DNA of 64,000 nucleotides. Origin: Bradyrhizobium sediminis (GTDB lineage: Bacteria > Pseudomonadota > Alphaproteobacteria > Rhizobiales > Xanthobacteraceae). Every line of letters starts with the position of its first letter. Position 1 is the first letter of the stretch. The notes below the pieces were generated by a model. The model had not been told where the DNA came from and ran no database searches. It saw nothing but the letters and a program-made list of their open reading frames with translations. A program made the position numbers and the translations under genes. Where the stretch lies: contig NZ_CP076135.1 in the NCBI RefSeq assembly GCF_018736105.1, forward strand, positions 4,710,001-4,774,000, written 5' to 3'. Of the stretch, positions 1 through 64,000 are shown in pieces.

Positions 1-413
1 CTTCACGCGATAGGTCTGGCGGATCAGATATTGCGTGGTCAGGCCCTTCAGCATCATCGCGGCGGCGGTCCTGTCGTCGATGCCGTCGGGCAGCTTCAAT
101 AGGCGATCGGCCGGGATCAGCCGCGCCTCGGCATAGGCGCCGATCGGCGCGGCGCCATAGGCGACGCGATCGCCGGGTTTCAGATCGGTGACGCCGGCGC
201 CGACCTCCTCGACCACGCCGGCCGCCTCGCCGCCGAGGCCGCTCGGCAGCTGCGCCGGATAGAGGCCGGAGCGGATATAGATGTCGACGAAGTTGAGGCC
301 GACCGCGGTGTGACGGATGCGCGCCTCGCCGGGACCGGGCTTGCCGACCTGGACTTCCTCCCAGGACAGAACTTCGGGACCGCCGGTTTTGTGGAAGCGG
401 ATGGCGTGCGTCA
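1..413 (-). CDS. Quinone oxidoreductase (zeta-crystallin/QOR type), partial at the left edge
   Basis: About 137 N-terminal residues of a medium-chain dehydrogenase/reductase, read leftwards off the window. The N-terminus MTHAIRFHKTGGPEVL, then VGLNFVDIYIRSGLYP and the GGEAAGVVEEVG turn, is the standard QOR start and GroES-like domain. These enzymes reduce quinones with NADPH in the cytoplasm and lack the zinc ligands of true alcohol dehydrogenases. An AGGAG lies about five bases before the ATG, which fixes the start. The NADPH-binding Rossmann half lies outside the window, so substrate class is a family inference. Confidence 0.9.
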
Positions 414-785
414 TGGAGTTACTCCTTGGGGTGAGATGAAACGCTGGCGACGACAGGACGGACCGTTGCGGACAGCCTGCAAGGCGCACGGATGATTGTC
501 TTGATGGTGTTGCGGCGTTCGGTTTCCGTCAGCGGCGGCGGCACGGATGGCGCAGTCGATCCGCATGGCCGCCATGGACATTCCCTGGGTTTCGTTCTTG
601 GCGGCCTTCGATACCGCAGCGCAAATCTGCCGCCGATGGTCGGCAAGCGCAAGGGTGGAGCGGGCCAACCGGCCGGGTAGCAGGCCTGCGCCGGCCTTGC
701 GGCCCGGCCCCAAAGCGCAAATACTCGGCAGCAAAGTTGGCGTTCCGGGGCAACCGGACCACGAACCAACAATGCGAAGGGGAGG
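414..785. other. Intergenic region without a supportable gene
   Basis: These 372 bases separate the divergent quinone oxidoreductase and sulfite dehydrogenase genes. Several frames stay open because of the GC content, but none has a Shine-Dalgarno sequence or a recognisable protein. The region presumably carries the two divergent promoters; no clear -35/-10 pair or operator stands out. Confidence 0.5.
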
Positions 786-791
786 ATGAAC

Positions 792-2069
792 ATGACGCAG
801 CGGAGCGGGAGCAATCTTACCACCAGCCGGCGCGGATTTCTCGGCAGTACGGGCCTGGCGGCCATGGGAGCGGTCCTTGGCGGCAGCCTGCCGATATCCG
901 GCGACGGCGGCGGCATTCCGGCCGCCCATGCGCAAGGCGCGGCCGCGCCCGCCGCGCCGAAAGGGCCGCAATATCTGAAATTCCCCGGCAAGAGCGACAA
1001 GCTCGTCGTGCTCGGCGAAAAGCCGCTGGTCGCCGAGACGCCGGAAAGCCTGCTCGACGACGACACCACGCCGATCGACAAGTTCTACATCCGCAACAAC
1101 GGGCAGATCCCCGAAGAGACGAAGAATCCCGACGCCTGGAAGATCACCATCGATGGCGAGGTCAACAACAAGCTTGAGATCACGCTCGGCGAGCTGAAAT
1201 CGAAATACAAGGCGGTGACGCGGCGCATGGTGCTGGAATGCGGCGGCAACGGCCGCTCCGGATTCTCGCCGCCGGCGCGCGGCAACCAGTGGACCAATGG
1301 CGGCGCGGGCTGCGCGGAATGGACCGGCGTGCCGCTGGCCGAGGTGCTGAAGGCCGCCGGCTTGAAGAAGTCAGCGACCTACACCGCGCATTATGCCGCC
1401 GACCTGCATCTGTCGGGCGACGCCAAAAAGCCGAGCCTGTCGCGCGGCGTGCGCATCGAGAAGGCGATGGACCCTCACACCATGATCGTGTGGGCCATGA
1501 ACGGCCAGCCGCTGCCCAACATCCACGGCGGACCGGTGCGGCTGATCGTGCCGGGCTGGGCCGGCTCAGCGTCGCAGAAATGGCTGACGCGCATCACCAT
1601 CCGCGACAAGGAGCATGACGGCCCCGGCATGACCGAATTCTCCTATCGCGTCGCCATCAAGCCGATGGTGCCCGGCGACAAGGCCGATCCGAAGAACTTC
1701 CGCATCCTGGAATCGATGCCGGTGCGTTCGATCATCACCAATCCGACCAACGGCGCCAAGTTCGCGGCCGGAACCAAGGAGCTGAAACTGCGCGGCGCGT
1801 CATGGGCCGGCGATCTCACCGTCAAACAGATCGACGTCTCGACCGATTTCGGCGCCAGCTGGCAGCGCGCCAACCTGGAAAAGCCGAAGAACAAATACGA
1901 CTGGCAGCGCTGGACCGCGACCGTGAAGCTGCCCTCCGACGGCTATTTCGAAATCTGGACGCGCGCCACCGATTCCAGGGGCGCGATGCAGCCGCATCAG
2001 GCCGGCTTCTGGAATCCGCAGGGCTACGGCGGCAACGCCATGCATCGCATCGCGGTGCTGGTGGGCTGA
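792..2069 (+). CDS. SorA/SoxC-like sulfite dehydrogenase, molybdopterin catalytic subunit
   Basis: A sulfite-oxidase-family molybdoenzyme of 425 residues. A twin-arginine signal (SRRGFLG near residue 12, then a hydrophobic stretch ending in AHAQ) exports it folded to the periplasm. The Mo-cofactor domain has LECGGNGRSG with the molybdenum-ligand cysteine at about residue 150, followed by the GCAEWTGVPL segment; the last 140 residues look like the dimerisation domain. The family oxidises sulfite to sulfate and passes electrons to cytochrome c. GGAGG at 781-785 is six bases from this ATG, better than the ATG at 786 that abuts it. The TGA overlaps the ATG of the next gene, a small cytochrome c. 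SorA is more likely than SoxC, because no other sox genes are visible and the partner is a short monoheme protein. Confidence 0.9.
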   Translation: MTQRSGSNLTTSRRGFLGSTGLAAMGAVLGGSLPISGDGGGIPAAHAQGAAAPAAPKGPQYLKFPGKSDKLVVLGEKPLVAETPESLLDDDTTPIDKFYIRNNGQIPEETKNPDAWKITIDGEVNNKLEITLGELKSKYKAVTRRMVLECGGNGRSGFSPPARGNQWTNGGAGCAEWTGVPLAEVLKAAGLKKSATYTAHYAADLHLSGDAKKPSLSRGVRIEKAMDPHTMIVWAMNGQPLPNIHGGPVRLIVPGWAGSASQKWLTRITIRDKEHDGPGMTEFSYRVAIKPMVPGDKADPKNFRILESMPVRSIITNPTNGAKFAAGTKELKLRGASWAGDLTVKQIDVSTDFGASWQRANLEKPKNKYDWQRWTATVKLPSDGYFEIWTRATDSRGAMQPHQAGFWNPQGYGGNAMHRIAVLVG

Positions 2070-2419
2070 TGCTGCGATTCGTGATGGCGGCGATGGCGGG
2101 ACTGCTGTGGATGGCGCCCGCGACAGCGCAATCGACCTTCACGCCGCGCGACGAAAGCCCGGAGGAGTTTGCCGAAGGCGAAGGCCGCGACCAGACCTTC
2201 TACACCTGCACCGCCTGCCATGGCTTCAAGCTGGTGGCGCAGCAGGGCATGACGCGGGCGCAGTGGGACGATTCGATCAGCCTGATGATCCGCCGTCACA
2301 ACATGCCCGCGCTCGATGAAAAGGATCGCGCCGTGCTGCTGGGCTATCTGGAAGCGGCCTATCCGCCGCGCGCACCGGCTGCAGGCCGCGGCGGCTGGCA
2401 AAACCCGTTCGCGAAATAA
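2069..2419 (+). CDS. SorB-like monoheme cytochrome c subunit
   Basis: A 116-residue periplasmic cytochrome. Residues 1-21 are a signal peptide ending ATAQ, and the single haem motif CTACH lies at residues 47-51. A methionine in RRHNMPAL near residue 80 is a possible sixth ligand. Its start codon overlaps the stop of the molybdoenzyme gene by one base (TGATG), implying translational coupling and a two-subunit dehydrogenase. By analogy with SorAB it would take electrons from the molybdenum subunit and hand them to a soluble cytochrome c; a small cytochrome gene lies about 100 bases downstream on the other strand. It is far shorter than the diheme SoxD. Confidence 0.85.
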   Translation: MLRFVMAAMAGLLWMAPATAQSTFTPRDESPEEFAEGEGRDQTFYTCTACHGFKLVAQQGMTRAQWDDSISLMIRRHNMPALDEKDRAVLLGYLEAAYPPRAPAAGRGGWQNPFAK

Positions 2420-2421
2420 GA

Positions 2422-2447
2422 GGGGGGCCGGCAGAGCCGACCCCCTT
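2422..2447 (+). terminator. Rho-independent terminator after the sulfite dehydrogenase pair
   Basis: A GC-rich hairpin (GGGGG-CCGGC, loop AGA, GCCG-ACCCCC) begins two bases after the stop codon and is followed by TTT. The U-run is short, so strength is uncertain. Confidence 0.6.
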
Positions 2448-2449
2448 TC

Positions 2450-2516
2450 CGGTTCCGGTTGAATCAGATCCGGGCTCTGGTGATTTTTTTGACGCGTATT
2501 CCTCACACGCGAATTG
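2450..2516. repeat. Degenerate copy of the Bradyrhizobium-type interspersed repeat (family D)
   Basis: The order ttccggttgaatc, cgggctctggtgat, ttgacgcgt, cgcgaattgg parallels the better preserved copy at 42421-42540, with several mismatches and truncation. It fills the gap between two convergent cytochrome genes. The match was made by eye. Confidence 0.55.
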
Positions 2517-2529
2517 GCGCTATGGACGC

Positions 2530-2913
2530 CTATTTCTTCTTGCCGTCGGCGTCGAACTGCTTGAGGAAGGCAATCAGGTCGCTGGTCTTCTGCTCGTCCT
2601 TCAGGCCGGCATAGACCATCTTGGTGCCCGGGACTTTCGCCTTGGGATCCTTGATGTATTCGCGGAAGGTGGCCTCATCCCAGGTGATCCCGGAGTCCTT
2701 GTTGGCGGCCGAATAGGAATAGCCGGCGACGCTGCCCGCCTTGCGGCCGATGATGCCGTTGAGGACCGGTCCAACGACGTTCTTGGCGGTCTCGCCGACC
2801 TGGTGGCAGGCCTTGCACACGACAAAGACCTTCTCGCCGGCAGCGGCATCCTGAGCGCTGGCTTCGCCGGCGCCGGCGATCGCCAAAAGTGCAACGAAAA
2901 CAACTCCTCGCAT
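2530..2913 (-). CDS. Small periplasmic class I cytochrome c (cytochrome c2 type)
   Basis: A 127-residue protein with a signal peptide at residues 1-21 (ending SAQ), the haem motif CKACH at 33-37, the GPVLNG segment and a KMVYAG methionine-ligand region near residue 99. This is the layout of small rhizobial cytochromes c that shuttle electrons between periplasmic dehydrogenases and terminal oxidases. The frame is open further upstream, but AGGAG six bases before this ATG and the signal peptide fix the start. It converges on the SorAB-like pair and could accept its electrons; that is inference. Confidence 0.88.
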   Translation of the reverse strand: MRGVVFVALLAIAGAGEASAQDAAAGEKVFVVCKACHQVGETAKNVVGPVLNGIIGRKAGSVAGYSYSAANKDSGITWDEATFREYIKDPKAKVPGTKMVYAGLKDEQKTSDLIAFLKQFDADGKKK

Positions 2914-3097
2914 CCTGTTCTCCTGTTTGAATGGCCCTTCGGACCGGCAAATCCTTGGCTGATCGGGGCCATGCGGTCGATCCGACTTTCGGACTTCCGG
3001 CAGGCCGGCATCCCTCGGGCACCACATACCATCAAAGTGCCGCTTGCGTCGATCATGCGGGCCTTGCACGTTCGGTCAGGCGGCTTGACGAAATGGC

Positions 3098-3295
3098 TTA
3101 ATGGGCCCGCGGCGCTTCGCCGGCAGTACGGACCAGCCGGTCCGCCTTCTTGAGAACGTAGCTGTTCTCGGGCTGCTCCCGGGCCAGGAAGGCGATGGCG
3201 ACGAAGGCCGCGCAGAACATCAGGCCGACCAGCATGATGCGGCGGTGGGTGTGCTTATCGGCGTTGTGCATGGAAGCGGACATGGAACCATCCAT
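3098..3295 (-). CDS. Small single-pass membrane protein, unknown function
   Basis: An ORF of up to 65 residues with a short polar, His-containing N-terminus, one hydrophobic helix (about residues 21-39) and a basic C-terminal tail rich in Arg and Lys. Three ATG codons within the first nine residues (3295, 3283, 3271) are possible starts and none has a strong ribosome site. I recognise no family. The hydrophobic pattern and absence of a competing frame support a real gene, perhaps a small inner-membrane accessory protein. It reads in the same direction as the cytochrome c gene, about 185 bases upstream of it. Confidence 0.55.
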   Translation of the reverse strand: MDGSMSASMHNADKHTHRRIMLVGLMFCAAFVAIAFLAREQPENSYVLKKADRLVRTAGEAPRAH

Positions 3296-3461
3296 ACAAT
3301 GCCACGCACCGGCCGCAATCGGAGTTCCGATTTAACCTAACTCATGAAGGTTATCGAACGCCGCAACTTTCCGAAAATTGTCGTCAATGTAGCGGTTTGC
3401 GCCTGCGAAGCGTAAATATGCCCGCGCGGAGGAAGCCACGTTTGAACGGACAGGCCGGGTC

Positions 3462-4121
3462 ATGACAAGCGGAGGGCCGCAGGATATAGCCCGCCCGAAG
3501 CGGCGTCCGCCGAAGGCAGGGCATCCGCTGGATTCCGCCTTCGACTTCGTCAACGGCGCGGTCGGCTATCGATTTCGCACGGGCGCCTCGCGCAAGGACG
3601 CGCTGGCGCGGGCCGCAGGCTTCGGCAAAGGCGCCGTGCCGACCATCATCGACGCCACCGCGGGGCTCGGCCGCGACGCCTTTCTGCTCGCCACCCTGGG
3701 CGCGCAAGTCACCCTGCTGGAGCGCTCGCCGGAAGTCCACGACCTCCTGCGCGAGGCGCTGGCGCGGGCGGCCGCCGAGAGCCCCGAACTCGCCGCGGTG
3801 GTGGCGCGGATGACGCTGATGCAGGGCGATGCCCGCGAGCTGTTGCCGGGCCTGCGGGCGGATACCGTGATCGTCGACCCCATGCATCCGCCGCGCACCA
3901 ATTCGGCTGTCGTGAAACAGGAGATGCGGCTGCTGCGCGAAATGGTCGGCGCCGACCCCGACGCGCTGGAACTGATGCAGGCGGCGCTGGCCGCCGACTG
4001 CCGGCGCGTGGTGCTGAAATGGCCGCAGCGCGCAGCGCCGCTGCAGGGCCTGCGCAAGCCGTCGCATTCGATCGCCGGCAAGACGGTGCGCTACGACGTG
4101 TTCATGATGACGGGGCGCTGA
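3462..4121 (+). CDS. rsmJ: RsmJ: 16S rRNA (guanine1516-N2)-methyltransferase
   Basis: A 219-residue SAM-dependent methyltransferase. The signature TIIDATAGLGRDAF (residues 61-74, SAM-binding loop) and VDPMHPPR (138-145, catalytic loop) are diagnostic of RsmJ/YhiQ, as is SAVVKQEM just after. RsmJ methylates N2 of G1516 in 16S rRNA of the 30S subunit. The N-terminal extension found in enteric RsmJ is reduced here to about 20 basic residues. A repeat follows it and the next gene is convergent, so it is probably monocistronic. Confidence 0.9.
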   Translation: MTSGGPQDIARPKRRPPKAGHPLDSAFDFVNGAVGYRFRTGASRKDALARAAGFGKGAVPTIIDATAGLGRDAFLLATLGAQVTLLERSPEVHDLLREALARAAAESPELAAVVARMTLMQGDARELLPGLRADTVIVDPMHPPRTNSAVVKQEMRLLREMVGADPDALELMQAALAADCRRVVLKWPQRAAPLQGLRKPSHSIAGKTVRYDVFMMTGR

Positions 4122-4151
4122 GGCCTTTTCAGATGCGAACCGTGGCCGGGG

Positions 4152-4273
4152 CCTCATGGTTCGAGATGCGCGGCGTTGCCGCGCTCCTCACCATGAGGGT
4201 CTAAAACCTCATCCTGAGGAGCGCTCGGCGGCGCAATTGCGCCGCTGACTTGCGCGCGTCTCGAAGGATGAGG
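4152..4273. repeat. Palindromic interspersed repeat, family A (copy 1)
   Basis: Two adjacent inverted repeats: cctcatggttcgag pairs with the gcgctcctcaccatgagg end, and cctcatcctgaggagcgc pairs with gcgtctcgaaggatgagg. The same modules occur at 18966-19087 and 41239-41356. They form long hairpins between convergent genes and may act as terminators; the family is known to be abundant in Bradyrhizobium genomes. Confidence 0.8.
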
Positions 4274-4298
4274 CCACCGCTCCGAGCGGCGCCTATCC

Positions 4299-4778
4299 TC
4301 AACCCTTGTCTTTGCCGTCGAGCGCCTTCTCGTAATAGATCTGGGTCGGCAGGAAACCGACGCGCGCCAGCACCGATTTCATGCGCTCGTTGTCGGCGCG
4401 GGTGCGGAACACCACCTTGTCCAGTCCCTGTTTGCGGCAATGGTCGAACACCGCGTTGACCAGCGCCGACACCACGCCGCCGCCGCGCTGCGAGGGCGCG
4501 ACATAGATGCTGTGGAAGTCGGCGTATTTTTCCTTGGTGATGAAGTTCTGCCGCTGGCTGACATTGGCCCAGCCGACCAGTTCGCCCCCGCTCTCGGCGA
4601 CGAAGGCGGCGGCGTCCTTGTTGGCCAGCAGCTGCCTGAGCTTCTTGACGTAGAAGCGGGTGTCGGTGATCGGATCGTCGGGAAACGAGATCTTGGCGAT
4701 CTCGCCCTCGAACACGGCCACCGTTTCGAGATCCTTTTCCTCGAGCGGACGCAGGCGGAAGTTTGGTTTCTCAGACAT
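4299..4778 (-). CDS. GNAT-family N-acetyltransferase
   Basis: A 159-residue GNAT protein. Visible elements are an N-terminal strand (FRLRPLEEKDLETV), a central strand with GELVGWANVS, the acetyl-CoA pyrophosphate loop APSQRGGGVVSAL (about residues 94-106) and the late TRADNERMKSVLARVGF helix-strand. The substrate cannot be read from sequence. Its ATG lies upstream of the BpsA-like gene's stop with about 70 bases between them on the same strand, so the two could be co-transcribed; a polyamine acetyltransferase is conceivable but unsupported. Confidence 0.85.
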   Translation of the reverse strand: MSEKPNFRLRPLEEKDLETVAVFEGEIAKISFPDDPITDTRFYVKKLRQLLANKDAAAFVAESGGELVGWANVSQRQNFITKEKYADFHSIYVAPSQRGGGVVSALVNAVFDHCRKQGLDKVVFRTRADNERMKSVLARVGFLPTQIYYEKALDGKDKG

Positions 4779-4848
4779 TGGTCCTATCCATGCAATTCAT
4801 ATCCATCAGCGCGCCGGCGCCGAATTCAGCCGCCAACGGACGCGCCGT

Positions 4849-6027
4849 TCATGACGGCCGGCCCGACTGCCGGCGGAACACGTGCCCGCCGCAAGCGCTG
4901 CATCCCCTCGCCTTCGCTTCATCGATGGTGGCGGGTATGCCGTCCTGGCCGAGCACGATCTCCTTGCCGCAGCCGGCGCAGGCATAGACGCGCTGGCGCG
5001 GATTGACCTCGGCGGTATATAGCGCGCCGCTGAAGTCCGGCAACTCGGCCGCCGCCTTGCCGGCGTGCACGAGTTCGATCAGCTGGCCGAGATTGCCGAG
5101 TACGGAAGCGCCGGCATAGCGGTTGAAGTTCGGCCATACCGCCCGCACCGCCAGCCCGAGCTCGACGAACACTTTCTGCAGGTCCAGCGTCTGCGACGGC
5201 GGCCAGTGCGCGAACGAGAAGAAGCAATGGCCGTCGGCCGCCGCGGTCAGCGCCTCGCAGCCGCGGGCCAGAAACAGCCGCGCGCCTTCCAGCGTATAGG
5301 GCGGGTCGGTCTCGATCGTGTCGAATGAATGCCGCAAGGCGGGCGGCAACGGCCGGCGCAGATCGTGATGCACGGTCTCGATCGCCAGCCCTTCGCGCGC
5401 GGCGGCATCGCGCAGAAACGCCAGCCGCCGCTCGTCGGCGTCGATCACGGTGACGCCGCGGGTCAGATCGGCTTTGGTCAGGTCGTTTTGGCGCAGCGCG
5501 CGGCCAACGAGGCCGATCGCGATCGAAACCGAATCGTCGTCGCCGAGCAGCAGCACGCGTTTGCCTTCGAGCGCGCCGTTCTGCAGCATCAGCAACGCGC
5601 GGCGCATGGAAGTGTCGGGGCTGCAGGGCGCCTGGTCCAGCGTCACGTCGACCGACGGCGCATGCGTGATGATTTCCGCCAGCCGCGCGACCTCGTCCTG
5701 CAGCGAATCCGGAATGACGATGCCATGCCCGGCGCAGGTGGCGCAGGTGACGTCGATCCGCGTACTCATGCCGAGATCGCGCTCCACCAGTTCGCGTCCG
5801 TCGCCGGTCAGCGTCAGCCCGTGCTTGCGTTCGAGCAGCCCGGCCTTTTCCAGCTCGCGGCGCACGGCGGTGGCGACCGGCAGCGGCAGCCGCGCCTCGC
5901 GCGCCGCATCCTGCAGGCGCAGCGGGCCGCCGCGGTAGACCGCGCGCAGCATTGCCGAGACGCCGGACGGTCCCTCACGCAGGCGCGTCGCCTGCGCTAT
6001 CAGGTCCAGAATCGATGTCGCGGCCAT
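4849..6027 (-). CDS. BpsA-like aminopropyltransferase (N4-bis(aminopropyl)spermidine synthase family)
   Basis: A 392-residue protein with a winged-helix-like N-terminus (about 20-85), a CATCAGHG zinc-knuckle-like motif (95-102), and a Rossmann catalytic core carrying GDDDSVSIA (162-170) and ETDPPYT (239-245). A C-terminal CxxC...CxxC ribbon uses Cys350, 353, 376 and 379. GDDD and DPPYT typify BpsA, which in thermophilic archaea adds two aminopropyl groups from decarboxylated AdoMet to the internal nitrogen of spermidine. The divergent neighbour encodes an AdoMet decarboxylase homologue, exactly the enzyme that would supply the donor. I chose the ATG at 6027; a TTG seven codons upstream is possible. 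The acceptor amine in a mesophile that makes homospermidine is unknown. Confidence 0.8.
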   Translation of the reverse strand: MAATSILDLIAQATRLREGPSGVSAMLRAVYRGGPLRLQDAAREARLPLPVATAVRRELEKAGLLERKHGLTLTGDGRELVERDLGMSTRIDVTCATCAGHGIVIPDSLQDEVARLAEIITHAPSVDVTLDQAPCSPDTSMRRALLMLQNGALEGKRVLLLGDDDSVSIAIGLVGRALRQNDLTKADLTRGVTVIDADERRLAFLRDAAAREGLAIETVHHDLRRPLPPALRHSFDTIETDPPYTLEGARLFLARGCEALTAAADGHCFFSFAHWPPSQTLDLQKVFVELGLAVRAVWPNFNRYAGASVLGNLGQLIELVHAGKAAAELPDFSGALYTAEVNPRQRVYACAGCGKEIVLGQDGIPATIDEAKARGCSACGGHVFRRQSGRPS

Positions 6028-6129
6028 TGCTCTTGATCTCGCTGTCAATTCGGCTAACTAGCACACACCCGTATCAAATGCGAGTTGGGCCAGGCATTCG
6101 GATCCGGTCCGGACCGAAGGAGTCTCTCG

Positions 6130-6480
6130 ATGCTGATGACCCATATTCTCGCAGAATTGTACGACTGCCCCGACGTCATCCATGACGCGGAAGCGCTCGC
6201 CGAGGCCGCCAAAACGGCGGCGCAGTCGGTCGGCGCGACCATCGTCGGCGAGTATGAAGTGCGCTACGTCCCGCACGGCCTCACCATCGCGATCTTTCTC
6301 GGCGAGTCGCACATCGTGCTGACGACGTGGCCGGAGTATCGCCTGCTGCTGGTCGATATCCTCCTGTGCAATCCGGAGATGGATCCGCAAGCGGTGGTGG
6401 AGCAGATCCAGCGGCAGATCTGCCCGGGTGGCCAGATGGTCGTTCACGAGACGCCGCGCCGGATCGCCGCCCGTCCCTGA
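6130..6480 (+). CDS. S-adenosylmethionine decarboxylase-like protein (SpeH family), catalytically atypical
   Basis: A 116-residue class 1B AdoMet decarboxylase homologue. GESHIVLTTWPEY aligns with the GES/SES-H...HTWPEY signature, keeping the Glu59-Ser60 self-cleavage site that normally yields the pyruvoyl cofactor, and Cys80 in LLCN matches catalytic Cys83 of the Thermotoga enzyme. Two other essential positions differ: the histidine of HTWPEY (His68) is Thr65, and Ser55 is Thr52. Function as a classical pyruvoyl enzyme is therefore doubtful. AAGGAG seven bases before the ATG sets the start. It diverges from the BpsA-like gene across about 100 bases, suggesting a joint role in an aminopropylation pathway. 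Confidence 0.82.
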   Translation: MLMTHILAELYDCPDVIHDAEALAEAAKTAAQSVGATIVGEYEVRYVPHGLTIAIFLGESHIVLTTWPEYRLLLVDILLCNPEMDPQAVVEQIQRQICPGGQMVVHETPRRIAARP

Positions 6481-6503
6481 GGCGGTGACCGCCGCGGCCC
6501 TCC

Positions 6504-6517
6504 TTGAGATGCATCAA
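6504..6517 (+). promoter_or_regulatory. FixK/FNR-type box upstream of archease-rtcB-ald
   Basis: TTGAG-ATGC-ATCAA, one mismatch from the consensus TTGAT-N4-ATCAA, lies 53 bases before the archease ATG. The spacing resembles that of the boxes at 9613, 14027 and 32261, consistent with activation by a CRP/FNR regulator such as FixK at low oxygen. Confidence 0.75.
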
Positions 6518-6569
6518 TATCCTTCCCTCGAAAGAGGATGATCGTTGATAATACGAGGAACGTCCGACA

Positions 6570-7007
6570 ATGCCTGCGCCCGTGGTCACCAGCAATGCGA
6601 GGTGGGAACACTTTCCACATGATGCTGACGTCGGCGTAAGGGGATTTGGCGCAACGCCGGCAGAGGCGTTCGAACAGGCGGCGCAGGCGCTGACGGCGGT
6701 CGTCACGCATGCCGAAGTGAGGCCGGCGGTTCGGGTCGAGGTGAGTTGTGAAGGCCCGGACCTCGCGATTCTCTTCGTCGAGTGGCTCAATGCCATCATT
6801 TACGAGATGGCTGTGCGCGGCATGTTGTTTGGCCGTTTCGCCGTACGGATCGAGGGCGTGCGGCTCCATGGCGTCTTGTGGGGCGAGCCGGTCGATATCG
6901 AGCGGCATGCACCCGCTTGCGAGCCCAAAGGCGCTACCTACACCGCGCTCAGGGTCGCCGCCGACGACAACGGAATCTGGACGGCGGCCTGTATCGTGGA
7001 CGTGTAA
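6570..7007 (+). CDS. Archease, RtcB activator
   Basis: A 145-residue archease: WEHFPHDADVGVRGFG at the N-terminus, the central LFVEWLNAIIYEM helix, and the WGEPVDIERHAP...KGATYTAL segment are the family's hallmarks, with Asp18 and the C-terminal acidic residues as the probable metal and GTP site. Archease speeds guanylylation and multiple turnover of the RNA ligase RtcB. The RtcB gene begins 12 bases after its stop. A FixK-type box upstream suggests that the operon is induced when oxygen falls. Archease together with RtcB is uncommon in alphaproteobacteria, so acquisition or selective retention is possible. Confidence 0.9.
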   Translation: MPAPVVTSNARWEHFPHDADVGVRGFGATPAEAFEQAAQALTAVVTHAEVRPAVRVEVSCEGPDLAILFVEWLNAIIYEMAVRGMLFGRFAVRIEGVRLHGVLWGEPVDIERHAPACEPKGATYTALRVAADDNGIWTAACIVDV

Positions 7008-7019
7008 GGGAGACCGGTC

Positions 7020-8450
7020 ATGGATCCTGCCCGCTTCACCCGCGTCGATGCCACCACCTGGCGTATCGAGCCTTTTGGCGCCATGCGCGTTCCCGCCATC
7101 ATCTACGCCGATGAAGACCTCATTCGCGCCATGGACGACAAGGTCTTTGAACAGGTGACCAACGTCGCGATGCTGCCCGGAATCGTCCGGGCCTCCTATG
7201 CCATGCCCGACGCCCACTGGGGTTACGGATTTCCGATCGGCGGCGTTGCGGCCTTCGATCCGGACAGGTCGGGCATCGTCTCGGCCGGCGGCGTCGGCTT
7301 CGATGTCTCCTGTGGCGTCCGCACCATGCTGACGGGGCTTGACGTCGCCGACATCCTGCCGGTGCAGAAATCGCTCGCCGACTCGCTGTATCGCCAGATC
7401 CCCGCCGGCGTCGGAAGCACAGGCGCGATCGTTCTCGATCCCGTCGAGATGGATGCCATGCTCACGGGCGGCGCCTGCTGGGCGACCGAGCACGGCTGGG
7501 GCGATGCGCGGGACCTCGAACGCATCGAGGAACAGGGCTGGATGGCCGGCGCCAGGCCCGAATGCGTGTCCGACCGCGCCAAGGAACGGCAGCGGCTAGA
7601 GATGGGAACGCTCGGCTCCGGAAATCACTATCTCGAGGTCCAGGCGGTCGCCGAAATCTTCGATACCGGGGTCGCCGAGGCCTTCGGCCTGCGGCAGGAC
7701 AATGTCGTCGTCACCATCCATTGCGGCTCACGCGGACTTGGCCACCAGATCGGAACCGAATTCCTCAAGGAAATGGTGGTGGCGGCGGAGGCATCGGGCA
7801 TCGCGCTGCCCGATCGCGAGCTGGCCTGCGCACCCATCCATTCGGAGATCGGCCAGCGCTACCTCGGCGCGATGCGGGCGGCGATCAACTGCGCGCTCGC
7901 GAACCGTGAAATCCTCGGTCATTACGCACGCCGGATTTTCGGCCACTTCTTCCCGGATCACGACCTCCGCCTGCTGTTCGATGTGTCGCACAACACCTGC
8001 AAGGTCGAGCCGCACGTCGTCGACGGAAAACGCCGAAACCTGTTCGTCCATCGCAAGGGCGCGACCCGCGCCTTCGGGCCCGGCCATGAAAGTCTGCCCC
8101 AAGCGTTACGCGCAGTCGGACAACCTGTGCTGATCGGCGGCAGCATGGGGACCGGCTCGCATATCCTGGTCGGCGCAACGACCGGTGAAGAGAAGGCGTT
8201 CTCGTCGGCCTGCCACGGCGCCGGCCGCGCTCTTTCCCGCCACGCCGCCCTCAAACAATGGAGCGGCCGCAAGGTCATCGACGATCTTGCAGCGCGAGGC
8301 ATCCTGATCAGGAGTCCGTCGTCCCGCGGCGTAGCCGAGGAGGCGCCCGGCGCCTACAAGGACGTGGACGCGGTCGTGATGGCCGCCGAGCATGCGGGCC
8401 TGGCGCGGCGGGTGGCGCGGCTCCGGCCGCTGATCTGCATCAAGGGTTGA
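7020..8450 (+). CDS. rtcB: RtcB RNA ligase (3'-phosphate/5'-OH, GTP-dependent)
   Basis: A 476-residue RtcB with the full active site: Cys98 in GFDVSCGVR for manganese, metal-binding histidines in GSGNHYLEV, TIHCGSRGLGHQ and FDVSHNTCK, and the guanylylated histidine at about residue 399 in SACHGAGRA. It joins RNA 2',3'-cyclic-phosphate or 3'-phosphate ends to 5'-OH ends using GTP, and so repairs tRNA or rRNA cut by ribotoxins or oxidative damage. It follows archease by 12 bases and precedes alanine dehydrogenase by 19, so all three probably share the FixK-boxed promoter. The nearby ThpR-type 2',3'-cyclic phosphodiesterase acts on the same kind of RNA end. Confidence 0.95.
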   Translation: MDPARFTRVDATTWRIEPFGAMRVPAIIYADEDLIRAMDDKVFEQVTNVAMLPGIVRASYAMPDAHWGYGFPIGGVAAFDPDRSGIVSAGGVGFDVSCGVRTMLTGLDVADILPVQKSLADSLYRQIPAGVGSTGAIVLDPVEMDAMLTGGACWATEHGWGDARDLERIEEQGWMAGARPECVSDRAKERQRLEMGTLGSGNHYLEVQAVAEIFDTGVAEAFGLRQDNVVVTIHCGSRGLGHQIGTEFLKEMVVAAEASGIALPDRELACAPIHSEIGQRYLGAMRAAINCALANREILGHYARRIFGHFFPDHDLRLLFDVSHNTCKVEPHVVDGKRRNLFVHRKGATRAFGPGHESLPQALRAVGQPVLIGGSMGTGSHILVGATTGEEKAFSSACHGAGRALSRHAALKQWSGRKVIDDLAARGILIRSPSSRGVAEEAPGAYKDVDAVVMAAEHAGLARRVARLRPLICIKG

Positions 8451-8469
8451 TCAGGATTGGAAGGCGACC

Positions 8470-9585
8470 ATGTTCATCGGCGTTCCCAAGGAAATCAAGG
8501 CCGACGAATACCGTGTCGGCCTCACTCCCAGGACAGTGGGTGAACTGACCGCGCGCGGACATCAGGTCGCGGTCGAGACCATGGCCGGGGCCGGCGCCGG
8601 CATTGCCGACCAGGAATACATTGCCGCCGGCGCCGAGATCGTCGCAAGCGCGGATCGGATATTTCGGCGCGCCGAACTGATCGTGAAGGTCAAGGAGCCG
8701 CTGGCCTCCGAACGCAGCCAACTACGCCGCGGCCAGATCATCTTCACCTATCTGCATCTGGCGCCCGACCCCGAGCAGACCCGTGAGCTGATGGCATCGG
8801 GTGTAACGGCGATCGCCTACGAAACCGTCACCGACGCAGCCGGCAAGCTTCCCTTGCTCGCGCCGATGTCGAGCGTTGCCGGCCGGATGGCGCCGCAGGT
8901 TGCCGCCCATTTCCTGCAGCGTCCCGAAGGGGGCCGCGGCATCCTGCTCGGCGGGATCGAGGGCGTGCCATCCGCGAAGGTCCTCGTGCTCGGCGGCGGA
9001 GTCGTCGGCTCCGGCGCCGCAGAGATGGCGATCGGCATGGGCGCCGATGTTACCATTGCAACACGCAGCTCCGATACTTTGCGTCACCTCTCACAGCGGT
9101 TCGGCGAACGCGCCACTACCGCTGCGGCCGATACCGGAGCGATCGAAGCCCTCTGTGCCTCTGCGGACGTGGTGGTCGGGGCCGCTCTGGTCGCGGGGGG
9201 CGCGGCGCCCAAACTCGTTTCGGCGCGTACTGTCGCATCCATGAAACAGGGCTCCGTCATCGTCGATGTTTCGATCGATCAAGGCGGCTGCGCGGAAACT
9301 TCTCGCCCGACGACACACTCACGGCCAACCTTCGTGATCGATGGTGTCGTGCACTATTGCGTCGCGAATATGCCTGGCGCAGTGCCGAGAACCTCGGCCT
9401 TTGCCCTCGACAACGCCACGCGCCGGTTCGTCCTGGCGCTCGCCGACAAGGGATTCCCGCAGGCGCTGATCGACGATCCGCATCTGCAAAACGGGCTCAA
9501 TGTACACGACGGCAAGATCACTTGCCGCGCCGTGGCCGATGCCCTGCGGCTGCCCTATATCGCCGCGAGCGAAGTCCTGGGGTGA
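8470..9585 (+). CDS. ald: Alanine dehydrogenase
   Basis: A 371-residue alanine dehydrogenase: N-terminal MFIGVPKEIKADEYRVGLTP, substrate-binding VKVKEP lysine (about residue 76) and YLHLAPD histidine (about 97), and the NAD-binding VLVLGGGVVGSGAAEMA near 175. It interconverts alanine and pyruvate plus ammonia with NAD(H); in the aminating direction it regenerates NAD+, which suits oxygen limitation. An AAGGCG site precedes the ATG and it is third in the FixK-boxed operon with archease and rtcB. Coupling amino-acid redox balance to RNA repair in one transcript is unusual. Confidence 0.93.
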   Translation: MFIGVPKEIKADEYRVGLTPRTVGELTARGHQVAVETMAGAGAGIADQEYIAAGAEIVASADRIFRRAELIVKVKEPLASERSQLRRGQIIFTYLHLAPDPEQTRELMASGVTAIAYETVTDAAGKLPLLAPMSSVAGRMAPQVAAHFLQRPEGGRGILLGGIEGVPSAKVLVLGGGVVGSGAAEMAIGMGADVTIATRSSDTLRHLSQRFGERATTAAADTGAIEALCASADVVVGAALVAGGAAPKLVSARTVASMKQGSVIVDVSIDQGGCAETSRPTTHSRPTFVIDGVVHYCVANMPGAVPRTSAFALDNATRRFVLALADKGFPQALIDDPHLQNGLNVHDGKITCRAVADALRLPYIAASEVLG

Positions 9586-9612
9586 AGGACAGCGCGCCGA
9601 TGCGTTACCGGC

Positions 9613-9626
9613 TTGATGCACGTCAA
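9613..9626 (+). promoter_or_regulatory. FixK/FNR-type box upstream of the Lon-like protease
   Basis: TTGAT-GCAC-GTCAA, one mismatch from TTGAT-N4-ATCAA, placed 55 bases before the GTG start, the same geometry as the other boxes in the window. Confidence 0.75.
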
Positions 9627-9680
9627 GGCCTGCGCGGCCATTTCACCTGAAATGCGCCTCTTGATCAGGAGCATGACCAC

Positions 9681-12119
9681 GTGGAAGCCGCCGTTGTAAC
9701 TGGAGAAACAGCCGTTCGGCCGCTGGCGGCCGAACAACTCTATCGTCCGACCGATCTGTCCGGCCTCGTGTTCTCGACCACGGCGGAGCTGCAGCCGATC
9801 GACGGGCTTGTCGGTCAGGCCCGTGCGGTCGAAGCGATCCGGTTCGGAACGCAAGTCGGCAAGGCCGGCTTCAACCTCTTTGTGATCGGTCCCAACGGCG
9901 CCCGCATGCAGGATGCCGTCAAGGCCATGCTCACCGCAGAGGCGGCAGCAAAGCCTGCTCCTTCCGACTGGGTCTATGTGCACAATTTCGCCGATCCCGG
10001 TAAGCCGATCGCAATCGAACTTCCGGCAGGCCGTGCCCGCGAATTTCACAACGCGATGCACAAGCTGATCGACGACCTCAAATCCGCGCTGCCTGCGGTA
10101 TTCCAGAGCGAAGATTATCAGACACGTCAAGCCGCCATCGACGAGTCGTTCCAGAAGCGGCAAGGCGAGGCCTTTTCTGCACTGCGCGACAAGGCCGCCG
10201 CCAAGGATATTGCCGTGTTGAGGACACCACTCGGCTTTGCGCTGGCCCCCGTCAAGGATGGCAAGGTCGTTCCACCCGATGAATTTTCCGCCTGGCCTGA
10301 AGCCAGGCGCCGCGAGGTGCAGGCCGTCATCGAAACACTGGAGAAGGACCTCGAGCATATCATTCGCCAGGTCCCCCAATGGGAGACGCAGCGGCGCGAC
10401 GAAACCCGTCAACTCAACCGCGATACGGCGAAATATGCGGTCGACCAGTTGATCGAGGATGCGAAAGCTGCCTTCAACGACATTCCGCGGGTGGTGCAGT
10501 TCATCGAAACGGTTCGGACCGACCTGGTCGAGAACGTCGGCATGTTCGTGGTCAAGAGCGAGGACGAGGAGAGCGGAGCGGGCGTATTCAGGACCGGAAG
10601 TCCGTTCGACCGCTACGAAGTCAACGTCCTCGTCACCCAGTATGGCGACAGGCCGGTACCAATCATCGAGGAACTGCATCCTGCGCTGGGCAACCTGATC
10701 GGCCGCATCGAGTATATCCCCCTGCAGGGCGCCCTGTTGACGAACTTTCGCCTCATCAAGGCCGGCGCAGTCCATCGCGCCAATGGCGGCTACCTGCTGC
10801 TCGATGCCCGCAGCGTGCTGCTGGAGCCGTTCAGTTGGGCCGCACTGAAACGGACGTTGCGGCGCGGCGAGGTTGCGATCGAGGATATTGGCCGGTTTCT
10901 CGGACTGACCAGCACGGTATCTCTCGAGCCCGACCCGATTCCACTCAAGCTGAAGGTCATCCTGTTCGGCGACCGCCTGCTGTATTTCCTGCTCGCCGCC
11001 CTCGATCCCGAACTGGCGGAGCACTTCAAGGTTCTCGCCGATTTCGAGAACGATCTCCCCCGAACCGCCGAGAACGAGATCATCCTGGCGCGGCTGGTGG
11101 CAACCATCGCGCAGCGCGAGGGTTTGAACGCCCTGGATCGCGACGCAGTGGCTTTCGTGCTCGAACATGCAGCGCGCTCGGCCGAACATTCCGGCAAGCT
11201 TTCGCTGGTCGCGGAACAACTCCGGGAAATCCTGATCGAGGCGGATTTTTGCGCGCGTGAAGCAAAGCGCAGCGTGATCTCTCGTGCCGATGTGAACAGC
11301 GCCTTGGTGGCCCGCATCCGGCGCGCCGCCCGGCTGCGCGACCGGACGCAAGAAGCGATCCTCGAAAAGGTGGCGCTGATCGACACGGTTGGAGCGCATG
11401 TCGGCCAGATCAATGGCCTGAGCGTCACCGAGCTCGGCGGATTTACCTTTGGGCGCCCCACCCGCATCACCTGCCAGGCGAGACCCGGCAGCGGAAAGGT
11501 CGTCGATATCGAGCGCGAAGTCGAACTCGGAGGCCCGCTCCACTCGAAAGGCGTTCTGATTCTTTCCGGCTTTGTCGCAGGGCGATACGCGACTGACACC
11601 CCGATGTCGCTTTTCGCCAGTCTGGTGTTCGAGCAATCCTATGGCGGCGTCGAGGGAGACAGTGCGTCATCGGCCGAACTCTATGCCATTCTGTCGGCGC
11701 TTGCCGACGTTCCGCTGCGGCAGGACCTCGCGGTGACCGGATCGGTGAACCAGCATGGCGAAATCCAGGCCATCGGCGGCGTCAACGAGAAGATCGAAGG
11801 CTTCTTCGACATCTGCGAAAAGCGTGGCCTGACCGGAACGCAAGGTGTCCTGATTCCGCAGGCCAATGTCCAGCATCTGATGCTGCGAAAGGATGTGACC
11901 GACGCCTGTGCAGGCGGCCGCTTCGCCGTCTACCCGGTCGCCACCATCAATGAAGGGATTGCGCTCCTGACCGGGATTTCCGCCGGGGTGCGCGGCCCCG
12001 ACGGGGCCTATCCGCCCGGCAGCGTCAATCGGCGCGTTGAAGACCGGCTCCGGGCCTTCGCCAGCATCCGGAGAAACTTCATCAGCCAGAGCAACGGCGG
12101 CGGAGCACCCGCCAATTAG
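9681..12119 (+). CDS. Lon-like protease with a degenerate ATPase domain (AAA_32/LonB-LonC type)
   Basis: An 812-residue protein. The N-terminal half is AAA_32-like, beginning FSTTAELQPIDGLVGQ, but its nucleotide loop reads VIGPNGARMQDA, lacking the GK[S/T] of Walker A, and the Walker B-like LLLDA lacks the glutamate. A helical region (about 150-260) interrupts it. The C-terminal Lon protease domain is intact, with Ser661 in EGDSASSAEL and Lys704 in GGVNEKIEG forming the dyad. Such proteins can degrade unfolded substrates without ATP. Translation starts at GTG with AGGAG nine bases upstream; an ATG at 9673 in another frame opens an eight-codon ORF that overlaps this start. It has its own FixK-type box and probably shares a transcript with the next gene. 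Confidence 0.88.
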   Translation: MEAAVVTGETAVRPLAAEQLYRPTDLSGLVFSTTAELQPIDGLVGQARAVEAIRFGTQVGKAGFNLFVIGPNGARMQDAVKAMLTAEAAAKPAPSDWVYVHNFADPGKPIAIELPAGRAREFHNAMHKLIDDLKSALPAVFQSEDYQTRQAAIDESFQKRQGEAFSALRDKAAAKDIAVLRTPLGFALAPVKDGKVVPPDEFSAWPEARRREVQAVIETLEKDLEHIIRQVPQWETQRRDETRQLNRDTAKYAVDQLIEDAKAAFNDIPRVVQFIETVRTDLVENVGMFVVKSEDEESGAGVFRTGSPFDRYEVNVLVTQYGDRPVPIIEELHPALGNLIGRIEYIPLQGALLTNFRLIKAGAVHRANGGYLLLDARSVLLEPFSWAALKRTLRRGEVAIEDIGRFLGLTSTVSLEPDPIPLKLKVILFGDRLLYFLLAALDPELAEHFKVLADFENDLPRTAENEIILARLVATIAQREGLNALDRDAVAFVLEHAARSAEHSGKLSLVAEQLREILIEADFCAREAKRSVISRADVNSALVARIRRAARLRDRTQEAILEKVALIDTVGAHVGQINGLSVTELGGFTFGRPTRITCQARPGSGKVVDIEREVELGGPLHSKGVLILSGFVAGRYATDTPMSLFASLVFEQSYGGVEGDSASSAELYAILSALADVPLRQDLAVTGSVNQHGEIQAIGGVNEKIEGFFDICEKRGLTGTQGVLIPQANVQHLMLRKDVTDACAGGRFAVYPVATINEGIALLTGISAGVRGPDGAYPPGSVNRRVEDRLRAFASIRRNFISQSNGGGAPAN

Positions 12120-12121
12120 CC

Positions 12122-12967
12122 ATGCCAAAGCAACCCCACAGCTTCAAGCGGCTCGTGCTCGGACTTCAGCCCGGCGCGCACGACCGCGCGATGCAGCTGG
12201 CGGTCGAATTGGCCGACCTGCTCCATCTCGATCTGCTTGGACTGTTCCTCGAAGACAGCAACCTGCGTGATCTCGCCGGCATTCCTTTTTCGCGGGAGTT
12301 CAGGACGCTCGGAGGCGGCTGGCACGCGATCGATCTTTCGCGGTTGGCTCACGACTTCGAGCTTGCCGCACGCAGCATCGAGCGCAAGTTGATGGGCGCG
12401 GCAAAACGCCTCTCCACCGGATGCCAGTTCGAGATCGCGCGGGGACCGATGGCCAAGACCTTTGCCGCCGTGTCGAGAAGCGACGACATCGTCATGATCG
12501 TCGAACCCCGAAGTCCGGCCGAACGGGCTACCCAGCAATTCGCGTGGCTGCTGGAGGGCGCCTTCCGATCGGCCGCCGCGGTCATGCTGGTCCCGCCACA
12601 TATCGCACGAACCAGGGGCCCCGTTGTCGCGATTGCGAGTTCATCCGACGATCCGAGCATTCTCGCGGCTGCCGCGATCGCATTCGCGGCGAAGGAAGAA
12701 TTGGTTATCATCGAAAACGACGGCCTCGATGCGGATGACTCGCGCATCCCTCAGCTTGCCGCCGAAACCGGCCTTGTTATCAAGCGTCTGGCGGCGGGCA
12801 ACGTCAGACTGGCCGACCCAACGGCCTGCGCCCAAGCCTTCCGCCAGATCACGGAGCGGCTGATTGTCATGACCCGCGGCGCTCTCGCGGATGAAGCGGC
12901 CTCGGCGATTGCTGCGGCGCGGCGAGTTCCCGTGCTGATCGTCGAACCCAAGGGCGGATGGAACTAG
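12122..12967 (+). CDS. UspA-like stress protein, possibly tandem-domain
   Basis: A 281-residue cytoplasmic protein two bases after the Lon-like gene. It opens with FKRLVLGLQPGAHDRAMQLAVELADLL, the beta-strand/helix pattern of universal stress proteins, and a second Rossmann-like half begins near residue 160 with GPVVAIASSSDDPSILAAAAI. The end, RVPVLIVEP, resembles the final Usp strand. The ATP-binding GxxGS(9-10)GS motif is not clear in either half, so nucleotide binding is doubtful. Co-transcription with the FixK-boxed protease gene points to a low-oxygen or stress role. Family assignment is tentative. Confidence 0.65.
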   Translation: MPKQPHSFKRLVLGLQPGAHDRAMQLAVELADLLHLDLLGLFLEDSNLRDLAGIPFSREFRTLGGGWHAIDLSRLAHDFELAARSIERKLMGAAKRLSTGCQFEIARGPMAKTFAAVSRSDDIVMIVEPRSPAERATQQFAWLLEGAFRSAAAVMLVPPHIARTRGPVVAIASSSDDPSILAAAAIAFAAKEELVIIENDGLDADDSRIPQLAAETGLVIKRLAAGNVRLADPTACAQAFRQITERLIVMTRGALADEAASAIAAARRVPVLIVEPKGGWN

Positions 12968-13042
12968 CCTGCCCGATTTCGGCCCGGACCCGCCGCCATA
13001 TGGACACCATCCCGGCGAACTGCGGTCAAACGTCCGGACGAC

Positions 13043-13066
13043 CGTAGGCCTCGCAAAAAGCCTACG
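13043..13066 (+). promoter_or_regulatory. Hairpin just upstream of the small gene at 13077
   Basis: CGTAGGC and GCCTACG form a perfect 7-bp stem around a 10-base loop that contains five A residues. A GGGGA ribosome site follows immediately, so the stem could influence translation of the next ORF or end the upstream transcript. Confidence 0.45.
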
Positions 13067-13076
13067 GGGAAATCAT

Positions 13077-13301
13077 ATGGCCTTTGAAATCGTCGCGGAA
13101 CGGGACAGCGAAACGGTAAGAATGAAGCGCAACAGCTCACTGATAGCGATTGCGAAGGCGCGTGTGTGGGCCAGCGAGGGATGGAGTGTCACCATCGTCG
13201 TCATGGATGAAGACGCAGCGGTGTCGGTTGAGGAATGCGGCCAGTCTTTGGTTCTGGCTTCAGCACCATCCCGGCGGGCCGTTGGCAACCTGGCTCTTTG
13301 A
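13077..13301 (+). CDS. Small hypothetical protein (74 aa)
   Basis: A 74-residue soluble protein, basic near the N-terminus (RDSETVRMKRNSS) with a predicted alpha-beta core (IAKARVWASEGWSVTIVVMDED). GGGGAAATCAT before the ATG is an acceptable ribosome site, and a strong hairpin sits just upstream. I recognise no domain. It lies between the stress-type gene and the convergent thpR, inside the block of FixK-boxed genes. Rhizobial genomes often carry such short proteins in stress regions, so it is probably real. Confidence 0.55.
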   Translation: MAFEIVAERDSETVRMKRNSSLIAIAKARVWASEGWSVTIVVMDEDAAVSVEECGQSLVLASAPSRRAVGNLAL

Positions 13302-13325
13302 GTTTTCCAGGAAGCGACGGCGCCG

Positions 13326-13931
13326 CTAAAGTCGTCCCGCCCGCTTTGAAAAGTCCGGATCCGCGCCGAGCTGCAGCGACGCAAGCATCTTATAGCCGCT
13401 TTCGCCCGGAGCGGGCGATTGCATCAGTTCGACCGAACCGACTCGTTGCGTAAGCGCAAGAGCCCGATCGACAGGGCATTTCCGCGCGATGGAAACTCCA
13501 TTGCCGCGAAGCCGGGCCAGCGTGACATGCGGCCGAAATGGTCGCTCGTCGGATTGCCCGAATGTGAGGAGAAGCGCGGCGCGCAGCCGCGCCAGTTCCG
13601 GTCCCGCATCGCATTCCGCCCACAGAAACCGCGGGCGTCCCGGCTCCGGACCGTAGCCGACATGGCGAAATTTCAGGACGAACTCGCCAAACCTGTCGGC
13701 CACACCGTGAAGTTTCACGACCGCATCCGGCATCGAAACCTCGTTCCATGGCGGCACCAGCGTGAGGTGAATATCGGCAGGAGCGATCAGGCGCACTGGA
13801 AATCGTTCCAGTTCGAGCGCCATCTGCGCCAGTTGGCCGGCGATCTCGGGCGCCATCTTGAGTGCGATGAAAATCCGTACCCGCGGTGGACCACCCGAAC
13901 TCGCAGTTGAGCTGTCGGATTGGTCTGCCAT
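13326..13931 (-). CDS. thpR: ThpR: RNA 2',3'-cyclic phosphodiesterase (LigT family)
   Basis: A 201-residue 2H phosphoesterase with both catalytic tetrapeptides: HLTL at 55-58 and HVTL at 135-138, the latter within RPFRPHVTLARL. The family hydrolyses RNA 2',3'-cyclic phosphates to 2'-phosphates and can reversibly join 2'-5' bonds. A GGGAGG five to six bases before this ATG is decisive over the longer open frame. It diverges from the gene at 14097, and the perfect FixK box at 14027-14040 lies between them. Having it 5 kb from RtcB/archease places two enzymes acting on the same RNA ends in one neighbourhood: ThpR product ends would no longer be RtcB substrates. Confidence 0.88.
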   Translation of the reverse strand: MADQSDSSTASSGGPPRVRIFIALKMAPEIAGQLAQMALELERFPVRLIAPADIHLTLVPPWNEVSMPDAVVKLHGVADRFGEFVLKFRHVGYGPEPGRPRFLWAECDAGPELARLRAALLLTFGQSDERPFRPHVTLARLRGNGVSIARKCPVDRALALTQRVGSVELMQSPAPGESGYKMLASLQLGADPDFSKRAGRL

Positions 13932-14026
13932 CGGAACCTCCCGTGCAGTGAGGATCAATTGTCGGTCCCGGCGCTGATGAAACCAGTGCGCTAAAGTCAT
14001 CAGACGCCGCCGGAACCAGCGCACGA

Positions 14027-14040
14027 TTGATCTTGATCAA
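14027..14040 (+). promoter_or_regulatory. Perfect FixK/FNR box between thpR and the 14097 gene
   Basis: TTGAT-CTTG-ATCAA matches the consensus exactly. It lies 56 bases before the ATG at 14097, and 95 bases from the thpR start on the other strand, so it most clearly serves the rightward operon but could affect both. Confidence 0.85.
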
Positions 14041-14096
14041 GATGGCAGGCGGGCGATCTGATCAGATTACAAAGTTTGCGGGCCAAGGAGGCATCG

Positions 14097-14351
14097 ATGG
14101 CAACAGCCGATAGCACCACCGCATTTGCCACCCTCGACGACGTCAAGGGCGTCTTGGGCAACCTCGATCAGGCCCAGATTCTGGCGATCATGTCGCTGCG
14201 GCCGACCATTGCGGACATCGAACAGGCATCGGTGTGGCTTGGCGGCGATCCCGACGTGTTTGGCGCCGGCGAAGCCATGCAAGGCGTGGCGTCGGAGATC
14301 ATCGCAATCCTCACCGAGAACGAAGAAGAAGAACCGCCGGGCGCGGGATGA
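14097..14351 (+). CDS. Small acidic hypothetical protein (84 aa), FixK-boxed
   Basis: An 84-residue acidic protein with no signal peptide or membrane helix, predicted mostly helical (ATLDDVKGVLGNLDQAQIL, then SLRPTIADIEQASVWLGG) and ending in a run of glutamates. AAGGAGG six bases upstream of the ATG gives a strong start. A perfect FixK box precedes it and the DUF2267 gene follows eight bases after the stop, so both are probably expressed at low oxygen. I recognise no named family. Confidence 0.75.
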   Translation: MATADSTTAFATLDDVKGVLGNLDQAQILAIMSLRPTIADIEQASVWLGGDPDVFGAGEAMQGVASEIIAILTENEEEEPPGAG

Positions 14352-14358
14352 GGGCGTC

Positions 14359-14784
14359 ATGAGCACATCGGGCGTTGCCGCACTGGATCACACCGTTCAG
14401 GAAACCAATGCCTGGCTCAGGGCGGTCGCCGAGCAGTTGCACTTTGAGGATCGCCAGCACGCTTACCTGGCGCTACGGGCCGTGTTGCATGCACTGCGCG
14501 ACCGGTTGCCGCCCGAAGTCGCCGTGAATCTCGGCGCTCAGCTTCCGATACTGGTGCGCGGCGTTTATTATGAAGGCTGGCATATGGCCGGAAAGCCGAC
14601 GAAAGATCGCAGCGTCCAGGAGTTTGCCGACCATGTCTTGCAGGGCTTGCCGCCGCGATTTCCGATGGATCCGTTGACCGTGACCCGCGGCGTGTTCGAG
14701 ATTCTGTGGGAAAGGCTCGATGCGGGCGAGTTTGCCAAGCTCATGGACCACTTACCGACGCCTCTCAGAACCATGCGGCGCTAG
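14359..14784 (+). CDS. DUF2267-family protein
   Basis: A 141-residue soluble helical protein. The segment FEDRQHAYLALRAVLHALRDRLPPEVAVNLGAQLPILVRG followed by YYEGW is the DUF2267 core, and a second partly similar half (FADHVLQGLPPRFPMDPLTVTRGVFEIL) follows. The biochemical role is unknown. It lies eight bases downstream of the 84-residue gene and shares its FixK-boxed promoter. DUF2267 genes are often seen near universal stress and low-oxygen genes, which fits this context. Confidence 0.82.
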   Translation: MSTSGVAALDHTVQETNAWLRAVAEQLHFEDRQHAYLALRAVLHALRDRLPPEVAVNLGAQLPILVRGVYYEGWHMAGKPTKDRSVQEFADHVLQGLPPRFPMDPLTVTRGVFEILWERLDAGEFAKLMDHLPTPLRTMRR

Positions 14785-14940
14785 GTGCGCAACGAAGCTC
14801 AATTGGCCAGCCCGATGGTCGCGTCGTCCAGATGGTCAAATGTGGTGGCGGGTCCTGCCCGGGCACCGCCATGCCTTCTGGCGTCCCTGAGAGGCCTATT
14901 TGGCCTCGGCTGAAAATCCGGGCCGGTCTGGGAAGGTAGA

Positions 14941-15015
14941 TGGTGGGCGCGACAGGGATCGAACCTGTGACCCCCTCGATGTCAACGAGGTGCTCTCCCG
15001 CTGAGCTACGCGCCC
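14941..15015 (-). tRNA. tRNA-Val (anticodon GAC)
   Basis: The minus strand reads GGGCGCG for the 5' acceptor strand, GCTC..GAGC for the D arm, CCTCG-TTGACAT-CGAGG for the anticodon arm with anticodon GAC, the TTCGATCC T-loop, and CGCGCCC plus ACCA at the 3' end. The gene is 75 nt with an encoded CCA and all stems fully paired. It decodes GUC and, by wobble, GUU. Confidence 0.96.
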
Positions 15016-15105
15016 CTCTTCAAGAGGTGGTCTTTACGGGTGGGGTCCGTATATCGGCTCCAAAGCGGGCAGGCAAGCAGGCTTCCGCCGGATAAAGCGG
15101 TCGAA

Positions 15106-15465
15106 TCAGGCCGCCAGCATCTTGTTCACTTCGCTGACCAATTCGCGCAGGTGGACCGGCTTCGACAGCACCTTTGCATTCTTCGGCGCTTCCGAATCCG
15201 AATTGAGCGCCACGGCGGCAAAGCCGGTGATGAACATGATCTTGATGTCGGGATCGAGTTCCGAGGCCCGGCGCGCCAGCTCGATACCGTCCATCTCGGG
15301 CATCACGATGTCGGTGAGCAGCATCTCGAACGGCTCCTCGCGCAGCCGTTGATAGGCGGACATGCCGTTGTCGTGCGGCGAAACCTGAAAACCGGCGTTT
15401 TCCAGCGCCTTGACCAGAAAGCGGCGCATGTCGTTGTCGTCTTCGGCGAGGAGGATCTTGTGCAT
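15106..15465 (-). CDS. cpdR: CpdR: single-domain response regulator
   Basis: A 119-residue stand-alone receiver domain with the acidic pair in LLAEDDNDM (8-11), the phospho-acceptor Asp in LLTDIVMPEMDG (about residue 51), the conserved Thr in FITGFAA and Lys in VLSKPVH. There is no output domain. In Caulobacter and rhizobia CpdR, when unphosphorylated, localises ClpXP and primes degradation of cell-cycle proteins; the CckA-ChpT relay controls it. The short length and the MHKILLAEDD start are characteristic. The ATG at 15465 is preferred over the longer open frame because it begins the domain. Confidence 0.9.
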   Translation of the reverse strand: MHKILLAEDDNDMRRFLVKALENAGFQVSPHDNGMSAYQRLREEPFEMLLTDIVMPEMDGIELARRASELDPDIKIMFITGFAAVALNSDSEAPKNAKVLSKPVHLRELVSEVNKMLAA

Positions 15466-15766
15466 GGCGGGGTCGTCGAATCCGAATTGGAGGACAGTCC
15501 GTCCACTAAGCCCGACAGACGGTAAATTTCGGGTGAAGGGGGCGGCGCGCGGCGGCTGGCTGGCTGCGCCATTTCTGTACCGGAATGCGTCGCAACGCAA
15601 TGAAGCCGGGCATTTTTCGGCCGTTAAGATACGTTCCAGACGGTTTCAAACTTTTTTCGCTTGGCAGAATGGTCGTGATTACCGACAATGCATGTCCATA
15701 AAACCTCCGTTTTTCTGGCGGAATCGACGCCTCCAGAGCCGCGGAACGCAGGGACGGCGCCCGACG

Positions 15767-16654
15767 ATGCCCCAGCTTGATGGCGAACTGTCGCCACCGT
15801 TCGAGATCGTGGAGCCGGCCGAGTGGCGGGCGCCGATCATCTTCAACTCCCCGCATTCCGGCTCGGTCTATCCGCACGACTTCCTCAACGCCTCGCGGAT
15901 CGATCTCACCGCGCTGCGCCGCTCCGAAGATTCCTTCATGGACGAGCTGATCGCCGATCTCAGCGATCGCGGTTTTCCGACCGTTCGGGTCAACTTTCCC
16001 CGCTCCTATGTCGACGTCAACCGCGAGCCCTACGAGCTCGATCCCCGGATGTTTGCAGGGCGGCTGCCGAGCTTCGCCAATACACGCTCGATGCGGGTGG
16101 CCGGCGGTCTCGGCACCATCCCGCGCGTGGTCGGCGACGGCCAGGAAATCTATCGCGAGCGGCTTTCGGTCGACGACGCGCTGGCGCGGATCGAGGCGCT
16201 GTACAAGCCCTATCACCGCGCGCTGCGCCGGCTGATCAACAAGGCGCATCAGGCGTTCGGCACTGTGATCGTGGTGGATTGCCATTCGATGCCCTCGATC
16301 GGCATCTCGCGCGACGAGCCGCGGCGGCCGGACGTGGTGATCGGCGACCGCTACGGCACCAGTTGCGCGGCCGCGCTGCCTGACACGGTCGAGGTAACCA
16401 TGACCGAACTCGGCTATTCGGTCGGGCGCAACAAGCCCTATGCCGGCGGTTTCATCACCGAGCATTACGGCAATCCGGCAAGCGGGCTGCACACCATTCA
16501 GCTCGAGCTCAACCGGGCGATCTACATGGACGAACGGCGGCGCGAACGCAGCGCCAGATTCGCCCAGGTGACCGCGGATTTCGCCGCCCTGGCCGACGCG
16601 CTGGCCGCGGTGCCGCTCGGCGATCTCGGGCCGTTCCAGGCCGCGGCGGAGTAG
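15767..16654 (+). CDS. N-formylglutamate amidohydrolase family protein (HutG-like)
   Basis: A 295-residue FGase-family hydrolase. IIFNSPHSGSVYP near residue 22 and VVDCHSMPS near residue 165 carry the metal-binding His/Asp residues, and GGFITEHYGNPASGLHTIQLELNR is the conserved late motif. The family releases formate from N-formylglutamate in histidine breakdown or acts on related N-acyl amino acids. No other hut genes are nearby, so the substrate is open. I chose the ATG at 15767 because upstream in-frame sequence shows no family similarity. Confidence 0.87.
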   Translation: MPQLDGELSPPFEIVEPAEWRAPIIFNSPHSGSVYPHDFLNASRIDLTALRRSEDSFMDELIADLSDRGFPTVRVNFPRSYVDVNREPYELDPRMFAGRLPSFANTRSMRVAGGLGTIPRVVGDGQEIYRERLSVDDALARIEALYKPYHRALRRLINKAHQAFGTVIVVDCHSMPSIGISRDEPRRPDVVIGDRYGTSCAAALPDTVEVTMTELGYSVGRNKPYAGGFITEHYGNPASGLHTIQLELNRAIYMDERRRERSARFAQVTADFAALADALAAVPLGDLGPFQAAAE

Positions 16655-16671
16655 GATCTCTCGTCTGTCAT

Positions 16672-16764
16672 TCCGGGGCGGCCCGCAGGGCTGAACCCGG
16701 AATCTCATTCCGATAACTTCTGGATTCATTCGGGGATGCGTCTCCGGCGCGCCCGGAATGACCG
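16672..16764. repeat. Interspersed palindromic repeat, family B (copy 1)
   Basis: The block begins tcattccggggcggcccg and ends cgcccggaatgacc, giving a long imperfect inverted repeat. A second copy with the same ends lies at 36817-36920. It separates the amidohydrolase gene from the mmgR-type sRNA terminator. Confidence 0.7.
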
Positions 16765-16769
16765 CCCAA

Positions 16770-16860
16770 AAGAAAAAAGGGCCGCTTGAATGAACAAGCG
16801 GCCCAAGTCTAGGGAGGAAACGCCCAAGGAGGGCAGCGATAGCGCGAGGCGCTACCGCAC
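16770..16860 (-). ncRNA. mmgR: mmgR/suhB-type small RNA (alpha-r8 family)
   Basis: Read on the minus strand this roughly 90-nt segment folds as a 5' stem (GTAGCGC with GCGCTAT), a short GCCC-tccttg-GGGC hairpin, the unpaired decamer TTTCCTCCCT, and a strong terminator (GGGCCGCTTG, loop TTCATT, CAAGCGGCCC, then TTTTTT). The decamer plus terminator is the hallmark of the mmgR sRNA, a trans-acting Hfq-type regulator linked to storage-polymer control in Sinorhizobium. The family was first noted next to suhB-like phosphatase genes, and an inositol-phosphatase-family gene (hisN) is the neighbour here. The 5' end is inferred from the promoter at 16867-16895. Confidence 0.8.
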
Positions 16861-16866
16861 CGCAAC

Positions 16867-16895
16867 AATATGCGACCGCGCTGCACAAAGCGCAA
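16867..16895 (-). promoter_or_regulatory. Predicted promoter of the mmgR-type sRNA
   Basis: On the minus strand TTGCGC (-35), a 17-base spacer and CATATT (-10) place the transcription start near 16860, giving an RNA of about 90 nt to the terminator. The rest of the gap, 16896-17240, shows nothing else recognisable beyond the presumed hisN promoter. Confidence 0.6.
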
Positions 16896-17240
16896 GGGTT
16901 TTTGACTCATTTGCGGTGCAAAATTCACATAGCTGGGCTGCAGATCGGGACGGCCGGATTTGGCCGTTTCCCATGTCATTTCAGAGGCTTCATCCCCTGA
17001 CGAGCCGCCGCAAACCCCGATCTCCGGGCCGCGGCCATTAACCTCTCAAATTCGTGATCGGCGCCGTCATCAGAAAACACACCGCTTCGCGGCCCTGATT
17101 CGGCGCCTGACCGGCCCGGCCCGGGCTACCGGCACCGGCCGTCTGTATAATGTATGCGTCAACGGTGCGCGGCCTGCCGGATTGGGCTAGGCAAGATCGG
17201 GAGATTCTCCGCCGCCCGCCCCCGCTTTCAAGGAACCGCC

Positions 17241-18023
17241 GTGACGGTCATCGATTTCACCGCCTTCATTGGCCGCCTCGCGACCACGTCGGGCGAAACC
17301 ATCCTGCCGTTCTTCCGCACCTCGCTGTCGGTCGACGACAAGAGCAATACCCACGATTTCGATCCGGTGACCGAGGCCGACCGCGCCGCGGAAGCGGTGA
17401 TGCGGCGGCTGATCAAGGCCAATTTTCCCCAGCACGGCATCGTCGGCGAGGAATTCGGCAACGAGCGCGAAGACGCCGATTATGTCTGGATGCTGGATCC
17501 GATCGACGGCACCAAATCCTTCATTGCGGGATTTCCGATCTGGGGCACGCTGATCGCGCTCTTGCACAAGGGCACGCCGGTGTTCGGGATGATGCACCAG
17601 CCCTTCATCGGCGAACGCTTTTCCGGCGACAGTGGCTCGGCCCAGTACCAGGGGCCGTCGGGGACGCGGAAACTGGCGGTGCGGCGCTGCGCCTCGCTCG
17701 CCGAGGCAACCTCGTTCACCACCAGCCCGCTGCTGATGAACGCCGCCGACCGCGCCACCTTCGGCCGGGTCGAGCAGGCGGTGCGGCTGTCGCGCTATGG
17801 CGGCGACTGCTATTCCTACTGCATGCTCGCCGCCGGCCATCTCGACCTCGTCGTCGAGACCGAGCTGAAGCCCTACGACATCGCGGCCCTGATCCCGATC
17901 ATCACCGGTGCCGGCGGCGTCGTCACTACCTGGGACGGCAAGCCCGCCCAGAACGGCGGCCGCATCATCGCCGCCGGCGACCCGCGAGTGCATGAAGCGG
18001 CGATGAAGCTGCTGAACAGCTAG
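17241..18023 (+). CDS. hisN: HisN: inositol-monophosphatase-family histidinol phosphatase
   Basis: A 260-residue IMPase-fold, magnesium-dependent phosphatase with IVGEEFG (67-73), MLDPIDGTKSF (84-94) and the late SRYGGDCY and YDIAALIPI segments that complete the two-metal site. The DPIDGTKSFI...PIWGTLIAL wording matches the HisN subgroup (histidinol-phosphate to histidinol) rather than SuhB. GTG is the start, with AAGGA seven bases upstream. It lies about 380 bases from the mmgR-type sRNA, which is transcribed away from it. Confidence 0.85.
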   Translation: MTVIDFTAFIGRLATTSGETILPFFRTSLSVDDKSNTHDFDPVTEADRAAEAVMRRLIKANFPQHGIVGEEFGNEREDADYVWMLDPIDGTKSFIAGFPIWGTLIALLHKGTPVFGMMHQPFIGERFSGDSGSAQYQGPSGTRKLAVRRCASLAEATSFTTSPLLMNAADRATFGRVEQAVRLSRYGGDCYSYCMLAAGHLDLVVETELKPYDIAALIPIITGAGGVVTTWDGKPAQNGGRIIAAGDPRVHEAAMKLLNS

Positions 18024-18058
18024 GATTCCTCTTCATTGCGAGGACTTGGCAATCTTCG

Positions 18059-18949
18059 CTACTGCGCCGCCTTGCGCAGATACTCCACCAGCTGCTTGGC
18101 CGGGCGCGGCAGCGTCTTGAAACTGCGGGCGCAGATCGCGAGCTTGCGGTTGGCCCAGGGGTCGCGGATCCGGATCAGGCCGATCGGCATGGTCTGCGCG
18201 CATCGCCGTGCCGCGGATTCCGGCACCACGGCGATGCCAACCTCCGCCGCCACCATCTGGCAGATCGCGTCGAAATCGCGCAGCCGCGCCCGAAAGCGCA
18301 GGCGCAGGCCGAGCCGCGCGGCGTGTCTTGAAATATGGACCTGCAGCGCAGTCGAATTGGTCAGCCCGACGAAGTCACGCCCGGCAACTTCGCTGAAATC
18401 GATGCCGCGGCGGCCGGCCAACTCGCTGCGTCGCGCCACGACCAGCATCAACCTGTCCTCGCAGAAGGCGAAGCGTTCGATGTGGTCCGGCAGCGCATGC
18501 TCGGCGGCGAAGCCGAGATCGGCGGCACCGCCGGCGACCGCCGCGGCGATGTCGGCACTTTCGCGCTCCTCGATGTCGACATTGATATCGGGATGATCGC
18601 GCAGGAACGCGGCCAGCGCCTTCGGCAGGTGCTCCGACAGCACCGAGGTGTTGGCGAGCAGATGCACGCTCGCCCGCACACCGCTGGCGTAGGCTGCGAG
18701 ATCGCCGCGCATGGCCTCGACATCGTGCAGGATCAGCCTGCCATGATCGAGCAGGCTCTCGCCCGCCGGGGTCAGCTCGACGCCGCGGCGGCCGCGCCGC
18801 AACAGCGTGACGCCGAGCGCCTGCTCCAGCCCCTTGATCCGCGCGCTGGCGGAGGCCAGCGCCAGATGGGCGCGCGTCGCGCCGCCGGTAATGCTGCGCT
18901 CCTCGGCCACGGCGACGAACAGCTTTAGGTCGACCAGATCGAAACGCAT
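18059..18949 (-). CDS. LysR-family transcriptional regulator
   Basis: A 296-residue LysR protein: winged-helix DNA-binding domain at 1-60 (LKLFVAVAEERSITGGATRAHLALASASARIKGLE) and a two-lobed effector domain from about residue 90 (VHLLANTSVLSEHLP). The helix-turn-helix is typical. It is transcribed away from the TauE/SafE gene, with a family-A repeat between them, and such pairs usually mean that the regulator controls the divergent transporter. The inducer cannot be deduced. Confidence 0.9.
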   Translation of the reverse strand: MRFDLVDLKLFVAVAEERSITGGATRAHLALASASARIKGLEQALGVTLLRRGRRGVELTPAGESLLDHGRLILHDVEAMRGDLAAYASGVRASVHLLANTSVLSEHLPKALAAFLRDHPDINVDIEERESADIAAAVAGGAADLGFAAEHALPDHIERFAFCEDRLMLVVARRSELAGRRGIDFSEVAGRDFVGLTNSTALQVHISRHAARLGLRLRFRARLRDFDAICQMVAAEVGIAVVPESAARRCAQTMPIGLIRIRDPWANRKLAICARSFKTLPRPAKQLVEYLRKAAQ

Positions 18950-18965
18950 GGCGGTTTCCCGTGAC

Positions 18966-19087
18966 CCTCATGGTGAGGAGGCGCGCTTGCGCCGTCTCCG
19001 GACGATGCTTTGCATCGCCGGGAGAACCATGAGGCCAATGTTTCCCATCCTTCGAGACGCGGCCAAGTGGCCGCTCCTCAGGATGAG
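18966..19087. repeat. Palindromic interspersed repeat, family A (copy 2)
   Basis: Starts ccctcatggtgaggagg and ends ctcctcaggatgaggtca, with internal cggacgatgctttgcatcgccgg and ccatccttcgagacgc modules. It is nearly the same as the copy at 41239-41356. It sits in the divergent gap between the LysR and TauE genes, an unusual place for a terminator-like element. Confidence 0.85.
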
Positions 19088-19184
19088 GTCAGTGCTCATG
19101 GCTATCCCAGCCTTCGCTCCAGCCGAAGGCTGGCTCCGCAAGCTGCAGATTGTGCCTTCAGCTTCGATCGGTCAATGTTGTCAG

Positions 19185-19940
19185 ATGTTCGAACCTCTGC
19201 TGCTTCTGATCGCCGCCGCCTTCCTGCTCGCCGGATTCGTCAAGGGTGTGATCGGGCTCGGCCTGCCGACGGTGTCGATGGGGCTGCTGGCGGTGACGAT
19301 GCAGCCCTCGCATGCGCTCGCCATCGTCATCGTGCCGGCCATCATCACCAACATCTGGCAGACCTTCCTCGGCCCCTATCTGCGCGACATCATCCGGCGG
19401 CTGTGGCCGCTGATGGTCGGCACCGTGATCGGCATCTGGCTGAACTCGGACATGCTGACCGGCCCCTATGCGCGCTACGGCACCATCGTGCTCGGCGTGC
19501 TGCTGGTGGTCTACGCCATCATCGGGCTCAATAAGTTCTCGTTCCAGGTCGCGCGCCGGAACGAAGGATGGATCGGCGGCATCGTCGGCGTCGTCACCGG
19601 GATCATTTCCGCCGCCACCGGCGTGCAGGTGATCCCGTCGATGCCGTTCATGCAGGCGATCGGCATGGAGAAGGACGAACTGGTGCAGGCGCTCGGGGTG
19701 TTCTTCACGGTTGCGACCGTGGCGCTCGCCTTCAACCTGACCACCGCCGGGCTGCTGACAGCGGCGACCGCGCTGCCGGGCGCAGTGGCGATGGCGTCCG
19801 CCTTTGCCGGCATGTTCATCGGCCAGGCGGTGCGCTCGCGGATGCAGCCGGAAGCCTTCCGCCGCTGGTTCCTGATCGCGATGATCCTGCTCGGGCTCTA
19901 TCTGGTGGGCAGCACGCTCTACAATATCTACCGCGCCTGA
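19185..19940 (+). CDS. TauE/SafE-family permease (sulfite/sulfonate export type)
   Basis: A 251-residue integral membrane protein of about eight helices. It opens with LLLIAAAFLLAGFVKGVIGLGLPTV, the TauE/SafE first-helix motif, which recurs at about residue 130 (WIGGIVGVVTGIISAATGVQVIP), showing the family's internal duplication. Such carriers move sulfite, sulfoacetate or other organic anions. A divergent LysR gene probably regulates it. The LysE gene is convergent and the two coding ends overlap by 13 bases. With a sulfite dehydrogenase 17 kb away, a sulfur role is attractive but not shown. Confidence 0.87.
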   Translation: MFEPLLLLIAAAFLLAGFVKGVIGLGLPTVSMGLLAVTMQPSHALAIVIVPAIITNIWQTFLGPYLRDIIRRLWPLMVGTVIGIWLNSDMLTGPYARYGTIVLGVLLVVYAIIGLNKFSFQVARRNEGWIGGIVGVVTGIISAATGVQVIPSMPFMQAIGMEKDELVQALGVFFTVATVALAFNLTTAGLLTAATALPGAVAMASAFAGMFIGQAVRSRMQPEAFRRWFLIAMILLGLYLVGSTLYNIYRA

Positions 19941-20566
19941 AGCATCGCGATGCGGACGCCGAGATAGACGAACAGTCCGCCCAGCGCGCGGTCGATCCAG
20001 AGCATCGCCCGGCCGGACTGCCTGACGCGGCCGGCGGCTTTCGCGGCGAACGCAGCCACGCCGAGGCACCACAGCGTGCCGTTGAAGATGAAGATCAGGC
20101 CGAGAGCCAGGAAAGCGAAGGCCTTGTGCGGCGCCTCCGCCGCCACGAATTGCGGCAGGAAGGCGAGAAAGAACAGCGCCACTTTCGGATTGAGCGCATT
20201 GGTCAGCGCGCCCTGCCAGAACACCTGGCGCAGCGGGATGATGGCGCCTGCGGGCGCCGCCTCCGCGGCTGGCGCGCCGGAGCGCGACAGCAGCATCCTG
20301 ACGCCGATGAAGCAGAGATAGGCGGCGCCGGCCCATTTCACCAAGGTGAACGCGGCCGATGACGCCGCCAGCAGCGCCGACAGGCCGAGCGCCGCGGCAA
20401 ACACATGCACGAGGCAGCCGGTGCCGATACCAAGCGCCGCCGCCGCCCCGCCGCGCCATCCCATCTGCACGCTGCGGCCGACGATATAGGCGGTGTCCGG
20501 TCCCGGCGTGATGTTGAGCAAGAGGCCGGAGAGGATGAAGAGCCAGAGTTCCTGGATGCCGAGCAT
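19928..20566 (-). CDS. LysE/RhtB-family amino-acid exporter
   Basis: A 212-residue inner-membrane exporter with six predicted helices. The LLLNITPGPDTAYIVGRSVQMGWRGG segment near residue 15 is the LysE/RhtB signature, and KVALFFLAFLPQF near 120 is the second conserved element. Members export lysine, threonine, homoserine lactones or other amino acids. The ATG at 20566 is preferred over a TTG three codons upstream. The 3' end overlaps the convergent TauE gene. Confidence 0.9.
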   Translation of the reverse strand: MLGIQELWLFILSGLLLNITPGPDTAYIVGRSVQMGWRGGAAAALGIGTGCLVHVFAAALGLSALLAASSAAFTLVKWAGAAYLCFIGVRMLLSRSGAPAAEAAPAGAIIPLRQVFWQGALTNALNPKVALFFLAFLPQFVAAEAPHKAFAFLALGLIFIFNGTLWCLGVAAFAAKAAGRVRQSGRAMLWIDRALGGLFVYLGVRIAMLQAR

Positions 20567-20626
20567 TGGTTTCAAATTCTCGTTCGCAAGCCCGGCAAAG
20601 CGGTCACGGCCAAAGGCGACGGCGCA

Positions 20627-21058
20627 TCAGCGCCGCAGGCGTGCGATGGCGCCGGCAACGATCTGCATCGCTACCCCGATGACCCATCCGGCCATGATCA
20701 TGATGGTCCAGAACATCCGCGGATTCTCGCGAAGCACGATCACACCGACCGAGACGAAGGCCGTCAGCGCCGCAAGGAAGGTGCCGACAGCGCTGAGGAA
20801 TTCCGCGGTATCGATCTTGCCGCCGGAGCCGTCTGCAGGCTCCTGATGCGGTTCATGAAACGGCAATGGCGGCGTGTCGATCCCGAGATAGAACCCGATC
20901 GCGCCGGCAACCATCATGACGACCAGAAAGCCTTGGGTCGTGAGCGCGGCGACGCTGGAGCCGACATGGGCGGCGACAAACAGGCCGGCGGCAGCACCCG
21001 CCATCGCAAGCCCGGTGCGTTCCAGCACATGGGCATATTTTCGTACGCGGAATCGCAT
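20627..21058 (-). CDS. Four-helix membrane protein, unknown function, FixK-boxed
   Basis: A 143-residue protein with hydrophobic segments at about residues 15-33, 37-57, 85-107 and 117-137 and a polar loop rich in Glu, Asp and His (FHEPHQEPADGSGG). GGGGGA seven bases before the ATG is a good ribosome site. A perfect FixK box lies 90 bases upstream of the start, so expression at low oxygen is likely. I recognise no named domain. It is read towards lysE with a 60-base gap. Confidence 0.75.
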   Translation of the reverse strand: MRFRVRKYAHVLERTGLAMAGAAAGLFVAAHVGSSVAALTTQGFLVVMMVAGAIGFYLGIDTPPLPFHEPHQEPADGSGGKIDTAEFLSAVGTFLAALTAFVSVGVIVLRENPRMFWTIMIMAGWVIGVAMQIVAGAIARLRR

Positions 21059-21147
21059 CGCCGAATCCCCCAGAGCGCCGAGACATCAGGCTAGGACATT
21101 TCCCGGCCCTGTAAAGACCATTACGACGCGCGCGAGGCCAACTCTTG

Positions 21148-21161
21148 TTGATGCAGATCAA
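21148..21161 (-). promoter_or_regulatory. Perfect FixK/FNR box upstream of the four-helix membrane protein
   Basis: TTGAT-GCAG-ATCAA matches the consensus exactly. The only gene start facing it within 300 bases is the membrane protein at 21058 on the minus strand. Confidence 0.82.
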
Positions 21162-21319
21162 CTTCCGGCGCTACTTTGATGAGGACCGGCCTCGGCCCGC
21201 ATCAAAATCTGCGTCGCTACCGGACGGCAAGGAATTTGGCCGCCTTGGACAATGAAGGACAAAGCCCGCCGGCGCGGGTAGCCGGCGGGCGATGTCGGCG
21301 GTTCGATCTCAGAACGCAA

Positions 21320-21454
21320 TCAGCACTTGCGTGCGCCGCTGTTGCAATCCCGCTTCATGCGGTCGCCGTGCGGGTCGGCGGAGGCAGGGGCCATCGCGGC
21401 GAACGCACCGGCGACCGAGGCAAGCAAGACCGTCAACAGGATGAAGCGCTTCAT
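21320..21454 (-). CDS. Small secreted peptide (44 aa)
   Basis: MKRFILLTVLLASVAGAFA is a clear signal peptide with probable cleavage after ASA; the mature part is about 19 residues, strongly charged, with two cysteines (DCNSGARKC) that could form a disulfide. GGGAAAG lies five bases before the ATG. Short exported peptides of this kind are common and uncharacterised in Bradyrhizobium-type genomes. It lies between the four-helix protein gene and the LuxR gene, all on the minus strand. Confidence 0.55.
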   Translation of the reverse strand: MKRFILLTVLLASVAGAFAAMAPASADPHGDRMKRDCNSGARKC

Positions 21455-21637
21455 TTGTCTTTCCCTTGATTGCATCCCCGGCCGCGGAGCGCGCGCGGGA
21501 TGCTGGCGTTGGACAGCGTCCGGCCGATCCGGAAGCTGGTGACACGAAATGTCATGGCGAGCATGAGCGCGGCGGAATCCGGCGTCATCCTCCAAATAGA
21601 TGAAGCCGCAGCAAAGCCGGAACGAAGGCCGGGAAAT

Positions 21638-22744
21638 TTACGGCGTCGCCGGACTCTCCGGCGCGCTGCGATCCAGCGTGACGTTCGCCAACAACGCCAC
21701 CAGTTCGGCCTGGCGGGTGCAGCCGGTCTTCTGCAGCACCACGCGCAATTGCGAGCGGACGGTCGAGATGGCGACGCCGCCGGCGGACGCAATCTCCTCC
21801 AGCGTCTCGCCGAAGGCGAGGCCGCGGGCCACCCGCGCCTCGGACGGCGTCAGGTCGAACAGCGACCGCATCAGTTCGATGCGCGGCGCCAGCGGCATCG
21901 TCACCGGGGTCGCTACCAGCAGGACGTAACTGCCGGCGAAGATGTCGTGGGCGGAGCGCCGGATCGGAATCATGTGCACGACCAGCGCCGCGCGATCGTC
22001 GGCATCGCGCAACGGAAACGAGCGCACGGCCTGCTCCGGATCGCCGTCGAGCGCGGCAAGGCCGGCCCATAGCAGTTCGCTGGCGCGGCCGTCGGCCAGC
22101 GCGATGCGGTTGCGGGCGCGCCATTGCACATGGTCGCCGAGCCCCTCGATCAGGTGATTGGCCTCGATCACCGTGCCGCTCTCGTTGAGCAGCAGCGCCG
22201 GCAGCCCCATCGCCGTCAGCGCCTCCTTGGCGCCGGTGGCGCGCTGCAGCCCCAGCCGGGCCGTCACCAGCGCGCTGCGCGCCAGATGCGGGCGAAGCTC
22301 GTTCAAGGCATCGACCCGCTCCTTTTCGATCGGACCACGGCTGTATTCGCGCTCGATGCTGAAGACGACGCGATCCCCGGTCGGCATCTGCAGGCCAGTG
22401 CCGGCCGACCAGCCCAGCCCGCGCGGACGGAAGAAGTCGCGATAGATCGGATTGCTGTCGAGCTGATCGGCGGTCCAAAAATCATGCTCGACGAAGAAGC
22501 CGGGCTGCGACTGGCCGAACAGGCAAACACGGCGGGTACAGCGCGGAAACCAGCCGTCCTCGACATAGGTGCGAAAGATCTCGCTGAGATTGGCCGACGC
22601 GGTCCAGTTCAAAACCCGGTCGCGGGCCGAAAACAACAGGCCGCCGCGCGAATCCGAAAGCGCGGCCAGCTCATCCAGCACGCCGGGCCACAGGTCCGGC
22701 AGAACCGAGCATTCGTAAATCCGGTCGATTAGATCGGGCTTCAC
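21638..22744 (-). CDS. LuxR-type helix-turn-helix regulator with a large sensory N-terminus
   Basis: A 368-residue regulator. The last 65 residues (FDLTPSEARVARGLAFGETLEEIASAGGVAISTVRSQLRVVLQKTG) form a LuxR/FixJ DNA-binding domain. The first 290 lack a receiver or autoinducer signature; a PAS-like fold is plausible around 185-280 (LPALLLNESGTVIEANHLIEG). Translation starts at GTG. The upstream lipase gene reads the same way and ends only 16 bases before this start, so the two may form an operon. The signal is unknown. Confidence 0.85.
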   Translation of the reverse strand: MKPDLIDRIYECSVLPDLWPGVLDELAALSDSRGGLLFSARDRVLNWTASANLSEIFRTYVEDGWFPRCTRRVCLFGQSQPGFFVEHDFWTADQLDSNPIYRDFFRPRGLGWSAGTGLQMPTGDRVVFSIEREYSRGPIEKERVDALNELRPHLARSALVTARLGLQRATGAKEALTAMGLPALLLNESGTVIEANHLIEGLGDHVQWRARNRIALADGRASELLWAGLAALDGDPEQAVRSFPLRDADDRAALVVHMIPIRRSAHDIFAGSYVLLVATPVTMPLAPRIELMRSLFDLTPSEARVARGLAFGETLEEIASAGGVAISTVRSQLRVVLQKTGCTRQAELVALLANVTLDRSAPESPATP

Positions 22745-22760
22745 GGCAACGATACCTTCA

Positions 22761-23708
22761 TCACTTGAACAGCGGCGTGCCCGGGACGAAGGCGTCGAAT
22801 GCGGCCCAGAACTGCGCGCGGTAGCGGTCCTGCTCCTGCAGGATCTCGTGCCTGGAGCCGGCGATCACGAGATGCGAGCCGGCGCGCAGGTGATAGGCGA
22901 ACTCCTCGATCGCCGCGGTCGAGACGACGCTGTCGTTGGAGGCGGCGAGCATCAGGATCGGCTGGCGGATCTGCAGCGGATAGTCGGCGGCGCGGAAGCC
23001 GCGCATGGTCCTTATCGCGGTATCGGCCCAGGCCACCGTCGGCGAGGCCAGCCCGAGCGTCGGGTCCTCCTCCAGGATCGCGGCGTTGCGAGCATAGCGC
23101 ACGGGATCGCTGGTGAGGAGATTGTTGACGAAGGATTCGGTGCTGCTCAGCGCGTCGCTGCCGCCGGGAATGTAGCGGCCGCCCTGGCCGGTGAGCCGGA
23201 GGCATTTCAAGAGCGCGCGCGCCGGAAACGAGGTGGCGTGGCCGGGCAGGTCGATCATCGGCGCCGACAGCACCATGCGGTCGAACCAGCGCTTGCCGGC
23301 ATGCGCCACCCGCAGCATGACAGCGCCGCCCATCGAATGCGCCAGCGCGAAATAGGGCGGCGGGCAATCCGGCAGCACCACCTGCTGCACGAAGGTTTCG
23401 ACGTCGACCTCGAAATCGGCGAAATCGCGCACATAGCCCTTGCGCGGATCGCGCAGGCGCCGCGACGAATGGCCCTGCCCGCGCCAGTCGATCATCGCCA
23501 CCGCAAAGCCGCGCTCGCGCAGATCGCGCACGGTCTCGAAATATTTCTCGATCATCTCGCTGCGGCCGGTGAAGACGCAGACCGTGCCCTTGCGGCCGGC
23601 CGGCGGCGCCCAGCGCGCGAAGCGCAATTCCGCACCATCAGGCGTCTTGATGGTGCCGGAGACGACGTCTTCCGGAACGGGATTGGCAGGGATCGAGACG
23701 AGCGTCAT
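22761..23708 (-). CDS. Alpha/beta hydrolase, monoacylglycerol lipase-like
   Basis: A 315-residue serine hydrolase of the Hydrolase_4 family: WRGQGHSSR oxyanion region near residue 75, nucleophile elbow AHSMGGAV near 123 (Ser125), acidic residue in LMLAASNDSVVS near 262 and catalytic His in AGSRHEIL near 290. The domain order resembles monoacylglycerol lipase/lysophospholipase L2 (PldB). No signal peptide is seen, so it acts in the cytoplasm or at the inner membrane. The ATG at 23708 begins the family N-terminus; the open frame extends upstream without support. Confidence 0.87.
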   Translation of the reverse strand: MTLVSIPANPVPEDVVSGTIKTPDGAELRFARWAPPAGRKGTVCVFTGRSEMIEKYFETVRDLRERGFAVAMIDWRGQGHSSRRLRDPRKGYVRDFADFEVDVETFVQQVVLPDCPPPYFALAHSMGGAVMLRVAHAGKRWFDRMVLSAPMIDLPGHATSFPARALLKCLRLTGQGGRYIPGGSDALSSTESFVNNLLTSDPVRYARNAAILEEDPTLGLASPTVAWADTAIRTMRGFRAADYPLQIRQPILMLAASNDSVVSTAAIEEFAYHLRAGSHLVIAGSRHEILQEQDRYRAQFWAAFDAFVPGTPLFK

Positions 23709-23782
23709 GGGAGCGGACCGGATAGGTGAAAAGCGCTGGAAATCAAGGGTGCGGGCAGCAAAACCGGCGCCGTTCCCACCCT

Positions 23783-23810
23783 CTTGAACGCTGCGGGGCC
23801 CCTCCCATAT
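23783..23810 (+). promoter_or_regulatory. Sigma-32 (RpoH) promoter of hsp20
   Basis: CTTG, 17 bases, then CCCATAT fits the alphaproteobacterial RpoH consensus CTTG-N17-CYTATNT with one mismatch. It places transcription start near 23818, about 115 bases ahead of the coding region, leaving room for the thermosensor leader. Confidence 0.68.
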
Positions 23811-23844
23811 CACCTTCGTGCAGGCCGCTACCAGCGTTTCGGGA

Positions 23845-23932
23845 AACCGGGCCTGAGGCTGCACATTGGACGAAAGCCCGGCCCCATGGCGGGCGGGTTA
23901 ACTGAAACAGTCGCTCAATGGAGGACTACCCC
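23845..23932 (+). promoter_or_regulatory. ROSE-like RNA thermometer in the hsp20 leader
   Basis: The 3' hairpin TC(G)CTC-AATG-GAGGA pairs the Shine-Dalgarno GGAGGA with TCGCTC, leaving one bulged G, the arrangement of ROSE elements, whose conserved U(U/C)GCU motif masks the ribosome site until heat melts it. A second strong hairpin (CCCGGCCC with GGGCGGG) lies just upstream. The ROSE type is known from Bradyrhizobium small heat-shock genes. The 5' boundary is approximate. Confidence 0.72.
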
Positions 23933-24406
23933 ATGCGTACCTACGATCTCACCCCATTTTATCGTTCCACCGTCGGCTTCGACCGCTTCTTCAACCTGCT
24001 CGACCGCGCAGCGACCGACGGCAGCCCCGGTTATCCGCCCTACAACATCGAGCGCACCGGCGAGAACGCCTATCGCATCACGGTTGCCGTCTCCGGCTTC
24101 TCGCAGAACGAGCTTTCGATCGTCGCCAAGGAAAACACCCTGACGATCAAGGGCGAAAAATCCGTCACTGAGAACGGCAACAAGGCCGACGTGCTGTACC
24201 GCGGCATCGCCGCGCGCGCCTTCGAACGCGCCTTCCAGCTCGCCGATTTCGTACAGGTGAAGAACGCTTCGCTCGAGAACGGCCTGCTTCATGTCGATCT
24301 CGTGCGCGAAATCCCCGAGGCCAAGAAGCCGCGCACCATTCCGATCGCCACCAGCGCGGCAGCGCCGCAGGTGATCGACGGCTCGGCCGAGAAAGCTGCC
24401 GCTTAA
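23933..24406 (+). CDS. Small heat-shock protein Hsp20 (IbpA/HspA type)
   Basis: A 157-residue small heat-shock protein beginning MRTYDLTPFYRSTVGFDRFF, the standard rhizobial class A start. The alpha-crystallin domain spans about 30-125 (YNIERTGENAYRITVAVSGF to LENGLLHVDLVREIPEAKKP), followed by an IPI-type oligomerisation motif (RTIPIATS). It binds unfolding proteins as an ATP-independent holdase in the cytoplasm. GGAGG eight bases before this ATG selects it over the in-frame ATG at 23918, which overlaps the masking hairpin. The RpoH promoter and ROSE leader imply dual heat control. Confidence 0.93.
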   Translation: MRTYDLTPFYRSTVGFDRFFNLLDRAATDGSPGYPPYNIERTGENAYRITVAVSGFSQNELSIVAKENTLTIKGEKSVTENGNKADVLYRGIAARAFERAFQLADFVQVKNASLENGLLHVDLVREIPEAKKPRTIPIATSAAAPQVIDGSAEKAAA

Positions 24407-24441
24407 GAGAATTGGTTTTCGGCAGATATTGGCCGAGACCC

Positions 24442-24470
24442 AAACGCCCCGGGAAACCGGGGCGTTTTTT
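24442..24470 (+). terminator. Rho-independent terminator after hsp20
   Basis: AAACGCCCCGG, loop GAAA, CCGGGGCG then TTTTTT: a GC-rich stem with a GNRA-like loop and U-run. The flanking A-run makes it potentially bidirectional for the convergent gene at 24540. Confidence 0.9.
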
Positions 24471-24539
24471 GTTATCAGCGGGCAATCACCTCATGATGGG
24501 GAGTTCGCCCTCGCAAGCTCCTCCGGATGGGGGCTCAGC

Positions 24540-25268
24540 TCACTCCAGCCCCTGCGCCTGCGGCATGTCCTGGGTCGGCAGGATCTGCGGCGCGGGCTTG
24601 GCCTCGACCGGAGGCGCAGCCGCGGGGGCTGCGGCCTGGCCGGTGGTCGGCGGCTCGGCCGGCCTGGTCTGTGCGGCGGCCGACTGCTGTGCCGGCGGGG
24701 TCGCGGGCTTTGCCGCCAGCGGCTTGGCCTCGGCGCCGGGCTTGGCCTGGCCGGCGTGAGGCGAAGCTTTCGGAATCGGTACCGCGGGCGTGCGGCTTGC
24801 GACCCTCGGGATCGCGCGCGGCGGCCGCGGCGCCCCGGTGACGAGCGGCGGCGGGCCAAGCGGGCCGTAGCTGTCGGTCAGGGCCTCATCGAAATTGTCG
24901 CCCATCCGGTTCGCCGGCAGGAAACGCAGGATCCGCCCGGTGCGGGCGTCGATCACCAGCCGGCCGTCGTCGCCGCCGCGGTCGATCACCGAAATCGTGT
25001 AGACGAAGCCGCGCTGCCGCGGGATGCCGAGCGGCGAAAATCCGCTCTCGCGCAGCACCGTGTAGACCTCCTCCGGCGGCAGCAACCGCGGGCCGTAGCC
25101 CGGCGGCACCCGGGCTTCCGGCGGCATCGCCGCATAGGGACCGCCGACGTCGGACACCGCCCGGTACGGCGAGTTCCCGACGCCGTAAGGCGGCAGCACC
25201 TGCGCCTGCGCGGCGGTGGCCGCCACCACCAGCCCGGCCGACACCACCCATCCCGTGAACAACTTCAT
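24540..25268 (-). CDS. Exported Pro/Ala-rich protein, unknown function
   Basis: A 242-residue protein with a signal peptide (1-22, ending AQA). Residues 60-125 form a compact domain (LLPPEEVYTVLRESGFSPLG then RGFVYTISVIDRGGDDGRLVIDARTGRILRF) reminiscent of PepSY-type peptidase-propeptide folds. The remainder, from about residue 140, is a low-complexity Pro-Ala-Lys tail that probably spans the cell wall or is disordered. I infer a periplasmic or envelope location. Function is unknown; similar exported proteins are common in Bradyrhizobium. Confidence 0.75.
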   Translation of the reverse strand: MKLFTGWVVSAGLVVAATAAQAQVLPPYGVGNSPYRAVSDVGGPYAAMPPEARVPPGYGPRLLPPEEVYTVLRESGFSPLGIPRQRGFVYTISVIDRGGDDGRLVIDARTGRILRFLPANRMGDNFDEALTDSYGPLGPPPLVTGAPRPPRAIPRVASRTPAVPIPKASPHAGQAKPGAEAKPLAAKPATPPAQQSAAAQTRPAEPPTTGQAAAPAAAPPVEAKPAPQILPTQDMPQAQGLE

Positions 25269-25750
25269 CGGATCATCGCTCCTGTGACACCCCGGAGCGT
25301 TTTCGCTCCCTGTCCCGGCCGCAATTTCATTGCGGATTCCGGCGGTCCTTGGGCCGGATCGCGGCGCGTTTGCTTCAAATCCGGGGCGGTACGGCTATCC
25401 CCAGCGAAGGCACGGATCTGCCATGCAGCGGGGGACTTTCACGCGCTTGTGTGATAGAAAAAAATTTGGCATGGTCTGAGTTAGGACAGCATAGCTGTCT
25501 CAATTGCGGTGCGGATCCCGGCACGGGGATTGCAGCAAAAGTTGGTGCTCAGGCGCCAGGAAGTAAAAGGCAAGGCCGTTCGTCGGGGACGCCGGACGCC
25601 CAAGCCTGAATTTACGAAATTGCGGCTCGCGGAGGACGAGCGGTGGCCCGGTGGGTGCCGCAACGCCCAAGGTGCGCCGACGACGGTTGAGGCCCCAAGC
25701 CTTGTTGAGGCCTCAAGCCTTATTGCGAAAGCCTTTTTGAGAGGACTGAG
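25269..25750. other. Long leader region upstream of gltB
   Basis: These 482 bases hold no gene I can support; an 81-codon ORF at 25509-25754 runs into the gltB start but has no ribosome site or family look. The last 70 bases contain the tandem TTGAGGCC(C/T)CAAGCCTT repeats and the GAGAGGA ribosome site of gltB. The length suggests a regulated promoter or leader for glutamate synthase, but I see no known riboswitch. Confidence 0.45.
25686..25720 (+). repeat. Tandem 17-mer repeat before gltB
   Basis: TTGAGGCCCCAAGCCTT and TTGAGGCCTCAAGCCTT follow each other with a period of 18 bases and one mismatch. The second contains the perfect palindrome TTGAGGCCTCAA. They lie about 30-65 bases ahead of the gltB ATG and could be operator half-sites or leader hairpins. 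Confidence 0.6.
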
Positions 25751-30484
<4,734 letters not shown>

Positions 30485-30486
30485 GA

Positions 30487-30640
30487 CAAAGATGCCGTCG
30501 TCCTGAGGCGCTCGCGCGCAGCGAGGGCCTCGAAAGACGGCGGGACGACGACAGGAAAAGAGGACGTCATCCCTGCGTATCGGCTTCGCCGTTATCGCTG
30601 GAGGCGCGAGCCGAAGGCGAGCCTCGAAGGATGACGACGG
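30487..30640. repeat. Repeat-rich spacer between gltB and gltD (family A-like)
   Basis: Two diverged inverted repeats: gtcgtcctgaggcgctcgcgcgc with gcctcgaaagacggcgggacgac, then gcgtatcggcttcg... ending cgagcctcgaaggatgacgac. The cctgaggcgc and cctcgaaggatgac ends match family A modules. They may form a processing or attenuating structure inside the glt operon. Confidence 0.65.
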
Positions 30641-30670
30641 AAAATGACGAAGCGAAGTTCAGGGACGTTA

Positions 30671-32140
30671 ATGGGCAAGATCACAGGTTTTCTCGAGATC
30701 GACCGGCACGACCGCAAGTACACGCCGGTCGCCGAGCGCGTGAAGCATTATAACGAATTCGTCATTCCCCTGAGCGAGAAGGAAACCCGCGACCAGGCCG
30801 CGCGCTGCATGAATTGCGGCATTCCCTATTGCCACGGCACCGGCTCGGTGGCGCCGGGCACGCCCGGTTGCCCGGTCAACAACCAGATCCCCGACTTCAA
30901 CGATCTGGTCTATCAGGGCAACTGGGAAGAGGCCTCGCGCAACCTGCACTCGACCAATAATTTTCCGGAGTTCACCGGCCGCATCTGCCCGGCGCCCTGC
31001 GAGGCCTCCTGCACGCTCAACATCGACGACAACCCGGTCACCATCAAGACCATCGAATGCGCGATCGTCGACCGCGCTTGGGAAAATGGCTGGCTGCCGC
31101 CTGAAATCGCCGCGAACAAGACCGGCAAGAAGATCGCCATCATCGGCTCCGGCCCGGCCGGACTCGCCTGCGCGCAGCAACTCGCGCGCGCCGGCCACGA
31201 CGTGCATGTCTACGAGAAGTTCGCCAAGGCCGGTGGCCTTCTGCGCTACGGCATTCCCGACTTCAAGATGGAGAAGCACGTCATCGACCGCCGCGTGGCG
31301 CAGATGGAGGCCGAGGGCGTCACCTTCCACTACAACTCGCCGGTCGGCGGCAGCGCCCAGGGAACCGGAAACGCCGCGATCGATCCGCAGGAATTGCTCG
31401 CGCAATATGACGCGATGGCGCTGACCGGCGGCGCCGAAGCCGCGCGCGATCTGCCGATCCCCGGCCGCGATCTCGCCGGCATCCACTACGCGATGGATTT
31501 CCTGCCGCAGCAGAACCGCCGCGTCTCCTCGGAGCCGCTCGGCAACGCCGCCGATATCCTTGCCGGCGGCAAGGACGTCGTCGTGATCGGCGGCGGCGAC
31601 ACCGGCTCCGACTGCATCGGCACCTCGTTCCGGCAAGGCGCGAAGTCGGTGACCCAGATCGAGATCATGCCGGCGCCGCCCGCGCACGAGAACAAGGGCC
31701 TGACTTGGCCGAACTGGCCGATGAAGATGCGGACCTCGTCGAGCCAGGCCGAAGGCGCCAAGCGCGACTTCGCCGTGCTGACGCAGAAGTTCTCCGGCGA
31801 AGACGGCAAGGTGACAAGGCTGCATTGCGTGCATGTCGACGACAAGTTCAAGCCGATCGCCGGAACCGAGTTCGAACTCAACGCCCAGCTGGTGCTGCTG
31901 GCGATGGGCTTCGTGCATCCGGTGCATGAGGGCCTGCTCAAGACGCTCGGCGTCGACCTCGACCCGCGCGGCAATGTCCGCGCCAACACCGCCGACTACC
32001 AGACCTCGCTGCCGAAGGTGTTCTCCGCCGGCGACATGCGCCGCGGCCAATCGCTGGTGGTGTGGGCGATCCGCGAGGGCCGGCTCTGCGCCCGGGCGAT
32101 CGACCAGTTCCTGATGGGGACGACGAACCTGCCGAGGTGA
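30671..32140 (+). CDS. gltD: Glutamate synthase (NADPH), small subunit
   Basis: A 489-residue GltD. The N-terminal ferredoxin-like region has two Cys clusters ([13 protein letters not shown] near residue 45 and the CPAPCEASC cluster near 105) that bind 4Fe-4S centres; the FAD motif [17 protein letters not shown] lies near 155 and the NADPH motif [13 protein letters not shown] near 305. It passes electrons from NADPH through FAD and Fe-S to GltB. AGGGA six bases before ATG 30671 supports this start over an ATG nine codons upstream. Confidence 0.96.
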
Positions 32141-32260
32141 TTGCTTCGGCAGGCTTCGCGCCCCTCTTTCGGCCGTCACCGCCCGCCACCGGATCGGCGC
32201 TTCGCGCCGCCCGATGACAGGCTGCAGCGGCGACGAAGTACCCCGGAGCCGCCCGCGCGC

Positions 32261-32274
32261 TTGATCCAAATCAA
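32261..32274 (+). promoter_or_regulatory. Perfect FixK/FNR box upstream of the BA14K gene
   Basis: TTGAT-CCAA-ATCAA matches the consensus exactly and lies 55 bases before the ATG at 32330, the same distance as at 9613 and 14027. Confidence 0.82.
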
Positions 32275-32329
32275 CGCCGCTATTTCCCCCGCGATCATCA
32301 TGCAGCGCTCAATGGGAAAGGCGGACGAC

Positions 32330-32674
32330 ATGAGAATTCAGAAATCGGGCGCGCGCAAGCTTGTCACCCGCGTGCTGGCGACAGGAGTCCTATTGTCATT
32401 GTACGCGGTCGGCGTGGTTGCCACCACCGGCGCCATGGGCGTTTCCTCGGCCTTCGCGCAACGCGGCCGCGGCCGTGGACGCGGCTGGGGTGGTGGCGAT
32501 GTCGGCGCCGGAGTTGCCCTCGGGATCGGCGCTGCCGTCATCGGCGGGGCGATCATAGCGGGCGAAGCCCAGCGGCGAGATGCGATCAGCTACTGCATGC
32601 AGCGCTTCCGGTCGTATGATCCCGAGAGCATGACCTATGTCGGGCGCGATGGCTTCCGCCATCCGTGTCCGTAA
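32330..32674 (+). CDS. BA14K-family protein
   Basis: A 114-residue exported or membrane-anchored protein with a signal-like helix (about 12-40, ending SAFAQ), an RGRGRGRGWGGG stretch, a Gly/Ala-rich second helix (VGAGVALGIGAAVIGGAIIAG) and the BA14K C-terminus YCMQRFRSYDPESMTYVGRDG. BA14K proteins were named from a Brucella immunoreactive protein and are widespread in Rhizobiales; they have lectin-like or envelope roles. The FixK box upstream suggests induction at low oxygen, which I have not seen described for this family. In-frame ATGs at 32300 and 32312 are alternative starts. Confidence 0.82.
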   Translation: MRIQKSGARKLVTRVLATGVLLSLYAVGVVATTGAMGVSSAFAQRGRGRGRGWGGGDVGAGVALGIGAAVIGGAIIAGEAQRRDAISYCMQRFRSYDPESMTYVGRDGFRHPCP

Positions 32675-32702
32675 CGGAAGATTGCCTGCTCGCGATTTCA
32701 GA

Positions 32703-32727
32703 ACCCCGGCCTTGCGCCGGGGTTTTT
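32703..32727 (+). terminator. Rho-independent terminator after the BA14K gene
   Basis: ACCCCGGC, loop CTTGC, GCCGGGGT followed by TTTT: a compact, stable hairpin directly ahead of the convergent htpX end. Confidence 0.88.
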
Positions 32728-32749
32728 GTTCTTTGACGGCGGTGAATTT

Positions 32750-33697
32750 TCACCCCCACGGCCTGCGCGGGGCAGCGCCACTACCGCGCGGGACGCTCCA
32801 GGGACCGCGGCGCGGAGGCTGTCCCGGACGCAGCGGCGGCGCCGTCCCTGCACCCATTTCGGCGGCGAGCCGCTGCAGCTCGGCGATCCGGTTTTCGGTC
32901 GAGGGATGAGTCGAGAACAGGCTGTCCATGCCGCGCCCCGACAGCGGGTTGATGATGAACAGATGCGCCGTCGCCGGATTGCGCTCGGCGTCCTCGTTCG
33001 GGATCTCGTGCGCGGCGCCGGCGATCTTGACCAGCGCGGACGCCAGCCACAACGGCTGGCCGGCGATGCGCCCGCCGAGATCGTCGGCGGCGTATTCGCG
33101 GGTGCGGCTGATCGCCATCTGCACCAGCATGGCGCCGAGCGGCGCCAGGATCATCATCGCGATCGAACCGATGACGCCGGGGCCGTTGTTGTTGTCGCGG
33201 TGGCCGCCGAAGAACATCCCGAACTGCGCCAGCATCGAGATCGCGCCGGCAATGGTGGCGGTGATGGTCATCAGCAGCGTGTCGTGGTTCTTCACATGCG
33301 CGAGCTCATGGGCGATCACGCCCGAAAGCTCCTCGCGGCTGAGCGACTGCACCAGTCCGGTGGTCACCGCCACCGCGGCGTTCTCCGGGTTGCGGCCGGT
33401 GGCGAACGCATTGGGCTGCGGATTGTCCATCAGGAACACGCGCGGCATCGGCAGCCCGGCCCGGGCAGCGAGCGTGGCCACCAGGCCGACGAGGTCGGGC
33501 GCGCTGCGCGCATCGACCTCATGGGCGCCGTACATCGACAGCACCATGCGGTCCGAGTTCCAGTAGGCGAACAGGTTGGTCGCGGCCGCGATCAGAAGCG
33601 CGACGATCGCGCCGCTGCCACCGCCGATCAGATAGCCGACGCCCATGAACAGGGCCGTGAGCCCGGCCAGCAGGATCGCCGTTTTGAGGTAGTTCAT
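32750..33697 (-). CDS. htpX: HtpX: membrane zinc metalloprotease
   Basis: A 315-residue M48 protease. Two N-terminal helices (5-23, 28-46) precede the zinc motif HELAH at 130-134, followed by two further hydrophobic segments (about 145-165 and 180-195) and the third zinc-ligand region [13 protein letters not shown]. HtpX cleaves misfolded inner-membrane proteins and works with FtsH. The last 30 residues are Pro/Arg/Gly-rich and longer than usual. AGGGAG six bases before the ATG fixes the start despite a longer open frame. Confidence 0.94.
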
Positions 33698-33819
33698 CGT
33701 TGTCTCCCTGATGCCGCCGGCAGCGCCGCGGCACATACCGATCAGGTAGGGATTGCGCCCGGGCCGGTTCAAGACCACCCGGTGCGTCGCCGCGTCGCGG
33801 ATTGGGGGACGCCGGTGCT

Positions 33820-33861
33820 CGTTCGCTCTCTCCCACGAGGGGGCCACAAGGGAGAGGGATA
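33820..33861. repeat. Short inverted repeat, family C (copy 1)
   Basis: tcgctctctcccacgag...ggccacaagggagaggga pairs its CTCTCCC and GGGAGAG ends. Related hairpins with ctcccc and gggagagg arms occur at 38403-38440, 47541-47580 and 61991-62034, always between genes. Confidence 0.6.
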
Positions 33862-33872
33862 AGATCGGAGCC

Positions 33873-35591
33873 CTAATGCTGCAGCCGCACCCCCAGCATC
33901 ACCACGGTCGAATTGGTGCTGTTGCCGGGGATGTTGGAGTCGAGCCAGTCGCGGCGCAGGGTACCCTTGAGCCAGATGTTGCGGTTCAGCTTGTAGATCA
34001 GATCGCCGGAGATGGAGTAGAAGCGGTCGAAGCGACCATCGCCCTGGTAGTCCTGCGTGCCCCAGGTGAATTTCCCGATTCCCTGCAGCCAGCGGCGGAA
34101 ATCGTGATCGACTTCCACGGTGTAGGTGTTGGTCAGCACGCCGGAAACGCCGGGCACCGTGGTCTCGTCGATCGACGTGGTGGCGAAGAATTTCGCCGAT
34201 GTCAGCGGCGTCGCTACCCACACCAGCGAGGCCGATGTCAGCAGCCCCTGCAGCGGCAGCAGCCGCGGGTCCTCATAGGAGCGCGCCGCCCAGCCGATCG
34301 CGAGTTCGCCGGTCAGGATCCGCGAGAATTCGAAAGTGGTACCGGCGCGCACGGAGCCGCCGCTGGAATTGCGCTGATAGCCGTTGCGATCGAACAAAAG
34401 GTCATGCGAGCGGACGTTGCCGTCGATCTCGCCGAACGGTTTCAGGCCCGGTATCAGATCGTAGCTGACCCGCCCGAGACCGCCGAACTGATTGTAGTTG
34501 CGGTCGGCGTTGCTGGTCGAGGTGCCGTCGGTCAATTCAGAGTTCTGATAGACGGTGCGGTCGACCGTTGCGCCGGCGGAAAGCTGCAGGCGGTTGAAAT
34601 TCTGGTCGACGCCGAGGGTGCCGCCGAGCGTCGAGTAGACCGGGTATCGCTCGAGGCCGGCCTGGATGTTCGGGCTGCCGGGATTGTCGGTGGCGACGCG
34701 CAGCCGCGTCTGCGCGGTGAGGCGGGTGTCGCGGCTGACGTCGAGACGGCCGTCGATGTGGCCGGTGAAGTCCGGCCGGTCGATGATGACTGGCGCCGAC
34801 GAGATGGTGCCGTCGGTCGGCGGCGGAAAGGTGTTGCCGTAGCCGGTGAACGAGCCGCGCAGGTCGGCGACCAGCGCATGGCGCTCCCAGTCGGAGAACA
34901 CGACCAGTTCCGGCGCAATCACATAAAACGGCGAGCCGGCTGGCACGACGGTGCGGCGCGGATTGGTGTCGTAGCCGCCGCGCAGCTCGAGCGCGGACTT
35001 GATCAGGAAGCTGCCGGCGTAATCGCCGACCGCGCCGAACGGATCGTCGTCGATCTTGAGCCGCTTGCGCGGCGGCTGCCCCGGCACGGTGCCGGCCATC
35101 GCCGGCGGGATCGGCGTCTTGTTGGCGGTTTCCGACGGCGGGACCGACAGCCGCACCCGTGCATTCGGATCCCGCATCCCCGGCGGCTTGCTGCCGGGAC
35201 CCGGCGGCGGCTTTGGTTTGGCCTGGCCCGGATAGAATTTCGCCTTCTTGCGGGTGCGGTTGAGCGAGTCGTAGCCGGATGAGGACGCGCCGCTGGCGGC
35301 GGGAAGGCCGTAAGTGGGGATCGCGCCGATCCGCGACGGCGCCGGCCGGTCCTTGTCGCGCAGCCGCGCGTCGTTGGCCGCATCGCCGGTGCGGTCGCCG
35401 GACTCGGCGGTCCGGCGCAGCGGCGAATCCTGCGGCGACACGAAGCCGTCGCGGGTGGCGCGGAACAGGTCCGGCGTGAGCGTCTGGGCGCGGCTCGAGG
35501 TCTCACTGAACGCGATCAGCGCAAGGCATGGCAACAACGCGCGCCAAATCAAAACGCGCCTGCGGCGGCCCCTTGCTGGACCCGACATCAC
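33873..35591 (-). CDS. Outer-membrane beta-barrel protein
   Basis: A 572-residue exported protein. After a basic, Arg-rich start and hydrophobic core (signal peptide about 1-36, ending SRA), residues 40-175 are polar and Pro-rich, probably periplasmic. From about residue 190 ([23 protein letters not shown]) alternating strands continue to the end, closing with [14 protein letters not shown], the hydrophobic C-terminus expected for barrel insertion. The YDTNP motif and strand pattern match the OMP_b-brl_2-type barrels of Rhizobiales. Substrate is unknown; an exopolysaccharide or surface role is possible. Confidence 0.82.
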
Positions 35592-35789
35592 GATGAAAAT
35601 ACCCCAACAAAATCATCTACTTGCCGACCGGGTTCCAGATGCGCGAGCACGCAGGCGGAAAACGTCGTTAATGGAGTTAAAACAATTATGGTTAATGAGC
35701 CGTTGAGAACCGCCCGGCGCGTCGCATCGCGAAATCGGCCGTGCTAAGGAGGGGCCCGCGGCCCAGACCCGCCTCCTTCGGAACCACGC

Positions 35790-36809
35790 ATGGCCAATTC
35801 GAAACCGCTGATGGCAAAATCATCCGGGACCGACCAGGCGAGCGCCGCCGTTGCCTCGGGCCTGCGCACGCTCGAGACCGAGGCCAGTGGCATCGCCGCG
35901 ATGTCGGCCGCGTTGCAGGGCCCGCTCGGGCCGGCCTTCGCCGCCACTGTCGAGCTGATCCGGCAGGCCAAGGGCCGCGTCATCGTCACCGGCCTCGGCA
36001 AGTCGGGCCACGTGGCGCGCAAGATCGCGGCGACGCTGGCCTCCACCGGCACCCCCGCCTTCTTCGTCCATGCCGCGGAAGCGAGCCATGGCGATCTCGG
36101 CATGATCACGCCGGACGACGTCATCATCGCGCTGTCGTGGTCCGGCGAGCAGCCGGAAATGAAGAATCTCGTCAATTATTCCAGCCGCTTTGCGATTCCG
36201 ATGATCGCGGTGACCTCGAATGCCACCTCCTCGCTCGGCGAGGCGGCGCGCATCGTGCTGGAACTGCCGAAGGCGCGCGAAGCCTGTCCGCACAACCTGG
36301 CGCCGACCACCTCGTCGCTGATGCAGGCCGCGATCGGCGATGCGCTCGCCATCGCGCTGCTCGAAGGCCGCGGCTTCACGGCGCTCGAATTCGCCAATTT
36401 CCATCCCGGCGGCAAATTGGGCGCGATGCTGAAATTCGTCCGCGACATCATGCATACCGGCGACGCGATCCCCGTCAAACCGCTCGGCGCCAAAATGTCC
36501 GATGCGCTGGTGGAGATGTCGACCAAGGGTTTTGGCTGCGTCTGCATCGTGGACTCCGGCGGCGAGATCGCCGGCATCATCACCGACGGCGATCTGCGCC
36601 GTCACATGCGGCCCGATCTGATGACCGCATCGGTCGACGAGGTGATGACAAGGAATCCGCGCACCATTCCGCCCGGCATGCTCGCCACCGAAATGCTGGA
36701 GACGATCAATTCGTCGAAGCCGGCGGTGACCGTCCTGATCGTCGCCGAGGGCAAAAAGCCGGTCGGCATCGTCCACGTCCACGACGTGCTGCGCGCTGGC
36801 GTGGCGTAG
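35790..36809 (+). CDS. kdsD: KdsD: D-arabinose-5-phosphate isomerase (KpsF/GutQ family)
   Basis: A 339-residue sugar isomerase. The SIS domain (about 45-190) holds VIVTGLGKSGHVARKIAATLASTGTPAFFVH and the LSWSGEQPEM loop; two CBS domains follow (about 215-335; MTRNPRTIPPGML and the GIVHVHDVLR end). It converts ribulose-5-phosphate to arabinose-5-phosphate, the first step to Kdo for lipopolysaccharide. The ATG at 35790 is used; one at 35811 is also possible. It is read away from the outer-membrane barrel gene, so both may serve the outer surface. Confidence 0.93.
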   Translation: MANSKPLMAKSSGTDQASAAVASGLRTLETEASGIAAMSAALQGPLGPAFAATVELIRQAKGRVIVTGLGKSGHVARKIAATLASTGTPAFFVHAAEASHGDLGMITPDDVIIALSWSGEQPEMKNLVNYSSRFAIPMIAVTSNATSSLGEAARIVLELPKAREACPHNLAPTTSSLMQAAIGDALAIALLEGRGFTALEFANFHPGGKLGAMLKFVRDIMHTGDAIPVKPLGAKMSDALVEMSTKGFGCVCIVDSGGEIAGIITDGDLRRHMRPDLMTASVDEVMTRNPRTIPPGMLATEMLETINSSKPAVTVLIVAEGKKPVGIVHVHDVLRAGVA

Positions 36810-36816
36810 GGAACGC

Positions 36817-36920
36817 TGTCATTCCGGGATGGTCCGAAGGACCAGACCTCAGATGTGCAATTGCACATCGGGGAATCTCGATATTCCGGGTTCGACGCTT
36901 CGCATCGCCCCGGAATGACG
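36817..36920. repeat. Interspersed palindromic repeat, family B (copy 2)
   Basis: Opens tgtcattccgggatggtcc and closes catcgccccggaatgac, with an internal tgtgcaattgcaca palindrome. The ends equal those of the copy at 16672-16764. It ends at the stop of the convergent decarboxylase-like gene. Confidence 0.75.
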
Positions 36921-36921
36921 A

Positions 36922-37464
36922 TCAAGCATTCGGAAACCGCGCCGCCGTTTGCTCGAGCGGCAAGGCCAGCCCGTTCGCCAGGTACGACACGGTGCGATAG
37001 AAGCCGCACAGCAGCAGCACTTCCAGAATCTTCGCGTCGTCGTAATGCGCCGATAACGCCGCAAATTCGGCGTCGCCGAGCGTGACGCGGTCATGCAGCG
37101 CGTCGACGGCTGCGATCAGCGCCTGCTCGGCGGCCGACCAGCACGGCGCACCGGCCTGCTCCAGCACGGTGGCACGGACCTGCTCGTCGGTCAGATGGGC
37201 GGCGGCAGCGAAGGCCGCGACATGCACGCCCCATTCGTATTCGCAGGCCGTGCGGGCGCAGGTCCGCATGATCGCGATTTCGCGCTCCCTCAAGGTGAGC
37301 GGGCCGCGGTCGAGCAGGCTGCCGGCGCGGAATTTCTCCCAGGCGCGCGCGCTGGTGGCGATGGTGCGGAACAGCAGCAGCGGCGGCGCGCCGCGCATGA
37401 CGCGGTCGAAATGGCCCTGGATCTCGGGCGGGTAAGGCGGCTGCAGCGGCGCTATGCGTGACAT
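36922..37464 (-). CDS. Carboxymuconolactone decarboxylase-family protein (AhpD-like)
   Basis: A 180-residue all-helical protein of the CMD/AhpD superfamily. The core runs from LTLREREIAIMRTCARTACEYEWGVHVAAF (about 58-88) to ILEVLLLCGFYRTVSYLANGL near 150. The redox CxxC of AhpD is replaced by CARTAC, so peroxidase activity is uncertain, but the catalytic-type E-x-x-H (EYEWGVH) is kept. AGGAG six bases before the ATG fixes the start. It diverges from an HxlR regulator with two operator-like palindromes between, a common redox- or aldehyde-responsive pair. Confidence 0.85.
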   Translation of the reverse strand: MSRIAPLQPPYPPEIQGHFDRVMRGAPPLLLFRTIATSARAWEKFRAGSLLDRGPLTLREREIAIMRTCARTACEYEWGVHVAAFAAAAHLTDEQVRATVLEQAGAPCWSAAEQALIAAVDALHDRVTLGDAEFAALSAHYDDAKILEVLLLCGFYRTVSYLANGLALPLEQTAARFPNA

Positions 37465-37478
37465 CGGCAACTCCTGTG

Positions 37479-37515
37479 CTACAATAAACGTAGCGATACG
37501 CTACATTATTTGTAG
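37479..37515. promoter_or_regulatory. Tandem operator-like palindromes between the CMD and HxlR genes
   Basis: CTACAATAAACGTAG (37479-37493) and CTACATTATTTGTAG (37501-37515) are inverted repeats with CTAC/GTAG arms and their starts are 22 bases apart, about two helical turns. They lie in the 73-base divergent gap and are the obvious binding sites for the HxlR protein encoded next to them. Confidence 0.78.
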
Positions 37516-37537
37516 CGATCCGCAAGAGGAGCCTGCG

Positions 37538-37882
37538 ATGCCGAAACTGGGTTCAGCCATGAAGAAACGCGCCGCCCGGGGCTCGGCGTCCGGCCGCCCG
37601 ATCATGGCCCTGCTCGACCTGTTGGGCCGACGCTGGGCCTTGCGGATCATCTGGGAGCTTCGCGACGACCGTGCGCTGACCTCGCGCGCGCTGCGCACGG
37701 CCTGCGACGACGCCTCGCCGACCATCCTGCAGACCCGGCTGTCCGAACTGCGCGAGGCGGGCCTGGTCGAGCTGATCGCCGGCGACGGCTACCGCCTCAC
37801 CGCCCTGGGCAAGGATCTGGCGGGGAATTTCCTGCCGCTGTACCGCTTCGCCGAACGATGGAGCAAGCGCGCGGCTGGCTGA
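37538..37882 (+). CDS. HxlR-family winged-helix regulator
   Basis: A 114-residue HxlR/MarR-like repressor. LDLLGRRWALRIIWELRDDRALTSRALRTAC (about 26-57) followed by SPTILQTRLSELREAGLVE is the HxlR helix-turn-helix and recognition region. Most HxlR proteins lack, as here, a large sensory domain and may respond to aldehydes or oxidants. AGAGGAG six bases before the ATG is strong. It probably represses the divergent CMD-family gene and itself through the two palindromes. The convergent NfeD stop lies two bases after its own stop. Confidence 0.9.
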   Translation: MPKLGSAMKKRAARGSASGRPIMALLDLLGRRWALRIIWELRDDRALTSRALRTACDDASPTILQTRLSELREAGLVELIAGDGYRLTALGKDLAGNFLPLYRFAERWSKRAAG

Positions 37883-37884
37883 TT

Positions 37885-38334
37885 TCACGCCGCCGCCACC
37901 GTCAGGCTGGCGCCGTCGGCCTGCACGACCCTGACCCGGCTGCCGGCGGGCGCGTCGGGACCGGCGACGCGCCAGATGGTGTCGTCGATCCTCACCGTGC
38001 CGGCGCCGTCGATGATCGGCTTTTCCAGCGTGAACACCCGGCCGACCAGCGCATCGGTGCGCTTGTTGAGAAACGGGTTGCTCTGGCTCGCCGATTTGTG
38101 GCTCAACGCCACCCGACGCCACAGCGGCACCGCCGCCACCGCGAACACCGCGAACATCAGGAGCTGCGTCTGCCAGGACGGGTTGATCGCGAACGACAAC
38201 AGGCCGACCAGCAGCGCCGCCAGCCCGAGCCAGAACATGAAGACACCGGGCGCGAGCAATTCCAGCGCCATCAGCACGAAGCCGAAGATCAGCCAGTTCC
38301 AGGTGCCTAGGGAGGTAAACATCTCGGTCATCAT
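37885..38334 (-). CDS. NfeD-family membrane protein
   Basis: A 149-residue short NfeD: three or four hydrophobic segments (about 10-30, 33-50, 55-72) and a C-terminal OB-fold beta domain (ALVGRVFTLEKPIIDGAGTVRIDDTIWRVAG, about 92-122). It lacks the ClpP-like protease part of long NfeD. The stomatin-like gene lies upstream on the same strand, the classic NfeD/stomatin operon involved in membrane microdomain organisation. Two adjacent ATGs (38334, 38331) are possible starts. Confidence 0.9.
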   Translation of the reverse strand: MMTEMFTSLGTWNWLIFGFVLMALELLAPGVFMFWLGLAALLVGLLSFAINPSWQTQLLMFAVFAVAAVPLWRRVALSHKSASQSNPFLNKRTDALVGRVFTLEKPIIDGAGTVRIDDTIWRVAGPDAPAGSRVRVVQADGASLTVAAA

Positions 38335-38402
38335 CCGACCCTCTCAATTATCTGCTTAAGCGATCCATACGACACGACGGCAGCGAGTCCCCACCCGCCC
38401 CG

Positions 38403-38440
38403 CTTTGCCCGGCACCCTCCCCCGCAAGCGGGAGAGGGAA
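38403..38440. repeat. Short inverted repeat, family C (copy 2)
   Basis: CCCTCCCCCGC-AA-GCGGGAGAGGG forms a near-perfect hairpin in the gap between the stomatin-like and NfeD genes; the same core occurs at 47541-47580. Confidence 0.7.
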
Positions 38441-38473
38441 TTCGCTCGCGTCACCGCGCGCGCCACGAAACCT

Positions 38474-39472
38474 CTAGGGCCGCGGCGTGAAGGGCGGCGG
38501 GGTCGGCCCGGTGGTCGGCACCGATCCGCGACGCGCGGCGGCCTGTGCGGAAGCCGAGCTTTCGCCAAAGGTCGCCTTCGCGATCTCGCCGATGCCGGCG
38601 AGCGAGCCCAGAATGCTCATCGCCTCGATCGGCAGCATGACGATCTTCTGGTTCGGCGAATCCGCGAGCTGTCCGAACGCCTTGATGTATTTGTCGGCGA
38701 TGAAGTAGTTCAGTGCGGCGACGTCGCCTTTGGCAATGGCTTCGGAGACCATCTGCGTCGCCTTGGCCTCGGCTTCGGCGGAGCGCTCGCGCGCCTCGGC
38801 GTCGCGGAACGCGGCCTCCTTGCGGCCTTCGGCCTGCAGGATCTGGCCTTGCTTGGCGCCTTCCGCGCGCAGGATTTCCGACTGGCGCTGGCCTTCCGCC
38901 TGCAGAATGTCGGCGCGCTTGACGCGCTCGGCCTTCATCTGGCGTCCCATCGCCTCGACCAGGTCGGCCGGCGGCACAATGTCCTTGATCTCGATGCGGT
39001 TGACCTTGAGGCCCCACGGCGACACCGCAGCGTCGACCACCCGCAGCAGGCGCTCGTTGATCTCGTCGCGGTGCGACAGCACCTGGTCGAGATCCATCGC
39101 GCCCATCACCGAGCGGATATTGGTCATGGTCAGCACGATGATGGCCTGCTCGAGATTGGACACCTCGTAGCTCGCCTTGGCGGCGTCGAACACCTGGAAG
39201 AAGGCGACACCGTCCACCGTCACGGTGGCGTTGTCCTTGGTGATCACCTCCTGCTCGGGAATGCTGATCACCTGCTCCATCATGTTCATCTTGCGGCCGA
39301 CGCGGTCGAAATAGGGAACGATGATGTTCAAGCCGGGCGACAGCGTGCGGGTGAATTTGCCGAACCGCTCGATGGTCCAGTCGAAGCCCTGCGGCACGGT
39401 CTTGACGCCGGCAAACAGTGTGACGATGACGAGCAGCACGAACGCAATGGCAAAAATGTCGAAGCCGGTCAT
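38474..39472 (-). CDS. SPFH/stomatin-like protein (paraslipin, QmcA type)
   Basis: A 332-residue membrane-anchored protein: one N-terminal helix (6-22), the SPFH/Band 7 domain (about 25-190, with LSPGLNIIVPYFDRVG and the NRIEIKDIVPP motif) and a heptad-like coiled coil rich in ILQAEGQRQSEILRAEG repeats (about 205-260). Paraslipins form large ring-like oligomers on the inner membrane and act with NfeD and proteases such as FtsH. The Pro/Thr-rich last 15 residues look unstructured. It is upstream of nfeD on the same strand. Confidence 0.92.
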   Translation of the reverse strand: MTGFDIFAIAFVLLVIVTLFAGVKTVPQGFDWTIERFGKFTRTLSPGLNIIVPYFDRVGRKMNMMEQVISIPEQEVITKDNATVTVDGVAFFQVFDAAKASYEVSNLEQAIIVLTMTNIRSVMGAMDLDQVLSHRDEINERLLRVVDAAVSPWGLKVNRIEIKDIVPPADLVEAMGRQMKAERVKRADILQAEGQRQSEILRAEGAKQGQILQAEGRKEAAFRDAEARERSAEAEAKATQMVSEAIAKGDVAALNYFIADKYIKAFGQLADSPNQKIVMLPIEAMSILGSLAGIGEIAKATFGESSASAQAAARRGSVPTTGPTPPPFTPRP

Positions 39473-39711
39473 AAATCCTCCAAAGCCGCAAAAACCAACG
39501 TCCGCGGACGTATTCTTGTTGGTCTGAATGCCGGCCGCGCCGGTTCAGTATAGCCTTATCAAATATAGCTAAGGGCGAGTTTCGGCAGCCGCCAGATGGT
39601 CCCGGCCCGAACGCCGGCCAAGTGCGCTTCGTTTCCTTAAAGTGCTTCGTTTTGTTAACGAAGCGGTCAAAATCACTTAACCGTCAAATCCAGCTGCCAA
39701 ATTCAGCCTAT

Positions 39712-40749
39712 CTAGATCCAGCCTTGCAGCTCCCGCAGCACCAGCTGGCGGATCACGTCCATGCCGGGATCGCTGTCGTTCAGGCAGGGGATGAAGGTGA
39801 ACTGCTCGCCGCCATTGTGCTTGAAGATCTCGGCGTTTTCCTGGGCGATTTCCTCCAGCGTCTCCAGGCAGTCGGCGGAGAAGCCGGGGGTCACCACGGC
39901 AATCCGGCGCACGCCCTCCTTCGCCAGCTTCTCCATGGTCTTGTCAGTGTAGGGCTGCAGCCATTCATCGGTGCCGAAGCGCGACTGGAAGGTCAGCAGC
40001 AGCTTTCCGGCGTCGAGGCCCATGCGCTTGCGCAGCGCATCGGTCGTTGCGATGCATTGGACCTGATAGGGATCGCCCTTGTCGACGTATTGCTGCGGCA
40101 TGCCGTGGAACGAGGCCACGATCCGTTCGGGCTGGAACGGCAAGCCCGCCAGATGCGCCGATATCGAGACCGCCAGCGCCTCGATATAATCGGGATCGTC
40201 GTAATAGGGCGGCGTGATCCGCAAGGTCGGCTGCGCGCGCATCGAGGCGAGCACGCGAAACACCTCGTCGCATACGGTGGCCGTCGTCGCGGCCGAGTAT
40301 TGCGGATAGAGCGGCACCACCAGGAGCCGGTCGCAGCCCTGCGCCGTCAGCGCCTCGATCCGCGATGCAATCGACGGGTTGCCGTAGCGCATCGCCCAGT
40401 CGACCACGACGTGGTCGTGGTCCGCGATCGCCGCGGCCAGCTTGTCGGACTGGGCGCGGGTGATGGTCTTGAGCGGGGATTCGTTGTTCTCGGTGTTCCA
40501 GATCTTCAGGTAGTCGCGCGCCTTGCGCGCCGGGCGCACGCGCAGGATGATGCCGTTCAGGATCAGTTTCCAGAGCAGCCCCTGGTCCTCGATCACCCGG
40601 GGATCGGACAGAAACTCCTTGAGATAGACCCGCACGCCCCGCGCATCCGCGGTGTCGGGGGTGCCGAGATTGACCAAGAGCACGCCGACGCGTTCCGGCA
40701 CGGTCCCGGCGGCAGCCCTGGCGCTCTCGATTGATGCAACCGCTGTCAT
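39712..40749 (-). CDS. hemH: HemH: ferrochelatase
   Basis: A 345-residue ferrochelatase. VGVLLVNLGTPDTADARGVRVYLKEFLSDPRVIE opens the fold, SFHGMPQQYVDKGDPYQ (about residue 205) is the signature with the catalytic His, and TFQSRFGTDEWLQPYTD near 255 and VTPGFSADCLETLEEI near 285 complete the site (the latter supplies the Glu). It inserts Fe2+ into protoporphyrin IX, the last step of haem synthesis, at the inner membrane. The start is set by ATG 40749. About 240 bases to the stomatin gene on the same strand show no further feature. Confidence 0.95.
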   Translation of the reverse strand: MTAVASIESARAAAGTVPERVGVLLVNLGTPDTADARGVRVYLKEFLSDPRVIEDQGLLWKLILNGIILRVRPARKARDYLKIWNTENNESPLKTITRAQSDKLAAAIADHDHVVVDWAMRYGNPSIASRIEALTAQGCDRLLVVPLYPQYSAATTATVCDEVFRVLASMRAQPTLRITPPYYDDPDYIEALAVSISAHLAGLPFQPERIVASFHGMPQQYVDKGDPYQVQCIATTDALRKRMGLDAGKLLLTFQSRFGTDEWLQPYTDKTMEKLAKEGVRRIAVVTPGFSADCLETLEEIAQENAEIFKHNGGEQFTFIPCLNDSDPGMDVIRQLVLRELQGWI

Positions 40750-40836
40750 AATGCTTGTGGCTTCGCGCGTCGGGTCATCCTTGTCAAGATAATGGCGGTT
40801 TCGATACTGTCGCTTATTGCCGCGTCGGGGGGAACC

Positions 40837-41235
40837 ATGACGGTCGCCGAATGGTGCGTTTTCGCAACGCTGATGCTGTATCTGCTGACGATCGCGCCGA
40901 TCAAATGGATCGGGTTCCGGCGCTTCGACAATGCCAGGCCGCGCGATCCCGCCTTCTACAACGATCCGATCGCGGCGCGCGCGCTGGGCGCGCATCAGAA
41001 CGGCATCGAGGCGTTTCCGTTCTTCGCCATCGCCGTGCTGCTGGCGGAATTCCGGGCCGGGCCGCAGCGCCTGATCGACGAACTGGCGATCCTGTTCCTG
41101 ATCGTGCGGATCGCCTATGTCTTCACCTATCTCGGCAACCGCCCGACCCTGCGCTCGATCCTGTGGAGCATCGGCTTCGCGCTCAATTGCGCGATCTTCT
41201 TTATGCCAGCGATCCGAGGCTGGCTGCCGGGGTGA
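40837..41235 (+). CDS. MAPEG-family membrane protein
   Basis: A 132-residue four-helix protein. FNDARP-like FDNARPRDPAFY near residue 25, then RALGAHQNGIEAFPFFAIAVLLAE (about 42-65) is the MAPEG signature, and RIAYVFTYLGNRPTLRSILW (about 88-108) the second. Bacterial members are glutathione-transferase-like or unknown. GGGGGG just before ATG 40837 favours it; an ATG 15 codons upstream is possible. It is divergent from hemH. Confidence 0.85.
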   Translation: MTVAEWCVFATLMLYLLTIAPIKWIGFRRFDNARPRDPAFYNDPIAARALGAHQNGIEAFPFFAIAVLLAEFRAGPQRLIDELAILFLIVRIAYVFTYLGNRPTLRSILWSIGFALNCAIFFMPAIRGWLPG

Positions 41236-41238
41236 ATC

Positions 41239-41356
41239 CCTCATGGTGAGGAGCGCGTCTTCGCGCGTCTCCGGACGATGCTTCGCATCGCCGGGCGAAC
41301 CATGAAACCCGCGGCCCATCCTTCGAGACGCCGCTTCGCAGCTCCTCAGGATGGGG
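41239..41356. repeat. Palindromic interspersed repeat, family A (copy 3)
   Basis: ccctcatggtgaggagcgcg to ctcctcaggatgggg, with cggacgatgcttcgcatcgccgg inside; closely matches copy 2 at 18966. It exactly fills the space between two convergent stop codons. Confidence 0.88.
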
Positions 41357-42556
41357 TTACAAACACGTCACCCGTTCGGCCGCGAGATAGCCGAACAGCA
41401 AACCGACCCCGAACAGCAGCACCAGCCCCGCCGCGCCGAATTCGATGCCGCGCATCACCAGTGCGCCGCCGCCTTCGCGTCCGGCGCTGAGGCGCCGCGC
41501 CAAATCCTTGGCGGACACCGCGATGACGGCGATGGTCGCGACCGTGATCGCGGTGCCGAGCCCCATCACGAAGGTCGCGGCGATGCCGGCCCAGAACAGG
41601 CCCTGCGCCAGCGCAAACACCAGCACCAGGATCGCGCCCGAACACGGCCGGACGCCGACCGCCAAAATCGCCCCCAGCCCGCGCTTCCAGCCGCCGGGAC
41701 CGGCGAGTTCGCTGGGGTCGGGACCGTGGGAGTGGCCGCAATGCTCGTCATGGACGTGGCCGGGGTCGTGATCGTGGTGATGATGGCCGTGGTCGTGATG
41801 ATGGTGACCATGGCCGTGGTCGTGATCATGGCCGTGATGATGCGCGGCGGCGACCAGCGCAGGCGCCGGCTCGCGCGCCTGCAGCGCGCGGATGAATCCG
41901 CCGCCCTTGGTCCAGACCAGCCGGGCGCCGAAGGCCGCGATCAGCGCGTAGCTCGCGATCTCGATCGCCTTTTCGGCCCCGCACATGGTTTTCGCGGTGG
42001 CGTTGAGCAGCCAGGCGCAGATCCCGACGATCAGGACCGCCACCAGCGCCTGCATCAGCGCCGAGGCGAACGACAGCGCGATGCCGCGCCGCGCGGTCTC
42101 CTGGTTGGCGACCAGGTAGGACGAGATCACCGCCTTGCCGTGGCCGGGGCCGGCGGCGTGGAAGATGCCGTAGGCGAAGGAAATCGCGAGCAGGGTCCAG
42201 ACCGCCGAGCCGTCGGACTTGGCGGCGCGGATCGTCGCGGACATCTCGCGGTAGAATTCCGATTGCCTGGCCAGCAGCCAGCCGACGATGCCGCCGACCT
42301 GCGGCTCGGCAGGGGCTCGCCGCGGCGCGCCGAACGGCGTCTGCGCCATCAGGACATGGATGAGGCCGTCGAGCGCCAGGATGGCGGCCGCCGCCGCGAC
42401 GCAGACCATGACGCCGCGTGCAAAACGCGAGCCTTTTCCGTTTCGAAAGAATCGAAACGGGGCTCCGGATTCTCGATTTGACGCGTTTTCTTGACGCGAA
42501 CCGGCCTCCACTTCGCTTGAAAACGCTCCAGAGCGGGATGGCGGCGTCACGGACAC
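41357..42556 (-). CDS. NicO-family nickel/cobalt transporter (RcnA/HoxN-like)
   Basis: A protein of up to 399 residues with six to seven helices. LLAISFAYGIFHAAGPGHGKAVISSYL (about 122-148) is the NicO motif, a His/Asp-rich cytoplasmic loop (about 235-275: HHHGHDHDHGHGHHHH onward) is the metal-sensing segment, and VGVRPCSGAILVLVFALAQG near 300 the second motif. Partnered with the DUF1007 gene, it probably exports or imports Ni/Co. Translation appears to begin at GTG 42556 (GGTGGAG five bases upstream), overlapping the DUF1007 stop. If so, residues from about 6 to 45 are encoded by a copy of repeat family D; the ATG at 42409 would bypass it but has no ribosome site. Confidence 0.87.
   Translation of the reverse strand: MSVTPPSRSGAFSSEVEAGSRQENASNRESGAPFRFFRNGKGSRFARGVMVCVAAAAAILALDGLIHVLMAQTPFGAPRRAPAEPQVGGIVGWLLARQSEFYREMSATIRAAKSDGSAVWTLLAISFAYGIFHAAGPGHGKAVISSYLVANQETARRGIALSFASALMQALVAVLIVGICAWLLNATAKTMCGAEKAIEIASYALIAAFGARLVWTKGGGFIRALQAREPAPALVAAAHHHGHDHDHGHGHHHHDHGHHHHDHDPGHVHDEHCGHSHGPDPSELAGPGGWKRGLGAILAVGVRPCSGAILVLVFALAQGLFWAGIAATFVMGLGTAITVATIAVIAVSAKDLARRLSAGREGGGALVMRGIEFGAAGLVLLFGVGLLFGYLAAERVTCL
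42421..42540. repeat. Interspersed repeat, family D, inside the nickel/cobalt transporter gene
   Basis: ccttttccgtttcgaaagaatcgaaacggggctcc, gattctcgatttgacgcg, ttttcttgacgcgaaccgg and cacttcgcttgaaaacgctc form the standard Bradyrhizobium repeat, normally intergenic. Here it lies downstream of the GTG start in the transporter reading frame. A degenerate copy lies at 2450-2516. Confidence 0.82.
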
Positions 42557-43185
42557 TCCACCGAGATCTTGTTGGCGAACATCGCGCCGTAGTTCGAATT
42601 GTCGCCGCTCATGAAATTCTGCTCATTGAGCTTTTGCGCCTCGGCGGTGCCGTCGCTCGGCCGCTGCAGTTTCAACTGACAGGCGGCCGGCGCCCCGACC
42701 AGCTTGATCGGGTCCTTGTCGGCGAATTTGAAGTCGATGAAGTAGGCCGGATCGAATACTTCCAACGCAAGCTGCCTGGCTTTCAGCGGCGTCTTCAGCG
42801 GCAGCGTGAGATGCAACGTCAGCGCGCCTTCCTTGTAGTCGAGGAAGTAGTCGACCGGCTCGAGGAATTTCTGCTTCTTGCCCTCGGCCCTGGCGAAGGT
42901 GAAATAGTCGAATTCCTTCAGCGATTCGACATTGGTCTGCGCCAGCGGCGCCAGGTCCTCGCGGCTGTAGACGCCCTTGGTCTTGGTCTCGAGGCCCTGC
43001 AGCGCGTAGGTCGAGAACATGTCGTCGAAGGTCCAGGCATGGCGCACCCCGGTGACCGTGCCGTCGGGGGCATAGATCAGCTCGCTGGAGGCGGTGATCC
43101 AGACATGCGGATGGGCCTGTGCCTGTTTCGCACCGAAGCCGAGAATTCCGGCCAGCAGCAGCAGGCCCAGCCATCCCTGTTTCAT
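42547..43185 (-). CDS. DUF1007-family periplasmic protein
   Basis: A 212-residue exported protein. After a signal peptide (1-24, ending QAQA) comes HPHVWITASSELIYAPDG, the DUF1007 motif whose N-terminal His-Pro-His could bind metal, then GVRHAWTFDDMFSTYALQG. The family is annotated as the periplasmic partner of NicO nickel/cobalt transporters. Its stop overlaps the GTG start of the NicO gene by ten bases. GAGGTG seven bases before the ATG fixes its start. The peptidase gene upstream ends ten bases before it. Confidence 0.88.
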   Translation of the reverse strand: MKQGWLGLLLLAGILGFGAKQAQAHPHVWITASSELIYAPDGTVTGVRHAWTFDDMFSTYALQGLETKTKGVYSREDLAPLAQTNVESLKEFDYFTFARAEGKKQKFLEPVDYFLDYKEGALTLHLTLPLKTPLKARQLALEVFDPAYFIDFKFADKDPIKLVGAPAACQLKLQRPSDGTAEAQKLNEQNFMSGDNSNYGAMFANKISVECP

Positions 43186-43195
43186 CGTCTTCACC

Positions 43196-45286
43196 TCAGG
43201 CCGCCTCAGGGGTTTCCAACAGGCCGCGCCGGCGCAGCAGCGCGTCGGGCTCCGGCTCACGGCCGCGGAACGCGACATAGGCATCCTCCGGGTCGCGCGA
43301 GCCGCCCGACGAATAGATGTCGTCGTGCAGCCGTTTGGCAACCGCGGGGTCGAAAATATCGCCTGTTTCCTCGAAGGCGCCGAACGCGTCGGCGTCCATC
43401 ACCTCGGACCACATGTAGCTGTAATAGCCGGACGCATAGTGATCGCCGGAGAAGATGTGGCCGAACTGGGTCGGCCGGTGACGCAGCACGATTTCCGCGG
43501 GCATCCCGATCTTGTCCAGTTCGGCGCGTTCGAATGCCCGCACGTCGCGGCTGGCCTCGGCCGGCTGGGTATGGAATTGGAGGTCGATCAGCGCCGAGGA
43601 GACGAATTCGACCGTGGCGAAGCCCTGGTTGAACTTGCGCGCGGCGATGAAGCGCTCGAGCAGATCGTCCGGCAGCGGCTCGCCGGTCTGGTAATGGCGG
43701 GCGAACTGCCGCAGCACCTGCGGCTGCTCCTGCCAGTGCTCGTAAAGCTGCGACGGCAGCTCGACGAAATCGGTGAACACGCTGGTGCCCGACAGCGACG
43801 GATAGGTCACGTCCGACAGCATGCCGTGCAGGCCGTGGCCGAACTCATGGAACAAAGTGCGGGCGTCGTCCGGCGACAGCAGCGACGGCTCCCCGTCGGC
43901 GCCCTTGGAAAAGTTGCAGACGTTGATGACCAGCGGCGCCACCTCGCCGTCGAGCTTCTGCTGGTCGCGCAGCGAGGTCATCCAGGCCCCGGAACGCTTC
44001 GAGGAGCGGGCGAAGTAGTCGCCATAGAACAGCGCCTTGTGCTTGCCCTCGGCGTCCCTCACCTCCCAGACACGCACGTCGGGGTGCCAGACTGGAATGT
44101 CCTTGCGCTCGGTGAAGCTGACGCCGAACAGGCGGGTGGCGCAGTCGAAGGCGGCGGCGATCATCTGGTCAAGCGAGAGATAGGGCTTGATCGCGGCGTC
44201 TTCGAAATTGGCCCTGATCTGCCGCAGCTTCTCCGCATAGTAGCGCCAGTCCCACGGCGCCAGCGCGAAATTGCCGCCCTCCCCGGCGACCAGCGCCTGC
44301 AGGGCGTCGCGATCGGCCAGCGCCCGGGCGCGGGCCGGCTTCCAGACCCGCTCCAGCAGGCCGCGCACCGCTTCCGGCGTCTTGGCCATGGAATCCTCCA
44401 GCCGATAGGCGGCGAAGGTCGGGAAGCCCAGGAGCCCAGCGCTTTCCTCGCGCAGCTTCAGGATCTCGACGATGATGGCGTTGTTGTCGTTGGCGTTGTT
44501 GTTGTCGCCGCGCGCGGTGAAGGCCTTGAACACCTTCTCGCGCAGGTCGCGCCGGGTGGAGCTCTTCAGGAACGGCTCCACCGAGGAGCGCGACAGCGTC
44601 ACGATCGCCTTGCCTTCCATCCCGCGCTCGCCGGCGGCGGCCTTGGCCGCCGCGATGAAGCTGTCCGGCAGGCCGTCGCGGTCGGCCTCGCCGAGCTCCA
44701 TGAACCAGTCCTGCTCGTCGCCGAGCAAATGGTGACTGAACGAGGTGCCGAGATGCGCCAGCCGCTCGTTGATCTCGGCCATCCGGTTCTTGGCTGCCTC
44801 GTCGAGCCCGGCGCCGGCGCGGCGGAAGCGGGTATAGGTGCGCTCCAAAAGCCGCATCTGCTCGCCGGTGAGCCCGAGCGTGGCGCGGTTTTCGTGCAGC
44901 ATGGCGATGCGGCCGAACAGCACCGCGTTCATCATGATCGGATTCCAGTGCCGCGCCATCCGCTGCGACACTTCGGTGTCGATCTCGAGCAGCGCCGGGC
45001 TGGAATGCGCCGAGACCAGGTCGTAGAACACCGCCGACACCCTGGAGAGCAGTTTTCCCGAGCGCTCCAGCGCGGTGATGGTGTTGGCGAAATCGGGCGT
45101 GGAGGGATCGTGCTCGATCGCGGCTATCTCGGCGGCGTGGTCGGCGAAGGCCCGCTCGAAGGCGGGAAGGAAGTGCTCCGGCACGATCTCCGCGAACGGC
45201 GGGGTCTCGAACGGGGTCCGCCACGCCTGCAAAAGCGGGTTTGCCTGGGGCTGCGAGCTGGCCGCCATTTCCGTGGTTTCCGACAT
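43196..45286 (-). CDS. M3-family oligopeptidase (oligopeptidase A/Dcp type)
   Basis: A 696-residue thimet-type zinc peptidase. The zinc motif HEFGHGLH lies near residue 480, following FSKGADGEPSLLSPDDARTLF, with the third ligand Glu downstream in the TDFVELPSQLYEHW helix. The N-terminal half is helical and encloses the cleft. It degrades cytoplasmic peptides, including signal-peptide fragments. The C-terminal YYSYMWSEVMDADAF element is typical. ATG 45286 follows a TTG that could also start translation. It ends ten bases before the DUF1007 gene, so it may lead that operon. Confidence 0.93.
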   Translation of the reverse strand: MSETTEMAASSQPQANPLLQAWRTPFETPPFAEIVPEHFLPAFERAFADHAAEIAAIEHDPSTPDFANTITALERSGKLLSRVSAVFYDLVSAHSSPALLEIDTEVSQRMARHWNPIMMNAVLFGRIAMLHENRATLGLTGEQMRLLERTYTRFRRAGAGLDEAAKNRMAEINERLAHLGTSFSHHLLGDEQDWFMELGEADRDGLPDSFIAAAKAAAGERGMEGKAIVTLSRSSVEPFLKSSTRRDLREKVFKAFTARGDNNNANDNNAIIVEILKLREESAGLLGFPTFAAYRLEDSMAKTPEAVRGLLERVWKPARARALADRDALQALVAGEGGNFALAPWDWRYYAEKLRQIRANFEDAAIKPYLSLDQMIAAAFDCATRLFGVSFTERKDIPVWHPDVRVWEVRDAEGKHKALFYGDYFARSSKRSGAWMTSLRDQQKLDGEVAPLVINVCNFSKGADGEPSLLSPDDARTLFHEFGHGLHGMLSDVTYPSLSGTSVFTDFVELPSQLYEHWQEQPQVLRQFARHYQTGEPLPDDLLERFIAARKFNQGFATVEFVSSALIDLQFHTQPAEASRDVRAFERAELDKIGMPAEIVLRHRPTQFGHIFSGDHYASGYYSYMWSEVMDADAFGAFEETGDIFDPAVAKRLHDDIYSSGGSRDPEDAYVAFRGREPEPDALLRRRGLLETPEAA

Positions 45287-45417
45287 CAAGATTTCCCGTT
45301 TCTGGTCCCGAATAGTTGCAGGAACCTATAGCACCTGATGGGGCTTTTTTGGGCCTTTTGCGCTTGATAGCGACGGCCTTTTCATAGAGATTGCGCCCGC
45401 AACAGGACCTTTGGACC

Positions 45418-45678
45418 ATGAGCTCGCAGCCCTCCCCGACCGCTTCCCGCCGGATCGTCTGGCCCAGCGTCATCACCGTCATCTCAGCGGCGATCCTGAT
45501 CGGCGCCGAGGTGTTCGGCGCGGCGTTCGCCGGCGGCTGGGCGCTCGCGATCCTGTTCGGGCTCGACGACACCGGCGCCCACATCCTGCAGGCGGTGCTG
45601 TTCGCGCTCGGCGTCTTCATCATGGTGGCGTTCATCCGCGCCGCGCAGCGCGTCGAGCCGTTCACGCGCCGCGCCTGA
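45418..45678 (+). CDS. Small two-helix membrane protein, unknown function
   Basis: An 86-residue protein with two hydrophobic helices (about 16-45 and 51-73) and a polar, Ser/Thr-rich start. The motif FGLDDTGAHILQAVLFALG between them is typical of conserved small rhizobial membrane proteins but I cannot name a family. It diverges from the M3 peptidase gene. The ATG is preceded by a weak GGACC. Confidence 0.68.
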   Translation: MSSQPSPTASRRIVWPSVITVISAAILIGAEVFGAAFAGGWALAILFGLDDTGAHILQAVLFALGVFIMVAFIRAAQRVEPFTRRA

Positions 45679-45896
45679 GTCGCGTGAAGCAAGAAAGCCG
45701 CGTGGCGCATGCCTCAAAACGCTTACGCTTCCTTAAAGTAACTTAACGTCTGTTCATGTTCGACGCCGCGCGCGCGGCAAGCAGCGGCGCTGCAAGCACA
45801 TGTTAGGCAAATTTGTCCCCAGCCTAAAAAAAATGTTGCGAAGCAGACTCAAAACCCCTATTTCCCGTGTTGCCCAATTTCGCACGTGCCTGTGGT

Positions 45897-46175
45897 CGTG
45901 TGTCAGTCGGTAGGTATCCGGACAAGAGGCCGGACAGCCGCCAAGGGGATGAAGAACCGAGGGTCGCTCTTGTTCGAGCGGCCAGCATCTCTCTCAAGAG
46001 ATGCCGTTGAAGGTCTCTTCGCTCCTTGCAACCGTGACTGGCAGCCGGAGGCGAACCGGCGCACCTCGTTCTCAACGGGGGACGCGACTTAAAGCAACGA
46101 CGGATCGGGCTTTTTTGGTCTCTGCCGGCTTTCCACCAGCCGGCGCGAATACCGAAGAGGCTTGTCCTTCATTGC
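45897..46175 (+). ncRNA. speF-type 5' leader RNA of ornithine decarboxylase
   Basis: The roughly 650-base gap before the decarboxylase gene is dense in stems: ggtatccgg with ccggacagcc, GCATCTCT-ctca-AGAGATGC (45987-46006), cagccgg-aggcgaa-ccggcg and GCCGGCT-ttccacc-AGCCGGC (46125-46145), with a T-run near 46110. Position and layout fit the speF motif found ahead of alphaproteobacterial ornithine decarboxylase genes, probably a polyamine- or translation-responsive leader. Boundaries are approximate. The stretch 45680-45896 before it holds only the presumed promoter. Confidence 0.68.
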
Positions 46176-46335
46176 CAGGTGTGCGGGCGGGATCCTTCCC
46201 AACCAATCCACGGCAGCACAGTTCGGTTTGAGTCTTTTGGCTTCGTTGCGCCTCCATCGCGCGATGTGGCCGGAGCGCTCTTATCCGAGATCATTTTTGA
46301 ACGTGTCCCGTCGCTGGGCCGTTTGGGAGGGTGCT

Positions 46336-47478
46336 ATGACCGAACGTATTCAGGAATTCCTGCGCAACCGCCGCAACGAGGGCCAGGACGTCGAGCCGTG
46401 CCTCGTCGTCGACCTCGAAGTGGTGCGCGACAACTACCAGAGCTTCGCCAGGGCGCTGCCGGACAGCCGCGTGTTCTATGCGGTCAAGGCCAACCCGGCG
46501 CCGGAAGTGCTGTCGCTCTTGGCCTCGATGGGCTCGTGCTTCGACTGCGCGTCGGTCGCCGAGATCCAGATGGCGCTCGCCGCCGGCGCGAGCCCGGAGC
46601 GCGTCTCCTATGGCAACACGATCAAGAAGGAACGCGACATCGCCCGCGCCTTCGCGCTCGGCATTCGCCTGTTCTCGGTCGACTGCTCCGCGGAAGTCGA
46701 GAAGATCGCCCGCGCCGCCCCCGGCTCCAAGGTGTTCTGCCGCATTCTCTATGACTGCGCCGGCGCCGAGTGGCCGCTGTCGCGCAAGTTCGGCTGCGAT
46801 CCGGAAATGGCGGTCGACGTGCTCGACCTCGCCAAGCGCCTTGGCCTGGAAGCTTACGGCATCTCGTTCCATGTCGGTTCGCAGCAGCGCAAGGTGAAGG
46901 CGTGGGACCGCGCGCTGGCGATGGCCTCGACGGTGTTCCGCGACTGCGCGGAGCGCGGCATCAACCTGTCCATGGTCAACATGGGCGGCGGATTTCCGAC
47001 CAAGTACCTCAAGGACGTGCCGCCGGTGGTGCAGTACGGCCGGTCGATCTTCCGCGCGCTGCGCAAGCACTTCGGCAACCAGATCCCGGAGACCATCATC
47101 GAGCCGGGCCGCGGTATGGTCGGCAACGCCGGCATCATCGAGACCGAAGTCGTTCTGATCTCCAAGAAGAGCGACGAGGACGAGGTGCGCTGGGTGTATC
47201 TCGACATCGGCAAGTTCGGCGGTCTCGCCGAGACGATGGACGAGTCGATCCGCTACGCCATCCGCACGCCGCATGACGGCGCGGAGATGACGCCGTGCGT
47301 GCTCGCTGGGCCCACCTGCGACAGCGCCGACGTGCTGTACGAGAAGATGCCGTACCCGCTCCCGGTGACGCTCGAGATCGGCGACAAGCTTTTGATCGAA
47401 GGCACCGGCGCCTATACGTCGACCTACTCGTCGGTGGCGTTCAACGGCTTCCCGCCGCTGCGGACCTACCACATCTGA
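46336..47478 (+). CDS. Ornithine decarboxylase (fold III, PLP-dependent)
   Basis: A 380-residue eukaryotic-type ornithine/lysine decarboxylase. RVFYAVKANP carries the PLP lysine (Lys51), NMGGGFP and EPGRGMVGNAG bind the phosphate, and GPTCDSADVLYE provides the catalytic Cys (about 328) from the other subunit. It makes putrescine (possibly cadaverine) in the cytoplasm. GGGAGG five bases before the ATG sets the start, although the frame stays open for 58 codons upstream. The product feeds homospermidine synthase encoded 1.3 kb downstream. Confidence 0.93.
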   Translation: MTERIQEFLRNRRNEGQDVEPCLVVDLEVVRDNYQSFARALPDSRVFYAVKANPAPEVLSLLASMGSCFDCASVAEIQMALAAGASPERVSYGNTIKKERDIARAFALGIRLFSVDCSAEVEKIARAAPGSKVFCRILYDCAGAEWPLSRKFGCDPEMAVDVLDLAKRLGLEAYGISFHVGSQQRKVKAWDRALAMASTVFRDCAERGINLSMVNMGGGFPTKYLKDVPPVVQYGRSIFRALRKHFGNQIPETIIEPGRGMVGNAGIIETEVVLISKKSDEDEVRWVYLDIGKFGGLAETMDESIRYAIRTPHDGAEMTPCVLAGPTCDSADVLYEKMPYPLPVTLEIGDKLLIEGTGAYTSTYSSVAFNGFPPLRTYHI

Positions 47479-47540
47479 GGCTGTAGCGCCGGGTGGGGGA
47501 ACTCTCTCCGCTGGCTTCGGTGCTCGCGGAGACACTCCCA

Positions 47541-47604
47541 CCCCGGCCCTCCCCCGCAAGCGGGAGAGGGAGCAAGAGAACTGGGAGCCGGTGCGCCGGC
47601 TCCC
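47541..47604. repeat. Family C inverted repeat plus hairpin after the decarboxylase gene
   Basis: CCCTCCCCCGC-AA-GCGGGAGAGGG, as at 38403, followed by GGGAGCCGGTGCGCCGGCTCCC, a perfect 11-bp stem. Together they probably terminate or attenuate the transcript between the decarboxylase and acetyltransferase genes. Confidence 0.72.
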
Positions 47605-47677
47605 TCCCCGTCCCCTGCCGATTTGCCGACAACGCCTCCCGCGGCTTGCTGCCGCCGGATGCGAGGACTGACGCGCC

Positions 47678-48274
47678 ATGACTGCTTTGCGGAAGACCCC
47701 CGTTGCCCTGATCTCCGACGCCGCGCCGTTCGCGATCCGCGGCGAGCGCGCCCCGGACGTCGCTGCGCGCGAAGCGCTGCTCGATGCCTGCTTTGGCGCC
47801 AACCGCCATGCCCGCACCTGCCAGCGCCTGCGTGACGGCCACGCGCCCGCCGAAGGCCTTGCCTTCTCGGCCGTGGCGAACGGCCAACTGGTCGGAACCG
47901 TGCGGTTGTGGCACGTCACCGCCGGAGGCAAGCCAGCGCTGGTGCTCGGCCCGCTGGCGGTCGATAACGCGTGCCGCGAACTCGGCATCGGCGCGGCATT
48001 AATGAACCACGCGCTGGCGGCGGCGAAAGCGCGCGGCCATGGCGCGGTGATCCTGCTCGGCGACGCGCCCTATTATGCCCGCTTCGGCTTCTCGGCCATC
48101 AAGACCGGCGAGCTGGCGCTGCCCGGCCCGTTCGAGCGCGACCGGCTGCTCGGCCTCGAACTGCGCGACGGCGCGCTCGACGGCGCCTGCGGCATGATCG
48201 TGCCGTCAGGCCCGGCGGCGCCGAAAGGCAAGGTGGCGGGAAGAGCCCGTAAATTGGCCTCTCACGCCGCTTGA
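47678..48274 (+). CDS. GNAT-family N-acetyltransferase (YhbS-like)
   Basis: A 198-residue acetyltransferase. The GNAT core spans about 40-150: NGQLVGTVRLWHV strand, LGPLAVDNACRELGIGAALMNHAL acetyl-CoA loop, and ILLGDAPYYARFGFSA. The YYARFGF motif is typical of the YhbS-type subgroup. The C-terminal 40 residues are basic and may be flexible. It sits between the ornithine decarboxylase and homospermidine synthase genes, so polyamine or tRNA-related acetylation is conceivable, but the substrate is unknown. Confidence 0.85.
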   Translation: MTALRKTPVALISDAAPFAIRGERAPDVAAREALLDACFGANRHARTCQRLRDGHAPAEGLAFSAVANGQLVGTVRLWHVTAGGKPALVLGPLAVDNACRELGIGAALMNHALAAAKARGHGAVILLGDAPYYARFGFSAIKTGELALPGPFERDRLLGLELRDGALDGACGMIVPSGPAAPKGKVAGRARKLASHAA

Positions 48275-48345
48275 TTTGAGGGTCAAGACGCGGCATTGCG
48301 TGGCTTCAATTCCAGCCCCCCATGGTCCGCCCCGAGGTCGATACG

Positions 48346-48732
48346 ATGCCCCGCCGCCTGATTTCCACCGGCTCGCCGTTCGAGAAGACCGCCGGCTACA
48401 GCCGCGCCGTGATCGACGGCGATTTCGCCTTCGTCGCCGGCACTACCGGCTACGACTACGCCACCATGACGATGCCGCCGGATGTCACGAGCCAGTCACG
48501 CAACTGCTTCAGGACCATCGAAGCCGCCTTGAAAGAGGGCGGGTTCGCGATGGCCGACATCGTGCGGGCGACCTACTACATCACCGACCTCAAGGACGCG
48601 GACGCCCATTTCGCGGTCTGCGGCGAAGTTCTCGGCGACATCCGCCCGGCCGCGACGCTTCTGGTGGTCGTCGGGCTCTACAAGCCCGAGATGAAGGTCG
48701 AGATCGAAGTCACCGCCAAGCGGCGCACCTGA
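48346..48732 (+). CDS. RidA/YjgF-family deaminase
   Basis: A 128-residue RidA-like protein: SPFEKTAGYSRAVIDGDFAFVAGTTG opens the fold, VRATYYITDLKDADAHF and the late PAATLLVVVGL correspond to conserved RidA segments. The arginine of RidA active sites is not in its usual place, so true 2-aminoacrylate deaminase activity is uncertain. GAGG eight bases before ATG 48346 favours this start over ATG 48322. Its position between decarboxylase and homospermidine synthase suggests a reactive imine intermediate is being handled. Confidence 0.83.
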   Translation: MPRRLISTGSPFEKTAGYSRAVIDGDFAFVAGTTGYDYATMTMPPDVTSQSRNCFRTIEAALKEGGFAMADIVRATYYITDLKDADAHFAVCGEVLGDIRPAATLLVVVGLYKPEMKVEIEVTAKRRT

Positions 48733-48778
48733 CCCCTCCTTCGCGCTTTCTGCGCATCCCATCCCCGGAGACCAACCC

Positions 48779-50209
48779 ATGAGCCCGTCCGCGCCAATCC
48801 ACGCGAAAATTTCCGGCCCCATCGTCATGATCGGCTTCGGCTCGATCGGCAAAGGCACGCTGCCGCTGATCGAACGGCATTTCGACTATGACAACTCGCG
48901 CTTCGTCATCATCGACCCGCATGAGGACGGCGAGCTCGCGAAACAGCACGGCGTGCGCTTCATCAAGCAGGCCGTCACCCGCGACAACTACCGCGAGGTG
49001 CTGGTGCCGCTCTTGACCGCCGGCGGCGGCCAGGGCTTTTGCGTCAACCTGTCGGTGGACACCTCGTCGGTCGACATCATGACCATGTGCCGCGAGATCG
49101 GCGCGCTCTACATCGACACCGTGGTGGAGCCGTGGCTCGGCTTCTACTTCGACAAGAATATCGGCCCGGAAAAGCGCTCGAACTACGCGCTGCGCGAGAC
49201 CCTGCTGGCGGCCAAGCACAAGAGCCCGGGCGGGCCGACCGCGGTGTCCACCTGCGGCGCCAATCCCGGCATGGTGTCATGGTTCGTCAAGCAGGCGCTG
49301 CTCGACATCGCGCGCGACACCAATACGCCCCACAACGAGCCGAAGAGCCGGGAGGGCTGGGCCCAGCTCGCCCACAAGCTCGGCGTCAAGGGCATCCATA
49401 TCGCCGAGCGCGACACCCAGCGCTCCAAGAAACCGAAGCCGATGGACGTGTTCGTCAACACCTGGTCGGTGGAGGGCTTCGTGTCCGAGGGCATGCAGCC
49501 GGCCGAACTCGGCTGGGGCACCCACGAAGCGTGGATGCCGCACAATGCCGGCATCCACAATTACGGCTGCGGTGCGGCGATCTATCTGCTGCAGCCCGGC
49601 GCCAACACCCGCGTGCGCTCCTGGTGCCCGACGCCGGGCGCGCAATACGGCTTTCTCGTCACCCATAACGAATCGATCTCGATCGCGGATTACTTCACCG
49701 TTCGCGAGGGCAGCACCGTGATCTACCGCCCGACCTGCCATTACGCCTATCACCCCGCCAACGACGCGGTGCTGTCGCTGCACGAGATCTTCGGCGCCAC
49801 CGGCAAGATGCAGGAAAAATGGCACATCCTCGACGAGAACGAGATCGAGGACGGCATCGACGAACTCGGCGTGCTGCTCTACGGCCACGCCAAGAACGCC
49901 TATTGGTACGGCTCGCAGCTCTCGATCGAGGAGACCCGGAAGATCGCGCCGTACCAGAACGCTACCGGATTGCAGGTGTCCTCGGCAGTCTTGGCCGGCA
50001 TGGTGTGGGCGCTGGAAAATCCCGGCGCCGGGATCGTCGAGGCCGACGAGATGGATTTCCACCGCTGCCTCGAAATCCAGCGGCCCTATCTCGGACCGGT
50101 CAAGGGTTTCTACACCGACTGGACCCCGCTCTCGGACCGGCCCGGCCTGTTCCCGGAAGACATCGACACCAGCGATCCCTGGCAGTTCAGGAACGTGCTG
50201 GTGCGATAA
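48779..50209 (+). CDS. hss: Homospermidine synthase
   Basis: A 476-residue bacterial homospermidine synthase. The Rossmann motif VMIGFGSIGKGTLP (16-29) binds NAD+, and long conserved blocks follow: VEPWLGFYF, STCGANPGMVSWFVKQ and DVFVNTWSVEGF. It joins two putrescines (or putrescine and spermidine-derived aminobutyl) through Schiff-base chemistry to give sym-homospermidine, the main polyamine of many rhizobia. GGAG eight bases before the ATG sets the start. With the speF-led decarboxylase it forms a putrescine-to-homospermidine unit. Confidence 0.95.
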   Translation: MSPSAPIHAKISGPIVMIGFGSIGKGTLPLIERHFDYDNSRFVIIDPHEDGELAKQHGVRFIKQAVTRDNYREVLVPLLTAGGGQGFCVNLSVDTSSVDIMTMCREIGALYIDTVVEPWLGFYFDKNIGPEKRSNYALRETLLAAKHKSPGGPTAVSTCGANPGMVSWFVKQALLDIARDTNTPHNEPKSREGWAQLAHKLGVKGIHIAERDTQRSKKPKPMDVFVNTWSVEGFVSEGMQPAELGWGTHEAWMPHNAGIHNYGCGAAIYLLQPGANTRVRSWCPTPGAQYGFLVTHNESISIADYFTVREGSTVIYRPTCHYAYHPANDAVLSLHEIFGATGKMQEKWHILDENEIEDGIDELGVLLYGHAKNAYWYGSQLSIEETRKIAPYQNATGLQVSSAVLAGMVWALENPGAGIVEADEMDFHRCLEIQRPYLGPVKGFYTDWTPLSDRPGLFPEDIDTSDPWQFRNVLVR

Positions 50210-50321
50210 CCGCGCATTAACCATCTTGCGTCATTCTGAAGGCGACCTTCATTTTGCGAGGGCCTGGAGCCGTCGCCGCAGCTCTTTTTAGAGCAAGGGC
50301 TCCTGCAGGGGAGCGCCGACC

Positions 50322-50534
50322 ATGCGCGCCATCATCGTCATCATGCTGTCGGCTGCGGCACTGGCTGCCTGCAAGCCCGAGAATGACGTGACCGGCTCGG
50401 TCGGCTGTGCCAGCAAGCTCTACAGCCCGTACAATCCCAAGGACATGAAGCAGTGCGTCGGCGCCTGCATCGCCTGCGACCACGGCGTGACCAGCACCTG
50501 CTCGACCTCCTGCATGCTCAAGGGCGCGCGCTAA
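50322..50534 (+). CDS. Small Cys-rich lipoprotein
   Basis: A 70-residue precursor with a lipoprotein signal (LSAAALAAC, lipidated Cys17) and a mature part of 53 residues that has six further cysteines (GC, QC, AC, AC, TC, SC), enough for three disulfides or a metal site. GGGGAG precedes the ATG. It is a probable outer-membrane or periplasmic anchored knottin-like peptide of unknown role, near the zinc operon but on the other strand. Confidence 0.75.
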   Translation: MRAIIVIMLSAAALAACKPENDVTGSVGCASKLYSPYNPKDMKQCVGACIACDHGVTSTCSTSCMLKGAR

Positions 50535-50587
50535 ACGCCAGGCAATGGTTGGCGTCTCGGATCAGCCGCGGTGGCCCGATCCGGCGG

Positions 50588-51607
50588 CTACAGCGCCAGC
50601 AACCCCGCCTCGCCGTCTTCCGCGGCGAATGCAAGCTGGGTGCCCTTGGCGTTCCAGGCCAATGCTGCGACCTGCGCGCCGCCGTTCTTGCGCACCAGGA
50701 TTTCCGCGCCGTCTTCCAGCCGCACCATCAGGATGGTGCCGTCGCTGTAGCCGGCGGCGAGGATGTCCTGCTTCGGATGGCAGGCGACCATGGAAACCCG
50801 CGCCTTGAGCGGCGCCAGCATCGCCGGCTCCTTGCCCATCGGACCGTCCTTGCTGCCGAACGGCCACAGGATCACGGTATCGGCGCCCGAGGTCGCCAGC
50901 GCCTTGCCGCCGGCGCTCCACGACATCGACCGCACGCGGCCGGGATAGCCGGTCATGCGCATATGCCTGACGTCCGCCAGCCGCCAGCCATGCAGCGCCG
51001 GCTCGTGCATCGCCGTGACCAGGAACTTGTTGTCGGGGCTGAACACCACGCCGAGATGCGAGCCCGCCCATTCCAGCACATCCGGTTTCGCCGCCATGTT
51101 GGGAAACCACAGGGTCACGCCGTTGTAATGCGCGACCGCGAGCCGCAATCCCTTCGGCGCGAACGCCAGTCCGCCGACGGTGGAGGGCGCGTCGAGCGAC
51201 TTGTCTTCGCCTCTGCCGCTGCGGACGAAGGCGGTCTTGCCGGCCGACCATGCGAACGCGCCGTCGGGATGAACCGCGACATTGTCGATCCAGCGCCGCC
51301 TGGCGTCGGTCGCAAGCAGCGTCACCTCGCCCTTGCCGTCGAGCGCGACGAGCTTGCCGTCATCGCCGCCCATCACGATGCGCGCGCCGTCAGACGCCGC
51401 GCACAGGATGCCGCCACCATGGACCGCGACCGGCGAAACTTCGCCGTCGCTGTTCGCCAGGAAAACGTTTTCCTCGGCGCCGACAAAGGTGGCGCGCTCG
51501 CCGAGGAAATGCACCGAGGTGACGGGCGCGCCGATCCTGACCGGGCGCACCCGGTCGGTGACCGACACGATGGAAGCGGCATTGCTGCCGGGATCGAACT
51601 CTTTCAT
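50588..51607 (-). CDS. WD40-repeat protein of the zinc operon
   Basis: A 339-residue cytoplasmic beta-propeller. Repeating blades are visible, for example GERATFVGAEENVFLANSDG, GGDDGKLVALDGKGEV, AVHPDGAFAWSAG, GLAFAPKGLRLAVAHYNGVTLW and SWSAGGKALATSGADTVILW. The start ATG overlaps the CobW stop (TGATG), so the two are translated together. In alphaproteobacteria such WD40 proteins accompany Zur-regulated CobW GTPases and may act as assembly platforms for zinc delivery. The specific partner is not known. Confidence 0.87.
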   Translation of the reverse strand: MKEFDPGSNAASIVSVTDRVRPVRIGAPVTSVHFLGERATFVGAEENVFLANSDGEVSPVAVHGGGILCAASDGARIVMGGDDGKLVALDGKGEVTLLATDARRRWIDNVAVHPDGAFAWSAGKTAFVRSGRGEDKSLDAPSTVGGLAFAPKGLRLAVAHYNGVTLWFPNMAAKPDVLEWAGSHLGVVFSPDNKFLVTAMHEPALHGWRLADVRHMRMTGYPGRVRSMSWSAGGKALATSGADTVILWPFGSKDGPMGKEPAMLAPLKARVSMVACHPKQDILAAGYSDGTILMVRLEDGAEILVRKNGGAQVAALAWNAKGTQLAFAAEDGEAGLLAL

Positions 51608-52653
51608 CACGTGGTGATACAACGCTCGAAGCCGTCACGGATGCTCTGCTCGGGCAATTCGCGTCCGATGAAGACGAGGCGGCTCTCGCGCGGCTCGCCC
51701 TCCTTCCAGGCGCGCTGGTGGTCGCCCTCCAGCATCATGTGCACGCCCTGGAACACGTAACGGTCGTCGTCGTCGCTGAAGGCGAGGATGCCCTTGGAGC
51801 GCAAGATCTTCTGACCCTCGCTGGCGACCAGGTTCTGCAGCCACGGCATGAATTTGGTGGCGTCGAGCGGCTTGTCCGAGCGCAGCGACAGCGATTGCAT
51901 GTCCTCGTCGTGATAATGCTTGATGCCGCCATGGCCGTGATCGTGGTGATGGTCGTGGCCGTGGTGATGATCGTGATCATGGTCGTGATCGTCGCCGGCC
52001 GCCAGGAATTCCGGCTCCAGCTCGAGGATACGGTCGAGATCGAACGCGCCGCGCTCCAGCACGTCCGACAGCGCGACCTGGCAGCGCTCGGTGCGGTGCA
52101 GCTTGGCGTAGGGGTTGATGGCACGGATCCGGGCCTCGACCTCGGCAAGCTCTGCCTTGCTGACAAGGTCGGTCTTGTTGAGCACGATGACGTCGGCGAA
52201 CGCGATCTGGTTCTTGGCTTCCGGCGCGTCCTTGAGCCGCTCGGCCAGCCATTTGGCGTCGGCGACCGTCACCACCGCGTCGAGCCGGGCGTTGTTCTGC
52301 ACGTCCTCGTCGACGAAGAAGGTCTGCGCCACCGGCGCCGGATCGGCGAGGCCGGTGGTCTCGACGATGATGGCGTCGAACTTGCCCTTGCGCTTCATCA
52401 GCCCGTCGAGGATGCGCACGAGGTCGCCGCGCACGGTGCAGCAGACGCAGCCGTTGTTCATCTCGAACACTTCTTCGTCGGCGCCGATGATCAGGTCGTT
52501 GTCGATGCCGATCTCGCCGAATTCGTTGACGATGACGGCGTATTTCTTGCCGTGGTTTTCCGACAGAATGCGGTTGAGAAGGGTGGTCTTGCCGGCGCCG
52601 AGATAGCCGGTCAGCACGGTCACGGGAATTTTTGAGGAAGAAGGTTCAGCCAT
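51607..52653 (-). CDS. CobW/COG0523 GTPase, probable zinc metallochaperone (ZNG1/YeiR type)
   Basis: A 348-residue G3E GTPase: Walker A GYLGAGKTT (16-24), the COG0523 metal motif GCVCC near 70-74, Walker B ETTGLADP, NKTD near 160, and a His-rich run (HDHDHDHHHGHDHHHD, about 220-235) before the CobW C-terminal domain. The family delivers zinc to client enzymes when zinc is short. CGGAG five bases before the ATG supports this start. It lies downstream of the ZnuA-like gene and overlaps the WD40 gene by one base, within the Zur-boxed operon. Confidence 0.93.
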   Translation of the reverse strand: MAEPSSSKIPVTVLTGYLGAGKTTLLNRILSENHGKKYAVIVNEFGEIGIDNDLIIGADEEVFEMNNGCVCCTVRGDLVRILDGLMKRKGKFDAIIVETTGLADPAPVAQTFFVDEDVQNNARLDAVVTVADAKWLAERLKDAPEAKNQIAFADVIVLNKTDLVSKAELAEVEARIRAINPYAKLHRTERCQVALSDVLERGAFDLDRILELEPEFLAAGDDHDHDHDHHHGHDHHHDHGHGGIKHYHDEDMQSLSLRSDKPLDATKFMPWLQNLVASEGQKILRSKGILAFSDDDDRYVFQGVHMMLEGDHQRAWKEGEPRESRLVFIGRELPEQSIRDGFERCITT

Positions 52654-52714
52654 AGTCACTCCGGAAAGGCGGTATTTTCGCGCTGGCTGCGCCGGCAGCA
52701 GGGAGGCCCCTGCC

Positions 52715-53590
52715 CTAATTGGCGAGCGCGCTGGTCAGGGCCTTTATATTGTGCCTGACCATCTCAATGTAAGTGGGGGCATCGCCCTTTTCGCCCGTCA
52801 AACTGTCGGAATAGAGCGTTCCACCGACTTTGGCGCCGGTCTCGGCCGATATCCGTCCGATCAGCCTGGCATCGCTGATATTTTCCAGAAACACCGCCGG
52901 GATTTTCTGGGTCCTGATCTGGGTGATGATGCGGGCGATATCGCGGGCGCTGGCCTCGGATTCGGTGGAAACGCCGAGCGGCGCGATGAAGGCGATGCCA
53001 TAGCTCGAGGCCAGATAGCCGAAGGCATCGTGGGTCGAGATCACCTTGCGGCGCGCCGCCGGGATCTGCGCCACCGCTTCCCGCACCTCGCGGTCGAGCG
53101 CATCGAGTTTCGCCAGATAGACGGTCGCGTTGGCGCGATAGGCCTCGGCGCCCGCGGGGTCGGCGGCGGCAAGCGCGGCGCTGATATTGGCGACATAGGT
53201 TTTCGCGTTGGCGACCGATTGCCAGGCGTGCGGATCGGCATCGGAGCCGAGCTTGCGCGGCGCGATGCCGTCGGTCGCGGCGACGATCCTTGCCTTGCCG
53301 CCCGCGGATTGCACCAGCCGCGGCAGCCAACCCTCCAGCCCGAGGCCGTTGACGATGACGAGCCTGGCGTCGGCGATCTTCTTCGCATCCGCCGGCGCCG
53401 GAGAATAGACATGGACATCGCTGTTGGGGCCGACCAGCGTCGTGACATTGACGCGATCGCCCCCGACATTGCGCACGAAATCGCCGAGGATCGAGAAGGA
53501 GGCGACGACGTTGAGGCGCTCCTGCGCGCGCGCGGCGACGACCGCCGCTATCAGCATCAAACAGGCGAACAAGAATTGAAAACGTCGCAT
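52715..53590 (-). CDS. Metal ABC transporter substrate-binding protein (ZnuA-like)
   Basis: A 291-residue periplasmic cluster A-I protein with signal peptide 1-22 (ending ARA). Zinc ligands are suggested by the His in DVHVYSP (about 60), DPHAW (about 125) and STHDAFGYL (about 190), and an acidic residue late in the chain (LYSDSLTGEKGD). The His/Asp-rich loop typical of ZnuA is missing, as in Mn/Fe-type SitA, but the Zur box and CobW partner indicate zinc. It follows the permease gene by 10 bases. Confidence 0.88.
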   Translation of the reverse strand: MRRFQFLFACLMLIAAVVAARAQERLNVVASFSILGDFVRNVGGDRVNVTTLVGPNSDVHVYSPAPADAKKIADARLVIVNGLGLEGWLPRLVQSAGGKARIVAATDGIAPRKLGSDADPHAWQSVANAKTYVANISAALAAADPAGAEAYRANATVYLAKLDALDREVREAVAQIPAARRKVISTHDAFGYLASSYGIAFIAPLGVSTESEASARDIARIITQIRTQKIPAVFLENISDARLIGRISAETGAKVGGTLYSDSLTGEKGDAPTYIEMVRHNIKALTSALAN

Positions 53591-53600
53591 CGGTTCGCCG

Positions 53601-54473
53601 CTACGCTTCGAGATGCCGGCCGGGAAACAACTGCCGCACCATGCCGCTGACGCTGCCGAACAGCACCGAGACGACGTAGAGCCCCGCGGCCACCAGAATG
53701 ATCGCGGGACCTGAGGGAATGCGGGTCTGGAACGACAGCACCAGCCCCGCATAGCCGGAGACGATGGCGCTCGCGACCGCGATGCAGATCATGCCGGTGA
53801 TGTCGCGCGACCAGAACCGCGCGATGCCGGCAGGCAGGATCATCAGCCCGACCGCGAGCAGGGTGCCGAGCGCGTGAAAGCCGTTGACCAGATTGACCAC
53901 GACCAGCGCGAGAAACGCCAGATGCGCCGGCGCGCCGGCGCGGCTGACGGTGCGCAGGAACACCGGATCGACGCACTCGATCACCAGCGGCCGATAGATC
54001 ACCGCCAGCACCACGAGCGTGATGGTGGCGTTGAAGGCGATCACCAGCAAAGTCTGGTCGTCCATGGCCAGGATATTGCCGAACAGCACGTGCAGCAGGT
54101 CGATATTGGTGCCCTTGATCGAGACAATAGTCACGCCTGTAGCCAGCGACACCAGGTAGAAGGTGGCGAGCGAGGCATCTTCCTTCAATTCGGTGGTGCG
54201 CGCGACCAGGCCTGCCAGGATCGCCACGGTGAAGCCCGCGATCATGCCGCCGAACGTCATCGCAAACAGATTGAGGCCCGACAGCAAAAAGCCGATCGCC
54301 GCGCCGGGCAGGATGGCGTGCGCCATGGCGTCGCCGACCAGGCTCATCCGCCGCAGCATCAGGAACACGCCGATCGGCGCGGCGCCCAGCGCAAGCGCGA
54401 TCACGGCCGCCAGCGCCCGGCGCATGAATTCGAATTCGGTGAAAGGCGCGATCAGCGCGTCATAAATCGCCAC
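53601..54473 (-). CDS. Metal ABC transporter permease (ZnuB-like)
   Basis: A 290-residue inner-membrane permease with eight or nine helices. RRMSLVGDAMAHAILPGAAIGF (about 42-63) is the ABC-3 signature, and ARFWSRDITGMICIAVASAIVSGYAGLVLSFQ near 220 the second. Translation starts at GTG two bases after the ABC ATPase stop. Together with the ATP-binding and substrate-binding genes it forms a complete zinc importer. Confidence 0.92.
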   Translation of the reverse strand: MAIYDALIAPFTEFEFMRRALAAVIALALGAAPIGVFLMLRRMSLVGDAMAHAILPGAAIGFLLSGLNLFAMTFGGMIAGFTVAILAGLVARTTELKEDASLATFYLVSLATGVTIVSIKGTNIDLLHVLFGNILAMDDQTLLVIAFNATITLVVLAVIYRPLVIECVDPVFLRTVSRAGAPAHLAFLALVVVNLVNGFHALGTLLAVGLMILPAGIARFWSRDITGMICIAVASAIVSGYAGLVLSFQTRIPSGPAIILVAAGLYVVSVLFGSVSGMVRQLFPGRHLEA

Positions 54474-54475
54474 GG

Positions 54476-55234
54476 TCAGGCCGCCCGCGACGGCATGTCG
54501 TCGACGGCGCAAGCCGGCGCGCTGTCGTCGAACGCTTCGCACATCCGGCGGGCCTCGCCGAGATTCGCCGCGGTCAGCACCTCGGCGGTCGGGCCCCACG
54601 CCACCGGGCCGCGCGCCAGCAGCAGGGTTTCCGGAAAATGGGCGCGCACCAGATCCATGTCGTGCAGCGCCGCCAGCACGGTACGCCCTTCGGCGTGCCA
54701 GCGCCGCACCAGATCGAGCAGGTCGGCCGAGGTCTTGGCGTCGATGGCGTTGAAGGGCTCGTCGAGCACGATCAGGCGGGCATCCTGCAGCAGCACCCGC
54801 GCGAACAGCATGCGCTGCATCTGCCCGCCCGACAGCGTGCCGATCGGGCGGTTCTCGAAACCGTTGAGGCCGACGGCGGCGAGCGCTTGCGCAATCTTGT
54901 CGCGCGCCGATTTGCCCATGCCGCCGAAGAACCCGGTGCTGCGCCACAGCCCGGTGCCGACGAAATCGTACACCGAGATCGGAAAGCTGCGGTCGATATC
55001 GGCGGTCTGCGGCAGATAGGCGATATCGCGGACGTTGAGGTCGCCAAGCGAGATCGAACCCGCCAGCGGCTTGAGGATGCCGACCAGCCCTCGAAACAGC
55101 GTCGATTTTCCGGCGCCGTTGGGACCGATGACCGCGAGCAGCGCGCCGGAGGCGACCTCGCCGTCGAGGTGGTGCACAGCCGGGTGCCGGTCGTAGCCCA
55201 AGGTGACGTCGCGGAATTTGAGCTGCGCGGCCAT
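54476..55234 (-). CDS. Metal ABC transporter ATP-binding protein (ZnuC-like)
   Basis: A 252-residue ABC ATPase: Walker A IGPNGAGKST (36-45), Q-loop AYLPQTADID near 73, LSGGQMQRMLFAR near 135, Walker B LIVLDEPFNAID near 155, H-loop LAALHDMDL near 190. Cys and acidic residues in the last 15 residues (CAVDDMPSRAA) are unusual for ZnuC and may bind metal. The ATG is reached two bases after the His-rich gene stop, and the coding regions of the whole operon are closely packed. Confidence 0.93.
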   Translation of the reverse strand: MAAQLKFRDVTLGYDRHPAVHHLDGEVASGALLAVIGPNGAGKSTLFRGLVGILKPLAGSISLGDLNVRDIAYLPQTADIDRSFPISVYDFVGTGLWRSTGFFGGMGKSARDKIAQALAAVGLNGFENRPIGTLSGGQMQRMLFARVLLQDARLIVLDEPFNAIDAKTSADLLDLVRRWHAEGRTVLAALHDMDLVRAHFPETLLLARGPVAWGPTAEVLTAANLGEARRMCEAFDDSAPACAVDDMPSRAA

Positions 55235-55236
55235 GC

Positions 55237-55425
55237 TCACCTCATCGCCAGCAGCACCACGGCCCACAGGACGGCGCTGACCGCGAGCGCAGCACCAAGC
55301 CGCGCCATCACGGTCATGCGCAGGATCGACCACGGCGCGGCCTGCGCCGGATGCGGGGATGACGGCCCATGGCTGTGGGTGTGGTGATGGCCATGATCGT
55401 GGCTGTGGGAATGGGAAGGAACCAT
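55237..55425 (-). CDS. Small His-rich, single-helix membrane peptide, first gene of the zinc operon
   Basis: A 62-residue peptide. HSHSHDHGHHHTHSHG (about 5-20) is a likely zinc-binding segment; after a Pro-rich linker, residues 37-60 form one hydrophobic helix ending AMR. It is the first gene after the Zur box, its ATG only six bases from the palindrome, and no ribosome site precedes it, so translation is near-leaderless. It may capture zinc at the membrane for the importer, which itself lacks the usual His-rich loop. Confidence 0.78.
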   Translation of the reverse strand: MVPSHSHSHDHGHHHTHSHGPSSPHPAQAAPWSILRMTVMARLGAALAVSAVLWAVVLLAMR

Positions 55426-55431
55426 GAGGAA

Positions 55432-55448
55432 ATGTTATATTATAACAT
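55432..55448 (-). promoter_or_regulatory. Zur box of the zinc operon
   Basis: ATGTTATATTATAACAT is a perfect palindrome of 8-bp arms around one base, matching the alphaproteobacterial Zur operator (TGTTATA-N-TATAACA). On the minus strand it contains TATAAT, which can serve as the -10 of the operon promoter, so zinc-loaded Zur would block RNA polymerase directly. Confidence 0.88.
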
Positions 55449-55478
55449 AACTGGTGTCCATGAGGCCGTCTCGGTCCA

Positions 55479-55979
55479 TCAAGGCTTGCCGATCGCCATC
55501 GCGATCGCGGCTGCCAGGAACGGGAACGGCAGCGACACCGCGGCACGGAACCAGACGAAGCGGGCCGGCATGAACGGGATTTCCCAGAGAATCAGCCGCT
55601 GGAAGGCGAACAGCGCCCAGGCGACGACGTAGGCGATGACCTGCGGCGCGCCGCCGCCGGCTTTCAGGGCCACCGCGCCGAGCGAGAAGCCGATCACCGG
55701 TCCGCCCGGCGTCGCGGCGCCCGCAACAGTCGCGGCGAGCACGCCGAGCCAGCCCGAGTCGGGCCCGAACCAGCCGGTGATGACCTCCTGGGGCAGCACC
55801 GCCGCGATATAGCCGGAGCCGATCACGCCGAGCGCGATGCGCGGCACGATGTTGATGAAATCCATGGCGCCTTCACGCGCTGCCGCCGTCAGCACCGTGC
55901 GGCCGCGCTGCCAGACCATGAAGCCGAGCACCGCAACCGAGCCCCACAAAGTGATGTCGATGATCAGGGCGGCGATCAT
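55479..55979 (-). CDS. Permease half (DUF318/ArsP-type), second subunit
   Basis: A 166-residue membrane protein of about four helices. The central block FINIVPRIALGVIGSGYIAAVLPQEVITGWFGPDSGWLGVLAATVAGAATPGGPVI closely parallels the upstream gene, sharing LP-E-x-x, GP-SG and PGGP. The pair resembles the two halves of a single eight-helix permease such as ArsP or the UPF0718 family. Its ATG overlaps the stop of the upstream gene (ATGA). It ends before the Zur box region and is transcribed towards it. Substrate is unknown. Confidence 0.85.
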   Translation of the reverse strand: MIAALIIDITLWGSVAVLGFMVWQRGRTVLTAAAREGAMDFINIVPRIALGVIGSGYIAAVLPQEVITGWFGPDSGWLGVLAATVAGAATPGGPVIGFSLGAVALKAGGGAPQVIAYVVAWALFAFQRLILWEIPFMPARFVWFRAAVSLPFPFLAAAIAMAIGKP

Positions 55980-56581
55980 GACGGCGGGGCGCCCTTCGGA
56001 TACATCCTGATATAGACGAAGCGGCCGAGCGCGCCGGCGAGCACCGGGATCGGCAGCGAGATCGCGATCCGCCACAGCGTGAAGTCGGTGCCCAGAATCG
56101 GCAATTCCCAGGAAATCGCCCGGCCATAGCCGAGCAGCGTCCAACTCACCACCATCGCGATGGTGGCGCCGAAATCGGCGCCGACGGTGAGCAGCGCCGC
56201 CGCCACCGGATAGGCGGTGAACGGTCCGCCCGGCAGGATCGCGCCGAACGCCGTCCCGATCAGCAATCCCTTCAGGCCGGAGTTGGGCCCGAGCGATCGC
56301 GACACTTTTTCGTGCGGCAGGATCTCGGCGAGGAGCGCGCCGAGCAGGCAGCCCGCCAGCACGCGCGGCAGGATGCCGCCGAACAGTTCGAGATCGCTGG
56401 TCAGGATTTCCAGAACGCCGTCGACGCCGTCGCGGCGCCACACCAAGACCACGCTGACCGCGACCAAGACCGCGATCACGATCATCGACCAGCCGATCGG
56501 CTTGCGGACGCGTCCAGGGCGCGGCTCCAAGTCCGCGGCGTCATCGGCGGGCGCCGGGTCTTTCAGGGGTGATTCTGACAA
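55976..56581 (-). CDS. Permease half (DUF318/ArsP-type), first subunit
   Basis: A protein of about 201 residues: a charged cytoplasmic N-terminus (1-28), then helices from IGWSMIVIAVLVAVSVVLVW, with the core LPRVLAGCLLGALLAEILPHEKVSRSLGPNSGLKGLLIGTAFGAILPGGPFTAYP matching the second half. The start is uncertain: I see TTG at 56581 and no ATG nearby, while ATG at about residue 33 would lose the first helix edge. The two overlapping genes suggest that an ancestral fused transporter was split, or that two duplicated halves act as a heterodimer. Confidence 0.78.
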   Translation of the reverse strand: MSESPLKDPAPADDAADLEPRPGRVRKPIGWSMIVIAVLVAVSVVLVWRRDGVDGVLEILTSDLELFGGILPRVLAGCLLGALLAEILPHEKVSRSLGPNSGLKGLLIGTAFGAILPGGPFTAYPVAAALLTVGADFGATIAMVVSWTLLGYGRAISWELPILGTDFTLWRIAISLPIPVLAGALGRFVYIRMYPKGAPPS

Positions 56582-56696
56582 GGCAATCGGTCTGGGAGGT
56601 GAAACGGCTGATCCTGCTTAGTCGCGCCGGCACAGTGAAGCAAACGGAACAGTGACGAAACCCATGCGCGCCTGAGGAAGGCCCATGCGGGATTGT

Positions 56697-57071
56697 TCAC
56701 GCCAGATGGCGGACCAGCGCGAGGCCGGCGAACAGGCCGGCGATCGACAGCAGCACCGAGCCCAGCACGTAGAACAGCGCCGATCCGATCTCGCCGCGCT
56801 CGTAGAGCAGCGCGGTATCGAGCGAGAACGCCGAGAAGGTGGTGTAGCCGCCGAGAATGCCGGTCATCAGGAACAGCCGCCACGGCTGCGAGGCTTCGCC
56901 CTTGAAGGCCAGGTAGCCGGCGATCAGGCCCATCACGAGCGAGCCCGAGATATTGATGATGAAGGTGCCCCAGGGAAACGCGGTGCCGAGCCCGCGCGCG
57001 CAGACCACATTGACGAAATGGCGCAGCGACGCGCCAAGCCCGCCGCCGACAAAGACCAGAACATAGTTCAT
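56697..57071 (-). CDS. crcB: CrcB: fluoride channel
   Basis: A 124-residue four-helix Fluc channel. VLVFVGGGLGASLRHFV, then GTAFPWGTFIINISGSLVMGLIAGYLAF (the conserved N in the pore) and RLFLMTGILGGYTTFSAFSLDTALL carrying the Phe and Thr gates are diagnostic. It exports fluoride as a dimer. GAG sits directly before ATG 57071. It ends in the same orientation as sodB, whose terminator separates them. Confidence 0.92.
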   Translation of the reverse strand: MNYVLVFVGGGLGASLRHFVNVVCARGLGTAFPWGTFIINISGSLVMGLIAGYLAFKGEASQPWRLFLMTGILGGYTTFSAFSLDTALLYERGEIGSALFYVLGSVLLSIAGLFAGLALVRHLA

Positions 57072-57161
57072 CTCAAGCTTTCCAGGGATCGGAGCACCGG
57101 CATCACAGGTTTTGCCGCAAGGCTGCGTTTCCCGCAAGGATCACGGGATGCCGGCGCAAAC

Positions 57162-57190
57162 GAAAGGGCGGCAGCGCGATGCTGCCGCCC
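57162..57190 (-). terminator. Rho-independent terminator after sodB
   Basis: On the minus strand GGGCGGCAGC-atcgc-GCTGCCGCCC is a perfect 10-bp stem followed by TTTCGTTT, located 33 bases beyond the sodB stop and ahead of crcB. Confidence 0.82.
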
Positions 57191-57222
57191 CCGGATCGTT
57201 GGCCGATGAACCGCCGAAAGCC

Positions 57223-57819
57223 TCAGGCCTTCGAGAACAGCTGGTCGACATACTCCCAGTTCACCAGATGATCGACGAACGCCTTGAGATAATCCGGGCG
57301 ACGGTTGCGATAATCGATGTAGTAGGAGTGCTCCCAGACGTCGACGCCGAGGATCGGGGTGGCGCCATGCACCAGCGGGTTTTCGCCGTTCGGGGTCTTG
57401 GAGATTTCGAGCTTGCCGTTCTTGACCGACAGCCATGCCCAGCCCGAGCCGAACTGGCCGACGCCGGCAGCGGCGAAATCGGTCTTGAACTTCTCCAGGC
57501 CGCCGAGGTCCTCGTTGATCTTCTTTTCCAGACGGCCCGGCAGTTTGCTGCCGCCGCCATTGGGCTTCATCCAGTTCCAGAAATGAAGATGGTTGTAGTG
57601 CTGGCCGGCATTGTTGAACAGCGGCGCATTTTTGCCGAACGAGCCCTTGACGATCTCCTCGAGAGACTTGCCCTCGAATTCGGTGCCCTTCAGCAGATTG
57701 TTGCCGTTGGTCACATAGGCCTGATGATGCTTGTCGTGATGGTATTCCAGCGTTTCCTTCGACATATGAGGAGCAAGCGCGTCATAGGCATAAGGAAGGT
57801 TGGGAAGCGTGAAGGTCAT
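57223..57819 (-). CDS. sodB: Superoxide dismutase, Fe/Mn type
   Basis: A 198-residue SOD with the metal ligands His in EYHHDKHHQAY (about 26), NHLHFWN (about 76), DVWEHSYY (about 161, Asp and His) and the SCSS-like region replaced by GVGQFGSGWAWL. The sequence is nearest rhizobial iron-type SodB (KTPNGENPLVHG). It dismutates superoxide to peroxide and oxygen in the cytoplasm. The start follows the usual MTFTLPNLPYAYDAL. Confidence 0.95.
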   Translation of the reverse strand: MTFTLPNLPYAYDALAPHMSKETLEYHHDKHHQAYVTNGNNLLKGTEFEGKSLEEIVKGSFGKNAPLFNNAGQHYNHLHFWNWMKPNGGGSKLPGRLEKKINEDLGGLEKFKTDFAAAGVGQFGSGWAWLSVKNGKLEISKTPNGENPLVHGATPILGVDVWEHSYYIDYRNRRPDYLKAFVDHLVNWEYVDQLFSKA

Positions 57820-57930
57820 GGGATGATGTCCGCAATGATGGGAGACGTGACTTAACGGGCCCCCTTATAGAAGGTTCCGTCGATCTTAAACACAGCAATT
57901 TGGGTTCGGGCTGCGCAGGGATTGAGCAAA

Positions 57931-58458
57931 ATGAGCATCGAGATCGACGTATTGAACGGAGACGCATCGTGGCCCGTGGCGAAGCCGCTGTTCGATGCGG
58001 TCTGGCCGCCCGATGTCATGGAAAAGCTGTCATGGGGCCAAGTCCAGTGGGCCCATGCCGACCTCCGCGTGCTGATCGAACGGCCCGAGGGCGGGCTGGC
58101 CTGCCATGTCGGAATTTATTTCCGCGATGTTACCCTGGACGGCCGCAAGATGCAGGCCGGCGGCATCGGCGGGGTCATGACCCGCGAGGACTGCCGCGGC
58201 CAGGGCTATGCCAGCCTCGCGCTGAACGCCGCGGTACGGACCATGCGCGACCGCGAAGCGGTGCAGTTTGCGCTGTTGTTCTGCGAATCGCACAATTTCG
58301 CGTTCTACCAGGCGCGCGGCTGGCACCGCTTCACCGGTGAGGTCTACGCCGAGCAGCCCGGGGGACGCATTCGCTTCGAGGCGATGGCGCCCTTCGTGCT
58401 CGACTTCACCCGCGCGCCGCGCCAAGGCGTCATCGACCTATGCGGCCTGCCTTGGTGA
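57931..58458 (+). CDS. GNAT-family acetyltransferase (AAC(2')-like fold)
   Basis: A 175-residue acetyltransferase. The IGGVMTREDCRGQGYASLALNAAVRTM segment (about 88-114) is the acetyl-CoA loop, and FALLFCESHNFAFYQARGWHRFTGEVYAEQPGG follows. The pattern is loosely like aminoglycoside 2'-acetyltransferases or NodA-type acyltransferases, without their substrate residues being identifiable. ATG 57931 is chosen over a TTG three codons upstream. It diverges from sodB. Confidence 0.8.
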   Translation: MSIEIDVLNGDASWPVAKPLFDAVWPPDVMEKLSWGQVQWAHADLRVLIERPEGGLACHVGIYFRDVTLDGRKMQAGGIGGVMTREDCRGQGYASLALNAAVRTMRDREAVQFALLFCESHNFAFYQARGWHRFTGEVYAEQPGGRIRFEAMAPFVLDFTRAPRQGVIDLCGLPW

Positions 58459-58549
58459 CCATGCGCGCCGCGGGGTGGCGGCCGCAGCCGACGGCCCATA
58501 ATATGTCGATCATCATTTTGTCCGCTCACGCCTGAATGGCCGGTGCTGC

Positions 58550-59923
58550 ATGACCATCAAGGCCTCGCCCGAGGCGCCCCCGGCCGGCATCGCCGCCAAC
58601 GGCCTGCTGACGTCGCCGATCCTGCCGACCCTGCTCAAGCTGGCATTTCCGAATATCGTCGCGATGTTCGGCACCACCTTGGTGGCGGTCGCCGAAACCT
58701 CCTATATCGGCCGTCTCGGCATCGAACCCCTGGCCGCCATCGCGCTGGTCTTCCCCTTCGTGATGCTGACGCAGATGATGTCGGCGGGCGCCATGGGCGG
58801 CGGCGTTTCGTCGGCGATCAGCCGCGCGCTCGGCGCCGGCGACCGTGAGCGCGCGGCGACGCTGGCGCTGCACGCGGCCATGATCGGCCTGCTCGGCGGA
58901 CTGTTCTTCACCGCTGTCATGCTGCTGTTCGGCCGCTGGTTCTTCATGCTGCTGGGCGGGCGGGCCGGTGTCCTCGAACAGGCCCTGCAATATTCGCAGG
59001 TGCTGTTTTCCGGCGCGGTTTCGATCTGGCTGGTCAATACACTGTCCTCGGTGCTGCGCGGCACCGGCGACATGCGGCTGCCGTCGGCAACATTGATCGG
59101 CACCGCCCTCGTTCAGGTCGTGGCCGGCGGCACCTTGGGTCTCGGTCTCGCCGGGATGCCGCAACTCGGCATGCGCGGCGTCGCCGCCGGGCAACTGATC
59201 GCATTCTCGCTCGGCGCGATATTTCTAGCCTGGATCCTCGTCAGCGGCCGCAGCCGGCTGACGCTGGATTTCCGCGCCTTCAGATTTCAGCGCGCCATGT
59301 TCCTCGACATCCTGAAGGTCGGCGCGATCTCCTGCGTGGCGCCGCTGCAGAGCGTGCTGACCATCCTGATCTTCACCAAAATCCTCGCCGGCTTCGGCAC
59401 CGCGACGCTGGCCGGCTACGGCATGGGCTCGCGGCTCGAATTCCTGCTGACCCCGATTTCGTTCGCCTTCGGCGTCGCCTCGGTGCCGATGGTCGGCATG
59501 GCGATCGGCGCCGGCCTCGTGGCGCGCGCCCGCAAGGTGGCGTGGACCGCGGGCGCAGCGTCGGCCCTCACCATCGGGCTGATCGGCCTGATCGTGGCGG
59601 CGCAGCCGGTGCTCTGGGTGTCGCTGTTCACCGGCGATCCCGGCGTCACCGCCGCCGCCTATTCCTATTTCGCCTGGGCCGGCCCGGCGTTCGGGTTCTT
59701 CGGGCTCGGCACCTGTCTCTATTTCGCCTCGCAGGGCGCGGCGAAGGTCGGCGGCCCTGTGCTGGCGGGGACCGGCCGCTTGCTGCTGGTCGGGCTCGGC
59801 GGCTGGTGGCTGGTGTCGATCGACGCTCCGGCCTGGACACTGTTCGCGCTGGCCGGCGCCGCCATGGTGCTGTTCGGCCTCGGCGTGGCCGCTTCGGTCC
59901 GGCTGACGCGCTGGGGTAAATGA
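58550..59923 (+). CDS. MATE-family multidrug/toxin efflux transporter
   Basis: A 457-residue transporter of 12 helices in two six-helix halves. LKLAFPNIVAMFGTTLVAVAETSYIGRLG (about 29-57) is the first-half entry and MFLDILKVGAISCVAPLQSVLTILIFTKIL (about 246-275) the start of the second half. MATE proteins expel cationic drugs using H+ or Na+ gradients. No adjacent regulator is visible. It probably has its own promoter in the 90 bases upstream. Confidence 0.92.
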   Translation: MTIKASPEAPPAGIAANGLLTSPILPTLLKLAFPNIVAMFGTTLVAVAETSYIGRLGIEPLAAIALVFPFVMLTQMMSAGAMGGGVSSAISRALGAGDRERAATLALHAAMIGLLGGLFFTAVMLLFGRWFFMLLGGRAGVLEQALQYSQVLFSGAVSIWLVNTLSSVLRGTGDMRLPSATLIGTALVQVVAGGTLGLGLAGMPQLGMRGVAAGQLIAFSLGAIFLAWILVSGRSRLTLDFRAFRFQRAMFLDILKVGAISCVAPLQSVLTILIFTKILAGFGTATLAGYGMGSRLEFLLTPISFAFGVASVPMVGMAIGAGLVARARKVAWTAGAASALTIGLIGLIVAAQPVLWVSLFTGDPGVTAAAYSYFAWAGPAFGFFGLGTCLYFASQGAAKVGGPVLAGTGRLLLVGLGGWWLVSIDAPAWTLFALAGAAMVLFGLGVAASVRLTRWGK

Positions 59924-59997
59924 TCCGCGAGCCGGCCGATACGGCATTGCACAAATTCGATTTGTTGCTATGCAGGCCTGCTTTTCGGGGGTGGCTC

Positions 59998-60441
59998 ATG
60001 GCTTGCAGATTCGGCTTCATCGTTGCGGTCTTGGCGGCGCTGCTGGGCGCGCCGGCAGCGCGGGCGCAGACCGGCGCCGAAGCGACCGGCATCTGGCTGA
60101 CCCAGGCCGGCGACGCCAAGGTGCGCGTCAGCAAATGCGGCGGCGGAATCTGCGGGGTGATCGTCTGGCTGAGAGAGCCGATCGATCCCGCCACCGGCAA
60201 GCCGCAGGTCGACGACAAGAATCCCAATCCGGCCCTGAGGAAGCGGCCGATGATCGGGCTGCCGCTGTTCAGCGGCTTGCAGCCGAGCGGTCCGGGCCAA
60301 TGGTCCGGCCAGATCTACAACGCCGACGACGGCAGCCATTATGCGAGCCACATCTCGGCGACCGGTCCGGAAACCCTGAAAGTCGAAGGCTGCGTCGGCC
60401 CGCTGTGCGGCGGGGAGAACTGGACGCGGACGAAGCGCTGA
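59998..60441 (+). CDS. DUF2147-family exported protein
   Basis: A 147-residue periplasmic protein: signal peptide 1-24 (ending ARAQ), then the DUF2147 core with GIWLTQAGDAKVRVSKCGGGICGVIVWL, a Cys pair, and a second Cys pair in VEGCVGPLCGGENWTR. It forms a small lipocalin-like beta-barrel of unknown ligand. GGGGGTGG precedes ATG 59998. The gene on the other strand (VOC protein) is convergent. Confidence 0.88.
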   Translation: MACRFGFIVAVLAALLGAPAARAQTGAEATGIWLTQAGDAKVRVSKCGGGICGVIVWLREPIDPATGKPQVDDKNPNPALRKRPMIGLPLFSGLQPSGPGQWSGQIYNADDGSHYASHISATGPETLKVEGCVGPLCGGENWTRTKR

Positions 60442-60452
60442 GTGGGGAAAAC

Positions 60453-60863
60453 CTATTCCTCCATCGGGCAGTTAACCATCCAGGGCATGCCGAACCGATC
60501 GACGCACATGCCGAAGCCCCTGGAGAAGAAAGTCTTGCCGAACGCCATGTTGATGGTGCCGCCCTCGGCCAGCGCCTTGAACCTGCGCTCCGCATCGGCG
60601 GGATCCTCGACCTGCAGGGAGACCGCGAATCCCTGCGGCTGGTGGAAATTGCCCGGAGGCGCGTCGGAGGCCATCAGCACTTCGCCGTCGATCGATATCC
60701 TGGCGTGCATGACCTTCTTCTTCCATTCCTGAGGGATCGGCATCTCCGCGGGCCCGCTCTCATAGGTCAGCATTGCATCGATCGTGGCGCCGAGCGCCTT
60801 GGCATAGAATTTCAACGCCGCTTCGCAATTGCCGTCATAGAACAGGTAGGGATTGATCTGCAT
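60453..60863 (-). CDS. VOC-family protein (PhnB/glyoxalase-like)
   Basis: A 136-residue vicinal-oxygen-chelate protein: MQINPYLFYDGNCEAALKFYAKALGAT is the PhnB-like start, with SLQVEDPADAERRFKALAEGG and DRFGMPWMVNCP as the second half. The PhnB subgroup lacks some metal ligands and its substrate is unknown. It lies in the same strand cluster as SRPBCC, DoxX, ECF sigma and DGPF genes, a set often found together in stress clusters. Confidence 0.88.
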   Translation of the reverse strand: MQINPYLFYDGNCEAALKFYAKALGATIDAMLTYESGPAEMPIPQEWKKKVMHARISIDGEVLMASDAPPGNFHQPQGFAVSLQVEDPADAERRFKALAEGGTINMAFGKTFFSRGFGMCVDRFGMPWMVNCPMEE

Positions 60864-60900
60864 CGCTTGCTCCTTGGGTGATTCGACGCCGCACCGGGGC

Positions 60901-61437
60901 TTATTTTTCGGCGAGCCGTTTCAGGTTGGCGAGACCGATTTCAAAATCCTTGCCGACCATGTTGTCCATGTTGATGAAGACCTGCATCACCTTCGACATC
61001 AGCGGCGCGGGACCATGCATCAGCCATGTCAGAAGGGTGGCGTCGCCCTGCGGCAGCATTGTGAATTCGGCGGTGTTGTGGCCCTCGAACGGCGTGAAAA
61101 AATCGAGTTTGATGGCGATCTTCGACGGCGCCGGCGCGTCCAGGATTTCCATGCGGCCGGAACCGACGTTCTTGTTGCCCTCCCACGCATAGACCGCGCC
61201 CTTGCCGCTCCCCACGTCGCTGAAAGTGCGCTTCATCGCGGGATCCTTGTGTTCGTAAGGCGACCACGATCCCCACTGGTGAAAATCGTTGATCAGCGGA
61301 AAGATCTTTTCCGGTGGCGCCTTGACCGTGATGGCGCGCCTCACGGCGAACGTATCCGGCTTGGTCGCAGCGAGGATCAGCACGATCGCAATCGCAATCG
61401 CAGGCACGACGGCGATGATGGCAATGACTTCGAACAT
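60901..61437 (-). CDS. SRPBCC-family protein with membrane anchor
   Basis: A 178-residue protein: an N-terminal hydrophobic helix (about 3-22) anchors a START/Bet v1-like domain (about 32-178), with VKAPPEKIFPLINDFHQWGSWSPYE and a late LLTWLMHG strand. The fold binds hydrophobic ligands. It precedes the VOC gene by about 40 bases and follows the DoxX gene, so these are probably one operon downstream of the sigma factor. Confidence 0.86.
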   Translation of the reverse strand: MFEVIAIIAVVPAIAIAIVLILAATKPDTFAVRRAITVKAPPEKIFPLINDFHQWGSWSPYEHKDPAMKRTFSDVGSGKGAVYAWEGNKNVGSGRMEILDAPAPSKIAIKLDFFTPFEGHNTAEFTMLPQGDATLLTWLMHGPAPLMSKVMQVFINMDNMVGKDFEIGLANLKRLAEK

Positions 61438-61474
61438 GGCAAACTCCGTATCGGTGGATCGTCGGCGGGGTAAA

Positions 61475-61897
61475 TCAACGTTGCCAGGGCATCAAGCCGC
61501 GCAAGTTCCTGTCGCGGAGCCACAGCCCGCCCCACACCATCAGGCCCAGATAGAATCCGAACAGCGTATGGCTGAACAGCGGACTGCCGATCCTGACATG
61601 CGATGCCATCGCGCCGCCGAGATAGCCGGTCAACAGGATGGCCCCGAGAATCGAGGTCGGCGGAATCGTATAGAGCACGGTGCAGGCGATGGTGATGACA
61701 CCGAGTGTCCGCGCCAGGCTTTCGCTCGACCCGTAGCCCATCCTGTCCATGGTTTCCGTGACCACCGGCCATGGCACCAGCTTGATGGCGCCGTCGAACA
61801 GCAGGAACACAATGACGAGGCCGCTGAGGACACGGCCGGTCCACTGTGCGGGCTTTGAAATTTCCGGGCTTGCCGCGGTCTCGGCGATCGTCGTCAT
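61475..61897 (-). CDS. DoxX-family membrane protein
   Basis: A 140-residue four-helix membrane protein. VLSGLVIVFLLFDGAIKLVPWPVVTETMDRMGYG (about 25-58) and ILLTGYLGGAMASHVRIGSPLFSHTLFGFYLG are the DoxX-like elements. The family may modulate quinone or thiol redox balance at the membrane. GGAG six bases before the ATG fixes the start. About 137 bases of repeat sequence separate it from the sigma-factor gene upstream. Confidence 0.86.
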   Translation of the reverse strand: MTTIAETAASPEISKPAQWTGRVLSGLVIVFLLFDGAIKLVPWPVVTETMDRMGYGSSESLARTLGVITIACTVLYTIPPTSILGAILLTGYLGGAMASHVRIGSPLFSHTLFGFYLGLMVWGGLWLRDRNLRGLMPWQR

Positions 61898-61990
61898 GGT
61901 CGGCTCCGTCAGGGATTGCTGATGCACACTCCAAGGACGAACGGGAGCGGCGGAAATCGACAGGGGGACGAGCGAAATTATTGCGACCGG

Positions 61991-62034
61991 CTCCCTTTTC
62001 CCCTCTCCCCTTGTGGGAGAAGGGAAGAGGTCCC
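61991..62034. repeat. Short inverted repeat, family C (copy 4)
   Basis: CTCCCTTTTCCCCTCTCCCC-ttgtg-GGAGAAGGGAAGAGG forms an imperfect hairpin beginning one base after the sigma-factor stop region on the other strand, and likely terminates that transcript. Confidence 0.65.
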
Positions 62035-63306
62035 CTACTTCCCCGCCTTGGCGCCGCGGGGCGCGCTGTCGCGCATCAGGCGGTCGAGATGCATCCGGAT
62101 GTGGGCGGCCTCCGCCGAGGTGTTGGCGAGCGCGATGGCGCGGTCGAAGGCGATTCGGGCTTCTTCGTTGCGGCCGAGCTGCATCAGGAACGCGCCGCGC
62201 ACCCCGAAGAAATGGAAGTAATTCGACAGCCGCGACGACAGCGGCTCGATCATTTCGAGCGCGGCCTCGGCCCCGCGCACCTTGGACACCGCGACCGCGC
62301 GGTTGAGCGTCACCACCGGCGACGGCTGCATCACCTCCAGCGCGCCATAGAGCAGATCGATCTGGGTCCAGTCGGTGTCTTCGGGCCTGGCGGCACGGGC
62401 ATGCAGCGCTGCGACCGCCGCCTGGATCTGATAGGGTCCGCTGCGGCGGTGGCGCATCGCCTTGTCGATCAGCGCCAGCCCCTCCGCGATCATCTTCTGG
62501 TTCCACAGGCTGCGGTCCTGATCGTCAAGCAGGATCACAGCCCCCTCGGCGTCGAAGCGCGCCGCCGCGCGGGCGTGCTGCAGCAACAGCAGCGCCGTCA
62601 GCCCCATGATCTCGGGTTCGCCCTGGAACAGCCGCAACAACAGCCGCGCCAGCCGGATCGCCTCCTCGCACAGGGTGGAGCGGATCTCGGCGGTGTCGCC
62701 GCTGGCCGAATAGCCCTCGTTGAAGACCAGATAGATCATCGCCGCCACCGCGGCGAGCCGCTCCGAGCGCTCCACGGCGCCCGGGGTCTCGAACGGCACG
62801 TCGGCGTCGGCAACGCGCGCCTTTGCCCGGGTGATGCGCTGCTCCATCGCCGCCTCGGAAACCAGAAAGGCGCGCGCGATCTGCTTGACGGTCAACCCCG
62901 AGACGATGCGCAAGGCGAGCGCGATCTGCTGCGTCGCCGGCAGGTCGGGATGGCAGCAGATGAACAGCAGCCGCAGGATGTCGTCGCGGTAATGCGAGCC
63001 GTCGAGCCGCTCGGCCAGCGCATCCTCGGCGTCGTCGAGGTCGGAGATCGCCTCGTCCTCGGGCAGCGGCTGCTGCCTGCGGTTGCGCCTGATGTCGTCG
63101 ATCGCGACATTGCGGCCGACCATGATCAGCCATGCCGCGGGATCGCGCGGCGGACCGTTCTGCGGCCAGCTCTTCAGCGCGCGCAAGGACGCGTTCTGGA
63201 AGGCCTCCTCGGCGATGTCGAGATCGCGGAAATAGCGCAAGAGCGCACCGACCGCCTGGGGGCGCGCCGAGGTCAGCGCGGCATCGATCCAGGCGGCGTC
63301 GGTCAC
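62035..63306 (-). CDS. ECF-type sigma factor with C-terminal extension (ECF42 group)
   Basis: A 423-residue sigma factor. Sigma-2 (DLDIAEEAFQNASLRALKSWPQNG and WLIMVGRNVAIDDIRRNRR, about 28-80) and sigma-4 (ALRIVSGLTVKQIARAFLVSEAAMEQRITRAKA, about 130-165) precede a 250-residue helical, TPR-like extension (DUF6596-like). This extension and linkage to a DGPF/YCII gene define the ECF42 group. Its start overlaps the stop of that gene by four bases. It lacks an obvious anti-sigma factor, so the extension probably controls activity. Confidence 0.88.
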   Translation of the reverse strand: MTDAAWIDAALTSARPQAVGALLRYFRDLDIAEEAFQNASLRALKSWPQNGPPRDPAAWLIMVGRNVAIDDIRRNRRQQPLPEDEAISDLDDAEDALAERLDGSHYRDDILRLLFICCHPDLPATQQIALALRIVSGLTVKQIARAFLVSEAAMEQRITRAKARVADADVPFETPGAVERSERLAAVAAMIYLVFNEGYSASGDTAEIRSTLCEEAIRLARLLLRLFQGEPEIMGLTALLLLQHARAAARFDAEGAVILLDDQDRSLWNQKMIAEGLALIDKAMRHRRSGPYQIQAAVAALHARAARPEDTDWTQIDLLYGALEVMQPSPVVTLNRAVAVSKVRGAEAALEMIEPLSSRLSNYFHFFGVRGAFLMQLGRNEEARIAFDRAIALANTSAEAAHIRMHLDRLMRDSAPRGAKAGK

Positions 63307-63671
63307 GGCTTGATGCTCCCCGGGTTCAACAGCCCAACCGGGCGGATTTCGTAGGCGCCGCCGGGATTGGCGGCACCGAGATCGCGCGCGACGTCGAGCG
63401 CCTCATCGAGATTGTTGCAGTCGACGATATAGAAGCCGAGCAGCTGTTCCTTGGTTTCGGCATAGGGGCCGTCGAGCACGAGAGGCGGATCGTCCTTGCG
63501 CAACGTGGTCGCCGAGGTCGTCGGCAGCAGCCGCGCCACCGGCCCGAGCCGCCCCTGTTTTTTCAGTTTGTCCTGCACGACGGCAAGTTTGTTCATGACG
63601 GCGGCGTCCTGTTCCTTGGTCCAGGATCCGACGGTGTCTTCGTCGTGATAGCAGAGGATGGCGTAGAGCAT
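63303..63671 (-). CDS. DGPF/YCII-family protein paired with the sigma factor
   Basis: A 122-residue YCII-related protein beginning MLYAILCYHDEDTV, with VLDGPYAETKEQLLGFYIVDCNNLDEAL near 74-101 containing the DGPF motif (DGPY here). It overlaps the sigma-factor gene by the ATGA of its end. In ECF42 systems such proteins are both co-encoded with and regulated by the sigma factor, but their molecular function is unknown. The gap of 133 bases upstream carries no other feature I can identify. Confidence 0.9.
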   Translation of the reverse strand: MLYAILCYHDEDTVGSWTKEQDAAVMNKLAVVQDKLKKQGRLGPVARLLPTTSATTLRKDDPPLVLDGPYAETKEQLLGFYIVDCNNLDEALDVARDLGAANPGGAYEIRPVGLLNPGSIKP

Positions 63672-63804
63672 GCGAGAGGTTCCGGTTCGGTTGGAAGACG
63701 AGTGAGTGCAGAGGCTTCCGACAGGATAGCGGATTTATTTTGCAGAGCCACCACGAGCCGGTAAGGTCGCCGCAGATTCCGCCAGCCTGGGACAAAAAAA
63801 TCCG

Positions 63805-64000
63805 ATGAACAAAGGCGCGCTCGCCCTGCTGATCAACGGCGGCACCGAAAACTGGTCGCCGCAACGATGGAAGGGCCGCTTCGACGATGTCTGCGGCGAC
63901 CGGCGGGTGTTGCTGCTGCCCGATGCGGGGTTCGATCCGGCCGATATTCAATATGCCGCGGTCTGGAAGCCGGCTCCGGGCGAACTCGCGGCATTTCAGA
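63805..64000 (+). CDS. Glyoxylate/hydroxypyruvate reductase A-type dehydrogenase, partial at the right edge
   Basis: The first 65 residues of a D-2-hydroxyacid dehydrogenase-like protein: MNKGALALLINGGTENW, the LLLPDAGFDPADIQYAAVWKPAPGELAAFQ block is the GhrA-type N-terminal substrate domain that normally reads D...DIDYALVWKPPPG.L. The catalytic His/Glu and NAD(P)-binding domain lie beyond the window. It is divergent from the DGPF gene. Confidence 0.72.
   Translation, partial: MNKGALALLINGGTENWSPQRWKGRFDDVCGDRRVLLLPDAGFDPADIQYAAVWKPAPGELAAFQ

Follow-up and report, generated by a model that had tools for sequence, protein, structure and literature searches.

A conserved, apparently mesophilic candidate aminopropylation module with a divergent BpsA-like protein and AdoMet decarboxylase homologues lacking His68

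Introduction

The closest described counterparts of the proteins examined here are class 1b SpeD, a type of AdoMet decarboxylase (AdoMetDC), the aminopropyltransferase BpsA (branched-chain polyamine synthase) of Thermococcus and Thermus, and the pair formed by the pyruvoyl-type decarboxylase PanD and the GNAT protein PanZ. PanD and AdoMetDC have different decarboxylase folds, and the chemistry that adds extra arms to polyamines has been described mainly from heat-loving microbes. In class 1b SpeD as represented by T. maritima TM0655 (PDB 1tlu, 1tmi, 1vr7), which has His68, that residue is listed as essential for self-processing (PMC10407285), and the S55A variant of the T. maritima protein is reported to be activated still (PMC3975893). 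The H243A variant of human AdoMetDC is described as activated at a decreased rate and halting at the ester stage, and His243 is said to be needed for the step that follows, the second (PMC3975893). For PanD, Thr57 is reported to be required for activation and has been suggested to serve as both acid and base, and activation needs PanZ (PMC3975893, PMC3496974). In Thermococcus BpsA (Tk-BpsA), the aminopropyl group is described as carried by acidic C-terminal residues (E339 and D342-E345; a DEE motif in Thermus) (PMC12979288).

The window, meaning the whole stretch of 64,000 nucleotides of Bradyrhizobium sediminis DNA analysed here (genome G000), contains a BpsA-like gene and, back to back with it, a gene for an AdoMetDC homologue without His68, which we call SpeDx. 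By computation we established which genes make up the set and how they co-occur in the genomes searched, together with the single clade of His-less sequences, the conservation of residues, the selection acting on the genes, which is purifying, and the folds. On balance, and with a little better than even confidence, we favour the reading that these two genes and a third one make up an aminopropylation module, with a working His-less AdoMetDC and a BpsA-like enzyme that aminopropylates a polyamine, most likely homospermidine.

Results

Three linked genes

SpeDx (6130..6480, plus strand) is a class 1b AdoMetDC homologue of 116 aa, and its reading frame and residues are those described in the original prediction. 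T65 and T52 stand at the positions of His68 and Ser55 of the T. maritima (Tm) protein and C80 at that of Cys83, and self-cleavage is predicted at E59-S60; the Glu-Ser cleavage site and the equivalent of the catalytic Cys83 are kept, and His68 is absent. The PF02675 domain (86.1 bits) and the AdoMetDC fold are both present, and the score against TIGR03330, the NCBIfam SpeD equivalog, is 72 bits, just below the cut-off of 75.65. SpeDx alone among the proteins of the window genome matches PF02675.

A divergent intergenic region of 102 bases (6028..6129) separates SpeDx from the gene for the BpsA-like aminopropyltransferase (4849..6027, minus strand), which confirms the back-to-back arrangement originally predicted. 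The likely start of the latter is the ATG at 6027, as in the database copy P0149 (from the best 120 of 408 matches; another set of homologues was the best 120 of 308), giving 392 aa; the longest ORF begins with a TTG at 6048 and has 399 aa. The protein matches PF01861 (BpsA_C) with 141 bits and Thermococcus BpsA (5xnc) with an E-value of 4.3e-33, and it does carry the GDDDSVSIA and DPPYT motifs that had been noted. Its CxxC pairs were undercounted as two; there are three in the 399-aa ORF, at C102, C357 and C383, of which the last two form a C-terminal Cys ribbon.

The third gene, overlooked by the original prediction, lies 70 bases downstream of the BpsA-like gene (4299..4778, minus strand) and encodes a GNAT-fold protein of 159 aa (PF00583, 64.2 bits), which by co-occurrence is a member of the module with SpeDx and BpsA. 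The acetyl-CoA motif of GNAT proteins usually begins with Arg/Gln. The corresponding region reads R-G-G-G-V-V in the window protein and varies among its relatives, with the leading Arg/Gln missing in several Aurantimonadaceae rows.

A scan of named genomes gave 30 loci, namely 26 alphaproteobacterial ones (from Bradyrhizobium, a Bradyrhizobiaceae, Rhodopseudomonas, Xanthobacteraceae, Aureimonas, Aurantimonas, Mangrovicella and one Rhizobiaceae), one from Magnetococcales, two labelled Deltaproteobacteria and one labelled Proteobacteria. With flanks of up to 7 kb, shorter at contig ends, a relative of the window GNAT (39-90% identity) was found in all 26 alphaproteobacterial loci (L032-L056, L058), and BpsA lay within the fetched stretch in 23 of them. 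BpsA is 7-8 kb from SpeDx in L051 and L054 according to the genome search, and L055 is a 3.2 kb contig. The gene order varies (GNAT-BpsA-SpeDx, BpsA-SpeDx-GNAT and GNAT-SpeDx-...-BpsA), so the linkage has been kept despite rearrangement. The linked three-gene set is present in certain relatives of rhizobia from soil and the sea.

The genome searches covered 27 handles, all chosen for holding SpeDx and representing 25 distinct genomes (G003/G104 and G005/G106 have identical coordinates and were counted once); from the named-genome loci, L033-L035, L040, L048, L050, L055 and L061 were left out. BpsA was present in all 22 distinct alphaproteobacterial genomes, on one contig with SpeDx and less than 8 kb from it, and absent from the 3 others; the predicted pair is thus conserved across genomes, the related genomes counted being non-independent observations. 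SpeDx was the sole PF02675 protein in 25 of the 27 handles, and a second, His-type SpeD was found only in G003/G104, adjoining SpeE. Among 100 genomes of the family (the window genome included), SpeDx (151-252 bits, E 3e-44 or better), a strong BpsA (141-153 bits) and the GNAT (E<=1e-25) occurred in the same five, G000, G003, G005, G050 and G068; G067 has a weak, different BpsA-like protein (72 bits) and neither SpeDx nor the GNAT. Among 386 genomes of the class, a convincing BpsA was found only in G000 (141 bits; the second match over the cut-off scored 27.5 bits over 80 positions), as was a SpeDx-level score (195.8 bits; the next was 69.3).

Two neighbours were rejected as further members. 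Neither gene of the Archease-RtcB pair (6570-8450) had a tblastn match (E<=1e-6) in any of the 26 alphaproteobacterial loci, and the RsmJ-like SAM_MT gene (3462-4121) occurs in L032-L042 and L045 and is missing from L046 and from the stretches of Aurantimonadaceae. For the three genes themselves, dN was below dS in all 12 comparisons covering SpeDx, BpsA and the GNAT, indicating purifying selection on each and ruling out a pseudogene reading.

The BpsA-like protein and its likely acceptor

Mapped through the alignment with 5xnc, Tk Asp159, Asp160, Asp225 and Tyr290 correspond to D171, D172, D248 and Y311 of the window protein, and all are present in 33 of 33 BpsA relatives except D172 (32 of 33). 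Glu259 of the Tk acceptor site aligns with H281, and its column in the 33 relatives holds His (17), Gln (12), Arg (3) or Asp (1), and in none of them the Glu of Thermococcus. Whereas the Thermococcus and Thermus BpsA proteins (PDB 5xnc, 6j27) have acidic C-terminal carriers, the window protein has a four-Cys ribbon instead, and this CxxC...CxxC arrangement is found at the C-terminus of 32 of the 33 relatives. A counterpart of the acidic cluster is absent from all 33 aligned relatives, as is DEE from their last 75 residues; any 7 residues at the C-terminus include at most 3 acidic ones in 32 relatives and 4 in P0244 (the SpeD motif-pattern set described below comprised 116 sequences from 133 loci for this count). 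The donor side of the window BpsA looks intact, with the acceptor side and the transfer route apparently changed. As Glu259 and the acidic carriers are absent, the enzyme may form an unbranched product, or one that is no polyamine at all. A further difference from the Thermococcus and Thermus proteins is that the host appears, from the genera concerned, to be a mesophile.

Two genes farther along the window bear on the acceptor. A homospermidine synthase of 476 aa (48779..50209, plus strand; 855.5 bits to PDB 4plp by phmmer, 125.3 bits to PF16653, no NCBIfam match) is the likely source of a triamine acceptor, and a PLP-dependent ornithine/lysine-type decarboxylase (46162..47478, plus strand) is a likely source of putrescine. 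The latter scores 191.9 bits for PF02784 and 214 bits for PDB 5gjm, a lysine/ornithine decarboxylase, with ornithine decarboxylases also among its best PDB matches; it matches seven NCBIfam families, the best of them LysA, each time with a score under the cut-off, and its true start is probably later than the upstream TTG. The second PF02784 match of the genome is LysA itself (487 bits). No confident spermidine synthase was found in G000 by the PF01564 and NCBIfam search; the sole PF01564 match is a protein of 224 aa scoring 28.6 bits (Pfam cut-off 22.9) and far under all NCBIfam cut-offs.

Searches with PF02784 and PF16653 covered 11 handles, homospermidine synthase being judged by PF16653 alone beyond the window genome. 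A PF16653 protein was present in 8 of the 9 alphaproteobacterial SpeDx genomes tested, and the ninth, G003, has the His-type SpeD beside SpeE, so that a triamine route is apparent in each of the nine, which fits a triamine acceptor. Homospermidine synthase and such triamine routes are common in these bacteria, and the presence of the synthase therefore says little about the acceptor. The original suggestion that the acceptor is perhaps not spermidine is plausible, because the window genome encodes a homospermidine synthase and an ornithine-decarboxylase-like enzyme, and these searches found in it neither a confident spermidine synthase nor a second SpeD.

A different partner outside the Alphaproteobacteria

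A membrane-fused spermidine-synthase-like gene and DUF4178 were found near SpeDx in all six judgeable non-alphaproteobacterial loci (L057, L059, L060, L162, L163 and L164). The synthase domain was confirmed in L057 and L059, and PRK03612 scores of 552 and 622 bits were obtained for the pair of proteins scanned; relatives of DUF350, PspA and CesT/Tir occur in L057 and L162-L164, and an amine oxidase in L059 and L060. This switch of aminopropyltransferase partner had been overlooked originally. Work by Li in 2019 (Biochem J) reportedly describes aminopropylation outside polyamine synthesis, in the setting of a membrane synthase. The PspA-CesT/Tir-DUF350-DUF4178 operon type with a membrane spermidine-synthase-like protein is described in PMC11237479, which cites that work for a role of AdoMetDC that is independent of polyamines. 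Outside the Alphaproteobacteria, SpeDx stands in or near such operons, whereas its neighbours in the alphaproteobacterial loci examined are BpsA and the GNAT.

Unlike canonical SpeD, which is partnered with SpeE, SpeDx is partnered with BpsA or with a membrane synthase. Partners from two different aminopropyltransferase families suggest that SpeDx supplies the aminopropyl donor, and we consider this two-partner pattern the strongest argument for continued donor synthesis by SpeDx.

The same loci lend themselves to a reading that we consider unlikely, yet worth keeping in view, in which the aminopropyl group goes not to a polyamine but to a lipid, a peptide or another metabolite, as proposed for AdoMetDC genes beside membrane spermidine-synthase fusions. 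It would suit the operon setting of the non-alphaproteobacterial SpeDx genes, four of whose six loci have PspA, CesT/Tir, DUF350 and DUF4178 (the operon type of PMC11237479), as well as the loss of Glu259 and the acidic carriers from BpsA and the FkbH-type protein and acyl carrier protein encoded between SpeDx and BpsA in Aurantimonadaceae. However, among 24 alphaproteobacterial handles a PF01564 score above 100 bits was found only in G003/G104, where it belongs to the canonical SpeE beside the His-type SpeD; the known acceptors of the BpsA family are polyamines; and the equivalents of Asp225 and Tyr290 are kept in every one of the relatives aligned.

A clade without His68

The aligned SpeDx relatives (n=119) were gathered by likeness to the window protein, and counts refer to rows with a letter in the column. 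At the His68 position, 118 of the 119 have Thr or Ser (T 114, S 4, D 1). The cleavage residues Ser60 (119) and Glu59 (117) and Cys80 (117) are near-fixed, as are Tyr46 and Glu69 (118 of 119 each), which occupy the positions of the AdoMet-binding residues Phe49 and Glu72 of T. maritima. Residue pairs were counted in the 97 distinct SpeD sequences that fit a motif pattern running from the cleavage Ser to W/F-P-E, loci without a match being uncounted: 41 have His68 with Ser55, 23 His68 with Thr55, 26 Thr68 with Thr55 and 7 Ser68 with Thr55. The original prediction regarded two catalytic residues as lost and raised the question of whether the Thr substitutions are common. For Ser55 they are, with Thr in 23 of the 64 distinct His68-type sequences; this and the activation reported for T. 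maritima S55A (PMC3975893) led us to reject Ser55-to-Thr as a catalytic loss. The change at His68, in contrast, is on these counts the only unusual one among the processing positions.

His is found at the Tyr52 position (His49 of SpeDx) in 32 of 33 distinct His68-less sequences against 4 of 64 others, a second difference from TM0655-type SpeD; the position was read by a fixed offset from the cleavage site and could be shifted by gaps in some rows. A tree of 76 rows (119 columns, midpoint root, trait column retained, no row dropped) splits His-type from Thr/Ser-type sequences with support of 100/100, the bootstrap being not fully settled; alignment A2 is A1 minus P0096, a frame-shifted or hybrid row, and P0032, which is close to P0039. 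Judged by this tree, the His68-less sequences are a separate clade of the AdoMetDC family. A profile search of a phylum sample of 397 genomes returned five SpeDx-level scores (147-196 bits; the next was 71), from G000 and four other genomes that carry Ser68, and His68 is present in every one of the 23 new loci with lower scores (L139-L161).

That SpeDx might be unprocessed, as originally suggested, now seems less likely. On such a reading, which we hold to be quite improbable, SpeDx would be uncleaved and no decarboxylase, and would bind AdoMet or decarboxylated AdoMet and regulate or chaperone BpsA in the manner of the trypanosome AdoMetDC prozyme. The His that completes processing is indeed replaced in nearly the whole clade, and dead AdoMetDC paralogues with regulatory roles are described from trypanosomatids (PMC3686867, PMC5201418). 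Nevertheless, Ser60, Glu59 and Cys80 are near-fixed in the SpeDx relatives, whereas the degenerate Victivallis domain is reported to have lost critical active-site residues (PMC10407285), and 25 of the 27 handles are without another PF02675 protein that could make the donor or be regulated.

Discussion

Returning to a working module acting on a polyamine, we propose three steps. SpeDx would self-cleave at Glu59-Ser60, form a pyruvoyl group and decarboxylate AdoMet without His68, and the hydroxyls of Thr52 and Thr65, with Glu59, Cys80 or the nearby His49, would be needed for ester formation and elimination. The continued activation of S55A and the slow activation of human H243A leave some room for a His-less SpeDx. 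His49 was not adopted as a substitute base, because Gln occupies that position in L006, which has BpsA and the GNAT and counts as a full member. The BpsA-like enzyme, which keeps its GDDD and DPP motifs, would then add one or more aminopropyl groups from decarboxylated AdoMet to a polyamine, most likely homospermidine, perhaps at an internal nitrogen, which would yield a branched product. As the acidic C-terminal cluster of Thermococcus is missing, transfer is probably direct or by way of another carrier, and the choice of acceptor probably differs from that of Thermococcus BpsA. In the last step, the GNAT may cap the product by N-acylation or aid the maturation of SpeDx.

A more specific form of the last step, and to us a long shot, is conditional activation. 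The GNAT would dock on the SpeDx proenzyme and trigger formation of the pyruvoyl group in the way that PanZ activates PanD, perhaps gated by acyl-CoA or acyl-ACP, and decarboxylated AdoMet, made only when needed, would pass to BpsA for the synthesis of branched aminopropyl-homospermidine in mesophiles. The idea comes from the presence of Thr at both the Ser55 and the His68 positions together with a co-occurring GNAT, which parallels PanD-PanZ in that a pyruvoyl-type decarboxylase has a key Thr in place of the His used by AdoMetDC and is accompanied by a GNAT protein (PMC3496974, PMC3975893). It differs in that the SpeDx-GNAT association is known here from co-occurrence alone and that a GNAT-profile search (E<=10) of the non-alphaproteobacterial locus stretches, as distinct from whole genomes (L057, L059-L061, L162-L164), found no such GNAT near SpeDx and did recover the window and L043 genes, which weakens GNAT maturation as a general rule. 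The lack of such a GNAT near the Ser68 members in this search speaks against GNAT maturation, and the GNAT may do no more than acylate the product.

It is very improbable that SpeDx has changed its substrate to arginine or ornithine as have SpeDA and SpeDC, likewise small SpeD-derived proteins departing from canonical SpeD: although such changes are reported to be widespread in the SpeD family, the processing residues including H68 are reasoned to be conserved in SpeD, SpeDA and SpeDC, and anomalous-SpeD genomes are said to lack canonical ADC or ODC (PMC10407285), whereas SpeDx is unlike SpeDA or SpeDC because it has lost H68, keeps the AdoMet-type positions, has aminopropyltransferases as partners and occurs in G000 beside a PLP ornithine-type decarboxylase.

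In the open-licence literature, represented mostly by top-ranked titles and abstract openings, we found no report of BpsA in Alphaproteobacteria, no description of a His68-less AdoMetDC clade or of a licensed aminopropylation system, and neither enzyme assays nor polyamine profiles for any module member.

We infer that the three genes together make up an aminopropylation module, conserved and apparently mesophilic, in which a divergent BpsA is combined with a member of an AdoMetDC clade that lacks His68. A BpsA module in mesophilic Alphaproteobacteria, whose genomes mostly point to the synthesis of homospermidine and not spermidine, would widen the range of this chemistry, and Rhodopseudomonas offers a tractable bacterium in which to study it. 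An AdoMet decarboxylase clade without the processing His would also serve as nature's own experiment on the residues needed for pyruvoyl formation.

Genes near SpeDx and the polyamine genes of the window

Directly 3' of SpeDx, the AdoMet decarboxylase homologue, lie genes for Archease and the RNA ligase RtcB (window 6570-8450, + strand), which may be co-transcribed with SpeDx in this genome. Neither gene was detected by tblastn in the stretch fetched around SpeDx (flanks of up to 7 kb) at any of the 26 alphaproteobacterial SpeDx loci compared (E<=1e-6). At 46-50 kb of the window, the gene for the ornithine-type decarboxylase is separated from that for homospermidine synthase by a second GNAT-like gene (47678-48274, + strand) and a probable RidA-like gene (48322-48732, + strand).

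Variation among related loci

In several loci of the Aurantimonadaceae (L043:7351-9317, L050:7364-9085, and related ones), SpeDx is separated from the BpsA-like aminopropyltransferase gene by genes for an FkbH-type protein and a small acyl carrier protein. This arrangement hints that a carrier protein could supply an acyl group for the amine product. One SpeDx, L006 of genome G068, has Gln rather than His at the position of T. maritima Tyr52, the sole such case among 33 distinct His68-less sequences, and the BpsA and GNAT genes still adjoin it. Genome G067, of the same family as the window's genome, encodes a divergent PF01861 protein (L134; 72 bits) with about 27% identity to the window's BpsA over part of the sequence, and the family genome search found neither SpeDx nor the module GNAT there.

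The Ser68 subgroup

At L057 (6995-12551), L162 and L163, a Ser68-subgroup SpeDx lies upstream of CesT/Tir, PspA, DUF4178, DUF350 and membrane spermidine-synthase-like genes, all in the same direction, unlike L164, where SpeDx has the opposite orientation. These three loci thus add a His-less AdoMet decarboxylase homologue to the CesT/Tir-PspA-DUF4178-DUF350-membrane-synthase type of envelope-stress operon.
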